A stretch of DNA of 45,918 nucleotides. It comes from a virus. The notes below the pieces were generated by a model that was not told the origin of the DNA, did no database searches, and saw only the letters and a program-made list of their open reading frames with translations. A program made the translations under genes and the position numbers. Positions 1 to 45,918 of the stretch are shown here, in pieces (position 1 is the first letter of the stretch; each line of letters opens with the position of its first letter). The stretch lies in IMG/VR virus record IMGVR_UViG_3300044691_000065, positions 1 to 45,918 of that record. The stretch is one strand, 5' to 3'.

Positions 1-1
1 A

Positions 2-106
2 CGCATGGAGGCCGGCTGCGGCGTGTGTCACAGCGCCGTGCCTGGGCGCGTCTGCCCCTCCTGTTACGTCTGCATCGCCTGCCTACCCAATCACGACGAC
101 TGCTGA
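2..106 (+). CDS. Cys-rich zinc-finger-like small protein, 5' truncated by window edge
   Basis: The frame is open at the left edge and stops at TGA 104-106. The visible 34 residues carry repeated CxxC pairs (CGVC, then CPSC, CYVC and CIAC), a spacing typical of small zinc-binding proteins; no catalytic motif is seen. It is homologous to the intact gene at 45541-45771, with about three quarters of aligned residues identical, but ends earlier, at a stop that lies inside a hairpin. The two are either diverged paralogues or two strain versions of one locus. The true start is outside the window. Function unknown. Confidence 0.6.
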   Translation, partial: RMEAGCGVCHSAVPGRVCPSCYVCIACLPNHDDC

Positions 107-126
107 CCCCCTCAACCAGGGGGTCA
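104..126 (+). terminator. Perfect 9-bp hairpin after the truncated Cys-rich gene
   Basis: Bases 104-112 (TGACCCCCT) pair with 118-126 (AGGGGGTCA) around a 5-base loop. No U-tract follows, so intrinsic termination is uncertain. The stem begins in the stop codon of the preceding gene. In the right-end copy the same place is coding sequence and the stem is imperfect. Confidence 0.4.
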
Positions 127-130
127 AGTG

Positions 131-154
131 ATAGGGCCCACCCTCGTATTCCCC
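131..154 (+). promoter_or_regulatory. Divergent copy of the putative phage RNA polymerase promoter
   Basis: This copy shares CCACCCTCGTATTCCCC with the motif at 45771-45795, but its upstream part differs (ATAGGGCC instead of AAAACCG). It sits about 30 bases upstream of the first complete gene. See the entries at 10825, 42929 and 45771 for the better copies. Confidence 0.4.
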
Positions 155-277
155 TTCGTACAAACCCGAGGAACCGTCCATGAAAGGTTACAAAGCCCAC
201 ACCGTGAGGGACCAGATCCGGTTCCTCGCGAACCCTGCCCGCCTCCGCCGCCCCGCCTTCGCAGTCATCAACAAGCT
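151..277 (+). repeat. Left copy of exact 127-bp direct repeat
   Basis: Bases 151-277 are identical to 45792-45918, the very end of the window; the base before each copy differs (T150, C45791). The repeat holds the leader and first 98 bases of the gene at 180. An exact length of 127 equals a common assembler k-mer, so this may be an overlap left when a circular or terminally redundant genome was assembled rather than a true terminal repeat. Confidence 0.9.
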
Positions 278-485
278 GCAGGACTTCACCCCCGGTGAAC
301 AGATGCTCGGCGCCGCCGTGGCCCTGATCGCCATGTGCCAGGGCGCGAACATCAGCCTGCATGACGTGCTGACCACCGCTGGCAAGGTGTTGGCCGACAC
401 AGAAGGGCCCTTCACGTCCCACGTCCAGGCCATCCGCGACTACGCACGGCATGAGATCGCTGGCGGCGAGGAGTACCGGCAGTGA
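180..485 (+). CDS. Hypothetical early protein, 101 aa
   Basis: I do not recognise this protein. It is the first complete gene after the putative early promoter. The ATG is preceded by GAGGAACC, a good ribosome site. A central hydrophobic stretch (residues 40-60, AAVALIAMCQGA) looks more like a buried helix than a membrane span, because charged residues flank it closely. The stop overlaps the GTG of the next gene. Its first 98 bases recur at the right end of the window. Confidence 0.75.
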   Translation: MKGYKAHTVRDQIRFLANPARLRRPAFAVINKLQDFTPGEQMLGAAVALIAMCQGANISLHDVLTTAGKVLADTEGPFTSHVQAIRDYARHEIAGGEEYRQ

Positions 486-661
486 AGTACAACGCTGACA
501 AATCAGCGTTCCCCACTGGCGACAGCTACGGCCTGACCAAGCGCGAAATCTTCGCGTTGGTCGCCATGGTTACGGCCAGCAACCCTAACTGCGCCGACGA
601 AACCAACGCGCGCTTAGCTGTAGAGCGGGCCAATGCGTTGCTGAAGGAGCTGGCGAGATGA
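482..661 (+). CDS. Hypothetical small protein, 59 aa (GTG start)
   Basis: GTG 482 overlaps the previous stop as GTGA and is preceded by GAGGAG about nine bases upstream. The protein begins MKYNADKSAFPTG and has an Ala/Glu/Arg-rich helical second half ending LLKELAR. It shares an ATGA junction with the next gene, supporting translational coupling in an early operon. No family recognised. Confidence 0.65.
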   Translation: MKYNADKSAFPTGDSYGLTKREIFALVAMVTASNPNCADETNARLAVERANALLKELAR

Positions 662-894
662 GCACCACCGCACTACTCGATGGACCAACTGGCCCGCGCT
701 TCCAGCGCACCCGACGTCGCAACATCGTGCGCTCCTTAGAGCGTGTAGCGGCAAACCTCACCGGCTGGCAGAAGCTCAGCGCGATGACGACCCTCGCGAC
801 GCTGCTCGACATCATCAACAACCGCAGCCTGACCAGCGCAGAGAAGGACAGTGAGTTCGAGCGGGTCATCAACCTACTGGAGAAGAAGTCATGA
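658..894 (+). CDS. Hypothetical small basic protein, 78 aa
   Basis: ATG 658 overlaps the preceding stop (ATGA) with an AAGGAG site upstream. The N-terminal third is strongly basic (RFQRTRRRNIVRSLERV); the rest is predicted helical and ends LLEKKS. The basic start could contact nucleic acid, but no motif proves this. Its stop overlaps the next ATG. Confidence 0.65.
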   Translation: MSTTALLDGPTGPRFQRTRRRNIVRSLERVAANLTGWQKLSAMTTLATLLDIINNRSLTSAEKDSEFERVINLLEKKS

Positions 895-1034
895 AGGCCG
901 CACTGCTCAACCTCGCCCGTGAAGAAGTGATCGCTCACGGCCACGTCCTCGACCCCACACGCCAGCGGCTGCGATCCCTCGGGGTCGATAGCGCCCAGCT
1001 GGAGGCGTACCTAATCAACACTGGAGCGAACTAA
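891..1034 (+). CDS. Hypothetical small protein, 47 aa
   Basis: ATG 891 overlaps the previous stop and follows GGAGAAGAAG, a good ribosome site. The reading frame begins MKAALLNLAREEV and ends YLINTGAN. It abuts the next gene with no gap (TAA then ATG). Tight packing in a run of coupled genes is the main support. Function unknown. Confidence 0.55.
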   Translation: MKAALLNLAREEVIAHGHVLDPTRQRLRSLGVDSAQLEAYLINTGAN

Positions 1035-1208
1035 ATGGAAGTCAAAGTACAAACCGATACGAAGGTGATCCTCTCGCTCAGTGAGCACGAGGCTGGCCGG
1101 ATCATGGACCTGTTGATAAGCGCCACGTCATTCGAGGACGAGGATTGGGCTTGTGAGTTGCACAGCACTCTCGACTCGCTCGGCGTTCACGAGGTCCTGG
1201 CACCATGA
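1035..1208 (+). CDS. Hypothetical small acidic protein, 57 aa
   Basis: It starts directly after the preceding TAA, with GGAGCG about ten bases upstream. The protein is acidic (FEDEDWACE) and begins MEVKVQTDTKVILSLSEHEA, a beta-then-helix pattern. Its TGA overlaps the next ATG. No family recognised; small acidic early phage proteins sometimes bind host enzymes, but nothing here shows that. Confidence 0.6.
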   Translation: MEVKVQTDTKVILSLSEHEAGRIMDLLISATSFEDEDWACELHSTLDSLGVHEVLAP

Positions 1209-1522
1209 AGCTCACCAAAGGCACCCTCAAGGTCATCGTCACAGACGGCGAGGCAATCGTAGAGAACGCCAAGCGGTCCAGAGCTGGCGGAAAGATCTTC
1301 GTCCCACCGTACATCATCTACGAGTGGACCGAGGAGTTGAAATCCTTCACCCGCCTGTACGCCTTCGGTGTCAAGGCGAAGACCCTCAACACGCGCTACT
1401 CGCTCACCACGTTCCCGTATGCGTGGGCACCGCGTGACCTGATCGACATGCGCGCGTGGCTCGAAACAACAGACGAGCTGACTCTCGTCACCCAATACAC
1501 CGAGGCAAACGACAATGGCTGA
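1205..1522 (+). CDS. Hypothetical protein, 105 aa
   Basis: Not recognised. ATG 1205 overlaps the upstream stop. The product begins MKLTKGTLKVIVTDGEA, has a central VPPYIIYEW segment and a Trp/Arg-rich second half. It overlaps the start of the SSB gene by 8 bases, so it is probably co-translated with replication genes. No membrane segments or metal ligands are visible. Confidence 0.7.
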   Translation: MKLTKGTLKVIVTDGEAIVENAKRSRAGGKIFVPPYIIYEWTEELKSFTRLYAFGVKAKTLNTRYSLTTFPYAWAPRDLIDMRAWLETTDELTLVTQYTEANDNG

Positions 1523-2198
1523 TAAGAAGCCTTCCATCAAGTTCATCTCGCCGCGAGGCGTTGCGATTTTCCCGAAGCTCAACAAGCCTGACTTCAAGTT
1601 CAACGCTGCTGGCGAGTACCGCGCCAAGCTGCGCATCACCCTGGCCGACATCCCCGAGGAGCTGATCGCGAAGCTGACAGAGCTGCGCGACAACCTCGTG
1701 AACGAGACGAAGGCTGCCCTCACGAAGAAGAAGGACATCGCCAAGGCGAAAGCCATGACGGTGCTCGACCTGTTCAAGGACGAGACCGACAAAGAGACTG
1801 GCGAGACCACCGGCTTCTCGCTGTTCAGCTCGAAGATGGTAGCGAGCGGCATCTCGAAGAAGGACCAGAAGCCCTGGTCTCGCGCCCCGAAACTGTTTGA
1901 CGCTGCGGGCAAGAAGCTCAGCGACAAGAAGTTCATCTGGGGAGGCAGCGAGCTGAAGCTGGCCGTCGAGGCGATGGCGTACTACATGCCGAAAGACAAT
2001 GAAGTCGGCGTGGCGTACTACCTCGAAGCTGCTCAGGTGTTGAAGCTCGTCAGTGGTAGCGACAAGGACGCGGCTGGCTATGGCTTCGGTACTGAGGAAG
2101 GCTACACGGGCGAAGAAGAGTCTGACGGCAATCCAGGCTTCGGCCCCGACGACGAGTCGAAGGCCACGAGCGACGCCAAGTCCGGCGACGACTTCTAA
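1515..2198 (+). CDS. Single-stranded DNA-binding protein, T7 gp2.5-like
   Basis: The product is 227 aa, close to T7 gp2.5 (232 aa). It begins MADKKPSIKFISPRGVAIFP, followed by a beta-rich, lysine-rich body expected of an OB fold. The tail is highly acidic (GEEESDG, GPDDESK) and ends SGDDF; in gp2.5 a terminal acidic tail with a last Phe contacts the polymerase and helicase. Position before resolvase and primase-helicase matches T7. It coats ssDNA during replication and recombination. A strong hairpin follows. Confidence 0.9.
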   Translation: MADKKPSIKFISPRGVAIFPKLNKPDFKFNAAGEYRAKLRITLADIPEELIAKLTELRDNLVNETKAALTKKKDIAKAKAMTVLDLFKDETDKETGETTGFSLFSSKMVASGISKKDQKPWSRAPKLFDAAGKKLSDKKFIWGGSELKLAVEAMAYYMPKDNEVGVAYYLEAAQVLKLVSGSDKDAAGYGFGTEEGYTGEEESDGNPGFGPDDESKATSDAKSGDDF

Positions 2199-2219
2199 CC
2201 AACAAGTTCCTCGGGCGCT

Positions 2220-2280
2220 ACGGCCCGGTCCCGGTGACGCATTACACATAGCGTCATTTGGGACCGGGCCGTTTGCGTTT
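2220..2280 (+). terminator. Strong two-part hairpin after SSB
   Basis: Bases 2220-2232 pair with 2260-2272 (13 bp), enclosing a second 6-bp stem (TGACGC 2235-2240 with GCGTCA 2251-2256). The downstream tract GTTTGCGTTT is only moderately T-rich. It probably reduces read-through or stabilises the SSB transcript, because the next gene starts 8 bases further on. Confidence 0.65.
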
Positions 2281-2287
2281 GTGGCCC

Positions 2288-2680
2288 ATGCAATTCCAAG
2301 AATTCATACCCATCGAGCCGATTCCCTGCCCCCGTCCGCGTGTTGCGGTTATACGGGGCCACGGCGTCGCCTACTACCCAACGGCCTACAAGAAGTGGGT
2401 CGAGGCATTCACCTTCTGGTTCAGCCAGAGGCAGATCTCAACTCAGTTCACCGGCCCCGTCCGTGTTGTTCTCAGCATCGACGTCCGCAAGCCACGAACC
2501 TCGAAGCTCCTCATGCCCGCACCTGACGTAGACAACTACGCCAAGGCCGTGCTCGACGGGCTCACGAAGGTCGGCGTGTGGGCGGACGACAAGCAAGTCA
2601 GACAGCTCACCGTCTCAAAGCGGTGGGCACCCGACGATGAGTTCGTTGGCATCAACATTCAAATTGAGGAGTCACCATGA
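2288..2680 (+). CDS. rusA: RusA-like Holliday junction resolvase
   Basis: RusA enzymes are homodimeric metal-dependent nucleases that cut four-way junctions. The diagnostic block PDVDNYAKAVLDGL (residues about 79-92) supplies the Asp cluster, followed by WADDKQV; length (130 aa) fits the family. I chose ATG 2288 because the protein then begins MQFQEFIPIEPIPCPRPRV, the usual RusA beta start; an upstream in-frame ATG at 2258 lies in the terminator stem. No clear ribosome site precedes it. It occupies the place of T7 endonuclease I (gp3). Confidence 0.88.
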   Translation: MQFQEFIPIEPIPCPRPRVAVIRGHGVAYYPTAYKKWVEAFTFWFSQRQISTQFTGPVRVVLSIDVRKPRTSKLLMPAPDVDNYAKAVLDGLTKVGVWADDKQVRQLTVSKRWAPDDEFVGINIQIEESP

Positions 2681-2970
2681 GCAAGACCCAGAACCAGCGC
2701 GTGTTGGATCACATGATCGACCACGGCTACATCACCCAGACAATTGCCGGCAACTACGGCATCCGCCGGCTGGCCTCGCGCATCCACGACCTGACGAAAG
2801 AAGGTGTGACGATCACGCGCACAACCAAGACCGACGATGCTGCCGTTCGCTATGCATCCTACTCGCTGAAATACGTACAGATCGAGTTGAACATCCGCGC
2901 ACAGGGCGCCGGCTACAAGTTGGCGTCCCAGCCTGTGAAGCGGTACGAGCTGCTGCAGCGCGCAGCATGA
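2677..2970 (+). CDS. Helix-turn-helix domain protein
   Basis: The 97-aa product begins with a winged-helix-like module: VLDHMIDHGYITQTIA, then YGIRRLASRIHDLTKEG, matching small phage proteins with a helix-turn-helix domain in which the second helix reads LASRIHDLRKEG. The ATG overlaps the RusA stop, and the next gene overlaps its own stop. The C-terminal half carries no clear domain. DNA binding is inferred from the fold. Confidence 0.7.
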   Translation: MSKTQNQRVLDHMIDHGYITQTIAGNYGIRRLASRIHDLTKEGVTITRTTKTDDAAVRYASYSLKYVQIELNIRAQGAGYKLASQPVKRYELLQRAA

Positions 2971-3293
2971 TCTATCTCCTCGGCCTCATCGTGCTGTTGA
3001 TCGTCGGCGCCGTCTCGAAAGAGAAGACGCTGACACACCGCATAGCCGTCGCCCTGGACATCCTCACACTGTCGGTAACGTGGAAGCAGTACGACGTCAC
3101 GATCAGTTCGTGGTGTGGCATGGAGATCCGCAAGGGTTCGGCCGGCAACAAGTTCGGCCGCGCCCTCGGGTGGTGCCTCAATCACCTCCAGGCGAACCAC
3201 TGCGAGCTAGCCATCCTGGCTGACTTGGAGCGTGCGCAGTCTGCTGCGACGTACCTGACCCTCGTGTCCGTCCGCCACATCCCCGGCCAGTAA
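2967..3293 (+). CDS. Hypothetical membrane-anchored protein, 108 aa
   Basis: ATG 2967 overlaps the previous TGA. Residues 2-16 (IYLLGLIVLLIVGAV) form one hydrophobic N-terminal segment followed by Lys, so the rest is probably cytoplasmic or the segment is a signal anchor. Two Cys lie in WCGMEIRKGSAGNKFGRAL and WCLNHLQANHCE. Last gene before a terminator, so it ends the first early unit. Function unknown. Confidence 0.65.
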   Translation: MIYLLGLIVLLIVGAVSKEKTLTHRIAVALDILTLSVTWKQYDVTISSWCGMEIRKGSAGNKFGRALGWCLNHLQANHCELAILADLERAQSAATYLTLVSVRHIPGQ

Positions 3294-3297
3294 CAAC

Positions 3298-3325
3298 AAG
3301 CCCCCTTAACCGGGGGCTTCTTTTT
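3298..3325 (+). terminator. Rho-independent terminator
   Basis: AAGCCCCC (3298-3305) pairs with GGGGGCTT (3312-3319) around a 6-base loop, followed by CTTTTT. It lies between the membrane-anchored protein and the primase-helicase, whose ribosome site (TTGAGG) begins inside the T-tract. Confidence 0.88.
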
Positions 3326-3335
3326 GAGGTAACCC

Positions 3336-4961
3336 ATGGCTGACGACTCCAACTTCGTGCAGCACGTCGAGTGCGAAGCCTGTGGCAGCTCTGACGCCAA
3401 CGCTCTGTACGACGACGGCCACACCCACTGCTTCGCCTGCGGCAAGACCAAAGGCGGCGGCACCCAACCAACCACGAGGAAAGCACCCATGAGCACTGAC
3501 CTCGTGACCGGCGAAGTCCGCGCCCTACCCAAGCGGAACCTAACTGAGGAGACCTGCAAGCACTGGCGTTACACCATAGGCGAGGCCAACGGCAAGCCTG
3601 TGCAGATAGCCAACTACTGCGACGACAGCGGCGAGCCCGTTGCGCAGAAGCTCCGCTACCCCGACAAGACGTTCAAGTTTGTGGGCGAGCCGAAGAAGGC
3701 TGGGCTCTACGGGCAGCACCTGTGGCGCGACGGCGGTAAGATGTTGGTCATCACCGAAGGCGAGATCGACGCGCTGTCGGTCTCGCAGCTGCAGTCCAAC
3801 AAGTGGCCCGTAGTTAGTGTGCCTCACGGCGCACAGGGCGCAGCCAAGGCTATCGCCAAGCAGATCGAGTGGCTCATGAAGTTTGACAAGGTCATCTTCA
3901 TGTTCGACGACGACGAGCCTGGACGCGAGGCCGTGCAGGAATGCGCGCCGCTGCTTCCCCCAGGCAAAGCGTTCGTCGCCCGCATAGCTGGCTTCAAGGA
4001 TGCCAACGAGGCACTGCAGGCAGGCCAGGGCGCCAAGGTGATAGAGGCCATATGGGGTGCGAAGGAGTACCGGCCCGATGGTCTAGTCGAGATCGACGAC
4101 ATCATTGAGGAAGCACAACAGCCCGTCGCATGGGGCCTCGCGTGGTGCTTCGAGACACTCACGAAGGCCACGTACGGGCGACGCTATGGAGAGCTGTACG
4201 CGCTTGGCGCGGGCACAGGCATCGGCAAGACCGACGTGTTCACGCAGCAGATTGAGTACGACGTCAACACACTCAAGGTGAGAGTCGGCGTCATCTATCT
4301 GGAGCAAGGCAAGGTCGAGACCGCTCGGCGCATAGCTGGCAAGGTAGCTGGCAGACGCTTCCACGTACCTGATGGTGGGTGGACAGCAGCGGAGCAGAAG
4401 GTCGCACTCGAATCGTTGCGCGGCAAGGTCACCATGTACGACTCCTTCGGGGAAACCGATTGGGATGTCGTGAAGGTGAAGATCCGATACATGGCTGTCA
4501 GCCTGGGCATTCGCCACATCTTCCTCGACCACCTAACAGCAATGGCTGAGACGGACAACGAGAAGGAGTGCATCGAGCAGATCATGAAGGAGATGGCTGG
4601 GCTGGCAAAAGAGCTGGGCCTGATCATCCACTTCATCAGCCACCTCTCTACGCCAGAGGGTAAGCCGCACGAAGAAGGCGGGCGCGTGATGATCAAACAC
4701 TTCAAGGGCTCCCGCTCTATTGGCTTCTGGTCCTACTTCATGTTCGGCATGGAGCGCAACCAGCAGTCCGAGGACGAGGAGGAGCGCCGCATCACCACGT
4801 TCCGCATCCTGAAGGATCGCTACACGGGCCAGTCAACTGGCTTGGTGTTCGGCCTTGGGTACGACGTGGAGCGCGGCCGGCTGTTTGAATGCGCGCTGCC
4901 AGAGAAGGACGACGACAGACCTAAGTTCAAGGACGAGACCACTGGCAATGGAGAATTCTAA
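3336..4961 (+). CDS. DNA primase-helicase, T7 gp4-like
   Basis: The 541-aa protein (T7 gp4A is 566) has the full order: an N-terminal zinc site (C13, C16, C32, C35), a Toprim primase core (TEGEIDAL near residue 140, FMFDDDEPGREA near 190), then a RecA-type helicase with Walker A GAGTGIGKT (near 290) and Walker B IFLDHL (near 395). It unwinds the fork as a hexamer and makes primers for the adjacent family A polymerase. The ribosome site is TTGAGG. An in-frame ATG at 3489 has its own GAGGA site. Confidence 0.95.
   Translation: MADDSNFVQHVECEACGSSDANALYDDGHTHCFACGKTKGGGTQPTTRKAPMSTDLVTGEVRALPKRNLTEETCKHWRYTIGEANGKPVQIANYCDDSGEPVAQKLRYPDKTFKFVGEPKKAGLYGQHLWRDGGKMLVITEGEIDALSVSQLQSNKWPVVSVPHGAQGAAKAIAKQIEWLMKFDKVIFMFDDDEPGREAVQECAPLLPPGKAFVARIAGFKDANEALQAGQGAKVIEAIWGAKEYRPDGLVEIDDIIEEAQQPVAWGLAWCFETLTKATYGRRYGELYALGAGTGIGKTDVFTQQIEYDVNTLKVRVGVIYLEQGKVETARRIAGKVAGRRFHVPDGGWTAAEQKVALESLRGKVTMYDSFGETDWDVVKVKIRYMAVSLGIRHIFLDHLTAMAETDNEKECIEQIMKEMAGLAKELGLIIHFISHLSTPEGKPHEEGGRVMIKHFKGSRSIGFWSYFMFGMERNQQSEDEEERRITTFRILKDRYTGQSTGLVFGLGYDVERGRLFECALPEKDDDRPKFKDETTGNGEF
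3476..3491 (+). promoter_or_regulatory. Internal ribosome site and ATG: possible short helicase form
   Basis: GAGGA (3476-3480) precedes ATG 3489 by eight bases, in frame within the primase-helicase gene. Starting here would drop the first 51 residues including the zinc finger, paralleling T7, where gp4B starts at codon 64 and lacks primase zinc function. Use of this start is inferred. Confidence 0.45.
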
Positions 4962-5154
4962 CCTGACGCTGGGCCAGATCCGCAACCGCATCGACGCTCT
5001 CATTCAACTCAACAAGTACGACCCCGCGCTCCCGGCGGGGTTCGTCATTTCTGGAGAAGCATTTCATGAACTCTGTTCAAGTAAAGAAGATCAGCAACGG
5101 CTACATCGTAACGACGTTCGTGCAGAACGCAGCCCCAATCACCGGCCCGGTTGA
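4948..5154 (+). CDS. Hypothetical small protein, 68 aa
   Basis: ATG 4948 overlaps the primase-helicase end by 14 bases and has only weak ribosome-site support. The first 40 residues (NLTLGQIRNRIDALIQLNKYD) look like a genuine helix-turn-helix-length fold, but the last third overlaps the next gene in another frame and turns into a basic, unstructured tail (RLHRNDVRAERS). It may be a real gene with an over-long frame or a remnant. Confidence 0.4.
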   Translation: MENSNLTLGQIRNRIDALIQLNKYDPALPAGFVISGEAFHELCSSKEDQQRLHRNDVRAERSPNHRPG

Positions 5155-5215
5155 AACGTACTGCGCCGACCTCACGGCGGTAGGCACGCTGCTGGCCGCG
5201 ACGTTCGCATCGTGA
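5066..5215 (+). CDS. Hypothetical small protein, 49 aa
   Basis: ATG 5066 follows TGGAGAAGC at about ten bases. The product begins MNSVQVKKISNGYIVTTF, an alternating beta-like pattern, and ends AATFAS. Its TGA overlaps the next GTG. Operon packing and a good ribosome site support it over the other frame here. No family recognised. Confidence 0.6.
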   Translation: MNSVQVKKISNGYIVTTFVQNAAPITGPVETYCADLTAVGTLLAATFAS

Positions 5216-5562
5216 AGATCGGTATCCCCCCACCACCGTGCCCTCCTGACTTTGTTAGCCCGGTTCCAGGGGACTCACGGGAGCCGCGTGCTGAGTCCAG
5301 CTTAGACGCCACGCTCAACACTCGACACAAGAGCTACGGCGTATACGCAGACGCTTCCCGCATAGCGCAGGACCTCAAATACAGCATGCGCCTAGCGGGC
5401 GGCTGGGGCTCCTTGCGCGCTGACCAACGGGAAGCACTGGAGATGATAGCCACGAAGATCGGCCGCATCCTCAATGGTAACCGCGACCACATCGACTCGT
5501 GGCACGACATCGCCGGCTACGCGAAGTTGATCGAGCACCGACTCAACGGCAAGAGCCTGTGA
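5212..5562 (+). CDS. DUF6378-like phage protein, 116 aa
   Basis: GTG 5212 overlaps the upstream stop. After a Pro-rich start, residues 40-115 show the conserved pattern of a widespread phage protein: RHKSYGVYADASRIAQDLK, then QREALEMIATKIGRILNG, then SWHDIAGYAKLIEHRL. The spaced acidic and His residues resemble small all-alpha nucleotide-pyrophosphatase-like proteins, but the biochemical role is not established. The stop overlaps the next GTG. Confidence 0.7.
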   Translation: MKIGIPPPPCPPDFVSPVPGDSREPRAESSLDATLNTRHKSYGVYADASRIAQDLKYSMRLAGGWGSLRADQREALEMIATKIGRILNGNRDHIDSWHDIAGYAKLIEHRLNGKSL

Positions 5563-5774
5563 AGGCGGGCTGGCTGGGAATGACGCTGACGCTGAGTGGG
5601 GTCGCCATGCAGGCACTCCTCCCCGCGACCCTGCGTTACAGCTACATCGTCTTCCTAGCCGGCTCCCTCGTGTGGGTGGTCAACGGACTGAGCACACGTA
5701 ACCGCGCCCTGGTCCTGACGCACACCGTCCTAATCGTACTCAACAGCATTGCGGTGATCCACTGGTTCACCTGA
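5559..5774 (+). CDS. Small multi-pass membrane protein, 71 aa
   Basis: GTG 5559 overlaps the DUF6378-like stop. Almost the whole protein is hydrophobic, in three runs: GMTLTLSGVAMQALL, YSYIVFLAGSLVWVV and VLTHTVLIVLNSIAVI, separated by short polar turns (RNR). It is expected in the inner membrane. It lies far from the lysis pair at 8949-9814, so a holin role is only a possibility. Confidence 0.6.
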   Translation: MKAGWLGMTLTLSGVAMQALLPATLRYSYIVFLAGSLVWVVNGLSTRNRALVLTHTVLIVLNSIAVIHWFT

Positions 5775-5783
5775 GGTAACAAC

Positions 5784-5900
5784 ATGAAGCCTGAGCCCAA
5801 AGAGAAACGCCCTGACCCACGGTTCCGCCTGCAGTCAGGCCAGCAGTGGCGCAATGGTGCGCGTGTGGTGAAACCTAACAAGAACCGGAGGAGCAAGTGA
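5784..5900 (+). CDS. Very small basic protein, 38 aa
   Basis: ATG 5784 follows CTGAGGTAACAAC, a ribosome site used repeatedly in this genome. The product is Lys/Arg/Pro-rich (KPEPKEKRPDPRFR at the start, KPNKNRRSK at the end) and probably disordered. Its stop overlaps the GTG of the next gene. Function unknown. Confidence 0.55.
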   Translation: MKPEPKEKRPDPRFRLQSGQQWRNGARVVKPNKNRRSK

Positions 5901-6202
5901 ACTCCCCAAAGTCGTATCACCTCAACGCTCGTGCAAACGTTGATCCTCTCCTCCTGCTGCAGATCCGCGATGACGGGTATCTGAAGCAACGCATAGAGCG
6001 CCAGCTTGTCGCGGCGATCTCCCACAAGGTCATGGAGGTAGCGACCGTTACCACCCCCGCCCTCGATCCCAAGACGGGCAACACGTACGTGGATCTCGAC
6101 GTCTACGTGTTCACGCCAACTCAGTTCCGCCGGATCGTAATGGATGAAGCACAGCGGATCTACGACCGCGCCATGCGAGGTCCCGACCACAACCAATACT
6201 AG
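5897..6202 (+). CDS. Hypothetical protein, 101 aa
   Basis: GTG 5897 overlaps the previous TGA and is preceded by GGAGGAG. The chain has a helical first half (LLLLQIRDDGYLKQRIERQL) and a beta-like second half (TYVDLDVYVFTPTQ). It ends 8 bases before the DNA polymerase start, so it is probably co-expressed with it. No family recognised. Confidence 0.7.
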   Translation: MNSPKSYHLNARANVDPLLLLQIRDDGYLKQRIERQLVAAISHKVMEVATVTTPALDPKTGNTYVDLDVYVFTPTQFRRIVMDEAQRIYDRAMRGPDHNQY

Positions 6203-6210
6203 GAGTCAAC

Positions 6211-8199
6211 ATGCTGGTGTTCGACATTGAGACCGATGGTCTCCTCGACGACGTAACGGTCGTCCATTGTATCAACGTCATTGATCGAACGACCGGCAAG
6301 CGACTCGCGTACAACGTTGGCGTCTATGTAGACGGAGCCCCTGCGCCACGCGACGGCACGATTGAGGATGGCCTAGCCCTCCTCGAATCTGCTGACTGCA
6401 TCGCCGGCCACCGCATCCAGTGGTACGACGTCCCTACCCTCCGCAAGCTCTACCCACAGTGGGAGCCGCGAGGCCGGATGTTTGATTCCCTGGTTTGCTC
6501 CCAGGTCATTTGGACCAATTTGACAGACCTTGACTTCGCCGCACTGAAGAAGGGGCGACTGCCAAACGAGTTCCAGAAGACTGGCCTAGTTGGTAAGCAC
6601 GCGCTGTCCGCCTGGGGGTTCCGTCTCGGTGAGTACAAGGGGGACTTCGACCCCAAGCAGTTCACCAACCACGAAACGATGAAGCCACATACGTGGAAGA
6701 CGATTGGGTTCACCAAAGAAATGGATGAGTACGGCCGACAGGATGTCGAGGTAACCCTGAAGCTCATCGAGAAGATCGAGTCGAAGAACTACAGCGCTGA
6801 GTGCCTGGACATGGAGCACGCGGTCTCGCGGATAATCTTCCAGCAACATGAGCGTGGATTCGCGTTCGACATGGGAGCCGCTGAGAAGCTGGTTGCAACT
6901 CTACAGATGAGACGGGCCGAGATCGAGGGGGAACTGCAGCGTGTCTTCCTGCCGTGGTTCGCGCCGAAGGTAGCGAAGGGGACGGCCCTCTTCACACCAA
7001 AGAAAGATAACAAGAAGGAAGGGTACACGGGTGGCGTTCCTTTCTCCCGTGTGCAACATGTTGTGTTTAATCCTGGGAGCAGGGACCACATCGCAGACCG
7101 GCTGACGAAGATCCATGGATGGCGCCCGACCACGTTCACCCCTGAGGGGAAGCCGCAGATAGATGAGACCTTGCTTGAGTCACTGCAGTGGCCGGAAGCC
7201 AAACTTCTGAGCGAGTACTTGATGGTGGAGAAACGCCTTGGACAGGTGGGCGATGGCAAGCAGGCGTGGATCAAGCACGCCGTAACCACGGGTATCTACG
7301 GGCACAAGGGAACCACGCTGCGCATCCACGGTAGCGTCAACACCAACGGTGCCGTAACCGGTCGGTTCACACACAGCCATCCTAACGTTGCCCAGGCTCC
7401 AACCGTTGGGTCGCCCTACGGAACGGAGTGTCGTTCGTGCTTCATTGCAACACCGGGCCTCGTGCTCGTAGGATGCGACGCGGACGGACTAGAGCTGAGA
7501 ATGCTCGCCCACTTCATGGCCCGTTATGATGACGGGCAATACGTAGTGACTGTTACAACGGGGCGCAAGGAAGATAAGACAGATGTTCATTCTGTCAATA
7601 AGCAGGCGGCGGGATTCAACGACCGGGAGCAGGGAAAGCGATTCATCTATGGACTTCTCTACGGAGCCGGCGACTTCAAGTTAGGAGAGATCGCGTACGA
7701 CGACTTCACTGTCGAACAACGCGACCGCTTCAACACCAAGTACCAGAAGAAGCGCGAGCGGCAGGGCGCACTCAAGCGTCTTGGCGCGTCACGGCGGGAC
7801 AAGTTGATGACCAACCTCCCAGCACTTGGGAAGTTGACAGAGGCTGTCAAGGCAGCTGCTGCACGAGGATACCTGCGGGGCCTCGACGGGCGTCTCCTAC
7901 ATGTCCGTTCTGAGCACGCAGCGCTTAACACGCTACTCCAAGCTGCTGGGGCGTGTGTGATGAAACGTGCGCTAGTCCTCTTCGAGGAATCGCTTTTACC
8001 AATTAGATCCACAGGTGTACTCGTTGCACAGGTGGCCCATATACACGACGAGCAACAGATAGAGACGGAGGCAGATCGTGCCGAAGAAGTTGGCCGACTC
8101 GCGGCCGAATCGATCAAACACGCGGGTGAGACGTTCAACCTCCGGTGCCCGCTCAAAGGTAACTTTGTCATCGGGACCAGCTGGGCCGCGACCCACTAA
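6211..8199 (+). CDS. DNA polymerase, family A, T7 gp5-like
   Basis: The 662-aa protein (T7 gp5 is 704) begins with a proofreading exonuclease, MLVFDIETDG supplying Asp5 and Glu7. The polymerase domain has HGSVNTNGAVTGRFTH, motif A GCDADGLELRMLAHFMAR (near residue 421), the fingers helix GKRFIYGLLYGAG (near 480) and motif C HIHDEQ (near 612). It replicates the genome with the primase-helicase and SSB. The start is set by AGGAG before ATG 6211. Its last 122 bases also encode the beginning of an HNH gene. Confidence 0.96.
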   Translation: MLVFDIETDGLLDDVTVVHCINVIDRTTGKRLAYNVGVYVDGAPAPRDGTIEDGLALLESADCIAGHRIQWYDVPTLRKLYPQWEPRGRMFDSLVCSQVIWTNLTDLDFAALKKGRLPNEFQKTGLVGKHALSAWGFRLGEYKGDFDPKQFTNHETMKPHTWKTIGFTKEMDEYGRQDVEVTLKLIEKIESKNYSAECLDMEHAVSRIIFQQHERGFAFDMGAAEKLVATLQMRRAEIEGELQRVFLPWFAPKVAKGTALFTPKKDNKKEGYTGGVPFSRVQHVVFNPGSRDHIADRLTKIHGWRPTTFTPEGKPQIDETLLESLQWPEAKLLSEYLMVEKRLGQVGDGKQAWIKHAVTTGIYGHKGTTLRIHGSVNTNGAVTGRFTHSHPNVAQAPTVGSPYGTECRSCFIATPGLVLVGCDADGLELRMLAHFMARYDDGQYVVTVTTGRKEDKTDVHSVNKQAAGFNDREQGKRFIYGLLYGAGDFKLGEIAYDDFTVEQRDRFNTKYQKKRERQGALKRLGASRRDKLMTNLPALGKLTEAVKAAAARGYLRGLDGRLLHVRSEHAALNTLLQAAGACVMKRALVLFEESLLPIRSTGVLVAQVAHIHDEQQIETEADRAEEVGRLAAESIKHAGETFNLRCPLKGNFVIGTSWAATH

Positions 8200-8728
8200 G
8201 ACATGTAACAAGTGCGGCGTGAAACTTGTTGTTGGAGATAATTGGTTTGTGTCGATGGCTGCCAGTCACCACCATACGTGTAAGGTCTGTCACACAACAC
8301 AGACAATGAAGGGAAGAGACACTCCTAAGTTTCGTGCTCGCCAACGCAAGTCCAACGCAGCGGCGCGGCTTACACCTAAGGGGAGAGCAGCCGCCCTCCT
8401 CGGTCAAGCGGTTCGTAACTCCAAGAAGAGAGGGCACCCCCCGCCACAGCTGGTCGCGGCCGACCTCGTCCCTGCGTTGGAACGAGGAGTGTGCGCAGTT
8501 ACAGGGATTCCATTCTCATTCAAACCACGGGCTAAGGGGCACCAGAACCCATATGCGCCCTCCCTTGACCGCCCCGACAGCTCCAGGCCGTACTCACGGG
8601 ACAACTTCAGGCTGATTCTTTGGGGGGTGAACACGGGATGTTGGGATTGGGGCCTAGAGGTCTACCTCACAATCGCCTCACGTGCCCTTGGTGTCTCTTT
8701 TAAATCCACAACTGGAGTAACTCCATGA
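8078..8728 (+). CDS. HNH-type endonuclease overlapping the polymerase gene
   Basis: The 216-aa product has a basic N-terminal tail (encoded inside the polymerase 3' end), a zinc-knuckle region (CNKCG near residue 43, HHHTCKVC near 65), and a C-terminal HNH-like core: GVCAVTGIPFSF near residue 137 and SLDRPDSSRPYSRDNFRLI near 162, the pattern of phage homing-type endonucleases. GTG 8078 has GGAGG six bases upstream; no in-frame ATG exists before the zinc region. Likely a free-standing mobile endonuclease that entered beside the polymerase gene. Confidence 0.75.
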   Translation: MPKKLADSRPNRSNTRVRRSTSGARSKVTLSSGPAGPRPTKTCNKCGVKLVVGDNWFVSMAASHHHTCKVCHTTQTMKGRDTPKFRARQRKSNAAARLTPKGRAAALLGQAVRNSKKRGHPPPQLVAADLVPALERGVCAVTGIPFSFKPRAKGHQNPYAPSLDRPDSSRPYSRDNFRLILWGVNTGCWDWGLEVYLTIASRALGVSFKSTTGVTP

Positions 8729-8949
8729 GCAGCGCACGCCGGCTAATTACCCTCGATCTCAACAAGCTGTTCGCCGGGGACGCACACCTCAGTGACCTAC
8801 TGGATAACCAAACTGTCCATGCAGCTCTCGTGGAGTACCCCGAAGGCGTACGCCTCAGGTTCATCCACCCGGACCTCGCGGTGACCTCCTACATCCTGCG
8901 GCTCGACCAATCGCAGCCCCTCACGCAACTCACAGGAACCAAACAGTAA
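8725..8949 (+). CDS. Hypothetical protein, 74 aa
   Basis: ATG 8725 overlaps the HNH stop and follows an ACTGGAG ribosome site within a leader that recurs upstream of two other genes (35964, 45541). The product is mostly beta-like with LDLNKLFAGDAHLSDLL near the start. It shares an A with the holin start. Function unknown. Confidence 0.65.
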   Translation: MSSARRLITLDLNKLFAGDAHLSDLLDNQTVHAALVEYPEGVRLRFIHPDLAVTSYILRLDQSQPLTQLTGTKQ

Positions 8950-9377
8950 TGGGAATCTTATCAACAATCGCTGGGGCCTTTGGCTCCGGCGCGAGCGAAG
9001 CCGTCGTCAAGACAGTCGATGGCGTCGCTGACGTCGTCGAGCGCTGGGCTCCTGGCGATGAGAAGAAGGCAGAGATGACCGTCGAGCTGAACAAGCTCGT
9101 CGAGACCGCCCGTGCTTACGACCCGCGCACCTCGGCCACCGGCAAGACCGCCGAGTTCATCAACGTGTTGGTCGATGGCGTCACTCGCCTGATCCGCCCT
9201 GGCGTCACCATCGTTATCTTCGGTGGCGTGTTCGGTTGGTGGGGCATCAGCGTCAAGTCGATTGACCCGTTCATCGTCTCATGGGGCCAGGACCTGATGG
9301 TGTTCTGGTTCGGCTCACGAACCGTGCTGAAGGATCTGCCGGTGTTCCTCAAGATGCTTAAGGATCTCCGCAAGTGA
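8949..9377 (+). CDS. Holin, 3TM family-like
   Basis: The 142-aa product resembles the three-transmembrane holin family found in phages and gene transfer agents: an amphipathic N-terminus (IAGAFGSGASEAV), a charged middle (ERWAPGDEKKAEM), then hydrophobic segments (PGVTIVIFGGVFGWWGIS near residue 82; VSWGQDLMVFWFGS near 106). It overlaps the lysozyme gene by a GTGA junction, the classical holin-endolysin pairing. It should permeabilise the inner membrane so that the lysozyme, which lacks a signal peptide, can exit. Confidence 0.75.
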   Translation: MGILSTIAGAFGSGASEAVVKTVDGVADVVERWAPGDEKKAEMTVELNKLVETARAYDPRTSATGKTAEFINVLVDGVTRLIRPGVTIVIFGGVFGWWGISVKSIDPFIVSWGQDLMVFWFGSRTVLKDLPVFLKMLKDLRK

Positions 9378-9814
9378 TGATGCTCGGAGACCGGGGCGAG
9401 GCGCTGATCAAATCTTACGAGAAGCTGCGCCTCGTCGCCTACAAGCCAACGCCCAACGACAAGTGGACCATCGGCTGGGGCCACACTGGACCTGATGTCT
9501 ACGAGGGGCTGACCTGCACGCTCGAAGAGGCGCAGCGCTGGTTCCATGGTGACACGCTCTGGGCCTGCTTCGAGGTACACACGAAGGTCACACTGACTCT
9601 CACCCAGAACCAGTTCGATGCTCTCGTGGCGTTCACGTTCAACGTGGGCGGTCCCAACGCCGAACACTCAACACTGCTGAAGCTACTCAATCAGGGAGAC
9701 CTCGAAGGTGTCGCTGTGGAGTGGATGAAGTGGAACCACCAGGGCGGCAAGGTTCTCGATGGCTTAACTAACAGACGCAAGGCTGAGCTGGCTTTGTTTC
9801 AGGAGGCACTGTGA
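9374..9814 (+). CDS. Endolysin, GH24 (T4-type) lysozyme
   Basis: The 146-aa protein has the phage lysozyme active-site pattern: Glu16 in SYEKLRLVAYK, Asp29 in PNDK, and Thr38 in WTIGWGHTG, then NQFDALVAFTFNVGG and the C-terminal TNRRKAELALFQ. It cleaves peptidoglycan glycosidic bonds. No signal or anchor segment, so export depends on the holin just upstream. Starts at GTG 9374 or ATG 9377/9380 cannot be told apart. T7 has an amidase here; this gene is unrelated. Confidence 0.9.
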   Translation: MMMLGDRGEALIKSYEKLRLVAYKPTPNDKWTIGWGHTGPDVYEGLTCTLEEAQRWFHGDTLWACFEVHTKVTLTLTQNQFDALVAFTFNVGGPNAEHSTLLKLLNQGDLEGVAVEWMKWNHQGGKVLDGLTNRRKAELALFQEAL

Positions 9815-10020
9815 AAGTCGTCTACGTCAATCCAATTCAGTACCGTCTCAACGACGCCATCAAAGAGGCTGACGCTCAGCAAAAGCAAATAGAGTACATC
9901 GAGCTGACGCCCAGCGAATGGTATGAGATGGAGGCCATGTTTGCTGCGGGGTGCCGCTACGTCGTTGGGGGCGTCTATGTGACTACCTACAACGGCGTAT
10001 CACTCAGGAAGGCGAAGTGA
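9811..10020 (+). CDS. Hypothetical protein, 69 aa
   Basis: GTG 9811 overlaps the lysozyme stop and follows CAGGAGG. The chain begins MKVVYVNPIQYRLNDAI, has a helical acidic middle, and ends with a Gly/Val/Tyr-rich strand segment (GCRYVVGGVYVTTYNGV). Its stop overlaps the exonuclease start. No family recognised. Confidence 0.65.
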   Translation: MKVVYVNPIQYRLNDAIKEADAQQKQIEYIELTPSEWYEMEAMFAAGCRYVVGGVYVTTYNGVSLRKAK

Positions 10021-10826
10021 AACGCACGCTCCTGATCGACGCCGACATCATCGCCTACAAGTTCTCCTGCGCAACCGAGGACGTCTTCTACTTCGACGGG
10101 AAGGAACAACCTCCTGCCGTAGAGCACGACCTCAACGCAGCCATAGAAGGAGCCACAGACTACCTCAAGGACATGATGGTCCACCTAGGTGCCACCGACA
10201 TGGTCATCTGCCTGACCGACCGGGGCAACGAGTTCAGGAAGGACTTCTGGCCCACCTACAAGGGCAACCGCAAGGGACGCAAACCAACAGACCTACTTCC
10301 ACTGTTGGATCACTTCGAGAAGGAGTACGTGTCGTACAAGCGACCCCGCCTGGAAGCTGACGACTGCATGGGCATCCTGTCCACGCACCCGACGCTGGTC
10401 ACTGGCGAGAAGATCATCGTGTCTGAGGACAAGGACATGCAGACCATACCCGGCCTGCTGTTCAACCCGAGGAAGGATGAGTCGCCCCGGAAGATCGGCC
10501 GGATCGCGGCTGACAGGTTTCACCTGTGGCAGACCCTCGTAGGCGACACCACGGACAACTACCCAGGTGCCAAGGGCATTGGGGAGAAGAGTGTCGAGGC
10601 CCTGGCAGTCCTGGCGGCGAAGACTGTCGAGGAAGGCTGGCGGCACGTCCTGGCTGCGTTCAAGCGATCCGCCGAGAAGCGGAAGGCGTACGACGAGGAG
10701 CACGGCCCCACGGTCGTGGCCCACGACGCACTGATCCAGGCGCGCTGCGCCCGCATCCTTCGCGCAAGTGATTGGAATTTCAAGGAAAAGCGCCCCGTCC
10801 TGTGGAGTCCTCCGAGGTTGGTCTAA
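10017..10826 (+). CDS. 5'-3' exonuclease, T7 gp6-like
   Basis: The 269-aa product belongs to the flap-exonuclease/PIN-like superfamily. Metal-binding acidic residues are visible in LLIDADIIAY (residues 4-13), TDRGNEFRKDFWPTYKGNRK (near 66), LEADDCMGILS (near 112) and VSEDKDMQTI; GDTTDNYPGAKGIGEKS is the helix-hairpin-helix. It removes RNA primers and degrades host DNA. GTG 10017 has AGGAAGG upstream. It ends the replication block. Confidence 0.9.
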   Translation: MKRTLLIDADIIAYKFSCATEDVFYFDGKEQPPAVEHDLNAAIEGATDYLKDMMVHLGATDMVICLTDRGNEFRKDFWPTYKGNRKGRKPTDLLPLLDHFEKEYVSYKRPRLEADDCMGILSTHPTLVTGEKIIVSEDKDMQTIPGLLFNPRKDESPRKIGRIAADRFHLWQTLVGDTTDNYPGAKGIGEKSVEALAVLAAKTVEEGWRHVLAAFKRSAEKRKAYDEEHGPTVVAHDALIQARCARILRASDWNFKEKRPVLWSPPRLV

Positions 10827-10849
10827 AAACCGCCACCCTCGGTAACCCC
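10825..10849 (+). promoter_or_regulatory. Putative phage RNA polymerase promoter before the structural genes
   Basis: AAAACCGCCACCCTCG followed by GTAACCCC starts at the stop codon of the exonuclease gene. The same block recurs before the RNA polymerase gene and before the first early gene, always on the plus strand. ACCCTC also occurs in the T3 promoter core, but the usual initiating G run is not present, so the start base is unclear. A 6-bp dyad (GGTAAC / GTTACC) lies just downstream. Confidence 0.6.
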
Positions 10850-10856
10850 TTCTGTT

Positions 10857-10919
10857 ACCCCCGCACCAGCACTGTCCCCTAAAGGGACTTATTAGGCTGG
10901 CATCGCGGGGGTTTTTTTT
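10857..10919 (+). terminator. Nested terminator with eight T
   Basis: ACCCCCGC (10857-10864) pairs with GCGGGGGT (10905-10912), enclosing CCAGC/GCTGG and GTCCC/GGGAC stems, and runs into TTTTTTTT. It ends the replication transcript, yet lies just downstream of the promoter-like motif, so it could also attenuate transcription into the structural genes. Confidence 0.85.
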
Positions 10920-10929
10920 CAGGAACCCC

Positions 10930-11142
10930 ATGAACCAGCTGCCGGTATACGCCACGGACCTCGTCCGCGAGCTAGATAAGACGACCCCGGCCCGCTGCAT
11001 CGGGGCCAACGAAAGCCTCACAGACGCCCACCGGTACGCCGGCAAGCGCGAGCTGATCGACGGACTGCTGCGCCGCCTTGAGGCCACCAATTCATCTGAC
11101 CCGACCAAGCCACTCCTAGGGAACCGCAATGTGCATGAGTAG
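10930..11142 (+). CDS. Hypothetical protein, 70 aa
   Basis: ATG 10930 follows CAGGAACCCC, immediately after the terminator T-run. The product is charged and helical (TDLVRELDKTTPARCIGANE, KRELIDGLLRRLEAT). It is the first gene of the late block and overlaps the next gene by 14 bases. No family recognised. Confidence 0.65.
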   Translation: MNQLPVYATDLVRELDKTTPARCIGANESLTDAHRYAGKRELIDGLLRRLEATNSSDPTKPLLGNRNVHE

Positions 11143-11464
11143 CACGCCGACGGCCCCTGTTGAGAACAAGCCGGTCGAGTATCTGCACAACCCATTTCTC
11201 GACGGCGTGACCATCGGCGGCGCGGGTACGACGCAAGGCCGCAATAGCCTGCGCATCGACCTCGCTGCGCCAACGGCCAGCGGTGTAGCGCCCGCCCCCA
11301 CTGGTGGCAACGCCGCTCCCTTCATGGGAGACCCGAGGCCCACACAACCTCTACTGCCGTCACCCGGCATGGTCGTTCCGACCATCGGCGGTTCCCTCGC
11401 AGGAACCCTGCCTCCCTCCATGCCACCCGGCTCCAGAGGAGCTAACGGCTTCTCCTTAAGATAA
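11129..11464 (+). CDS. gp7.3-like tail assembly / host-range protein
   Basis: The 111-aa product lies directly before the portal, where T7 carries gp7.3. It starts with MC, is low in structure and rich in Pro, Gly, Ala and Thr, and contains GRNSLRIDL, resembling the SLRI-type motif in small virion proteins at this place in related phages. AGGGA precedes ATG 11129. Assignment rests on position and composition, not on a firm domain. Confidence 0.5.
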   Translation: MCMSSTPTAPVENKPVEYLHNPFLDGVTIGGAGTTQGRNSLRIDLAAPTASGVAPAPTGGNAAPFMGDPRPTQPLLPSPGMVVPTIGGSLAGTLPPSMPPGSRGANGFSLR

Positions 11465-11478
11465 CCAACAGGACCACC

Positions 11479-13038
11479 ATGGCCGAAACTACGACCCCCG
11501 AGGGCGCCAGCCCCCGGCCCCTCGGTCATGCGAAGTCCACCTATGAGCGCTTGTCGTCCCAACGGTTCATCACGTTGGAACGCGCTCGTGACTGCTCAGC
11601 ACTCACACTGCCCGCGCTCATCCCACCGGACTTCTCCTCTGACCAAACAGACCTACCCACGCCATTCCAGAGTGTGGGCGCCCGTGGAGTCAACAACCTA
11701 GCCAGCAAACTGCTGATGGCGTTGTTCCCTCCCGGTAATCCTTTCTTCCGCCTCAAGGTTAAAGAGTCCGTCGCCAAGGCGTTGGGCCAGAAGCTCTCCG
11801 AAGTTGAGCAGCAGCTCAGCGCCGTAGAGCGACTGATCAATGACAAGGTCGAAACAGAACACACGCGCCCCCTGATTGCTGAAGTGCTCAAGCACCTCAT
11901 CACGGGCGGCAACGCATTGCTACACGTCCCCTCGACGAAAGCCATGCGCTTCTTCCGGCTGGATCAGTACGTCATCTGCCGGGACTCAACCGACAACCCA
12001 CTACATGCCGTCATTAAAGAGACGACTGTAGCCGGTTCGATCACGGCTGATGTCGCCTCTCAGTGTCAGGTCGTCAAGACCGACGAGTACTCGAAGGTTG
12101 AAATCTACACCTTCATTGAGTGGGACTACATCGCCAATCAGGTTAACAGCTGGCAAGAGATCAACGGCTTCCGGGTAATGGGATCAAATGGCTTTCGTCC
12201 GATGGACAAGAGCGAATGGATTCCTCTCCGCTGGATCGCGGTCCCCGGCCGAGACTACGGGCGTGGACACGTAGAGGAATACCTGGGTGACCTCAGGTCA
12301 CTCGAAGGTCTCTCTGAGTCCATCGTGCAGTTCGCTCAGGCGGCTGCCAAGATCGTCATGTTGGTTCACGCCAATTCGACGACGTCTGTTAAGGAACTGA
12401 ACAAAGCTGAGTCGGGCGATGCCATCACTGGCAGCAAGGCCGACATCGACGTACTGCAACTCGAGAAGGCTCAGGACTTCCAAGTAGCTAATCAGGTCGC
12501 AGAGCGGCTTGAGCAACGCATCAGTTACATCTTCCTGCTACGCACGGGTGCAACCCGCGACGCTGAGAGGGTGACTGCGGAAGAGATCCGCGAGATGGCG
12601 CAGGAACTGGAGGACGCCCTAGGTGGTGTCTACACCGTCCTGTCGCATGAGCTACAGCTTCCGTTGGTGCAACGCCTAATGGCAGCCGGGACGCAGTCTG
12701 GGGAAATCCCACCGCTGCCCCCAGGTGTCACACAGCCGGTCATCGTCACGGGCTTCGAGGCCCTCGGACGGAACCTCGCACTCAACAAGCTGCGCTCCTA
12801 CTTCAAGGATCTAGCCGACACGTTCGGCCCACAGATACTCGCCCAGCGAGTTGACTTCAATGAAGTAGCCCGCCGCTTCGGTAGCGGGTACGGCATCGAC
12901 AAGCCAGAGGATCTCTGGAAGTCGGACGCCGTCGTCAAGCAGGAACAGAGTCAGCAGATGATGCAAGAGATGGCGAAGAACGCCGCGCCCCAGCTAGCGC
13001 AGGGTGTCATGCAATCCGCTGGCATCAGTAGCAAGTAA
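11479..13038 (+). CDS. Head-tail connector (portal) protein, T7 gp8-like
   Basis: The 519-aa product (T7 gp8 is 536) shows the T7 portal signature: KSTYERLSSQRFITLERAR near the start, then FQSVGARGVNNLASKLLMALFPP, later RTGATRDAERVTAEEIREMAQELED. It forms the dodecameric ring through which DNA enters and leaves and to which tail tubular A docks. A good AACAGGACC site precedes the ATG. It is followed by a stem and the scaffold gene. Confidence 0.93.
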   Translation: MAETTTPEGASPRPLGHAKSTYERLSSQRFITLERARDCSALTLPALIPPDFSSDQTDLPTPFQSVGARGVNNLASKLLMALFPPGNPFFRLKVKESVAKALGQKLSEVEQQLSAVERLINDKVETEHTRPLIAEVLKHLITGGNALLHVPSTKAMRFFRLDQYVICRDSTDNPLHAVIKETTVAGSITADVASQCQVVKTDEYSKVEIYTFIEWDYIANQVNSWQEINGFRVMGSNGFRPMDKSEWIPLRWIAVPGRDYGRGHVEEYLGDLRSLEGLSESIVQFAQAAAKIVMLVHANSTTSVKELNKAESGDAITGSKADIDVLQLEKAQDFQVANQVAERLEQRISYIFLLRTGATRDAERVTAEEIREMAQELEDALGGVYTVLSHELQLPLVQRLMAAGTQSGEIPPLPPGVTQPVIVTGFEALGRNLALNKLRSYFKDLADTFGPQILAQRVDFNEVARRFGSGYGIDKPEDLWKSDAVVKQEQSQQMMQEMAKNAAPQLAQGVMQSAGISSK

Positions 13039-13045
13039 CTAACAC

Positions 13046-13086
13046 ACCCCTGGCGGGACCGCGCAAGCGACCGCATACCCAGGGGT
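13046..13086 (+). terminator. Hairpin between portal and scaffold
   Basis: ACCCCTGG (13046-13053) pairs with CCAGGGGT (13079-13086), enclosing a 25-base GC-rich loop that can itself pair weakly. There is no T-tract; RNA stability or processing is as likely as termination. Confidence 0.4.
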
Positions 13087-13109
13087 AATTCCTGAGGAGG
13101 AATGATTTC

Positions 13110-14126
13110 ATGGATCTCGCAAGTTTGAATCCCGCGCAGAGAGCTGCGCTCGCCAAGGCCGAAGAGGTTGGCGTTACATCTATTCAAGGCGGACGTGCCG
13201 TCGAGCTGACTGGTTCAGCTAACGTCGAGGCGTCCAATACGCCTGACCCGGCCGTAGCCGCTGCTGCCGCCAAGGCTGCCACGGACGCCGCTGCTGCCGC
13301 TGCCTCGGCCGCGAAGCCGCAAAAGCCAGAAGGTGTCCCAGACAAGTTCTGGGATACCAACTCTGGTACTGTCAACTTCACCGCTTGGGCCAAGAGCACG
13401 AGCGAGCTGGAAAAGCAGTTCACGCAGTCGCGTCAGCAGGCCCAGCAGACTCCAGAGCAGAAGGCTGCCGCCGATGCTGCCGCCGCAACCGCTGCTGCAG
13501 CTCAGACTCCAGAACAGAAAGCCGCTGCGGAAGCTGCTGCAGCCGCCGCAAAGGCCACCGCAGTTGACCCCGCAGTCGCTGCACAGCAAGCCCGCAGTGC
13601 CGCCACAGCCGACCTGACGAAGGACGGCAAGATCAGCGACGCTAGCTATGAGCTGCTCGCGAAGTCAGGCTTCGACCGCAACACGGTGGACACCTACGTC
13701 GCTGGCGAACAGGCCAAGCAGTCGGTGTACCTCAACTCTATCTACACTGCTGCCGGCAGTGAGGCTGAGTACAAGACCATGTTGGCCTGGGCGCCCACCA
13801 CATTCTCCGCTGAGGAAGTGCAGGCGTTCGATGCCGCTGTCCGCTCGGGCAAGCCGGGTGAGATGAAGATGGCTGTCGGTGGACTTAAGGCCCGCTACAC
13901 AGCTGCCTTCGGTAAATCGGCAGTCAACATCATCGTCCCTGCCAACGCAGGCAACACGCCGCCCACAGGCTTCACCTCACAGGCTGAAGTGACGAAGGCC
14001 ATGCAAGACCCACGGTGGACCAAAGGTGACCCCGCGTATCGACGTGAGGTGACCCAGAAGATCCAGGCAGCCGAGATGGCGGGCGTGGACATTGGGCTCA
14101 ACGTCATGCGCAGTGGCAACTTCTAA
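13110..14126 (+). CDS. Scaffolding (capsid assembly) protein, T7 gp9-like
   Basis: The 338-aa protein sits between portal and capsid, as in T7. It is rich in Ala, Gln and Lys, with Ala-rich coiled-coil stretches (residues 47-68 and 110-155) and two QTPEQKAA repeats, then a conserved C-terminal half (DGKISDASYELLAKSGFD; DPRWTKGDPAYRREV) typical of gp9-like proteins. It guides procapsid assembly and leaves before maturation. A strong GAGGAGG site precedes ATG 13110. Confidence 0.88.
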   Translation: MDLASLNPAQRAALAKAEEVGVTSIQGGRAVELTGSANVEASNTPDPAVAAAAAKAATDAAAAAASAAKPQKPEGVPDKFWDTNSGTVNFTAWAKSTSELEKQFTQSRQQAQQTPEQKAAADAAAATAAAAQTPEQKAAAEAAAAAAKATAVDPAVAAQQARSAATADLTKDGKISDASYELLAKSGFDRNTVDTYVAGEQAKQSVYLNSIYTAAGSEAEYKTMLAWAPTTFSAEEVQAFDAAVRSGKPGEMKMAVGGLKARYTAAFGKSAVNIIVPANAGNTPPTGFTSQAEVTKAMQDPRWTKGDPAYRREVTQKIQAAEMAGVDIGLNVMRSGNF

Positions 14127-14137
14127 CGGAGTACCAC

Positions 14138-14554
14138 GTGTACACCCTGAGGCGCACTGAGGACCTTGACGAAGTGCGCGAGCTGCACAACCTGACATTC
14201 CCCTTGGACGAGTGGGTCGGAGACGACCGCGAGTTCTGGATCGTTCGCGATGCGGACGGCCAGGGTGTCGGGTTCTGTGCAGCGATGTATCAACCAAGCT
14301 CGAACTGCGTCGCGCTAGATCGGGCTGGAGTGATTGATACAGCGCATGGTGCTGGGCTGCAGAAGAGAATGATACGTGCTCGCCTCCGGTGGGCACGATC
14401 TCTTGGAGCCACTGGCGCCATTGCGTACTGCGCACTGCGCAACCACCAATCGATTGTGAACCTGTTGAAGTGCGGGTTCCGTTTCTATTCATCGGAGACC
14501 CCGAGTGACTACGTCGACGAGGATGCTTTCCACTTTATGCGAATTCAACTTTAG
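14138..14554 (+). CDS. GNAT-family N-acetyltransferase
   Basis: The 138-aa product has GNAT features: an N-terminal TEDLDEVRELHNLTFP, a strand RDADGQGVGFCAA, a central strand followed by HGAGLQKRMIRARLRWAR in the acetyl-CoA loop region, and CALRNHQSIVNLLKCGFRF, the classical asparagine and terminal strand. It should transfer an acetyl group from acetyl-CoA, substrate unknown. GTG 14138 follows ACGGAGTACCAC. Insertion between scaffold and capsid is unusual for T7-like genomes. Confidence 0.7.
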   Translation: MYTLRRTEDLDEVRELHNLTFPLDEWVGDDREFWIVRDADGQGVGFCAAMYQPSSNCVALDRAGVIDTAHGAGLQKRMIRARLRWARSLGATGAIAYCALRNHQSIVNLLKCGFRFYSSETPSDYVDEDAFHFMRIQL

Positions 14555-14588
14555 CGCTGCCTCCTCCTCCAGCGCTGATACGCAGCAC

Positions 14589-14630
14589 GCTCCGGGCCTG
14601 CGTTAACAACCCGGAGCAACAATTTCTTTT
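14589..14630 (+). terminator. Terminator before the capsid gene, with noncoding spacer to 14839
   Basis: GCTCCGGG (14589-14596) pairs with CCCGGAGC (14610-14617), followed by AACAATTTCTTTT. About 210 further bases to the capsid start hold no convincing gene and no copy of the ACCCTCG motif. The capsid gene therefore has an unexplained long leader, a place where a promoter or RNA processing site would be expected. Confidence 0.7.
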
Positions 14631-14839
14631 CGATCCCAACTCGCCGGCCAGCGACGAGGGATCATCCTGCCTCATGAAGACGAATCGACTCAAGTAAGAG
14701 TGGCCCCGCTACGGTGGGACAACCTCAAAGAAAGAATCGTCAGTAGTCGGAGTGGGCACATGCAACGTGTGTTCAACCCCAACCAAAATTCCGCTCATAG
14801 CACAAACACCAAGCTGTGATCCGGTAGACAGAGACAATC

Positions 14840-15916
14840 ATGTCTGATGCAAATGTTTCCCACTTAGGCCAGATCGACGGCGCAGGCGCCCTCGACGCAC
14901 TGTGGCTTAAGGTATTCGCTGGCGAAGTTCTGACTGCGTTTGAAATCGCCGTCAAGCTCAAAGGCAAAGTCCGCACTCGCGCCATCAAGGGTGCGAAGAG
15001 CGCGACGTTCCCGGCGACGTTCCGCGTTCGCGGTCGTTACCACACCCCTGGCACCGAGATCCTGGGTCAGATCGTTCAGGCGAATGAGAAAGTCATTACG
15101 CTCGACGACATGCTGATCACGGACACGTTCGTTGCCCAGATCGAAGAGTTGAAGAACTACTACGACGTGTCGGCCACCTACTCGGGTGAGCACGGTCGCG
15201 CGCAGGCTCTGTTCTATGATCGCGTAATTGCGAACGTACTCGTGCAGTCTGCCCGAACCAGCACAGAGCTGTTCGTTGGCGACGGTCACGGCACGGTCAT
15301 CACTGACCAGCCCGACGTGGGCGCGTCTGCTGACTTCTCCGCTTCCGGTGCTGACCTGATCAGCGGCGTGAATCTGGCGAAGCAGCGCCTCGACGAGAAC
15401 CAGGTTCCTGTCGAGACGATGCCCGTCAACGCGCTGTTCAAGCCCGCCCAGTTCTACTTGATCGCGAATAGCGACAAGGCCCTGAACCGGCTGACGAGCG
15501 ATGGCGCCAACAACGTGAACCGTCAGGTTCTGCGCACTGTTAGCGACATCGAGATCATCAAGTCCATCGCCCCACTGTTCGGCTTCAATGCGACCACGTT
15601 CAACTCTGGCACGAATCCCACCGGAATCGTGTCGAGCGCTGACCCGGTTGTGATTGGCACCACGTCTCCTGTTGCGGCTTCACTGCCGTACGGCGAGCCG
15701 CTGCCGGCCAACTACCCGGTGAAGTACCAGAGCGACCAGACCAAGACCGTTGGTCTCGTATGGGTCGAGCCGGCTGCCGGCATGCTGGAACTCCTGGGCA
15801 TCACCATGGAGACGACCTGGGATACCCGACGCCAGGGTACACTCATGCTCGCAAAACAGGCCATCGGCGCGGACGTCCTCCGTGCGAAATGTGCTGTAGA
15901 GCTGAAGAAGCACTAA
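14840..15916 (+). CDS. Major capsid protein, T7 gp10A-like
   Basis: The 358-aa product (T7 10A is 345) has the HK97-fold podovirus pattern: LWLKVFAGEVLTAFE, then VRTRAIKGAKSATFPATFR, HTPGTEILGQ, and LDDMLITDTFVAQIEELKNYYDV. It forms the icosahedral shell. It is flanked by a long leader and a strong terminator, consistent with very high late expression. No evidence of a frameshifted 10B-type extension was seen. Confidence 0.94.
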   Translation: MSDANVSHLGQIDGAGALDALWLKVFAGEVLTAFEIAVKLKGKVRTRAIKGAKSATFPATFRVRGRYHTPGTEILGQIVQANEKVITLDDMLITDTFVAQIEELKNYYDVSATYSGEHGRAQALFYDRVIANVLVQSARTSTELFVGDGHGTVITDQPDVGASADFSASGADLISGVNLAKQRLDENQVPVETMPVNALFKPAQFYLIANSDKALNRLTSDGANNVNRQVLRTVSDIEIIKSIAPLFGFNATTFNSGTNPTGIVSSADPVVIGTTSPVAASLPYGEPLPANYPVKYQSDQTKTVGLVWVEPAAGMLELLGITMETTWDTRRQGTLMLAKQAIGADVLRAKCAVELKKH

Positions 15917-15943
15917 AAGCTTCGCTACTCCAGTAGCAAACAC

Positions 15944-15985
15944 AACGGGCAGTTCAGGTTCACCCCTGTCCTGCCCGTTTTTTTT
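15944..15985 (+). terminator. Strong terminator after the capsid gene
   Basis: AACGGGCAG (15944-15952) pairs with CTGCCCGTT (15971-15979) and runs into TTTTTTTT. This mirrors T7, whose phage-polymerase terminator follows gene 10. A smaller hairpin (GCTAC/GTAGC, 15924-15937) lies just upstream. Confidence 0.9.
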
Positions 15986-16053
15986 CGCGCGCTGGTCCCT
16001 ATCTTTTTTGATCGGTTCGCGAACACACACAACTCAACCTTAAAGGAGGAGTC

Positions 16054-16458
16054 ATGCTTAAGCGTTGCTCCTCCTGTAAGGTTGAGAAACCCCTGGACTG
16101 CTTTAGTCCCCAATCTAATGGTCCGCACGGACGAAGATCAGCCTGTAAAGAGTGCGAAGCCCAGCGGGGGCGAAGGCTCACTGTTAGAAATCCCATATCG
16201 CGCCGCTCGGCGTGGCTGAAGCATAAGTACGGAATCGACGTAGGCGAATACAACAGACTTCTTGAAAGCCAACATGGCGTCTGTGCGCTGTGCTCCCGAT
16301 CTTGTGCCACTGGTCGTAACCTCGCTGTTGACCACGAACATTCGACCGGTGAGGTTCGCGGCTTACTCTGTCAAGCCTGCAACACTGCCCTCGGGAAGTT
16401 CCAAGACAACCCAACCCTCATGCGCCAAGCCGCTGACTACGTAGAGAAATACAAGTGA
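16054..16458 (+). CDS. Recombination endonuclease VII-like (HNH/ββα-Me) nuclease
   Basis: The 134-aa protein has an N-terminal zinc knuckle (CSSCKVEK, CKECEAQ), the YGIDVGEYNRLLESQHGVC segment, and the catalytic core LAVDHEHSTGEVRGLLCQAC followed by NTALGKF and a C-terminal helix. This is the endonuclease VII family, which includes junction resolvases and homing-like nucleases. A strong AAAGGAGG site precedes ATG 16054. Its place between capsid terminator and tail gene suggests an inserted mobile gene; a debranching role is also possible. Confidence 0.88.
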   Translation: MLKRCSSCKVEKPLDCFSPQSNGPHGRRSACKECEAQRGRRLTVRNPISRRSAWLKHKYGIDVGEYNRLLESQHGVCALCSRSCATGRNLAVDHEHSTGEVRGLLCQACNTALGKFQDNPTLMRQAADYVEKYK

Positions 16459-17081
16459 GCATTACCTTCAACCCGAATCCGACTACTGCCCTCGAAGCGG
16501 TCAACCTGATGTTGCTTTCAATTGGGAAATCCCCAGTCAACACTCTGTCCATCCCAGGAGTCAATGACGTTTCACAGGCGACCACAGTTCTGTATACGGT
16601 AACTCGCGATGTCCAGAAGCGAGGCTGGTGGTTCAACCGCGAACCCGGCTTCCCAATCCTGCCAGACACTCTTGGCAACATCCAGATCCCCAACACGGTC
16701 ATCGACATCACGCCTGACGACCGCTATCGCAACTACGTCGAGCGCAACGGCAAGCTGTACGACCTTGACAACCACACCTTCAACATCGGCCAGTACCTCA
16801 GCGGTCAGCCACTGAAGTGCGAAGTCGTGTGGTGCTTCGACTTCGAGACGATCCCCCAGGCTGCCCGTTCGTACATCGCGCGGCGAGCTGGCCGTGAGTT
16901 CCAAGCATGCGTCATTGGATCGCAAATTCTCTACCAGTTCACCAAAGAGATGGAGGTGGACGCTGCCGCCGAACTAGAGCGGTCGGAGACCAAGAACTCC
17001 AAGACCAACATGTTCACCGCGCCTACGCGCAACAACCGAATCACCAATCGCCAGCCTGGGGCCTCCCGCCGCAACTGGTAG
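16455..17081 (+). CDS. Tail tubular protein A, T7 gp11-like
   Basis: The 208-aa product (T7 gp11 is 196) has the family pattern: ALEAVNLMLLSIGKSPVN, QATTVLYTVTRDVQKRGWWFNRE and ARSYIARRAGREFQ. It forms the adaptor ring under the portal. GTG 16455 overlaps the nuclease stop by four bases, so the capsid-nuclease-tail order is translationally coupled on one side. Confidence 0.92.
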   Translation: MSITFNPNPTTALEAVNLMLLSIGKSPVNTLSIPGVNDVSQATTVLYTVTRDVQKRGWWFNREPGFPILPDTLGNIQIPNTVIDITPDDRYRNYVERNGKLYDLDNHTFNIGQYLSGQPLKCEVVWCFDFETIPQAARSYIARRAGREFQACVIGSQILYQFTKEMEVDAAAELERSETKNSKTNMFTAPTRNNRITNRQPGASRRNW

Positions 17082-17091
17082 GAGTCCTACC

Positions 17092-19314
17092 ATGCTGTGC
17101 AACCGGCAGATCCCCGCCCTCTATAACGGCATCTCCCAACAGCCCGCCACTCTGCGCATGCCGTCCCAATCAGAGGTGCAGATAAACGCCTGGAGCACTG
17201 TAGTGGAGGGGCTGAGAGAGCGCCCACCAACTCAACACGTAGCCAAGATAACCAGTGGCGACCTGGGCACCGCGTATCTACACACGATCAACCGGGACAC
17301 GACCGAACGCTATCATGTGGTGATAACCAACGGTGACCTTAAGGTTTACACCTTGGGTGGCGTTGAGCGCACCGTCAACTTCCCCAACGGCAAAGCCTAC
17401 CTCACTGTGGTGGACGCCAAGACAGAGTACAGCGCGACCACCGTGGCCGACTACACGTTCATCGTCAACAAGACCGTGACCGTGCAGATGAAGGCAGTGG
17501 CTGCTGACCAGACGGCGCAGCCCACTAACTACTACTGGCTGAACAACAAGCTCACCGGGGCGCAGGCCGGGGCTTTCCCATCGCTCGCTGCCGTCCAAGC
17601 GCAGTACGGTGTCAACGTAACCGGTGGCACCTTCCAGGGTGTAAAGCAGACCTTCGACGATTTGCCAAAGGCCGGCGGAGCAGGCGCTCCAAGTCAAGGC
17701 GACATCTGGCAGATCCAGGGAGATGCCAACTCATCGTTCACCAGCTACTACGTCATCCGTGACGGAGGCGTCTGGAACGAGACGGTGAAACCTGGGATCA
17801 AGAACCTGATCGACGCCACTACCATGCCGTGGGCATTGGTGCGTAAGGCTGACGGCTCATTCGACTTCGCTCCGTTCTCCTGGGCGCCTCGGCGCGTGGG
17901 TGATGAGACGACGAACCCCAACCCGTCGTTCGTGGGTCGCACACTCAGGGATGTCTACTTCGCACAGAACCGCCTCGGGTTCACCTGTGACGAGAACGGC
18001 ATCATGTCCGCCGGAGGGGACTTCGGTAACTACTACCGTCTAACTGTAGTCCAGTTGCTGCCCGCCTCAGTCGTCGATATTGGCGCCTCAGAGACGAGCG
18101 TGACGAAGCTCAACTTCGCTGTGCCGTTCGCTACCGGCCTGATGTTCTTCTCTGATCAAACACAGTTCCGCCTCCTGACTCCACAGGATGTGGGCATCGG
18201 GCCAACCACAGTGTCACTTGAGGTTGCCACTCGGTACGTCGCCTCGACGACCGTGCGTCCGATCATGGTGGGCTCCGACGCCTACTTCCCGTCAGAGGAC
18301 GCTGACTTCGCTAAGGTCCGCGAGTACTTCATCAAGATGAGCTACCTCGGGCAGATACAGACGGACGCGGCGGACATCACTGCGCACGTCCCGAAGTACA
18401 TACCAGCGGGTGTCTATCTGTTGGAGGGGTCGCTCAATCAGGACGCGCTGTTCCTAGCCACTGAGGACTTCCCTAACAGGCTATACGTCTATAAGTTCTA
18501 CTGGACTGACGAGACGAACAAGGCCCAGAGCGCGTGGAGCTATTGGGACTTCGGTACAGGTAATGCTGTGCTCGCGGCTTCGTGCCTGGATGACTTCGTG
18601 TATTTTCTGATCAGGCGTTCGGATGGCACGTACCTTGAGAAGATGACGCTAGCGCTCGGCGCCAATGCAGGTCTCACCGATGTATCGGGTAAGTCATACG
18701 ACATCTTGCTCGACCGTCGCGCGGCTGTAACGGGCAACTGGCTCTCCGCGCAAGACATCACCGTCTACGTGTTTCCTTATAACGTAGACACAGCCTCAGT
18801 GCGCCTCGTGCAAACCTCAGGTCCAACCCCTGGGGCCATGTTCGATCCAAGCACATACACGTTCACCGCAGCTAACACTGTGGCTGTCCCAGGGAATCAC
18901 CCCGGTACGGCCCTCGGTGGCAACTTCTACGAGTTCCGTTACACCTTCAGTGAGCAGTTCATGCTCAACCGCCAGGGTGTTGCAGTACTCAGCGGCAAGC
19001 TCACCCTGCGCAACTGGACGGTGTCGTTCACTGACACAGCGTTCTTCAGTATAGAGGTGAACCCGTACGGCGTAGGTGACCCGAACATCCTCAGCTTCGT
19101 TCCGTCTCAGGAGTCCGCGTACAGCGGCATGACGATAGGCGAAGCGGCGATGATCCTCGGCAGTCCTGTGTTCCGCAATGGGAGCTTCACGTTTGGTGTC
19201 TTCGGTGACGCCAAGCTCGCAACCGTGACCCTCACCAACAACACGCCATACCCAGTCAACTTCGTCGAAGCTGAATGGGAAGGTGACTACACCAACCGGA
19301 GTCAAACCCTGTGA
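17092..19314 (+). CDS. Tail tubular protein B (nozzle), T7 gp12-like
   Basis: The 740-aa product (T7 gp12 is 794) begins QIPALYNGISQQPATLRMPSQ, the typical opening of this family, and is beta-rich with DGSFDFAPFSWAPRRVGDE and PVNFVEAEWEGDY near the end. It makes the hexameric nozzle that carries the fibres and contacts the envelope. An AGGAG site precedes ATG 17092. Its stop overlaps the next GTG. Confidence 0.93.
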   Translation: MLCNRQIPALYNGISQQPATLRMPSQSEVQINAWSTVVEGLRERPPTQHVAKITSGDLGTAYLHTINRDTTERYHVVITNGDLKVYTLGGVERTVNFPNGKAYLTVVDAKTEYSATTVADYTFIVNKTVTVQMKAVAADQTAQPTNYYWLNNKLTGAQAGAFPSLAAVQAQYGVNVTGGTFQGVKQTFDDLPKAGGAGAPSQGDIWQIQGDANSSFTSYYVIRDGGVWNETVKPGIKNLIDATTMPWALVRKADGSFDFAPFSWAPRRVGDETTNPNPSFVGRTLRDVYFAQNRLGFTCDENGIMSAGGDFGNYYRLTVVQLLPASVVDIGASETSVTKLNFAVPFATGLMFFSDQTQFRLLTPQDVGIGPTTVSLEVATRYVASTTVRPIMVGSDAYFPSEDADFAKVREYFIKMSYLGQIQTDAADITAHVPKYIPAGVYLLEGSLNQDALFLATEDFPNRLYVYKFYWTDETNKAQSAWSYWDFGTGNAVLAASCLDDFVYFLIRRSDGTYLEKMTLALGANAGLTDVSGKSYDILLDRRAAVTGNWLSAQDITVYVFPYNVDTASVRLVQTSGPTPGAMFDPSTYTFTAANTVAVPGNHPGTALGGNFYEFRYTFSEQFMLNRQGVAVLSGKLTLRNWTVSFTDTAFFSIEVNPYGVGDPNILSFVPSQESAYSGMTIGEAAMILGSPVFRNGSFTFGVFGDAKLATVTLTNNTPYPVNFVEAEWEGDYTNRSQTL

Positions 19315-19772
19315 TAGTTACTGCACGCCCCTGCCATGTCTGCCAAATGTTGGTAGTCGGCGTGCGGGAAGCTGACCACATGGAGATCCAAGCGACCTCA
19401 GGCAAACCACCTGAGGTCGCGCTCCGCGAATCCCTCGCCATGTCCACAAAGGCGTGGGTGCTGGTGGACGGAGGCATGGCTGTGGGCATGTGGGGCGTTG
19501 CCCCCTGGCCGCACACGCCGGGGCTCGGGGTGCCCTGGCTACTAGCAACCAATCGCTTTGACCTTCACCACAACCGCCGCGAGCTGCTGCGCCACACGCA
19601 CAAGTACGTGGCGGCGATGGGCGAAGGCTTCGACTACCTCATCAATTACACGGACGCGCGACACCGCGAGTCCCACCGCTGGCTCAAATGGGCCGGCTTC
19701 CAACTGGACGACTTCAGGCCGCACTTCGGCTACGAGCGACGTCCGTTCTACAGATTCTCTAAGGAAACCTAA
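19311..19772 (+). CDS. Internal virion protein A, T7 gp13-like
   Basis: The 153-aa product occupies the gp13 place between nozzle and gp14-like gene and shares gp13 character: a GNAT-like fold with ESLAMSTKAWVLVDGGMAVGMWG, PWLLATNRF, a helix RRELLRHTHKYVAAM and WLKWAGFQLDDF. In T7 it aids internal core assembly. GTG 19311 overlaps the nozzle stop. A free acetyltransferase is the alternative, given the same superfamily at 14138. Confidence 0.75.
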   Translation: MIVTARPCHVCQMLVVGVREADHMEIQATSGKPPEVALRESLAMSTKAWVLVDGGMAVGMWGVAPWPHTPGLGVPWLLATNRFDLHHNRRELLRHTHKYVAAMGEGFDYLINYTDARHRESHRWLKWAGFQLDDFRPHFGYERRPFYRFSKET

Positions 19773-19774
19773 CC

Positions 19775-20299
19775 GTGTGTGATCCAACCGGTATCTCCGA
19801 AACGGCACTCGTCGAGATCGCCATTGGTGCCACGGTGGCAACAACCGCTGTGACAGCTATCGCTGCACACCAGCAGGCGATGAAGCAACAGGGCGCCATC
19901 AATGCGCAGGCGGACGCACGCGCCACTCAGGTGGCATCTGCGGCGGGCCAGCAGCAATCCGTGGCAGCCATGGAGGCGCGCCAAGCCCGCTCACAGAGTG
20001 TGGTCGCAGCCGGCGAGTCCGGCATCAACCTCGGCTCTAACAGCTTCCTGGCCTCACTTCAGACTACAACCATGAATCAGGCGAACAACGAAGGGCTGAT
20101 CATGGAGAACGAAAAGAACCAACAGGCTGGTGATACTGCGACGGTGCAGAGCGAACTGAATACGCAGGCTACCTCGCCAACGTTCCTCGGCGGCGGGCTA
20201 AATGCCGCCCTGTCTGGAGCGGGTGCCTACATGAGCACCACGAACGCCTACAAGGCTGGGGCCAATTCTAAGTCAACCCCCGGCACAACCACCTCATAA
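19775..20299 (+). CDS. Internal virion protein B, T7 gp14-like
   Basis: The 174-aa protein (T7 gp14 is 196) begins MCDPTGIS, like many gp14-type proteins that start MC, then has an Ala-rich hydrophobic helix (VATTAVTAIAAHQQAMKQQG) and Gln/Ala-rich coils with AAGESGINLGSNSF and NNEGLIMENEKN. In T7, gp14 is ejected and forms the outer-membrane pore. GTG 19775 has AAGGA upstream. Confidence 0.85.
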   Translation: MCDPTGISETALVEIAIGATVATTAVTAIAAHQQAMKQQGAINAQADARATQVASAAGQQQSVAAMEARQARSQSVVAAGESGINLGSNSFLASLQTTTMNQANNEGLIMENEKNQQAGDTATVQSELNTQATSPTFLGGGLNAALSGAGAYMSTTNAYKAGANSKSTPGTTTS

Positions 20300-20308
20300 G
20301 GGAACCAC

Positions 20309-22456
20309 ATGCAAGACCCAACCGTTCAAGGGTTCCTCACGGGAGGCCAGCAGTCCGCCTCAGAGCAGGCTGTTAGCTCTCCCGGCTTTGGTGCCACAGA
20401 CTCGACCGCTCAGACGAAGTTGGGTGTCTTCGCACCCCTCGACGTCAAGGCTGCGCCCGCACAGGCAGAGGCTCTCGCGAATGCTCTCAACGTTGGTTGG
20501 AGCCTCGCTAAGCCACAGCTCCTGAAGGACACGGAGCGAACTGGTAAGGAAGATGCTGCTGCCGGCGAAGTCGCCGCAGCGACCAGCTCAGTTGATCCCG
20601 TCAAGGCCGCGACGATTGAAGGCTATCGCATTGGCGCCGCACGTGGCACGACTGAGAAGAACACTCTCCAGTCGCTGATGGGCGCGACGGACCTTATCAA
20701 CAAGGATGCAAACGACGGTGGCTGGGCAAACCTCCCGGCGCCGCAGCTACTCGATAAGATAGACGAGTACTTCCGTGGGAAGCTAGGTGGACTGGAGACG
20801 TCACCTGAGTCTGCCCAGGTCATCGCGCCGATGATCCAGCACTTCATGAATGAAGCCGCCGGCAACCGAATCGCGCGTGACGTCCGCAACACACAGTCGC
20901 AAGCGCAGGACACCGTGTCTGCTCTCGCGATGCACGCAGCGCAGGCGAACGACGGATCATTCGATCCCCAGGTTCAGATGGACAAGATGGCGCAGACGTT
21001 CCTGGGGGATCGCAGCGCCGCCAATCAGGCGTACGTCGCTGCCGTCACCCAGGCCGCAGTCGCCGCACACAATCCTGACATCATCGACAAGTTCATCCCG
21101 AAGTCAGTAACGACCGCTGACGGGCAGACAATCGACGGTCCAGGGTTCGTGCCGAAGAATGCTGCAGCCATTGAGGCAGCTCGCATCAACGCGACAGAGC
21201 TGCAGAAGAAAGACAACGCAATAGCCACTGGCGTGAACAAGGATGTCTACGTCAAGACGCTAGTCGATAAGGTGCATGCCAACGTCCCGCTGGACTTCCA
21301 GAAGGACCTGATCGAGCCCGTGCAGAAAGGAGTGCTCACGCCTCCAGAAGCTATCGAGTGGTATCAGAAGTCTGTTGACGAGCATGACAAGCACGCTCCT
21401 GACACCTTCGCCGCCAACGTACTCGCCAGGGGTCTACCTTGGTACACCTACGATGGCACACAAATCGACGCGCAGGGCCACCGTGTAACGAAGGAGAACT
21501 TCGAGCACGCCGCCACCGACGCCGTGTCTGCTCTCCCCAAGGAACAGCAGCCGGCCGGCGCAGTTGAGATGACGCGACGCCAGGGGCTCATCTTCAAGCC
21601 GCTTGAGTCAACGATCAACAACCAGCCTCTTAACACCCAGCAGGGCGTGAAGGGCATTCTCGATGCTTATGGTGCGATGAAGAACACGGACGCCACGATC
21701 ACGGCTCAGTACTTCACCAACCCCGCTCGACGTGAGCAGGTTGAGTACATGGACCAGCAGCGCACCGCAGGCATGTCTGATGCTGACATAGCCACCCAGA
21801 TGAAGTCACACGACTTCAAACAGGCGGCTGATGACTACAACCTGCACCTCGGGCCGCTCGTGAACAAGCAGCTCGACAACTTCAAGATCGACGGCTCGCA
21901 TTGGCTGGCTGGCGACATTCACTCTGTAAACCTCAACGACCTCGTGAACGGTGGTCAGGTGATGGCGCAGGTCCGCAACACTGCCCGCGTGATAGGGGAG
22001 CAGGGCCTGTCCAACGATCCGACAACAATCATCTCCCGTGCTGAGAAGCAGGTTCTCGATCAGAACTACCTGATCAAGATGAATGAGGGCCACTCGGTCC
22101 TCCTTCCGCGCACCGGCAACGATCCGCCGAACGCCCAAGAAGCGCTGCAGGACTTCTACAAGACCCAGATGCCTGATCTCATCAAGAAGGCAGGCTACAA
22201 GGGTGACCCCGCCGACGTCGTTCTTACACCTAACCCGTACCAGAGGGGCGTGTTGGATCTCGTGGACCACACTGGACATCAGGTCAGCGCGGATCAGTTC
22301 ACCATCTCTGGAATCTCACAGAGCTACACGAAGCAGAAGCGTCCCGACTTGATCGCGCAGGCGACTAAGGACAGCTCCGAGAACTATGCCACTGTTGCTC
22401 GCGTCAAGGCGAACAACGACAAGATGCTCGGCATCCTCCAGAACGGCTCTCTCTAA
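20309..22456 (+). CDS. Internal virion protein C, T7 gp15-like
   Basis: The 715-aa product (T7 gp15 is 747) has the position, length and largely helical Ala/Gln/Asp-rich composition of the periplasmic channel protein. Recognisable stretches include GTTEKNTLQSLM and, at the end, PNPYQRGVLDLVDHTGHQV. No enzymatic motif is visible. Ejected with gp14 and gp16 it should build the DNA conduit across the periplasm. Starts after a GGGAACCAC site. Confidence 0.85.
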   Translation: MQDPTVQGFLTGGQQSASEQAVSSPGFGATDSTAQTKLGVFAPLDVKAAPAQAEALANALNVGWSLAKPQLLKDTERTGKEDAAAGEVAAATSSVDPVKAATIEGYRIGAARGTTEKNTLQSLMGATDLINKDANDGGWANLPAPQLLDKIDEYFRGKLGGLETSPESAQVIAPMIQHFMNEAAGNRIARDVRNTQSQAQDTVSALAMHAAQANDGSFDPQVQMDKMAQTFLGDRSAANQAYVAAVTQAAVAAHNPDIIDKFIPKSVTTADGQTIDGPGFVPKNAAAIEAARINATELQKKDNAIATGVNKDVYVKTLVDKVHANVPLDFQKDLIEPVQKGVLTPPEAIEWYQKSVDEHDKHAPDTFAANVLARGLPWYTYDGTQIDAQGHRVTKENFEHAATDAVSALPKEQQPAGAVEMTRRQGLIFKPLESTINNQPLNTQQGVKGILDAYGAMKNTDATITAQYFTNPARREQVEYMDQQRTAGMSDADIATQMKSHDFKQAADDYNLHLGPLVNKQLDNFKIDGSHWLAGDIHSVNLNDLVNGGQVMAQVRNTARVIGEQGLSNDPTTIISRAEKQVLDQNYLIKMNEGHSVLLPRTGNDPPNAQEALQDFYKTQMPDLIKKAGYKGDPADVVLTPNPYQRGVLDLVDHTGHQVSADQFTISGISQSYTKQKRPDLIAQATKDSSENYATVARVKANNDKMLGILQNGSL

Positions 22457-22473
22457 TCACAACAGGTAACCAC

Positions 22474-25400
22474 ATGGCCGACCAACCAGCCCCTCTCAGC
22501 CTTTCCGTGTTCAGCACGGACGCTACAGCACCGGTGCCCACGACTCCCGCTCCTGTATCCCCTGTAGCTGAGCAGGGGCCGGTTGCCCCCGATACCGAGT
22601 TCACGACGCAGACAGCCCAGGAAGGGGCCGACAGACTTGCTAAGGACTCACTCAAAGCTCAGGACCTTCAGAACGAAGCTGACTTCGAGATGCCGAAGGA
22701 CGACAAGCGTGGCTCCTTCTACCTCTACATGGATGAGGACAGCTCGATTGCTGCAACCATGAGGCAGGCCACCAACGCGGGATTCCCTCCTACGCTGGGA
22801 TACTCCGCTCCGAAGTACGACTCGCCGGAAGGCAAGGAGCTGTACAAGGGAATCCCAACAGAGGATCTCGCTCGCTTCGGCACAGCCGTGAGCCCTGAGC
22901 ACGCCCAATACATCCACAATGAAATCCTGCACGAGCACAGCATCGAGCAGGAGTGGGCCGACCACTCTGGATGGGGCCGACTAGGCGTAGGTCTCGTTGA
23001 CCCGGTCAACCTCGCACTGATGTTGACAGGAGCTGGAGAAGTCCAGACTGTCAGCCGAGTGGGGCGCTTCCTCAAAGGCGGCGTCACTGCGGCCGGTGAG
23101 AACGCGGCGCTGACCGAGTTCCTAGACCAAGGTAAGCAGACCAGCTCAGGGCACGACGTCGCACAGGCTGCGCTCGCCGGCTTCATGCTGGGCGGCGTAC
23201 TGCACGCGCTGCCATCTGAGGGGCGTGTCGAGGCATCCAATGCAGCGCACCGGATGCAGCGCGACCTCGCCATCAATGAACTGACGGACCACGTGGAGTC
23301 TGGAACGATCCCAGAGCAAGCTGTTCGTCCCGACGTCCTGGCCGAGGTGAAGGCCCGACAGGCAGCCGACCAGCTGGTCGCAGATCGCGCCCATGCGGAC
23401 GCCCAGGTCAGCCACGTAGATAGCCAAGTGACGGAACACCTCGCTGGTGAAGAGACCCGCCTCAAGGGGATCACCGAGGGTGAAGACGGGCAGATCGTTT
23501 CGTTCCACGGGGAGAACCCCGCAGGCGACGCACACGAAACCCTCGCGTCCGCCAAAGCTACCCTTGACGAATCCTCAAAGGTTCTCTCTGAGGACTCTGA
23601 CGTTCAGATCAAGCGCGAGGCGGCTCGCCTTGCCGATGCTGATGAGAAGAATGCCTACGCACGCGACCGTGCGGCCCCAGGCAAGGAAGCGGTGTTCCCC
23701 AAGTGGCAGGCTGCCGCTGTGGAGAACGTCGCGCGTACGCGTGCCCAGGCTGCCCACACGGCAGAGCTGGCTCGCGGTGTAATCTCCAATGCGCAGAAGG
23801 ATGTCGAGCGGGTCAACCGCGTCGCCGCCGCGAACACTGATCTTGAGCAGCTGCGACTCGCCCAGAAGGGCGCCAAGACCACTGAGGACCGCGTTGCAGC
23901 TGTAGCTCACAAGCCCCTGAGGGATCAGCTGGGTAAGCGCCTGAAGGCTGCCCGTGACGAGCAGGCCCGTGTTGAAGCGGCTCACGCCGAAGCAACCAAA
24001 GTGGCACCTCAGGCTGACCCCACGTCCACCGTAGGCGAGCCCTCCTCCTTCGGTGCAGACAGCGCCAGCGCGGCCCGCGCGACGACTGACGTTGCACCCG
24101 CGGTCGAACTGTCGCAAGGCATCAAGCCCGTCCCCCGGTCCAGCGACGCCATCAAGGTGGTCAACGTCGGGCCGTTCAAGACGTTCTCCAGCGTGCTCCG
24201 TGGTTCGACCAATGCAATCGTGCGGTCGCGCCTGGGGCGGATGTTCGGTGAAGCTGTGGCTGCCCATGGTGGCAGTGCGGCGACACAGGGCGCCTCCGAT
24301 CATATGGCCGTGCTCTCACACTCGTGGGGAACACGCGCAGCCCAGATCGACTACGCACACAAGTTTGATTGGATGCGTGAGCAAGGCTACAGCGGTTTCT
24401 GGAATCGCTACAGCCAGAAGGTCCAACAGGAATGGGGCAATGCTGTGGGCCGTGCCATTCGCGGCATCGAGTCAGACAGCAAGCCCGTGAAGGAAGCCGC
24501 GCGCAAGTACGCCGGCCTCTACAAGGACATGTTGAAAGCAGCTAAGGAAGCAGGTGTGAAGGGCTTCGACGATGTGTCGGAGAACGAGCACTACCTCCCG
24601 CGCGCATTCGAGTTCAACCGCCTGAAGGAGATCAATCGCACGTTGGGCGACAACGGCATGGCTAACTTCCTGGCTGACTCCATGGAGAAGGGCATGCGAG
24701 ATGCAGGCCCGATTGACCGTGAGTCCATGGTGGCAATCGCCAAGGGATACGTCCAGCGCTCCAAGAGGCTCGGCCTCGGGATCGACAACGCGATGCTCAA
24801 CGGCATCCATCTTGATGACTTCGAGTACATCCGGGGCCTCCTTGCAGAAGGAACCTCAGACACCGCCGCAGTGGACCGAGTGATCGACTCCCTGAAAGCC
24901 AAGGCATATGCGTCGGCTGACGGTGCGGGTGCAACTCGCTACGCCAAGTTCAGAGTGAAGTTCGACGAGACCCACTCCATGAACGTCCGCACGCCTGAAG
25001 GCGAGATGTCCACAGTGTCAGTCGCTGACATGTGGAACAACGACGTTGGTCAGGTAACGGAGCGGTACGTCCGCACGATGTCCGGCCACACGGCCATGGC
25101 TCGTGTTGGCATCCGTTCGGAAGCTGACTTCCAGCAGTCACTGGCTGAGTCACTCAGCTCGCTGGACGAGGCAGGCGCTCCCAAGGAAGAACGTGATCTA
25201 GTCGAGAGCTACGCCCAAGGTGGCTACAAGCTGATCACAGGTCGACCTCTCGACAACGACAAGTACGGACTGTTCCTCAAGGGCATGTCCGTCGCCCGCG
25301 ACTACGCCTACACCCGCTCGATGAACCAAGCGGGCTTCAGCATTGCCAACAACCTGATCCGACCGTGGACCAACGGGTACGCCAAGTACACCGCGAAGTA

Positions 25401-26559
25401 CATGCCGGCGATGGCGCAGCTGTTCAAGCGTGGAGCTGACGGTGAACTGGATCATCCCCTGATGAAGGAGATCGAGCGGTTCACGGGTATCGGGGCAGAC
25501 AGTGTCAACATGCACATCTGGTCCCAATTCGAGGCTGACAGCTTGACCGGCAAGGCACTCAATGCCGTGGGCCAGAAGCTGAAGGTCGCAGGCAGGGTAA
25601 CCAGTCACATCTCAGGGATGACCCCTGGTTTGGTGTTCGGTCAGCGGATGATGTCCTTAGGCATCCTTGATCGGATAGTGAGGCATGCCCATGGTGAGAC
25701 TTCGATTCCAACCAAACGCCTCGGCGTGATGGGTCTGGACGAAGACATGCTCGGCCGCATCAAGAGCCAGCTGGTCGACAACGCCCCAGAGACACAGGTC
25801 TCCGGGCAGAAGATCCGCTCGGTCAACTTCGCTAACTGGTCAGACCTTGAAGCGCGGGATGCGCTACTCACTGCTGTCCACCGCGAGACCCGCATCCTGA
25901 TTCACGGTGACGACATTGCGTCAACCGGATTGTGGATGCACAAGTGGTGGGGCCAGATGGCGATTCAGATGCGCCGGTTCCCAATGATGGCGATGTCCAA
26001 GCAGCTCGGCCGTGCAATGCACATGCGAGACATGGACACGGTCATGGACTTCATCATGACCGGCACTGTTGGTGCGATGTCGTTCGCGGCGCAAACTGAG
26101 CTCAAATCCATCGGCATGGCTGATCAGGACAAGCAGAAGTTCCTCGACAAGAACATGTCGTGGGGCCGCATTGTGGCGGCGGGACTTCAGAGGAATCCGT
26201 ACTCCGGTATGGTTCCGCAGCTTGTTGATACCATCGCCTCGCACACGTACGGCACGCCAGTGTTCGACGCGCGAGGCTCTGGGATGAGCACAGACCTTGT
26301 GTCATTGGACAGCACGCCTGTGCTGAGTGCGCTCTCCAACATCAGTTCGTCTATCGCCGCTCCGGTGCAGTCGACACTGAACAGCGACAAGCGGTACACC
26401 CAACGGGAATGGAAAGCACTCATGGGCTCAATACCTCTGGGTAACGCCCTCCCCATGGTGTGGCTAACCAACGCGATGGCTGAGAACTTCCCGAAGGCCC
26501 AGCTCCCCAGCGGACCAAAGGCGAAGGGATCTCTCCTCGATCAAGCCCTCGACGAATAA
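22474..26559 (+). CDS. Internal virion protein D, T7 gp16-like, no recognisable transglycosylase
   Basis: At 1361 aa this matches T7 gp16 (1318 aa) in size and place. The N-terminus is a low-complexity Pro/Ala/Thr stretch followed by SFYLYMDEDSSIAATMRQA and VGLVDPVNLALMLTGAGE; residues 280-540 are helical, Ala/Glu/Arg-rich; the C-terminal part includes FSIANNLIRPWTNG and WWGQMAIQMRRFPMM. T7 gp16 opens with a lytic transglycosylase domain, but I see no matching Glu-Ser motif or GVMQ segment here. It should span the inner membrane and pull DNA in. Confidence 0.87.
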   Translation: MADQPAPLSLSVFSTDATAPVPTTPAPVSPVAEQGPVAPDTEFTTQTAQEGADRLAKDSLKAQDLQNEADFEMPKDDKRGSFYLYMDEDSSIAATMRQATNAGFPPTLGYSAPKYDSPEGKELYKGIPTEDLARFGTAVSPEHAQYIHNEILHEHSIEQEWADHSGWGRLGVGLVDPVNLALMLTGAGEVQTVSRVGRFLKGGVTAAGENAALTEFLDQGKQTSSGHDVAQAALAGFMLGGVLHALPSEGRVEASNAAHRMQRDLAINELTDHVESGTIPEQAVRPDVLAEVKARQAADQLVADRAHADAQVSHVDSQVTEHLAGEETRLKGITEGEDGQIVSFHGENPAGDAHETLASAKATLDESSKVLSEDSDVQIKREAARLADADEKNAYARDRAAPGKEAVFPKWQAAAVENVARTRAQAAHTAELARGVISNAQKDVERVNRVAAANTDLEQLRLAQKGAKTTEDRVAAVAHKPLRDQLGKRLKAARDEQARVEAAHAEATKVAPQADPTSTVGEPSSFGADSASAARATTDVAPAVELSQGIKPVPRSSDAIKVVNVGPFKTFSSVLRGSTNAIVRSRLGRMFGEAVAAHGGSAATQGASDHMAVLSHSWGTRAAQIDYAHKFDWMREQGYSGFWNRYSQKVQQEWGNAVGRAIRGIESDSKPVKEAARKYAGLYKDMLKAAKEAGVKGFDDVSENEHYLPRAFEFNRLKEINRTLGDNGMANFLADSMEKGMRDAGPIDRESMVAIAKGYVQRSKRLGLGIDNAMLNGIHLDDFEYIRGLLAEGTSDTAAVDRVIDSLKAKAYASADGAGATRYAKFRVKFDETHSMNVRTPEGEMSTVSVADMWNNDVGQVTERYVRTMSGHTAMARVGIRSEADFQQSLAESLSSLDEAGAPKEERDLVESYAQGGYKLITGRPLDNDKYGLFLKGMSVARDYAYTRSMNQAGFSIANNLIRPWTNGYAKYTAKYMPAMAQLFKRGADGELDHPLMKEIERFTGIGADSVNMHIWSQFEADSLTGKALNAVGQKLKVAGRVTSHISGMTPGLVFGQRMMSLGILDRIVRHAHGETSIPTKRLGVMGLDEDMLGRIKSQLVDNAPETQVSGQKIRSVNFANWSDLEARDALLTAVHRETRILIHGDDIASTGLWMHKWWGQMAIQMRRFPMMAMSKQLGRAMHMRDMDTVMDFIMTGTVGAMSFAAQTELKSIGMADQDKQKFLDKNMSWGRIVAAGLQRNPYSGMVPQLVDTIASHTYGTPVFDARGSGMSTDLVSLDSTPVLSALSNISSSIAAPVQSTLNSDKRYTQREWKALMGSIPLGNALPMVWLTNAMAENFPKAQLPSGPKAKGSLLDQALDE

Positions 26560-26579
26560 TAACTCCATGTAGAAACAAC

Positions 26580-26612
26580 CCCCGGCGCCTGCGGCCGGGG
26601 TCTCTCCCTATT
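26580..26612 (+). terminator. Hairpin between internal core and fibre genes
   Basis: CCCCGGC (26580-26586) pairs with GCCGGGG (26594-26600), followed by TCTCTCCCTATT. The tail is pyrimidine-rich rather than a clean T-run, so termination is probably partial. Confidence 0.6.
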
Positions 26613-26625
26613 ACCAAAGGTCACC

Positions 26626-28434
26626 ATGGCAGACTCATACGTTGTCTATCCCGCGCCTGCGGGGCAGCAGTTCTTCACGGTGCCCTTCCCCTTCCTCAAC
26701 AAGGCGCACGTATTCCTCAGCATCAACGGTGTCGAGCAGCTCGTCCCAGCCGACTACGACTGGCAGAACGACGGCTCCATCGCCCTCTTCGGCACCTTGA
26801 TCAACAACTCTACCGTCAGAATTTGGCGGATGACAGCGCCTGACGGCGCCCTGGTTCAATTCCAGAACGGCGCAGTCCTGACCGCTGACCAGCTCAACAC
26901 TGCAGCGCTCCAGGCACTCTACAGAACACAAGAGCTGCAAGACGCTCTCGACACCTACATCAATGGCGGTGTCGCACAGTATGAGATCAACGGCAACAAC
27001 GCCGGCCTGACTCCTGCGGAGCTGATCGCCCAGGCGGCGGCTTCCGTCCTGAGTAGCGCGCTTGCTAGCGACCTACTCTCACGCATCAACGACATCGACA
27101 TGAACGCTCAGTCGATCCTCGACCAGAACACCCGGCTGGTGGATCTACGGGCAACTCTCGACGCGCTGGCGGCGCCCAACGGTGGCATCGCCTCCCTCGT
27201 GCAGCAGGAGACCGACGCTCGGGTCACTGGCGACATCGCACTCGCGGACATCATCGCCCTGCTTGGCGCGAAGAATGGGGCCAACGATGCATTCATCCTC
27301 AACACCTCCACGGTGCTGGTGGACTCCACAACGTCACTGGCGACTACGCTGGCGGGACTCATCTCTGAAAGCGGTGCCAACTCTGCGGCGATCTCTGCAG
27401 AAGCCTCGACACGCGCCACGGCTGACACCGCAGAAGCCAATGCACGCACCACGCTGAGCACCACGGTCTCCGGCAACACGTCAACCATTGCCACCCAGGC
27501 AACGAGCATAGGTGGTCTCAACGCGCAGTATACCGTGAAGGTGGACGTGAACGGTCACGTCGCCGGCTTCGGGCTCGCGAGCACGCCTATCAATGGTGTG
27601 CCGACATCAGACTTCACGGTCGTAGCTAACAGGTTCTCGATCATCGACCCAGGTAACGGGCTGGCTGCACCCACGGTTCCCTTCACGGTATCCGGCGGTG
27701 TCGTCTTCATGAGCAACGTCGTCATACAGAACGCCAACATCCAGAACATGACGATCACCAAGTTGACCCAAGGCTCGCTCAACGCCGACATGAACATCGG
27801 CACGGGGCGCATCATCTGGGACAACGGTGCGTTCATGAAGGTGGCTGGCGTAGGCTTCGGCAGCGCCAACCAGTTCATCGAATGGTTCGGTCCCCACATG
27901 GCGATCACCTCATGCAATGAGGCTAACGCTATCTATTACCTGAAGACGACTGGCAGCGCCTACTTCGGCGGCACACTGCTGGCCGGCAAGCTCGCCAACT
28001 CGACTCAGGCGACACTTCTCACCTCGGCTAACTTAGCCACGCTCGGCCCATTCGCATCGAATGGCGGGCAGATAACGGTTACGACCTCGTACGTCTTCAG
28101 CGCCTCCAACATATTTGCGGCAGGTTCTGCTGGCGAGGCGGCGTGGGACGGCCAAGCCAAGGGCGATGCAAGCATCACCTTGGTACTCAGTCGGTCAGTC
28201 AATGGCGGAGCGTTCACGGACGTAGCCACGTACGGCGTCTCAGCTCCGGGTGGCGGAACCAGACCAACAAACATCGACTCAGGGGTCTACGGTCAAAGTG
28301 GATCAGGGTCGTGGACATTCACCGACAATGCTGGCAGCGCGCTGCCACACACCTTCAAGGTGCGCATCAGTGTGTTCTCCAACGTTCTTAGCACAGTCAA
28401 TACAAACACCATCGCAGTTCAAACAGTCGAATAG
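26626..28434 (+). CDS. Tail fibre: T7 gp17 N-terminus joined to a J-protein-like (DUF1983-like) region
   Basis: Residues 1-110 (VVYPAPAGQQFFTVPFPFL, DGSIALFGTLINNSTVRIWR) are the T7 gp17 attachment domain that binds the nozzle. After a coiled coil (residues 150-300) comes YTVKVDVNGHVAGFGLAS, then VVANRFSIIDPG and VVIQNANIQNMTITKLTQG, the pattern of the C-terminal region of lambda J-type tail-tip proteins. The last 150 residues are beta-rich and should be the tip. Total 602 aa. A modular chimera suited to host-range change. Confidence 0.85.
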   Translation: MADSYVVYPAPAGQQFFTVPFPFLNKAHVFLSINGVEQLVPADYDWQNDGSIALFGTLINNSTVRIWRMTAPDGALVQFQNGAVLTADQLNTAALQALYRTQELQDALDTYINGGVAQYEINGNNAGLTPAELIAQAAASVLSSALASDLLSRINDIDMNAQSILDQNTRLVDLRATLDALAAPNGGIASLVQQETDARVTGDIALADIIALLGAKNGANDAFILNTSTVLVDSTTSLATTLAGLISESGANSAAISAEASTRATADTAEANARTTLSTTVSGNTSTIATQATSIGGLNAQYTVKVDVNGHVAGFGLASTPINGVPTSDFTVVANRFSIIDPGNGLAAPTVPFTVSGGVVFMSNVVIQNANIQNMTITKLTQGSLNADMNIGTGRIIWDNGAFMKVAGVGFGSANQFIEWFGPHMAITSCNEANAIYYLKTTGSAYFGGTLLAGKLANSTQATLLTSANLATLGPFASNGGQITVTTSYVFSASNIFAAGSAGEAAWDGQAKGDASITLVLSRSVNGGAFTDVATYGVSAPGGGTRPTNIDSGVYGQSGSGSWTFTDNAGSALPHTFKVRISVFSNVLSTVNTNTIAVQTVE

Positions 28435-28443
28435 AGAGGAAAC

Positions 28444-28644
28444 ATGGAACAAAAGATAACCGCCACAGCACAGCTCGCTCAACTCGAGAAGGCACTGCTG
28501 CAGGCGTTCGTAGACAAGCACGACGCAGACGCAAAGGTGCGGGCAGCCGACGAGAAGATCCTCGGCATCAGAAACCTGATGTCGGGCGTTCAAGTGGGCC
28601 AGCAGCTCCAGCAGGAGATCACTGCGGCTACACCCGCACCATAA
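28444..28644 (+). CDS. Small coiled-coil protein between fibre genes, 66 aa
   Basis: ATG 28444 follows GAGAGGAAAC. The protein is helical with heptad-like spacing (AQLAQLEKALLQAFVDKHDADAKV) and a Pro/Ala tail. Lying between two fibre genes, it could be a fibre assembly chaperone or a trimerisation partner; neither is shown. No family recognised. Confidence 0.6.
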   Translation: MEQKITATAQLAQLEKALLQAFVDKHDADAKVRAADEKILGIRNLMSGVQVGQQLQQEITAATPAP

Positions 28645-28659
28645 CAACCCGAGGGCATC

Positions 28660-30324
28660 ATGCCGTCTGCAATCACAAACGCCGACCTCGCACAGAAGAT
28701 CAGTGACCTGATCGACATGTGGCGAACGCGCGAGCTTCAAATGTCCGCCTGGATCTCCGGTGCAGCCGGCGGCGGTGACCACAGCAACGGCACGTACCCC
28801 CTCTCGGACTACCTTGGCAACGTAACCTACGAACCGTCCCCCGCTCAGCTCGCATCAGGAGTCGTGGGGCCGGTGGCTGACTCCACGGCACAGGCTGTGG
28901 CGTCCGCTGCGTCCGCTGTGGCTGCGTCGGGATCACAGTCAGCTGCACAGACGGCACGCGATCTTGCCCTGTCGTATCAGACTGGCGCCCAGGCGGCGCG
29001 GGATCTATCTCTCAGCTACAGAAATCAGGCCGCTGACGCTGCGGCTAATGCCCTGGCGTCCGCTGGTTCGGCCTCCGGTAGTACTGCGGCTGCCGCCACC
29101 AGTGAAGCCAACGCGGCTGCATCTGCAACTGCAGCCGCCGCTTCAGCTGCAAATCTGTCCACTTCGGTTACGGCTGCAGCTGGTTCAGCGTCTGCCGCAG
29201 CGACTTCGGCTGCCGCTGCCGCGACGTTCAACCCCGCCAACTTCCTACTGCTGAGCGGAGGCACTATCAGCGGCCGGCTCTACCTAAACGCACCGTCTGG
29301 AGCGTCGGCCATGGCTTGGGTTCAGCCTGGGCAGGGAACGGATCAGAAGAAGTGGCAGATGTATGCCAACGGTTTGGTCCTAAATCTGACGTCACTCAAT
29401 GACGCCGAAAACGTAGAACATGGAATTCTCAGTGTGCTGCGCGGTACGGGTATGGCTGTATCAAGCATTGCTCTTGGTAATCTTACTGACCTTCCCGCAG
29501 TTAACATCCAAAGCAGACTGATGACGGTCTCTTTCAGCAACCAAACTTTCAGCCCAACAGGCGCATCCGCGCTTCTGCTAGACAACGCCGCCGCCTCAGG
29601 TCAGACGCCAATTGATTTCCACATGAACGGAGTGCTAACCGGGAGAATCAGGAATGACTTCGCAGGCAACATTAACTATGTTTCCATGGCATCAGGTGCG
29701 CATAACTTCTTCTCTGGTGGGGACGCCGGTGTTGGCAACGTAACGTTCTCCGTCTCAGCGGACGGACATGCTTCTCTATACCCTAACATATGGCATACGT
29801 CACAAGTTGACCTTGTTCCTAGAATGTTCTTCGGGCTAAACGCCACTACCTACTACAACTCGGCCACGGGTCACGAGTGGAGAACTAGCACCAGCACGGC
29901 GATCATGTCGTTGAGCAGCGGCGGCTTTCTGGGATTGGCAGCCACTGGCGCAGGGCTCGGAGTTGGCACACTAAGTGGGCTAGGAAAGTTAGCAGTCGCC
30001 AGCACATCTGGCAGCTTCGGTGGCGTAGCCGCGTGGAACAGCAGCTCCAGTATATTTGGACCTAACGTTGGTTCCGGCACAGGGGCCGCGCTTGGTTTGG
30101 GGTATGACGCCAGTATAGACAACGCCGTGATCCAAGCCCTGGCCCCTTCAGTTGCGTGGAAGGGACTAACAATCTCTGCCAGCCAGATTCTGTTCGCCGT
30201 TAACGGGGCCACCCGGAGTTCGATGCTGTATTTCGTCGGGGGTCAAGGGAGTGGGCGCGTCATCGTCCAGAACGGCGGCTCCGCTGCCGGCACCGCCGAA
30301 GGCGACATCACACTCATCTGGTAA
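28660..30324 (+). CDS. Second tail fibre / tail protein, Ala-rich shaft, 554 aa
   Basis: Residues 65-190 are a long Ala/Ser/Thr/Gln-rich shaft (SEANAAASATAAAASAANLS) of the trimeric phage-fibre repeat type. This leads to NFLLLSGGTISGRLYLNAPSG, a common fibre motif, and a beta-rich Gly/Ser/Thr C-terminal half that should hold the receptor tip. It lacks the gp17 attachment domain, so it probably joins the first fibre or its neighbours. GAGGG precedes the ATG. Confidence 0.75.
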   Translation: MPSAITNADLAQKISDLIDMWRTRELQMSAWISGAAGGGDHSNGTYPLSDYLGNVTYEPSPAQLASGVVGPVADSTAQAVASAASAVAASGSQSAAQTARDLALSYQTGAQAARDLSLSYRNQAADAAANALASAGSASGSTAAAATSEANAAASATAAAASAANLSTSVTAAAGSASAAATSAAAAATFNPANFLLLSGGTISGRLYLNAPSGASAMAWVQPGQGTDQKKWQMYANGLVLNLTSLNDAENVEHGILSVLRGTGMAVSSIALGNLTDLPAVNIQSRLMTVSFSNQTFSPTGASALLLDNAAASGQTPIDFHMNGVLTGRIRNDFAGNINYVSMASGAHNFFSGGDAGVGNVTFSVSADGHASLYPNIWHTSQVDLVPRMFFGLNATTYYNSATGHEWRTSTSTAIMSLSSGGFLGLAATGAGLGVGTLSGLGKLAVASTSGSFGGVAAWNSSSSIFGPNVGSGTGAALGLGYDASIDNAVIQALAPSVAWKGLTISASQILFAVNGATRSSMLYFVGGQGSGRVIVQNGGSAAGTAEGDITLIW

Positions 30325-30327
30325 CCC

Positions 30328-30795
30328 ATGGCATCATTCAACATCTACGCCTCCGGTGCGAACCGGACTTCGCGCCCGTGGATCTATTCCTCCGGCGCCA
30401 ACAGACAGGTTAAACAAGCCTACGTGTACAGCGGCGGTGTCAACCGGCTGGTGTACTCTGCAACCTTCATCTTCACGGTCAACGCAGGAAGTAGTGGCAC
30501 CGTCATCGGTTACCACGCATCCCCGTCGTTAGGTTCCCTAGCGCCCACCAATGTTCTCCCCGGTGGGCAGACCATCACGACACTGCAGAGCACCTCAACA
30601 AACTCCACGCTGATCATCAGTGGCTTCTCAGCTGATCCAGGGAGTGCGTTCTTCACCACCCTAGTCTCCAACTCACACACGCTGACGTCCGCCTCCGCTT
30701 CCTACTCATACGGCAGCGGGGTCGCCTCGTGGACCTGGGCGTCAACCCTCACGTACGTCTCTGGCGGCGTATACCCATCAACCATAAACTTCTAA
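30328..30795 (+). CDS. Tail-associated protein with three short repeats, 155 aa
   Basis: The first 40 residues hold three tandem copies of a 13-residue unit, IYASGANRTSRPW, IYSSGANRQVKQA and VYSGGVNRLVYSA, similar in style to short repeats in phage tail proteins. The rest is Ser/Thr/Gly-rich and beta-like. It starts three bases after the second fibre gene, so it probably belongs to the adsorption apparatus. No domain recognised. Confidence 0.65.
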   Translation: MASFNIYASGANRTSRPWIYSSGANRQVKQAYVYSGGVNRLVYSATFIFTVNAGSSGTVIGYHASPSLGSLAPTNVLPGGQTITTLQSTSTNSTLIISGFSADPGSAFFTTLVSNSHTLTSASASYSYGSGVASWTWASTLTYVSGGVYPSTINF

Positions 30796-30802
30796 TGTCA
30801 AC

Positions 30803-31045
30803 ATGAACATCCCCGATCTAGTAGTCAAGACCTGTGTCGGCGTCGCCTGCACTGCGCTCGTGGCCCTCGGGACGAGCGTGATCGGGGACTCCCGCACGAA
30901 CGCCACCCAGGACAAGGACATCGCCTCACTGGTGGCGAACCAACAGACCACCACAGAAACACTGCAGCGCCTTGACGAGACCGTTCGGTCACTCGACAAG
31001 TCCGTCGCTGTATTGAATCAGGAGCTGAAGGATGGCAAGCGGTAA
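30803..31045 (+). CDS. Small single-span protein at the T7 holin (gp17.5) position
   Basis: The 80-aa product has one N-terminal hydrophobic segment (VVKTCVGVACTALVALGTSVI, residues 7-27) and a helical coiled-coil remainder (QTTTETLQRLDETVRSLDKSV). Gene order fibre - this gene - TerS equals T7 gp17 - gp17.5 - gp18, and gp17.5 is the holin. Topology also fits an inner-membrane spanin-like subunit. A separate 3TM holin exists at 8949, so roles are open. It overlaps TerS by 14 bases. Confidence 0.55.
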   Translation: MNIPDLVVKTCVGVACTALVALGTSVIGDSRTNATQDKDIASLVANQQTTTETLQRLDETVRSLDKSVAVLNQELKDGKR

Positions 31046-31316
31046 AGGCACCGACGGTCAGTTCGGCGACCTCCACGCCCTCGTAGCTGAATCCCTCATT
31101 CAACAGATCACCGCCTGGAAGGCTGGCTGTCTGGTGGAGATGGACGGCGAAGGGGGGTACGTGAGGGTCTTCCCACCGGCCCTCCTCGCCCAGGCGATCA
31201 AGTTCCTCAAAGACAACGGCATCGACCAGCCGGCCCGCCAGGGCAACAAGGTTGACACTCTGAAGAAGGCGATGCCCGACTTCAGCGACGACAACATCAT
31301 CCCAATCAGAAAGTAA
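31032..31316 (+). CDS. terS: Terminase small subunit, T7 gp18-like
   Basis: The 94-aa product (T7 gp18 is 89) contains DLHALVAESLIQQITAWK, the phrase RVFPPALLAQAIKFLKDNGI typical of this small-subunit family, and a short polar tail. It recognises genome ends or concatemer junctions and hands them to TerL. ATG 31032 lies inside the previous gene, preceded by AGGAGCTGAAGG. TerL follows after three small genes. Confidence 0.82.
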   Translation: MASGKGTDGQFGDLHALVAESLIQQITAWKAGCLVEMDGEGGYVRVFPPALLAQAIKFLKDNGIDQPARQGNKVDTLKKAMPDFSDDNIIPIRK

Positions 31317-31321
31317 ACACC

Positions 31322-31510
31322 ATGGCCTACACCAAGACAGCCGGCATCGCCACGACCGGCCTGACCGCATCGACGACTCTCGCTACCCACATTGCTGGCA
31401 TCGAAGCCGCAGCCGTCGCCGGCCGCAACAAGAGCAACCACGGAGAAGTTGAGCGCCTCCTGACGGCACTCACCGTGGTAGCCGATCTCGTCCGCGTCCT
31501 TCACCTGTAA
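31322..31510 (+). CDS. Hypothetical small protein, 62 aa
   Basis: ATG 31322 lies 5 bases after the TerS stop. The chain is Ala/Thr-rich (TAGIATTGLTASTTLATHIAG) with a helical end (VERLLTALTVVADLVRVLHL). No signal peptide or lipobox is visible, so this is not an obvious spanin even though T7 keeps Rz here. Function unknown. Confidence 0.55.
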   Translation: MAYTKTAGIATTGLTASTTLATHIAGIEAAAVAGRNKSNHGEVERLLTALTVVADLVRVLHL

Positions 31511-31518
31511 TTCAACAC

Positions 31519-31540
31519 GCCCGGTGGATCATCACCGGGC
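31519..31540 (+). terminator. Perfect 8-bp hairpin
   Basis: GCCCGGTG (31519-31526) pairs with CACCGGGC (31533-31540) around GATCAT. No T-run follows; the next gene's GAGGAG site lies about six bases downstream, so the stem could affect translation as well as transcription. Confidence 0.45.
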
Positions 31541-31556
31541 CGCTTGAGGAGTTCCT

Positions 31557-31772
31557 TTGGTTTACGAATTCGAGTGCCTGAAGGGGCACGTCTCAGAAGC
31601 CATTGTCCCCATGGGGACCAAGACGTGGCTCTGTGAAGTTTGCATCGCTGAGATGCGCGCCACCCACGAGAGGTTCCCCGACAACATCGGTGCATGGAAC
31701 CCCACGGCCAAGCGCATTCTCTCCCCCACCCGTACCACTTTCGTCTTCGCTGACACACACCGGAAGGTCTGA
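31557..31772 (+). CDS. Small zinc-ribbon-like protein, 71 aa (TTG start)
   Basis: The frame starts at TTG 31557 after TGAGGAG. Its N-terminal half has YEFECLKGH and WLCEVCIAEM, a C-x2-GH ... C-x2-C arrangement like FmdB-type zinc ribbons. The C-terminal half is basic and shows no motif. It lies between TerS and TerL; any packaging role is only implied by position. Confidence 0.6.
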   Translation: MVYEFECLKGHVSEAIVPMGTKTWLCEVCIAEMRATHERFPDNIGAWNPTAKRILSPTRTTFVFADTHRKV

Positions 31773-31874
31773 ATGAACAGATACCACAAGACTCCGGTCT
31801 GCCATTGGATGCCCCGCAGCCCTTACCGGCTCGTGTGGGACGTGGTGCGGTTCGCTTATCAACACCGGAGGTAA
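31773..31874 (+). CDS. Very small protein, 33 aa
   Basis: ATG 31773 follows the previous TGA directly. Product starts MNRYHKTPVCHWMPRSPYRL and is rich in aromatic and basic residues. AAGG about nine bases upstream could serve as ribosome site. The frame ends 4 bases before the TerL ATG. It may be a real micro-gene or simply carry the TerL ribosome site (GGAGGTAA). Confidence 0.4.
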   Translation: MNRYHKTPVCHWMPRSPYRLVWDVVRFAYQHRR

Positions 31875-31878
31875 ACCC

Positions 31879-33624
31879 ATGGAGACCCCGGAGGTCACCC
31901 AGGTATACCCCGAGTGGGTCTCCACCGAATCAGAGCAGCGCATCCACGACGACTTCGTGATGTTCGTCTGGTTGATTTGGCGGCACCTGAAGCTGCCAGT
32001 CCCAACGAGACGGCAGCGATCCCTAGCTCGATATCTACAACACGGCCCCCGCCGCCGAATGCTCCAAGCGTTCCGTGGCATTGGCAAGACGTGGCTCACC
32101 TGTGCGTACGCCCTCTGGCGCCTGTACAGGAACCCCAACGAGCGCGTCAAGATCGTCTCCGCTAACGAGGACAAGGCGACAGAGAACGCCGTCTTCATGC
32201 GCCGGCTGATCGAAGAGGTTCCCGAGCTGCAGTTCCTGCGGCCACGTGGCAACCAGCGCGACAGTGTGCTGACGTTCGACGTTGGTCCCTCTGATGCCCA
32301 CCCCACTCCATCCATCTCGGCTGTCGGTATCACCGGCCAGCTGACCGGTGGTCGAGCTACGATCCTGATCTCTGACGACGTCGAGGTCCCGAAGAACTCC
32401 TACACGGAGACCATGAGGGAACGCCTCGCTGAGCTGATCAAGGAGTACGACGCGCTCGTAGTCCCCGAAGGCTTCGACATCATCTACCTGGGCACGCCCC
32501 AGACTGAGCAGTCGATCTACAACGTGGTCCGCACTCGCGGCTACGACTGTCGCATCTGGCCTGCCCTATATCCAGATCGAGCCCTGGTCGAGAAGTACGA
32601 CGGTGCCCTGGCCGAAGACATCATGGCCGAACTGACGGCCGGCGCTAAGCCCGGTACGTCAACTGACCCCGAGAGGTTCTCCGACCTGGACCTTGCTGAG
32701 CGTGCGGTGTCCTACGGGCGCAGCGGGTTCCAGCTACAGTTCATGTTGGACACCTCTCTCAGCGATGCCCTCCGGTATCCGCTGAAGCAGGCCGACCTGA
32801 TCTTCTTCGACTGTGCCCGCGACGATGCCCCGGTACGCCTAGCGTGGACCTCAGATCCCCGCAACGCGGTCATAGACATACCCAACATAGGCTTCAGTGG
32901 CGACCGGCTGTACAGACCGCTGCATGCCTCTGAGCAGCGCGAGAAGTACTCCGGCAGTGTCCTTGTGGTTGACCCATCGGGGCGCGGCAAGGATCACACG
33001 GCGGTAGGCGTGTTGAAGGAGGCAGCCGGCCAGCTGTACCTGACAGCCCTCAAGGGGTTCAAGGGCGGATACGAGCCGGCGACCCTCCAGGCCATCGCAG
33101 ATCTCGCGAAGGAGCAGAAGGTCAACCACTGTATCGTCGAGTCCAACTTCGGCGACGGCATGTTCCAGAAGCTGCTGGAGCCCTACCTCGTTCGTACCCA
33201 CCCGGTGACGGTCGAGGAAGTGCGGGTCAACACGCAGAAGGAACTGCGGATCATCTCCGACCTTGAGCCCATCCTCAACCAGCATCGTCTCGCCGTTGAT
33301 GGCGCGGTGCTACGTGAGGACGCCCAGCTCGCCACGGATGAACCCAAGTACTCCTTCCTGTACCAGCTCACCCACCTGACGAAAGCCAGGGGCGCACTGA
33401 GGCATGACGACAAGATCGATGTGGTGGCCCTAGGCTGCCGCTACTTTCGCGACGCCATGGCTATCGATCACGCGAAGGCCGAGTTGGCCCACCTTGAGAA
33501 GCTGCGTGACAAGGAGTTCCGTGACTACGAGGATGCAGTCCTCGGGAAGCACGGCAGGCGAGCCCAGAGGTTCGTCAACAGTGTCCCTAAGGTGCTACGG
33601 CAGCGTCACCGAGGGATGAGATAA
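31879..33624 (+). CDS. terL: Terminase large subunit, T7 gp19-like
   Basis: The 581-aa protein (T7 gp19 is 586) has Walker A FRGIGKTW (near residue 64), Walker B ILISDDVE (near 162), and an RNase H-like nuclease with VVDPSGRGKDHTAVG (near 363), VESNFGDGMFQKLLEPYL (near 419) and RHDDKIDVVALGCRYF (near 508). It powers DNA packaging through the portal and cuts concatemers. GGAGG precedes ATG 31879. It is the last plus-strand gene of the late block. Confidence 0.95.
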   Translation: METPEVTQVYPEWVSTESEQRIHDDFVMFVWLIWRHLKLPVPTRRQRSLARYLQHGPRRRMLQAFRGIGKTWLTCAYALWRLYRNPNERVKIVSANEDKATENAVFMRRLIEEVPELQFLRPRGNQRDSVLTFDVGPSDAHPTPSISAVGITGQLTGGRATILISDDVEVPKNSYTETMRERLAELIKEYDALVVPEGFDIIYLGTPQTEQSIYNVVRTRGYDCRIWPALYPDRALVEKYDGALAEDIMAELTAGAKPGTSTDPERFSDLDLAERAVSYGRSGFQLQFMLDTSLSDALRYPLKQADLIFFDCARDDAPVRLAWTSDPRNAVIDIPNIGFSGDRLYRPLHASEQREKYSGSVLVVDPSGRGKDHTAVGVLKEAAGQLYLTALKGFKGGYEPATLQAIADLAKEQKVNHCIVESNFGDGMFQKLLEPYLVRTHPVTVEEVRVNTQKELRIISDLEPILNQHRLAVDGAVLREDAQLATDEPKYSFLYQLTHLTKARGALRHDDKIDVVALGCRYFRDAMAIDHAKAELAHLEKLRDKEFRDYEDAVLGKHGRRAQRFVNSVPKVLRQRHRGMR

Positions 33625-33630
33625 GGCCCC

Positions 33631-33705
33631 GCGACACGACGGCTTGTTGGAAATGCTTCCGTACCCCACCGGGGGAATCGGTGGATAACCAAGCCGCCGT
33701 GTCGC
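33631..33705 (+). terminator. Long inverted repeat between convergent genes; possible bidirectional terminator
   Basis: Bases 33631-33646 pair with 33690-33705 over 16 positions (one G-T wobble), enclosing a second perfect stem, CCACCG 33666-33671 with CGGTGG 33679-33684. It lies exactly between TerL (plus) and the lipoprotein gene (minus). Neither side has a clear T-run, so a packaging-related or RNA-level role remains possible. Confidence 0.6.
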
Positions 33706-33727
33706 TGCCTACTTACACACTCAAGAG

Positions 33728-34114
33728 TCAGCCCCGCATAGCAGCGTCAGCCCAACATAGGACGCCATTGTGGCTTACACAGCGATCCTTTGGTGAACCT
33801 GAGGTTGGCGACGGTGCATCTGCGTGGCACTTAAACGGGCGTGTGTGCTTCTGTCCGCCAGGGTTCGACTTGTCGCGAACGAGATCTTCACTGGTGGAGC
33901 CGCCGAAGCTGACAGAACCCCCGCCGTGGCTCTGTGGCAGTTCCTCTTCCTTCACGTAGTGGCAGTCCTTCTGCTCAAACCCGATGGGTATCAACTCCCG
34001 TGGAACCAGCTCCTCCTCCTGCTTCGGTGACACCGGGGCGCAGGCTGTGTTCCACCCCACGAACAGCACGGCAATCAATGTAGTACTCCTAATCACTTTC
34101 AGGCTTTCCCGCAT
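33728..34114 (-). CDS. Putative lipoprotein, 128 aa
   Basis: Read on the minus strand, the product starts with a basic n-region and hydrophobic core (RSTTLIAVLFVGW) and then NTAC followed by APVSP, a plausible lipobox with Cys near residue 25. The rest is polar, Gly/Ser/Pro-rich and lacks a known domain. AAGGAAG lies about 9 bases before ATG 34114. Opposite orientation to the late genes and proximity to the XRE regulator suggest lysogeny-time expression (envelope change, exclusion); an outer-membrane spanin is the alternative. Confidence 0.55.
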   Translation of the reverse strand: MRESLKVIRSTTLIAVLFVGWNTACAPVSPKQEEELVPRELIPIGFEQKDCHYVKEEELPQSHGGGSVSFGGSTSEDLVRDKSNPGGQKHTRPFKCHADAPSPTSGSPKDRCVSHNGVLCWADAAMRG

Positions 34115-34168
34115 GGTAATTCTTCCTTGTAGAGACTAAAGACCCGACAGCGGGAGAACTGTACCTCG

Positions 34169-34191
34169 GGTGGTAGTTATTCGCTACCACC
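34169..34191. promoter_or_regulatory. Operator-like palindrome between divergent genes
   Basis: GGTGGTAG (34169-34176) and CTACCACC (34184-34191) form a perfect 8-bp dyad with 7 central bases. It lies between the minus-strand lipoprotein start (34114) and the plus-strand XRE start (34242), where a dimeric repressor would bind to control both. Confidence 0.6.
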
Positions 34192-34241
34192 TGCCCTGGT
34201 CGTTTAATTGGACACCCCTGCACCTCGTTGTAGGGAGTTCA

Positions 34242-34472
34242 ATGCGGAAGTACCCAGGACGGCATCGTGCCGTCATTACTGCTTTGCGAGACGCGCGGAT
34301 CGCGAAGGGTGTGTCCCAACGGGCGCTGTCGGGGACACTCGGTGAGGTGTCGAATTACATCAACATGATCGAGAAGGGCCAGCGCAATGTCCTGGCCGAA
34401 GAGTTCATTGAGATCTCCCTGGCATTGGAGCTAGACCCGCTCGATGTGCTGCGAAAGGCCCTCCGCAGGTAA
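34242..34472 (+). CDS. XRE-family transcriptional regulator, 76 aa
   Basis: ATG 34242 is chosen because TAGGGAG precedes it; an upstream in-frame GTG at 34170 lies within the palindrome. The chain is one helix-turn-helix domain: ALRDARIAKGVSQRALSGTL, then VSNYINMIEKGQRN and LALELDPLDVLRKAL. Such single-domain proteins act as dimeric repressors or Cro-like switches. With the integrase and attP it suggests a lysogeny switch; the neighbouring palindrome is its likely site. Its 3' end runs into the heptamer array. Confidence 0.85.
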   Translation: MRKYPGRHRAVITALRDARIAKGVSQRALSGTLGEVSNYINMIEKGQRNVLAEEFIEISLALELDPLDVLRKALRR

Positions 34473-35462
34473 GCCTCAGGGTTTGCCTCTGTGCCGCTTC
34501 AGGAGGTTCTTCAGGCGACCGTCAGGCGGGCCAGGGTTAGCCTTAGGCTTTGCCTCAGGCGGGCCTACGGGCTCCTCCAGGCGTCTGAAGACACCCGACT
34601 GCGAGTGACTGCGCTTGTAGCGCTCCTTCAGGCGTAACCGGGCGATCACCGCGGCGCGCCTACGGTTCGCTGTGGCGTCGTTGTCGTCCTCTTTGGTCAT
34701 CCGCACCTCCGTGCTAGTGAATCCATATCAGGGGAAAGCTGAAGGAAAGGTAAGCCTTTGGTCTGTCGTGCAGCAACAAGACCAGCGAGTACTTAAGAGT
34801 TCTTTTGCTCCTCCACGAATGGAGAGGCTCCACATACGGCGATCACTCCATAGCCGCTACATCGACCATACCTCAACCTGAAGTCAGCCTGTGGGGCTCC
34901 TCCGGCTGAACGGCGGGCTTTGCCTCAGGTGGACCTGCGGTGGATGTGCGGAGATTGAAGCCCCTATTCTCCGCTTCGGCCCGTTTTCAGAAAAATCACC
35001 GAGGGGGTTTGGCGACTGGCCGATGGCATTTTCCCCCATGCCGGCCTGCCTGGACCTAGGCGAGCCATGGTGACCGGTCGGGCTCTCCTGCCGGCCAGCG
35101 CAGGCGGATTTGCGCGTGCATATAGATACGGTATCTCCATCGACCCACATGCAATCAATGGGTTAGCACATGCGTGTGCCATGGCGTGCCCACGGGTACA
35201 CCTCAGGCACACCTGTGGATTGGCCTATGGATGCAGTGCGGGCACACCTCAGGCGTACACACGCGCTCATTTCACACGCGATAACGCCTGCACACGCTCG
35301 GCCGTACGTTTCCGCACTCGCTTGCGGGTATCTGTTTTTTTCAATCTCAGCCCTACAGCTACACCTCAGGTACGCCATAGGTACGCCTACGGGTCGCGCG
35401 CACGCGTTCATTCCAACTACACCGCTACTGCACTACCGGTACACCTCAGGTCGCACTGCAGG
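34463..35462. repeat. Helically phased array of CCTNNGG-type heptamers in a gene-poor region
   Basis: Degenerate 7-mers (CCTCAGG most common; CCTACGG, CCTGTGG, CCTATGG, CCTGCGG, CTTCAGG, CCATAGG) recur every 11-12 bases in clusters. Examples are starts at 34463, 34474, 34486, 34497, 34509, 34520, 34541, 34553, 34564, 34575; 34877, 34888, 34899, 34923, 34934, 34945; 35190, 35201, 35212, 35224, 35247; 35352, 35364, 35375, 35386; 35433, 35444, 35456. The spacing is not a multiple of three and is near one helical turn. Between clusters I see no convincing gene. Confidence 0.75.
34476..34700 (-). CDS. Possible small basic protein, 74 aa
   Basis: On the minus strand, ATG 34700 is preceded by GGAGG at five bases, a strong site. 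The product begins MTKEDDNDATANRRRAAV and continues strongly basic (ARLRLKERYKR; NLLKRHRGK). It converges on the XRE gene. The C-terminal half lies in the phased heptamer array and has an odd Pro/Gly/Lys composition, so the frame could be a by-product of the repeats. Confidence 0.4.
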   Translation of the reverse strand: MTKEDDNDATANRRRAAVIARLRLKERYKRSHSQSGVFRRLEEPVGPPEAKPKANPGPPDGRLKNLLKRHRGKP

Positions 35463-35554
35463 CTTCTGATAAGCGCTAGCCGCAAGCGCACTCAGGAGCA
35501 ACCATTGGCGTGCCATCGGCGATCTTTGCGACCCACATCACACTTATTTGAACA

Positions 35555-35568
35555 TTCCACATGTGGAA
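35555..35568. promoter_or_regulatory. 14-bp perfect palindrome upstream of a promoter-like site
   Basis: TTCCACATGTGGAA is fully self-complementary and ends 3 bases before a TTGACA hexamer. The inner TCCACATGTGGA recurs at 45521-45532 before the Cys-rich gene. It is a plausible operator or activator site for the downstream accessory genes. Confidence 0.5.
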
Positions 35569-35571
35569 CGC

Positions 35572-35601
35572 TTGACACCAGTGGATCTACTGCATTAGTG
35601 T
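35572..35601 (+). promoter_or_regulatory. Sigma70-like promoter candidate
   Basis: A perfect -35 box TTGACA (35572-35577) is followed after 18 bases by TAGTGT (35596-35601), which keeps the three most conserved -10 positions. Transcription would start near 35608 and enter the accessory genes after a leader of about 250 bases. Host RNA polymerase use, for instance in a lysogen, is inferred. Confidence 0.45.
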
Positions 35602-35856
35602 TGCGACTCGGGACTGCAAACCGGCCCGGACGACACCGGGGCAGGTAGCGGACACAGATAGGCGACGGACGGCACGCTTAGTGATCCACCGGCAAAGAGG
35701 CTAACGGCGAGCCGCACAAGTGCGAAGCGTCGAGGGTAGAGAACAGCGACTCAACACTGTGCGGCCGGCGCACTGAGCAACTACCAAGCGGAGCGGGTAA
35801 CCGCACACATCGTAAAGCGCTGCACTGTGTAGCGTTTCATCATGTGGAGAAATCAA
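35602..35856 (+). other. Structured untranslated leader or ncRNA candidate
   Basis: I find no gene in these 255 bases. Five complementary 5-mers occur: CGCAC at 35713, 35769 and 35802, GTGCG at 35720 and 35759. CGCAC-AA-GTGCG (35713-35724) and GTGCG-GCCGG-CGCAC (35759-35773) form perfect hairpins, and other pairings are mutually exclusive, as in attenuators. The leader ends at the first accessory micro-gene. Confidence 0.4.
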
Positions 35857-35937
35857 ATGTTAGTAGCCGTATGGATGCTTGTGATCGTTTCTGGAACCGT
35901 CATTGGCCGCGCTGTCACGCGTTGCATCTTCGCCTGA
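35857..35937 (+). CDS. Single-span membrane micropeptide, 26 aa
   Basis: ATG 35857 follows TGTGGAG at eight bases. Almost the whole product is one hydrophobic helix (MLVAVWMLVIVSGTVIG) with a short basic end (RAVTRCIFA). The first gene after the leader. Very small membrane peptides in phage accessory regions often modulate host membrane functions, but nothing here shows which. Too short for certainty. Confidence 0.45.
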   Translation: MLVAVWMLVIVSGTVIGRAVTRCIFA

Positions 35938-35963
35938 TAGATCCACTACTGGAGTCACTGCAC

Positions 35964-36140
35964 ATGACACACACAGAGCTTGTATCGGCCGTCCGCGCGC
36001 TGGGCATGACGGTACGTTGGACTGGTGATGACTACCGCGTGAACCACCGCAATGGACGTGAAGCCACTGCGTATTACACCGACTCGCGTGATGACGCGCT
36101 CGGCACGGCAAAGGCAATGAGCGAGAGGGCGCCCACATGA
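35964..36140 (+). CDS. Hypothetical small protein, 58 aa
   Basis: I chose ATG 35964, preceded by ACTGGAG in a leader also found before 8725 and 45541; a longer frame upstream overlaps the micropeptide and lacks support. The product begins MTHTELVSAVRALGMTVRW, then DYRVNHRNGREATAYYTDS and DDALGTAKAM: a helix-beta-beta-helix pattern like small phage double-psi or dsRBD-shaped proteins. The stop overlaps the next ATG. Confidence 0.65.
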   Translation: MTHTELVSAVRALGMTVRWTGDDYRVNHRNGREATAYYTDSRDDALGTAKAMSERAPT

Positions 36141-36259
36141 TCGTTATCGAACACACATCGTTTGTTGACCGCATAGATTTCTGGGCTGATTGGTACGCGC
36201 TCACCGGCGTGTGGCCTATCCCGTCTAGGAGCGCATTTCTGCGTCGCCAAGCTGATTGA
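36137..36259 (+). CDS. Very small protein, 40 aa
   Basis: ATG 36137 overlaps the previous TGA, with GAGAGGGC about eight bases upstream. The product begins MIVIEHTSFVDRIDFWADWY and ends with a basic tail (SAFLRRQAD). Coupled position supports expression. No similarity recognised. Confidence 0.5.
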   Translation: MIVIEHTSFVDRIDFWADWYALTGVWPIPSRSAFLRRQAD

Positions 36260-36326
36260 CGCTCTGAGAGTGGCTGCCTGCCGGCCACTCAATTGATCGC
36301 CAATTTCACACTTCGGAGTTTTCTAT

Positions 36327-37094
36327 ATGCGCAAGCCAAACGGCATTGTGTTGTTTCAAGGCGCCAGTCTGATCGATGGCAAGCAGATTGTAGTGATCGC
36401 CACTGGCATCACGCGCGGCTCCACAAACAGTAAAACCGGCGACATGCTCCAGACGTACATTCTGTGCGCCGATGTCCAGCCATTGGATGCTCTCAAATCC
36501 GGTGCGGACGCTTCCATATGTGGCTCGTGCCCACATCGGGGCGCCGGTACAGGCAAAGGCCGGACCTGCTACGTGGACGTAGGTCGCGGCCCGCTAGCTG
36601 TCTACCGCGCGTGGAAACGTGGCACGTACCCGATTGCAGCGGCGCATGAGATCTACGCTGTAGGCGCGCGGCGGGTGGTTCGGCTCGGCACATATGGAGA
36701 CCCTGCAGCGGTGCCCACGTACGTTTGGGAACGCCTGACGCGCGATTGTGTTGCGCACACCGGCTACACACACCAGTGGCGCACGTGCGACGCGTCGCTG
36801 GCTAACCTGCTAATGGCTTCAGCTGACAGCGTTGCGGACGCTTCCGAGGCACATGCGAAAGGCTGGCGCACGTTCCGCGTTGCCATGCCTTGTGACGCGC
36901 CACGCGTAGCTGGCGAAGTCGCTTGCCCAGCGTCCGCAGAAGCTGGAAAGAAGCTTACGTGCGAGCAATGCCGTGCGTGCGGTGGTGCTGGAACGGGACG
37001 TCGCGGCTCGGTAGTGATCCAAGCGCACGGTGGCTTCGCTGTCATGGCACACGTGCGCCGCAACGCTGCACTAGTGGAGTCTGTGCGCGCGTGA
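36327..37094 (+). CDS. DUF7227-like conserved phage protein, Cys-rich, 255 aa
   Basis: The product has two Cys clusters: CGSCPHRG with CYVDVGRGPLAVYRAWKRG (residues 65-100) and CPASAEAGKKLTCEQCRACGG (near 210-235). These match a conserved hypothetical family of phages and prophages whose role is not known; the Cys arrangement suggests metal sites, possibly a cluster. It starts at ATG 36327 after CGGAG. It is the largest gene of the accessory block, whose GCGC-rich codon style differs somewhat from the structural genes. Confidence 0.7.
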   Translation: MRKPNGIVLFQGASLIDGKQIVVIATGITRGSTNSKTGDMLQTYILCADVQPLDALKSGADASICGSCPHRGAGTGKGRTCYVDVGRGPLAVYRAWKRGTYPIAAAHEIYAVGARRVVRLGTYGDPAAVPTYVWERLTRDCVAHTGYTHQWRTCDASLANLLMASADSVADASEAHAKGWRTFRVAMPCDAPRVAGEVACPASAEAGKKLTCEQCRACGGAGTGRRGSVVIQAHGGFAVMAHVRRNAALVESVRA

Positions 37095-37190
37095 TGTGAG
37101 TGTCGAAACGGCCCGCGTGGGTCGTCGTATGTCGGGTGGCTCCCGCATGCCTGAAGAGACAAGCCAATCAAACATTCCGAGGAGTACGTC

Positions 37191-37340
37191 ATGTCAATTT
37201 ATCGCCTGTCTGCCGAATACCGCGCCGCTGTCACTGTCGCCAATGCCCAGCGAGCCAACATGCGGTTCCGCGTGGGTACGTTGGACAACGTCACAGGCGT
37301 TCCCTGCGTGATCCGTACGCGGCATGAGGTGCGCTCATGA
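37191..37340 (+). CDS. Hypothetical small protein, 49 aa
   Basis: ATG 37191 has GAGGAG six bases upstream, a strong site. The product begins MSIYRLSAEYRAAVTVANA and ends RTRHEVRS. Its TGA overlaps the next ATG. The 96 bases between the previous gene and this start hold no supported gene. Function unknown. Confidence 0.6.
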   Translation: MSIYRLSAEYRAAVTVANAQRANMRFRVGTLDNVTGVPCVIRTRHEVRS

Positions 37341-37576
37341 GTGCGCGTGAGGGAGTCGCCGCGTATTGGGCACAGCTACAGCGCACATCGTCCGACGTAG
37401 TGAACACAACACACGTAACGCTCGGACGCCTATACGGACAGTTTGGGCGCGACTCTGTCGACGCTGAGATTGATACGCACGTTGCCCGCGAGCGCGCTGA
37501 ACAAGCTCTCCGCGACGCTGAGACTGTGCGCGCGTTCTACGCCAGCTACGGCATCACTGCAGAGGTGCGCTCATGA
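37337..37576 (+). CDS. Hypothetical helical protein, 79 aa
   Basis: ATG 37337 overlaps the upstream stop; GAGGTGCG precedes it. The chain is largely helical and charged (THVARERAEQALRDAETVRAF). Stop overlaps the next ATG, and both share the same GAGGTGCGCTC leader, suggesting local duplication of the junction. No family recognised. Confidence 0.65.
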   Translation: MSAREGVAAYWAQLQRTSSDVVNTTHVTLGRLYGQFGRDSVDAEIDTHVARERAEQALRDAETVRAFYASYGITAEVRS

Positions 37577-38013
37577 GCATCGTCAAAGCCACGCGTACGC
37601 ATTACGCGATGCTGCAACACAAGCAGTCACCCGACCGCATACCCCTCGACTACACCGTCGGTGCATCCAACGGCGACGTCATACAGGCGTTGCGCTTGTG
37701 GGTTAAGGCGTCCACCAACGGGCAACGAAAGGCCGCTCTGACGCGCGTTCAGAACGTTCTGCAGGCTATGTGGCCGGAAGCCAAACACATCGCGTGTGTG
37801 TTTCCTGATCGTACGTGGGCAGCTGAGGTGATTGCAGACAGTAGCGGACGTTGGTCCGGTAATGGGCTGCGCTTTGGTACTCAGTTGCAAGCTGAAGCCT
37901 ACGCGCGCGACCTCTACTCACGTTGGACGTTGGTCACTGAGTTTCGCGCCACTCCAACCTATGACCCGCTGAACGCTGTCTGGAATAGCACCACAGGCGT
38001 CATTCACCTCTGA
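37573..38013 (+). CDS. Conserved phage hypothetical protein, 146 aa
   Basis: The C-terminal half contains WAAEVIADSSGRWSGNGLRF and AEAYARDLYSRWTLVTEFR, a pattern familiar from conserved hypothetical proteins of phages in Burkholderia-like hosts; function is unknown. The N-terminal half is helical (GDVIQALRLWVKA). Coupled by ATGA to the previous gene. A degenerate run of the 11-bp phased motif follows it. Confidence 0.65.
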   Translation: MSIVKATRTHYAMLQHKQSPDRIPLDYTVGASNGDVIQALRLWVKASTNGQRKAALTRVQNVLQAMWPEAKHIACVFPDRTWAAEVIADSSGRWSGNGLRFGTQLQAEAYARDLYSRWTLVTEFRATPTYDPLNAVWNSTTGVIHL

Positions 38014-38049
38014 AGACCCACCATAGGGCACACCTCAGTGTGCCCGTTA

Positions 38050-38090
38050 GTGCGCCTTCCCGCGCCACGTATCAAACCTGAGGTTTCCCA
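38050..38090 (+). repeat. Leader repeat, copy 1 (copy 2 at 38878-38913)
   Basis: GTGCGCCTTCCCGCG (38050-38064) followed by CTGAGGTTTCCCA just before ATG 38091 recurs as GTGCGCCTTCCCGCG (38878-38892) and CTGAGGTTTCCCC before ATG 38914. CTGAGG is the ribosome site. Both leaders drive accessory genes, pointing to a duplicated expression module. Confidence 0.7.
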
Positions 38091-38546
38091 ATGTACGCAC
38101 GCTATAAAGCGTCCGCGACGCTTGAGTCCTTCATTCGCCAATCGGCCGGTAGCTTCTACACCTCACCAGACGCACCACAGACGTGGGACTCATTGCGCGC
38201 CTATCAGCCTACTGACGCGCTGCCCATATGGGACGGGGGCTGCGCTCAAACCATCTACAGCTCACCGGTAATCAACTACGCGTTCCGCGCGTGGCACGAC
38301 CGTATCCACATCGCGCTAGGCGCGCCATTCAACCGCGCTGGGGAGCGTGCGGTAGCACGTGAACATCTCAGGCAGGCAAACCGTGTGCGTCTGCCTATAG
38401 GCGACCTACGCGCGCTATGGGCTGACGTCTGGGGGCAGTTCCTCTACTCAGAAAACCATGCCGGCGAATTCCCCACGGATCAATCCGCCTTTGTAACCGC
38501 AGCTCTAACGCTCGGGATCAATTTCGCATCACAACTCGATTTCTAA
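38091..38546 (+). CDS. Hypothetical protein, 151 aa
   Basis: Not recognised. ATG 38091 uses the repeated CCTGAGG leader. The chain has aromatic-rich stretches (YAFRAWHDRIHIALGAPFN; DLRALWADVWGQFLY) and is probably globular and helical. No signal peptide or metal site. It stands alone rather than overlapping its neighbours. Confidence 0.65.
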   Translation: MYARYKASATLESFIRQSAGSFYTSPDAPQTWDSLRAYQPTDALPIWDGGCAQTIYSSPVINYAFRAWHDRIHIALGAPFNRAGERAVAREHLRQANRVRLPIGDLRALWADVWGQFLYSENHAGEFPTDQSAFVTAALTLGINFASQLDF

Positions 38547-38559
38547 CGGAGCATCAAAC

Positions 38560-38766
38560 ATGCAAGCCATCATCCAAGTTAAATCGTTCTCTGGTCTCAT
38601 CGCCTACACCAGCGCGTACGTCAAAGGTGCAACGTCGCTGGCACTCACTGAGCGCACGTTGCGGGAGCACGCGCGCAAGTACACCCGCAGCCAGCTGATT
38701 GAGCAGGGTTATCACTACACGGCGGACTACGCGCGTGAAGACTCTGGGACGGTGCTGCACTCATGA
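38560..38766 (+). CDS. Hypothetical protein, 68 aa
   Basis: ATG 38560 follows ACGGAGCATCAAAC. The product is beta-like at first (MQAIIQVKSFSGLIAYTSA) then helical and basic (LTERTLREHARKYTRSQLI). It overlaps the following micro-gene by four bases. Function unknown. Confidence 0.6.
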   Translation: MQAIIQVKSFSGLIAYTSAYVKGATSLALTERTLREHARKYTRSQLIEQGYHYTADYAREDSGTVLHS

Positions 38767-38840
38767 GGTTATTTCACGTCTTCTTCTGCGGGCTTTGCCT
38801 CGCGACCCTCGTCCTCTGCATGTTGGGAGTGATCACCTAA
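38763..38840 (+). CDS. Membrane micropeptide, 25 aa
   Basis: ATG 38763 overlaps the preceding stop (ATGA). The product is MRLFHVFFCGLCLATLV followed by LCMLGVIT: one hydrophobic span with three Cys after a single Arg, like a bare signal anchor. Real translation is supported only by the coupled start. Confidence 0.4.
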   Translation: MRLFHVFFCGLCLATLVLCMLGVIT

Positions 38841-38913
38841 GACTCACTGAGAGCGCATGCCCGCGATGCGCTCAACTGTGCGCCTTCCCGCGACACGCAT
38901 CTGAGGTTTCCCC

Positions 38914-39414
38914 ATGGTTCCCCATTCCGTCCGCCTATGCGCGGCTGCGGTGGCTTGCGCGTGCGCGCTGGTATCACCTCGGGCTGCTGCTGAAGACTTC
39001 GCCAGCGTCGACGTTGCTGCTACTCAGGCATTGCGCAGCGTAATCAACCTGACCGATTGCCGCGAGTACGCAGGCGCGATCATTGAGCAAGCTGGCGTGT
39101 ACACCTACACGACACCTGTCGCGAGCCACAAGGACACCTTCACGCTACGCCTGACGCTCACGCGCGGCATGCATCTGGCCGCAATCTATCACACACACCC
39201 GCGATGCAACGCGGGCGCTGAAACGCTTGTTTTCAGCCCAAACGACGTGACTGTTGCAAAGCAATTGCACGTGCCTTCTTACATCGGCGCTGCGTACGAC
39301 CATTCAGTACGCCGCTTCGATCCTGCGACGGACAAAACCGTCGACTACACACCACCGGGTGAGCGCGAGGCGTTCGGCCGGTCATCTTTCGGAACACTAG
39401 TCTCAACACTGTGA
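38914..39414 (+). CDS. Secreted DUF4329/JAMM-like protein, 166 aa
   Basis: An N-terminal signal peptide is visible (VRLCAAAVACACALV, then SPRAAAED with an Ala-x-Ala cleavage site near residue 26). The mature part has EYAGAIIEQAGVYTY, YHTHPRCNAG and VFSPNDVTVAKQL, then PSYIGAAYD: the HxHP ... SPxD arrangement of JAMM-type zinc peptidase folds and the DUF4329 family. It should act in the periplasm; substrate unknown. The leader is the second copy of the 38050 repeat. Confidence 0.7.
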   Translation: MVPHSVRLCAAAVACACALVSPRAAAEDFASVDVAATQALRSVINLTDCREYAGAIIEQAGVYTYTTPVASHKDTFTLRLTLTRGMHLAAIYHTHPRCNAGAETLVFSPNDVTVAKQLHVPSYIGAAYDHSVRRFDPATDKTVDYTPPGEREAFGRSSFGTLVSTL

Positions 39415-39421
39415 GGACATC

Positions 39422-39607
39422 ATGGAAAACGCACCTTTTCACGCTTGCCGTGCCGACGGTTCCAACGTTTGGGAAGTTTGGCAGCGGGGCTCAAACCAGC
39501 GCTTGGGATCGTCCATGAGCGCATACGCCGCGTCAGACCTTGCCACCACACTCAACCGCGCATGCGCCGAATGGGCTGCACGGCTGATCAACACAATCGA
39601 CGCCTGA
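39422..39607 (+). CDS. Hypothetical protein, 61 aa
   Basis: ATG 39422 follows GTGAGGACATC. The product begins MENAPFHACRADGSNVWEVW and has a helical second half (SDLATTLNRACAEWAARLI). The pattern resembles short stand-alone phage proteins with one beta hairpin and a helix. No family recognised. Confidence 0.6.
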   Translation: MENAPFHACRADGSNVWEVWQRGSNQRLGSSMSAYAASDLATTLNRACAEWAARLINTIDA

Positions 39608-39617
39608 GGATTCAACC

Positions 39618-39971
39618 ATGGAAAACATGACAACCAAGCTCTCCGGCTTTTACGTCGAAGGCAAGTACTACGGGACCAAGTTTGCGCAGGCAGCTGGGCG
39701 CGCGGCGTTCCTGGCTGCTGAGCACAAGCGGGGCATTGACATCAACTTCTGTGATCACCTTGGGCGAGAGGACGTCAAGCTGACTGTGTTCCCGTATCGC
39801 GCCCCTGAGGCACGCATGACAGCCCCTGAGGCACGCATGACAGCCCCTGAGGTGAGCGCAGCGTGGAACCTCGGGCCGATATGGTCGCCTCGCGAACTGG
39901 CGGAGATGGCTGCGTGGGACCAAACATGTCGCAACCCTGCCTGTATCCCTGGCCGGTTGTGCCACACATGA
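39618..39971 (+). CDS. Hypothetical protein with heptapeptide repeat, 117 aa
   Basis: ATG 39618 follows TGAGGATTCAACC. Residues 1-60 look globular (LSGFYVEGKYYGTKFAQAAG). Residues about 62-80 are two and a half copies of APEARMT, from a 21-bp tandem repeat, acting as a linker to a Cys-containing tail (CRNPACIPGRLC). The stop overlaps the next ATG. Repeat number may vary between relatives. Confidence 0.6.
   Translation: MENMTTKLSGFYVEGKYYGTKFAQAAGRAAFLAAEHKRGIDINFCDHLGREDVKLTVFPYRAPEARMTAPEARMTAPEVSAAWNLGPIWSPRELAEMAAWDQTCRNPACIPGRLCHT
39801..39852 (+). repeat. 21-bp in-frame tandem repeat
   Basis: The unit GCCCCTGAGGCACGCATGAC plus A occurs at 39801-39821 and 39822-39842, with a third partial copy to 39852. 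It contains CCTGAGG, the reverse complement of the heptamer abundant in the 34.4-35.5 kb array. Copies are identical, implying recent duplication. Confidence 0.9.
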
Positions 39972-40156
39972 GCAACCCCAACACACCGCTCGCAAGGGCG
40001 CTCAAACGGGCAAGTGGCGCGCTGATTCTACAGCGGGCCCGCTACCGGATGTCACAGGCTGAACTGGACCTGATCGTACTGGTCGCTGAGATTGAGCGGC
40101 TGCGTTCGGCTCAAGGTCCATGCCCTGCCTGTGGGACCGTGTGGGGTGCGCCATGA
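39968..40156 (+). CDS. Small protein with C-terminal CxxC, 62 aa
   Basis: ATG 39968 overlaps the previous TGA. The product is a basic helical protein (ARALKRASGALILQRARYR; LDLIVLVAEIERLRSAQ) ending CPACGTVWG, half a zinc-ribbon. Possibly a dimeric metal-bridged DNA-associated protein, but this is inference. The stop overlaps the next start. Confidence 0.6.
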   Translation: MSNPNTPLARALKRASGALILQRARYRMSQAELDLIVLVAEIERLRSAQGPCPACGTVWGAP

Positions 40157-40341
40157 GCACCCGTGTCGTCCCTGCCCGCCCTGCGTTCCTAACACCTGAG
40201 GACGAAGCCATAGCAGACCGTCTGCCGGCATCACGTCGCTGGGTGTGGCACTCGATGACCACCGAGGAGCGCAACAAGGAGGGGAAATTCTCGGGGCTGA
40301 GACTGGCCCGCAAGTTTGCAACAGATGAGGTGATCGAATGA
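40153..40341 (+). CDS. Hypothetical protein, 62 aa
   Basis: ATG 40153 overlaps the upstream stop. The product begins MSTRVVPARPAFLTPEDEA and contains RRWVWHSMTTEERNKEGKF, then ARKFATDEVIE; helical and charged. It overlaps the next gene by four bases, in a three-gene coupled run. No family recognised. Confidence 0.6.
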   Translation: MSTRVVPARPAFLTPEDEAIADRLPASRRWVWHSMTTEERNKEGKFSGLRLARKFATDEVIE

Positions 40342-40541
40342 GCAAGGGCAAAACGTGGCGCGGGTTCGACTACAACACCCGTAAGGAAGTCGTGAAGACT
40401 CGCGAGGAGTGGCGCGCGGATATCCAGCTGGCATTCGAGGCCGGTGGGCGCAAGGTTCGCGTGCAGAGCGGCGACCTACTTATCCTCGTGCCGTGCATGG
40501 GCACGCACAAAATCATCGCGGAGGTCTACGACAGAGAGTGA
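40338..40541 (+). CDS. Hypothetical protein, 67 aa
   Basis: Coupled start at ATG 40338. The chain is compact and beta-like: TWRGFDYNTRKEVVKTREEW, FEAGGRKVRVQSGDLLILV, HKIIAEVYDRE. Last of a coupled cluster; a 196-base gap with a palindrome follows. Function unknown. Confidence 0.6.
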   Translation: MSKGKTWRGFDYNTRKEVVKTREEWRADIQLAFEAGGRKVRVQSGDLLILVPCMGTHKIIAEVYDRE

Positions 40542-40665
40542 GACGGCTGTCCAAGAAACGCCGCTTTCATGGTTTTCTCGATGGCTGTCGAAGATTTGCG
40601 ACAACGCAAGTTGGGCAGCATAAGACAGCGCTAAGCTATTCAACATTAAGTCGCCGCGAGTTAAT

Positions 40666-40683
40666 TGCCAGTGGTCACTGGCA
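40666..40683. promoter_or_regulatory. Operator-like palindrome, 8-bp arms
   Basis: TGCCAGTG and CACTGGCA flank a 2-base centre. It lies in a gap about 70 bases upstream of the small gene at 40738 and the winged-helix gene at 40923, so it may be the binding site of that regulator. No other structure is clear in 40542-40737 apart from two TGCCGGC copies (40700s-40720s). Confidence 0.5.
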
Positions 40684-40737
40684 CCTCGGCGCACGGGGAA
40701 TGCCGGCTCCGATAATGCCGGCGGAGTAGTGGAGACG

Positions 40738-40911
40738 ATGAACAGGTTCACATTTGCTGTTGACAGGGCGGAAGGGTTCCAAGGGCGGCTGCGGGACCGT
40801 TGGAGTATCACGCACAATGACTGTGCTAAGGTATCGTTTACAGAGGTGGATTTGATCCTCTTCGGTAGGCGTTTTCTTTTGGCTATCAGGCAGCGGAAAA
40901 AGGTCCGCTAA
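40738..40911 (+). CDS. Small basic protein, 57 aa
   Basis: ATG 40738 is preceded by GTGGAG at four to five bases; an in-frame GTG at 40729 is less likely. The product begins MNRFTFAVDRAEGFQGRL and ends LLAIRQRKKVR, basic at the C-terminus. It sits directly before the winged-helix and integrase genes and could be an accessory DNA-binding factor, but no motif proves it. Confidence 0.5.
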   Translation: MNRFTFAVDRAEGFQGRLRDRWSITHNDCAKVSFTEVDLILFGRRFLLAIRQRKKVR

Positions 40912-40922
40912 AGGCTGTAACC

Positions 40923-41315
40923 GTGACCCCGACAGAACAACCAAAGTCGAACTTCCTGGCTGCTGGAGCGCTGCTGAGCGCGCTGGAGCCCGTCGTTGAA
41001 GAGTTCGGCACAAGCACGCCATTGACCTACGTGATTACGTTTCTACACGTTGTCGCGGCCGGGTCGGCGGGTATCGATCAAGGGGAATTGGGCAAGAAGC
41101 TGGACACATCGGGGCCTGCTGCGGTGCGCGCCGTGCAGGCTTTGAGTGACTGGTCCTGGGTGAAGGGTGATGACGCGCAGAAGCAGCCCGGTCTCGGGCT
41201 GGTGAAGAGTGAGACAGACCCGCGTGGTGACGCTCGTCGCCGCGTCGTGTCTCTGACCAACAAGGGCGATAAGCTGGCGCAGAAGATCGCCGCCAAACTG
41301 GAGCGCAGGAAGTGA
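40923..41315 (+). CDS. Winged-helix (MarR-like) regulator, 130 aa
   Basis: The middle of the product reads as a MarR-type winged helix: YVITFLHVVAAGSAGIDQGE (helix and first turn), LGKKLDTSGPAAVRAVQAL (recognition region), then DPRGDARRRVVSLTNKGDK, the wing with its usual Asp-Arg and Leu-Thr-x-x-Gly pattern. GTG 40923 follows AAAGGCTGTAACC. Located two genes before the integrase, it may control integration or excision; the palindrome at 40666 is a candidate site. Confidence 0.75.
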   Translation: MTPTEQPKSNFLAAGALLSALEPVVEEFGTSTPLTYVITFLHVVAAGSAGIDQGELGKKLDTSGPAAVRAVQALSDWSWVKGDDAQKQPGLGLVKSETDPRGDARRRVVSLTNKGDKLAQKIAAKLERRK

Positions 41316-41455
41316 GGCGATTGCATTGGGAGATATGTTTGGGAGTGCTGGTGTTTGGCGGGGCTATCCTCGCCGGCATCGGCGTGGTCTCACACAGTGG
41401 TGAAGCGTTGATCATTGTCGCAGCATGTTTCTGCGGCTGGAGGACAACCAAGTGA
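41312..41455 (+). CDS. Small two-span membrane protein, 47 aa
   Basis: GTG 41312 overlaps the regulator stop. Hydrophobic runs ICLGVLVFGGAILAGIGVV and ALIIVAACFCGW are separated by SHSGE. Its TGA overlaps the integrase GTG and it carries the integrase ribosome site (TGGAGG). Function unknown; it may serve mainly to couple translation. Confidence 0.5.
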   Translation: MRRLHWEICLGVLVFGGAILAGIGVVSHSGEALIIVAACFCGWRTTK

Positions 41456-42534
41456 AGCTATTCAAACGTAACGGGTTCTGGCACTGCGAATTCAAGGACG
41501 CCACACGTCGCCTCAGGTTCTCCTCAGGTATCACCTTGAGTGAGCCTCGGGAAACAGCTGAGCGTGCCGCGTCGGAGAAGCTGCGTAAGCTCCTCACAGG
41601 TACGGGCGGCGCGCCTCAGGCTGCCCGCAGTGTTGGGAAGGTGTTCAACCTCGCGGAAGCGTTGGAGCGCACGCTGAACAACCATTGGGCTGGCACGCCG
41701 TCCGAGGGGCAGATCAAGTTTGTGGTTCGCCGGCTGGAACGTGAGATCGGGCACTGGCTGCTGACTGAGATCGACTACAGGAAGCTGAAGGAGTACGCCG
41801 ACGGGTGCATCAAGCAGGGCAAGAAGCCAGCCACGGTGAACCGCAGGATGTCCGCGATGAAGGTGGCGCTGCGCGATGCGTGCCGCATGGGTGACCTCAC
41901 GGCGATGCCGATGTTCCCCTCGCAACTGCCTGAGAACAACATCCGCGAGCGCTACCTGTCCGCCGAGGAGGAGCAGCGGGTGCAGGCGTACCTGGGCAAG
42001 CGGGTGGCCGTCGAGCTGATCGAGGGCGGCGACGACTGGCAGTATCTGGCGAACCTGTTCGTGTTCCTGATCGACACCGGATGTCGACTTGGGGAGGCCC
42101 TGAAGCTCCCCGACTGCGACGGGCGGGTGGCCCACCTGAAGACCGGGACTACCAAGTCCGGACGGGCGCGGGTGGTGCCACTGACGGCGCGGGCGGGGGC
42201 GGCGATGGTTGCCATGCTGGCGAGCCCGCTCCACGGGAAGGTGGACGACAACTTCATTGGCCGGCGCTGGGGCCGGGTGCGCGTGGAGTGCGACATCCGC
42301 GATGTGAACATTCACATCCTGAGGCACACGTGCGCGTCCCGGTTGCTGGCAGCCAAGGTGGACCTCTACACGGTCTCCAAATGGCTAGGCCACAGCTCGG
42401 TGAAGGTCACTGAGCGATATGGGCACCTTGCCCACGGTGCGCTGGAGCAGGCCCTGGCGGCGCTGGTCCGGTCGCCGGTTGCAGTGACTCCACTCGTGGA
42501 TGTCTCGGTTGGCACACAACCTGTCCACTTGTGA
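41452..42534 (+). CDS. int: Tyrosine recombinase / integrase
   Basis: The 360-aa protein has an SAM-like N-terminal domain (RRLEREIGHWLLTEIDYRKL) and a catalytic domain with Arg in DTGCRLGEAL (near residue 209), HILRHTCASRLL (His and Arg near 287-290), WLGHSS (His near 312) and nucleophile Tyr in TERYGHL (near 322). GTG 41452 is preferred over ATG 41425 because TGGAGG precedes it. It catalyses attP-attB recombination. The putative attP tRNA sequence lies 63 bases downstream. Confidence 0.93.
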   Translation: MKLFKRNGFWHCEFKDATRRLRFSSGITLSEPRETAERAASEKLRKLLTGTGGAPQAARSVGKVFNLAEALERTLNNHWAGTPSEGQIKFVVRRLEREIGHWLLTEIDYRKLKEYADGCIKQGKKPATVNRRMSAMKVALRDACRMGDLTAMPMFPSQLPENNIRERYLSAEEEQRVQAYLGKRVAVELIEGGDDWQYLANLFVFLIDTGCRLGEALKLPDCDGRVAHLKTGTTKSGRARVVPLTARAGAAMVAMLASPLHGKVDDNFIGRRWGRVRVECDIRDVNIHILRHTCASRLLAAKVDLYTVSKWLGHSSVKVTERYGHLAHGALEQALAALVRSPVAVTPLVDVSVGTQPVHL

Positions 42535-42577
42535 AAGTAATCTAGTGAGCTTGGCACGCTGGCCGAAGCTAAGTTGC

Positions 42578-42586
42578 TGATAAGAT
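42578..42586 (+). promoter_or_regulatory. Extended -10 promoter candidate
   Basis: TG-A-TAAGAT matches the extended -10 pattern of sigma70 promoters; no good -35 is visible. It would drive the small gene at 42735 and the phage RNA polymerase, which must first be made by host polymerase. The call is weak on sequence alone. Confidence 0.3.
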
Positions 42587-42596
42587 TGAGATTGGG

Positions 42597-42624
42597 TGGT
42601 GCGAAAGGAGGGACTCGAACCCTC
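42597..42624 (-). other. Putative attP core: 3' end of a tRNA (probably tRNA-Leu)
   Basis: On the minus strand this is a perfect T-arm, GAGGG-TTCGAGT-CCCTC, then CTTTCGC, A and CCA, i.e. T-arm, 3' acceptor strand, discriminator and encoded CCA. No matching 5' acceptor strand (GCGAAAG) exists upstream; bases to 42694 only loosely resemble a class II tRNA. This is what an integrase target looks like when attP restores the tRNA 3' end. Leu identity is inferred from the acceptor sequence. Confidence 0.72.
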
Positions 42625-42734
42625 CTGCCGCCCTAATAAATCAGTGACTTAGACGGCTGGCGTGCCACCGGGGCACGCATTCTGCCACGCGCGCCACCCT
42701 GTGGCACGCATCAATCCAACTTCGGAGCACCTCA

Positions 42735-42989
42735 ATGACCCCTGAAGAAATTCAGGCAGCGCTCGCGGCTGCCCAAAAGCTTTTCCTCCACGCCGACTGG
42801 CTGGCCGATGGCTACAGCGGCAACAACCCCGGCAAGCAACGGCGGCTCGACGAGAACGCGCTGCGGGCACGCCGCGAGGTTACCCGCCTGCTCGCCCTGG
42901 TCCGCGACTGTTTCACTGGCGAGTCACGAAAACCGCCACCCTCGTATACCCCCGTGGTGTTCACCCTAAGTACTACACCTGAGGTTTAA
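42735..42989 (+). CDS. Hypothetical protein before the RNA polymerase gene, 84 aa
   Basis: ATG 42735 follows CGGAGCACCTCA. The first 60 residues are helical and Ala-rich (EIQAALAAAQKLFLHADWL; ALRARREVTRLLALVRD). The last 20 are encoded by the putative phage promoter and the RNA polymerase leader and read as a Pro/Thr-rich tail, so the promoter lies inside the coding sequence. Function unknown. Confidence 0.6.
   Translation: MTPEEIQAALAAAQKLFLHADWLADGYSGNNPGKQRRLDENALRARREVTRLLALVRDCFTGESRKPPPSYTPVVFTLSTTPEV
42929..42953 (+). promoter_or_regulatory. Putative phage RNA polymerase promoter before its own gene
   Basis: AAAACCGCCACCCTCG then TATACCCCC matches the copies at 10825 and 45771 over 16 identical bases. 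It lies 41 bases upstream of the RNA polymerase ATG, so the polymerase may amplify its own expression. Confidence 0.6.
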
Positions 42990-42993
42990 CCAC

Positions 42994-45516
42994 ATGACTG
43001 ACCTGATGACCAGACAGGCCGAACTAGAGTCCGACTCAGTGCTCCTCGGCCAGCACCGCTACGCCGCCTCCCGTAAGAACCAAGGTGAATCAGCTACATC
43101 CCCTGGAAAGTATCAGACCCAGGAAGCGCTCCCCGCCCTCGCCCAGGCTATCGAGCTGTTCGTTGAGCAAGCAGCGAAGCCCGATGTAGCCGGCCGCAAG
43201 CATCGCGCGTTGCCCTACCTGCTGCACATCCTTCCAGAGCAGGCAGCCTACCTGACCATCCGCTACGCCATTGACGGCGCGGCGGCGAACCAGAAGATCA
43301 ACACGTTAGCTCTGGCCTTAGGCTCCGCGGTTGAGGACCACATCCATCTCTTGAAGCTCTCCGAGCAGGAGTTCACCGGAGCGGATGGCGAGGTGCGCAC
43401 GGGGGGGCTCTATCGCAAGGTGATGGAGCAGGTCAAGAAGGCAACCAGCGAAAGGCACCGAAAGGCGGTGCTGCGCCACGTCGTCGCCAAGTACGCCGTA
43501 GACACTCTGGACTGGTCGGACACCGACAAACTACACCTAGGGACCAAGCTGGTCGAGCTGCTCGACGAGACCAGTACGCTTGTGACTCTCCGCAGGGACA
43601 CCGAAGGACACCACAACACGCCAGTGAAAATTGTCTTCACAGACGAGGCCCAGGCATGGTTCGACCAGTCACACGACCGCGCCAGTACGTGGAGCCCCGT
43701 CCATCTGCCGATGATCGCCCCGCCGCGCGACTGGCACATCGAAGAGTCCACCACCCACATGCCGGCGGACGGCGTCGGCCCATCATTGCTGCGCAAGCGG
43801 ATCGTGGGCGGCTACATCACACGCGCTATCCGTAGAGCCAACATGGTTCAGTCCCGCCTACCTGGGGGGCTCGCCCGCATGGTTAATGCGGGCATGCAGA
43901 ACGTGTTTGACGCCGTCAACGCAACCCAACGGACACCCTGGAGGATCAACCGCCAGCTACTCGCGGTGATGCGCGAGGCACGCACGGGTGGGGACAGGTT
44001 CCAATCATTGTTCGTTGAGGCCGACCTGCCGCTGCCCGCGCGACCAGCGGGTGTCTCACTTTCCATTGGTATGGATCAGCTCACCCTGGATCAGCGGGAA
44101 GCGCTGATGTCATGGAAGAGGGACGCCGCCCTAGTGTACGAATCAAATGCTCGGCTGCGAAGCAAGCGCATTGGAGTGGCACAGAAGCTTTGGGTGGCTA
44201 ACAAGTTCGTAGATGAGGCTGCAATCTACTTCCCGCACTATCTCGACTTCCGGGGGCGTATCTACCCATTCGCTTCGTACCTGAATCCTCAGTCAAGCGA
44301 CACGGGACGCGCGCTGTTGGAGTTTGCGGAGGGTAAGGTACTTGGGGAGAGGGGGCTGTTCTGGCTCAAGGTCCACATCGCGAATCTCTTCGGTGTAGAC
44401 AAGGTGAGCTTTGAGGAACGAGTCAAGTGGGTTAATGGAAATCTGGAAGCGCTGCTGGATAGTGCGGCCCTCCCGCTCGACGGCATGCAGCTGTGGGTTA
44501 CAGCTGACAGCGGTAAGAACAAGTGGCAAGCGCTGGCAGCGTGTATGGAATTGGCAGGCGCGCTGGTTGCGGGGCGCGCATACGTGTCGCATATGCCAAT
44601 CGCAATGGACGGTTCGTGCTCCGGCCTACAGCACTACTCCGCGATGCTCCGCGATCCCGTTGGTGGCGCTGCAGTCAACCTCGTACCTCAACAGAAGCCC
44701 GGCGATATCTACACTGAGGTGGCTACACGCGCTCAAGCTTTGATTGATAGATCCACAGATGGAATGGCTGCATGTTGGAAAGGCGGCAAGGTGGTACGCA
44801 AGATAGCCAAGCAGCCAACGATGACACTCTGCTACAGCGCGACGGTGTTCGGCATGCAGTCCCAGATAGCGAAGGCTGTTGAAGGGCTGGGCGGCGCTGA
44901 GTACTTAGGCGGTGCCGACGTGCGGCCCTCCTGTGTCTACATGGCGGGCGTCATCTGGGACGCCATCGGTGCAACCGTGGTTGCTGCGAAGGAAGCAATG
45001 GGATTCCTAAAGGAGATCGCCAAGCTGGCGGCGGAGGCCGACATGCCAATCAAGTGGACTGCGCCATCTGGCTTCCTTGTGGAGCAGGGATACCGGGAGC
45101 CCATAGGCAAGCGCGTACATCTCCATTACAAAGGGATTGAGTTAAAGCTCATGCTGACGCGGGACGGAGACAAGCTCGCACGCAAGAAGCAGGTCGCCAG
45201 CGTGGCTCCTAACTTCGTCCATTCCTTGGACAGCGCGCACCTGATGGCAACAGTCAACCTAGGGACCGACAACGGGCTGACCCATTGGGCATGCATACAC
45301 GACTCCTTTGGCGTACATGCGGCCGACGTCGACACACTGCACGCCTGCATCCGAGAATCATTCATCGAGCAGTACACCCCTGACGTACTGGCGCGGCTCC
45401 GAGAGGAGATCGTTGCCCAGCTGCCCGCCGAATTGGCTGAGAAAATTCCTGCGGTTCCACTGCAGGGCACTTTGGATCTAGCTGCAGTCCGCGACTCTGC
45501 CTACTTCTTTGCCTAA
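42994..45516 (+). CDS. Phage RNA polymerase, T7 gp1-like single subunit
   Basis: The 840-aa enzyme (T7 is 883) has all core motifs: LDFRGRIYPFASYLNP (near residue 417), MDGSCSGLQHYSAMLRD with the first catalytic Asp (near 537), KQPTMTLCYSATVFG with the fingers Lys-Tyr (near 605), APNFVHSLDSAHL (near 740) and CIHDSFGVHAADV with the second Asp (near 768). The specificity-loop region reads GKRVHLHYKGIELKL, with His where T7 has Asn748, so promoter choice should differ from T7. CCTGAGG is its ribosome site. Confidence 0.97.
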   Translation: MTDLMTRQAELESDSVLLGQHRYAASRKNQGESATSPGKYQTQEALPALAQAIELFVEQAAKPDVAGRKHRALPYLLHILPEQAAYLTIRYAIDGAAANQKINTLALALGSAVEDHIHLLKLSEQEFTGADGEVRTGGLYRKVMEQVKKATSERHRKAVLRHVVAKYAVDTLDWSDTDKLHLGTKLVELLDETSTLVTLRRDTEGHHNTPVKIVFTDEAQAWFDQSHDRASTWSPVHLPMIAPPRDWHIEESTTHMPADGVGPSLLRKRIVGGYITRAIRRANMVQSRLPGGLARMVNAGMQNVFDAVNATQRTPWRINRQLLAVMREARTGGDRFQSLFVEADLPLPARPAGVSLSIGMDQLTLDQREALMSWKRDAALVYESNARLRSKRIGVAQKLWVANKFVDEAAIYFPHYLDFRGRIYPFASYLNPQSSDTGRALLEFAEGKVLGERGLFWLKVHIANLFGVDKVSFEERVKWVNGNLEALLDSAALPLDGMQLWVTADSGKNKWQALAACMELAGALVAGRAYVSHMPIAMDGSCSGLQHYSAMLRDPVGGAAVNLVPQQKPGDIYTEVATRAQALIDRSTDGMAACWKGGKVVRKIAKQPTMTLCYSATVFGMQSQIAKAVEGLGGAEYLGGADVRPSCVYMAGVIWDAIGATVVAAKEAMGFLKEIAKLAAEADMPIKWTAPSGFLVEQGYREPIGKRVHLHYKGIELKLMLTRDGDKLARKKQVASVAPNFVHSLDSAHLMATVNLGTDNGLTHWACIHDSFGVHAADVDTLHACIRESFIEQYTPDVLARLREEIVAQLPAELAEKIPAVPLQGTLDLAAVRDSAYFFA

Positions 45517-45540
45517 TCAATCCACATGTGGAGTGTCTCC

Positions 45541-45771
45541 ATGCGAAACAAGTACTTGAACAAGACCAACATGCTCAACGGCAACGCGGAGCAGTTCCGC
45601 GCCGTCCGCCAGCGGATGGATAGCGTCCCCTACCACAACGCCCACATGGAGGCCGGCTGCCTCGTCTGTCGTAGCGCGGTGCCGGGGCGCATCTGCCCGG
45701 ACTGCTACGTCTGCATCGCCTGCGCTCCGGGGTGCGACGAGTGCGCACCCCTCAGACAGGGGGCCAAGTAA
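45541..45771 (+). CDS. Cys-rich zinc-finger-like protein, 76 aa
   Basis: ATG 45541 follows TCCACATGTGGAG, a palindrome that includes the ribosome site. After a basic N-terminal half (NKYLNKTNMLNGNAEQFR; VRQRM) come CLVC, CPDC, CYVC, CIAC and CDEC, enough for two zinc sites. It follows the RNA polymerase and ends exactly at a putative promoter. Homologue of the truncated copy at 2-106, but ten residues longer at the C-terminus. It might modulate transcription; this is inference. Confidence 0.75.
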   Translation: MRNKYLNKTNMLNGNAEQFRAVRQRMDSVPYHNAHMEAGCLVCRSAVPGRICPDCYVCIACAPGCDECAPLRQGAK

Positions 45772-45795
45772 AAACCGCCACCCTCGTATTCCCCC
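45771..45795 (+). promoter_or_regulatory. Putative phage RNA polymerase promoter before the early genes
   Basis: AAAACCGCCACCCTCG then TATTCCCCC begins at the stop codon of the Cys-rich gene and ends about 25 bases before the ATG of the next gene (45821, same gene as at 180). It is almost identical to the 42929 copy. Confidence 0.6.
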
Positions 45796-45918
45796 TTCGT
45801 ACAAACCCGAGGAACCGTCCATGAAAGGTTACAAAGCCCACACCGTGAGGGACCAGATCCGGTTCCTCGCGAACCCTGCCCGCCTCCGCCGCCCCGCCTT
45901 CGCAGTCATCAACAAGCT
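45792..45918 (+). repeat. Right copy of exact 127-bp direct repeat
   Basis: It is identical to 151-277 and runs to the last base of the window. Joining at this repeat gives a unit of 45,641 bp and puts the RNA polymerase just upstream of the early genes. Confidence 0.9.
45821..45918 (+). CDS. Start of the first early gene, cut by window end
   Basis: These bases encode the first 32 residues of the same protein as the gene at 180-485, with the same GAGGAACC ribosome site and no differences. It is a repeat of that gene's start, not a second gene, unless the repeat is truly terminal. Confidence 0.85.
   Translation, partial: MKGYKAHTVRDQIRFLANPARLRRPAFAVINK

Follow-up and report, generated by a model that had tools for sequence, protein, structure and literature searches.

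The window analysed here is the whole of virus record IMGVR_UViG_3300044691_000065 (45918 bases, of the T7-like type), and the question it raises is what to make of the CCTCAGG-like heptamers that recur at steps of 11-12 bp between 34463 and 35462. We conclude, with a probability of about 0.88, that these heptamers mark the concatemer junction of a temperate T7-like phage, consisting of an SRR array (34463-34940), a predicted direct terminal repeat (DTR, 35008-35329) and SRL heptamers (35364-35450). The names are those of the heptamers at the ends of T7, which we take to be the SRL and SRR repeats so called, reportedly, by Dunn and Studier in 1983. An earlier note on this DNA had offered several functions for the array, most of which do not hold; what survives of them is a non-coding, helically phased and functional-looking cis element, possibly an array on which a protein lands, while the proposed ties to an XRE regulator and to a partition or nucleoid site fall away.

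Matches to CCTCAGG in at least five of the seven positions were counted over 34463-35462 and in 500 dinucleotide shuffles. The region holds 36 matches (19.1 ± 3.7 in shuffles), which form 18 pairs at lags of 10-13 bp (12 at lag 11 and five at lag 12) against 1.5 ± 1.3 in the shuffles, none of the 500 reaching 18, and the phasing echoes at lags 22-23 and 33-35. The autocorrelation check that had been proposed thus bears out the claim of real phasing at 11-12 bp. The two densest CCTCAGG-phased stretches of the whole 45.9-kb window are both in the junction region, the densest 250-bp windows starting at 34315 (nine pairs) and at 35126 (five pairs). A count of ten blocks in a row depends on near-matches (such as CCGCAGG, CTTCAGG and CGTCAGG), as strict CCTNNGG occurs only four times in 34463-34581 (at 34474, 34541, 34553 and 34564); an outlying CTTCAGG lies at 34626. 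Nor do the two strands look alike, as had been supposed: the array is directional, with seven exact copies of CCTCAGG and none of CCTGAGG in the region. Any one phage mostly keeps to a single centre base in CCTNAGG (C in the window, G in the related loci L006 and L008), a pattern that looks like concerted evolution of the array. Far from the junction, a perfect 21-bp tandem repeat (GCCCCTGAGGCACGCATGACA, 2.5 copies, 39801-39852) contains CCTGAGG.

The array starts just 3' of terL and ahead of the early genes, at the place where the T7 genome ends, with a terminase pair of the gp18/gp19 type encoded directly upstream of the junction and the integrase and RNA polymerase genes following at 41-45 kb (Table 1). 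Genes for a gp2.5-like single-strand binding protein, a RusA resolvase, a primase/helicase and a DNA polymerase are also present and, judged by this gene content and its tyrosine integrase, the phage is temperate and T7-like; attP probably lies between the integrase and RNA polymerase genes. The array does begin inside the 3' end of the XRE open reading frame, as had been described, and the position of this gene, between terL and the end of the genome, is the reason why the two adjoin; the XRE gene, for which an alternative ATG at 34243 may be the true start, is probably outside the junction element. Other features were noted in passing. A MarR-like regulator gene (40923-41315) is directly upstream of the integrase gene, and a MarR-family gene is found in the same place in P-SSP7 and LUZ100. 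Candidate promoters for the phage RNA polymerase, (A)AAAACCGCCACCCTCGTATWCCCC, occur four times on the plus strand (42925-42958, 45767-45800, 127-160 and 10822-10855); they closely flank the RNA polymerase gene on both sides or precede other genes, and no such site was seen beside the junction. An imperfect 22-bp tandem repeat, CCGGAGGTAAACCCAGGGAGACC, at 31865-31912 is just upstream of the terL start and overlaps it.

Table 1. Coordinates of the junction features and of the genes that frame them in the window.
Feature	Position	Strand	Basis
Terminase small subunit (T7 gp18-like)	31032..31316	+	PF11123 DNA_Packaging_2, 5e-11; phrog_891, 2.3e-12
Terminase large subunit, terL (T7 gp19-like)	31879..33624	+	phrog_38, 6e-105
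XRE/HTH_3 protein gene, in the interval between terL and junction	34170..34472	+	PF12844, 2.6e-7; PF01381, 8.8e-7
Main phased heptamer array, SRR-like, left of predicted terminal repeat	34463..34581	+	9 pairs at lag 10-13 in 34440-34680 vs 0.46 shuffled
Second heptamer cluster, SRR-like	34877..34940	+	CCTGAAG 34877, CCTGTGG 34888, CCTCCGG 34899, CCTCAGG 34923, CCTGCGG 34934
Left-edge box AAAAATCACCGAGGGGG, abutting the predicted cut	34991..35007	+	Gapless alignment with T7, T3, Pasto, S2B and relatives
Predicted direct terminal repeat (DTR), 322 bp	35008..35329	+	Edges by homology to T7, T3, Pasto, S2B, P-SSP7
Small dyad GGCAT-TTTCCCCC-ATGCC holding the CCCCC box	35025..35042	+	C run at +25 to +27 in T7, T3, phiKMV, S2B, Pasto, P-SSP7
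Heptamers within predicted terminal repeat	35201..35253	+	CCTCAGG 35201, CCTGTGG 35212, CCTATGG 35224, CCTCAGG 35247
ATCTGTTTTTTT, right edge; putative class II phage RNA polymerase pause or termination signal	35330..35341	+	ATCTGTT exactly at DTR+1 in T7, T3, Pasto
SRL-like heptamer cluster, right of predicted terminal repeat	35364..35392	+	CCTCAGG 35364, CCATAGG 35375, CCTACGG 35386
Last SRL-like heptamer	35444..35450	+	
Tyrosine integrase	41425..42534	+	PF00589, 9.9e-15
Single-subunit T7-type RNA polymerase	42994..45516	+	phrog_414, 1e-227

The edges of the terminal repeat were predicted from phages with described ends. Counted from the first base of AAAAATC (T7, T3 and Rhizobium phage Pasto) or of AGAAATC (Caulobacter phage S2B), the DTR start is exactly 17 nt away; the left-edge sequences, each with 17 bases to the cut, are AAAAATCTGAGTGACTA (T7), AAAAATCTGAATGGGTA (T3), AAAAATCCGAGACACTG (Pasto) and AGAAATCCGAAGCGGCA (S2B). 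Immediately past the right edge, T7, T3 and Pasto have ATCTGTT, Prochlorococcus phage P-SSP7 has ACCTGTT and S2B has CCCTGCTTTTTT. Inside the repeat, all five of these phages, and phiKMV, have a C run whose first base is between +25 and +27. Two exceptions to the edge rule are retained: the annotated ends of LUZ100 are 12 nt off the left rule and are without ATCTGTT, and phiKMV has the C box only. In the window, the left box, CCCCC and ATCTGTTTTTTT occur in one copy each, with strand, order and spacing as expected: the left-edge signature has a single match with both strands searched, CCCCC starts at 35033 (DTR +26), and the sole copy of ATCTGTTTT on either strand is the site at 35330. As these signatures match known DTR edges, 35008 and 35329 are the predicted ends of the repeat. 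A small hairpin (35311-35328) precedes ATCTGTTTTTTT, and the ATCTGTT of the window, unlike that of T7, runs into seven T; ATCTGTT is the core of the class II signal, which terminates transcription only with a U-run (PMC11617373). DNA folding of the DTR edges gave no unusual stability.

The predicted DTR is present as a single copy in the assembly, and the ends of the window share no overlap. Four near-complete relatives have the RNA polymerase gene at one end and the integrase gene at the other (in either orientation), so that they are linearised between the two, as an integrated prophage would be. As these genes, split in the relatives, are contiguous in the window, where the break is downstream of the RNA polymerase gene, the window seems to represent the free form with joined ends. 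The simplest reading is of a free, circularly permuted temperate T7-like genome in which the terminal repeats collapsed to one copy on assembly; the junction would be seen in one piece because a linear genome was assembled as a circle. A precedent is P-SSP7, which was assembled as a circle and thought to be circularly permuted, its DTR being hidden until the ends were sequenced (PMC3350473).

The phased spacing recurs at the same place across related phages. No nucleotide similarity to the junction was found in the phage collection, and therefore the comparison rests on anatomy. A further scan assumes no word (7-base matches at 6/7, lag 10-13, best 300-bp segment). T7, S2B, LUZ100, jiawei and Pasto (the last scanned over its two end stretches) each have their top-ranked segment at the genome end or next to it; BB8 has its second-ranked one beside the end; and in YIMV22061, as in most of the window's close relatives, the best one is 3' of terL. 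The junction ranks second and third in the window, behind a low-complexity coding stretch at 13261. The 127-bp end repeat of BB8 was set aside, 127 being a common assembler k-mer length, from which it may derive. In each of 68 viral loci with terL (46-76% identical), we compared the 1.8 kb that follows this gene with the remainder of the locus: 63 have an excess at lag 10-13 (median ratio 1.83, Wilcoxon 2e-11, a p-value that is optimistic because the loci are not all independent), and at the control lags 15-18 there is none (28/68 loci, ratio 0.86, p 0.87). Relatives lacking the spacing had been named as an outcome that would count against the array, and the opposite is found. Across related loci totalling approximately 620 kb, the left-edge signature matches 32 times, always on the 3' side of terL and never farther than 2.5 kb from it (27 within 1.8 kb and five at 1.86-2.41 kb), six of these loci having already been seen when the pattern was written. 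In L003, L006, L008 and L009, ATCTGT(T/C)TTTTT follows the predicted left edge by 252-282 bp. A first scan of bacterial genomes found nothing; a second retrieved prophage-type loci with mixed conservation, 7/10 having the phased excess and 2/10 the left box.

The heptamer word itself is less constant. CYTNARG is enriched 11-fold in the junction of T7 and 7-fold in that of the window, and was considered as a universal word, given enrichment of 4- to 11-fold in these two and in L002, L004, L005, L006, L008, L040 and BB8. This was rejected, as CYTNARG is not enriched in L003, L009, S2B or jiawei; the word differs in these four and in YIMV22061. That other phages have other words at the same step suggests that the spacing is conserved while the word drifts.

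The probable role of the junction is that of a recognition and maturation zone for packaging by gp18/gp19. Terminal repeats would recombine to give concatemers, and a phage RNA polymerase crossing the junction would pause or terminate at ATCTGTTTTTTT, at the right edge of the repeat. The paused polymerase may help to recruit the gp18/gp19 terminase, which would cut next to ATCTGTTTTTTT; the other genome end would be made at the left edge, which has the form AAAAATC...GAG, then the cut, then N25 CCCCC. On either side of the cuts, the phased heptamers would line up their sites along a single face of the DNA, most likely as a platform that the maturation and packaging complex binds cooperatively. 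That this complex itself reads the heptamers is speculative, with the chances about evenly balanced. In T7, the lysozyme-type amidase gp3.5 assists polymerase pausing, as an accessory protein that does not define the DNA element. The family of this amidase (PF01510) was not found in the window or in relative G001, and was found in G002, G004 and G005; the window, in which the T7-type amidase was not detected, has a Phage_lysozyme-family gene (PF00959) at 9374-9814.

The strongest alternative accepts the same junction and assigns the heptamers to replication, recombination or end protection, for example as sites for an annealing or replication protein, in place of packaging. To our knowledge the function of SRL and SRR in T7 is not settled, and the arrays flank the repeat and lie inside it, as they do in T7, in the same region in which the ends recombine into concatemers (PMC3350473). 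However, the cut signals that adjoin the junction and the proximity of the terminase genes favour maturation, as does the mapping of T3/T7 packaging specificity to within 5% of the termini (PMC3276506), and so we consider this alternative possible but not probable. A cooperative operator through which the adjoining XRE protein controls lysogeny would suit a phage with an integrase, the first heptamer of which is inside the 3' end of the XRE gene. It is nevertheless very unlikely, as arrays occur at the same place in virulent T7 and in relatives where no XRE homologue was found (none in eight related records, most of which carry the array, in a search without a positive control), sites that flank and enter a terminal repeat over 1 kb are unlike an operator, and a consensus scan of 34150-36000 found no sigma-70-type promoter. 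No host promoter thus emerged to the right of SRL either.

Extremely improbable is a partition site, a plasmid-type (iteron) replication site or a nucleoid-protein landing zone, as the earlier note had also entertained: helical phasing taken alone is compatible with such sites, but nothing points there, none of the genes examined was noticed to encode a partition protein or an iteron initiator, the relatives are integrated prophages or T7-like virulent phages, and the two DTR edges are present within the arrays. Chance, base composition or coding can practically be dismissed, for although CCTNAGG-like words are common in G+C-rich DNA, neither the shuffles nor the control lags in the 68 relatives reproduce the phasing, the step is not a multiple of three throughout, and no conserved open reading frame covers the array. 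Coding had already been discounted in the first description, and correctly: the frames over the array (the antisense frame 34476-34706 and small ones nearby) gave no notable family match and no tblastn match in relatives.

Read as a concatemer junction, the locus becomes a familiar landmark in place of a puzzling repeat, and the ends of an uncultivated temperate T7-like phage receive coordinates that can be tested. The observations also suggest that conservation of the phased end arrays, and of both cut-edge boxes, extends far outside T7 and T3, and the ends of circularly assembled T7-like metagenomic genomes would therefore be predictable. Left-end formation has been called not fully understood (PMC3350473), and many natural variants are on offer for its study and for that of the role of SRL and SRR in T7. 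A broader proposal, which we consider doubtful as a whole, is that the array is a widespread mark of T7-like genome ends, in which the helical step is kept and the word drifts because its reader is a phage protein that evolves with it (the small terminase, for instance, at one subunit per turn); that, with the edge boxes, terminal repeats could be read from sequence alone; and that in this clade ATCTGTTTTTTT, as a complete class II terminator, may do the work of lysozyme-assisted pausing, at least where the amidase was not found. The last of these is a weak idea, because the amidase is present in three of four relatives, two of which (G002 and G004) also have the T-run.

Among named phages, P-SSP7 (206-bp DTR, Sanger-mapped) has the ACCTGTT right edge, with CCCCCGTAGGGGGG inside the repeat and the CCCCC box at +27; it differs in a 2-nt insertion in the left box and in having no outstanding phased array, from which it follows that the array is not universal. 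S2B (259-bp DTR, integrase) has the closest named RNA polymerase to that of the window (41.5%) and resembles it in its exact left edge, its right edge at CCCTGCTTTTTT and a phased array beside the DTR, the heptamer word being G-rich rather than CYTNARG. Pasto, suggested to be temperate by its authors (PMC8407765), has a 271-bp DTR by PhageTerm, both edges of which fit the rule exactly, and a strong phased array at its left end; it differs in its word (best GGCACCC/CCCATCG-like) and in an ATCTGTT without a long T-run.

The closest known systems are T7 and T3. Contrary to the view that no T7-like element of this kind had been described, the T7 record has CCTAAAG and its one- and two-mismatch variants at a spacing of 11-13 bp in two stretches, 175-332 (left end) and 39606 to approximately 39734 (right end), which flank the 160-bp DTR on both sides, with further copies inside it. 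T7, T3 and the window have in common heptamers that flank and enter the DTR downstream of gene 19/terL, the left-edge box, and the ATCTGTT right edge, and their words (CCTAAAG in T7, CTTAAAG in T3 and CCTCAGG in the window) all fit CYTNARG. The window differs in its G+C-richer word, in its step (11-12 versus mostly 13 in T7/T3) and in its longer predicted DTR (322 bp versus 160 bp in T7 and 231 bp in T3), and it alone of the three has the T run after ATCTGTT, a temperate gene content and an XRE gene between terL and the array. The general signatures of T7-like ends are moderately interesting, and the junction is a further instance of the known T7 end element.
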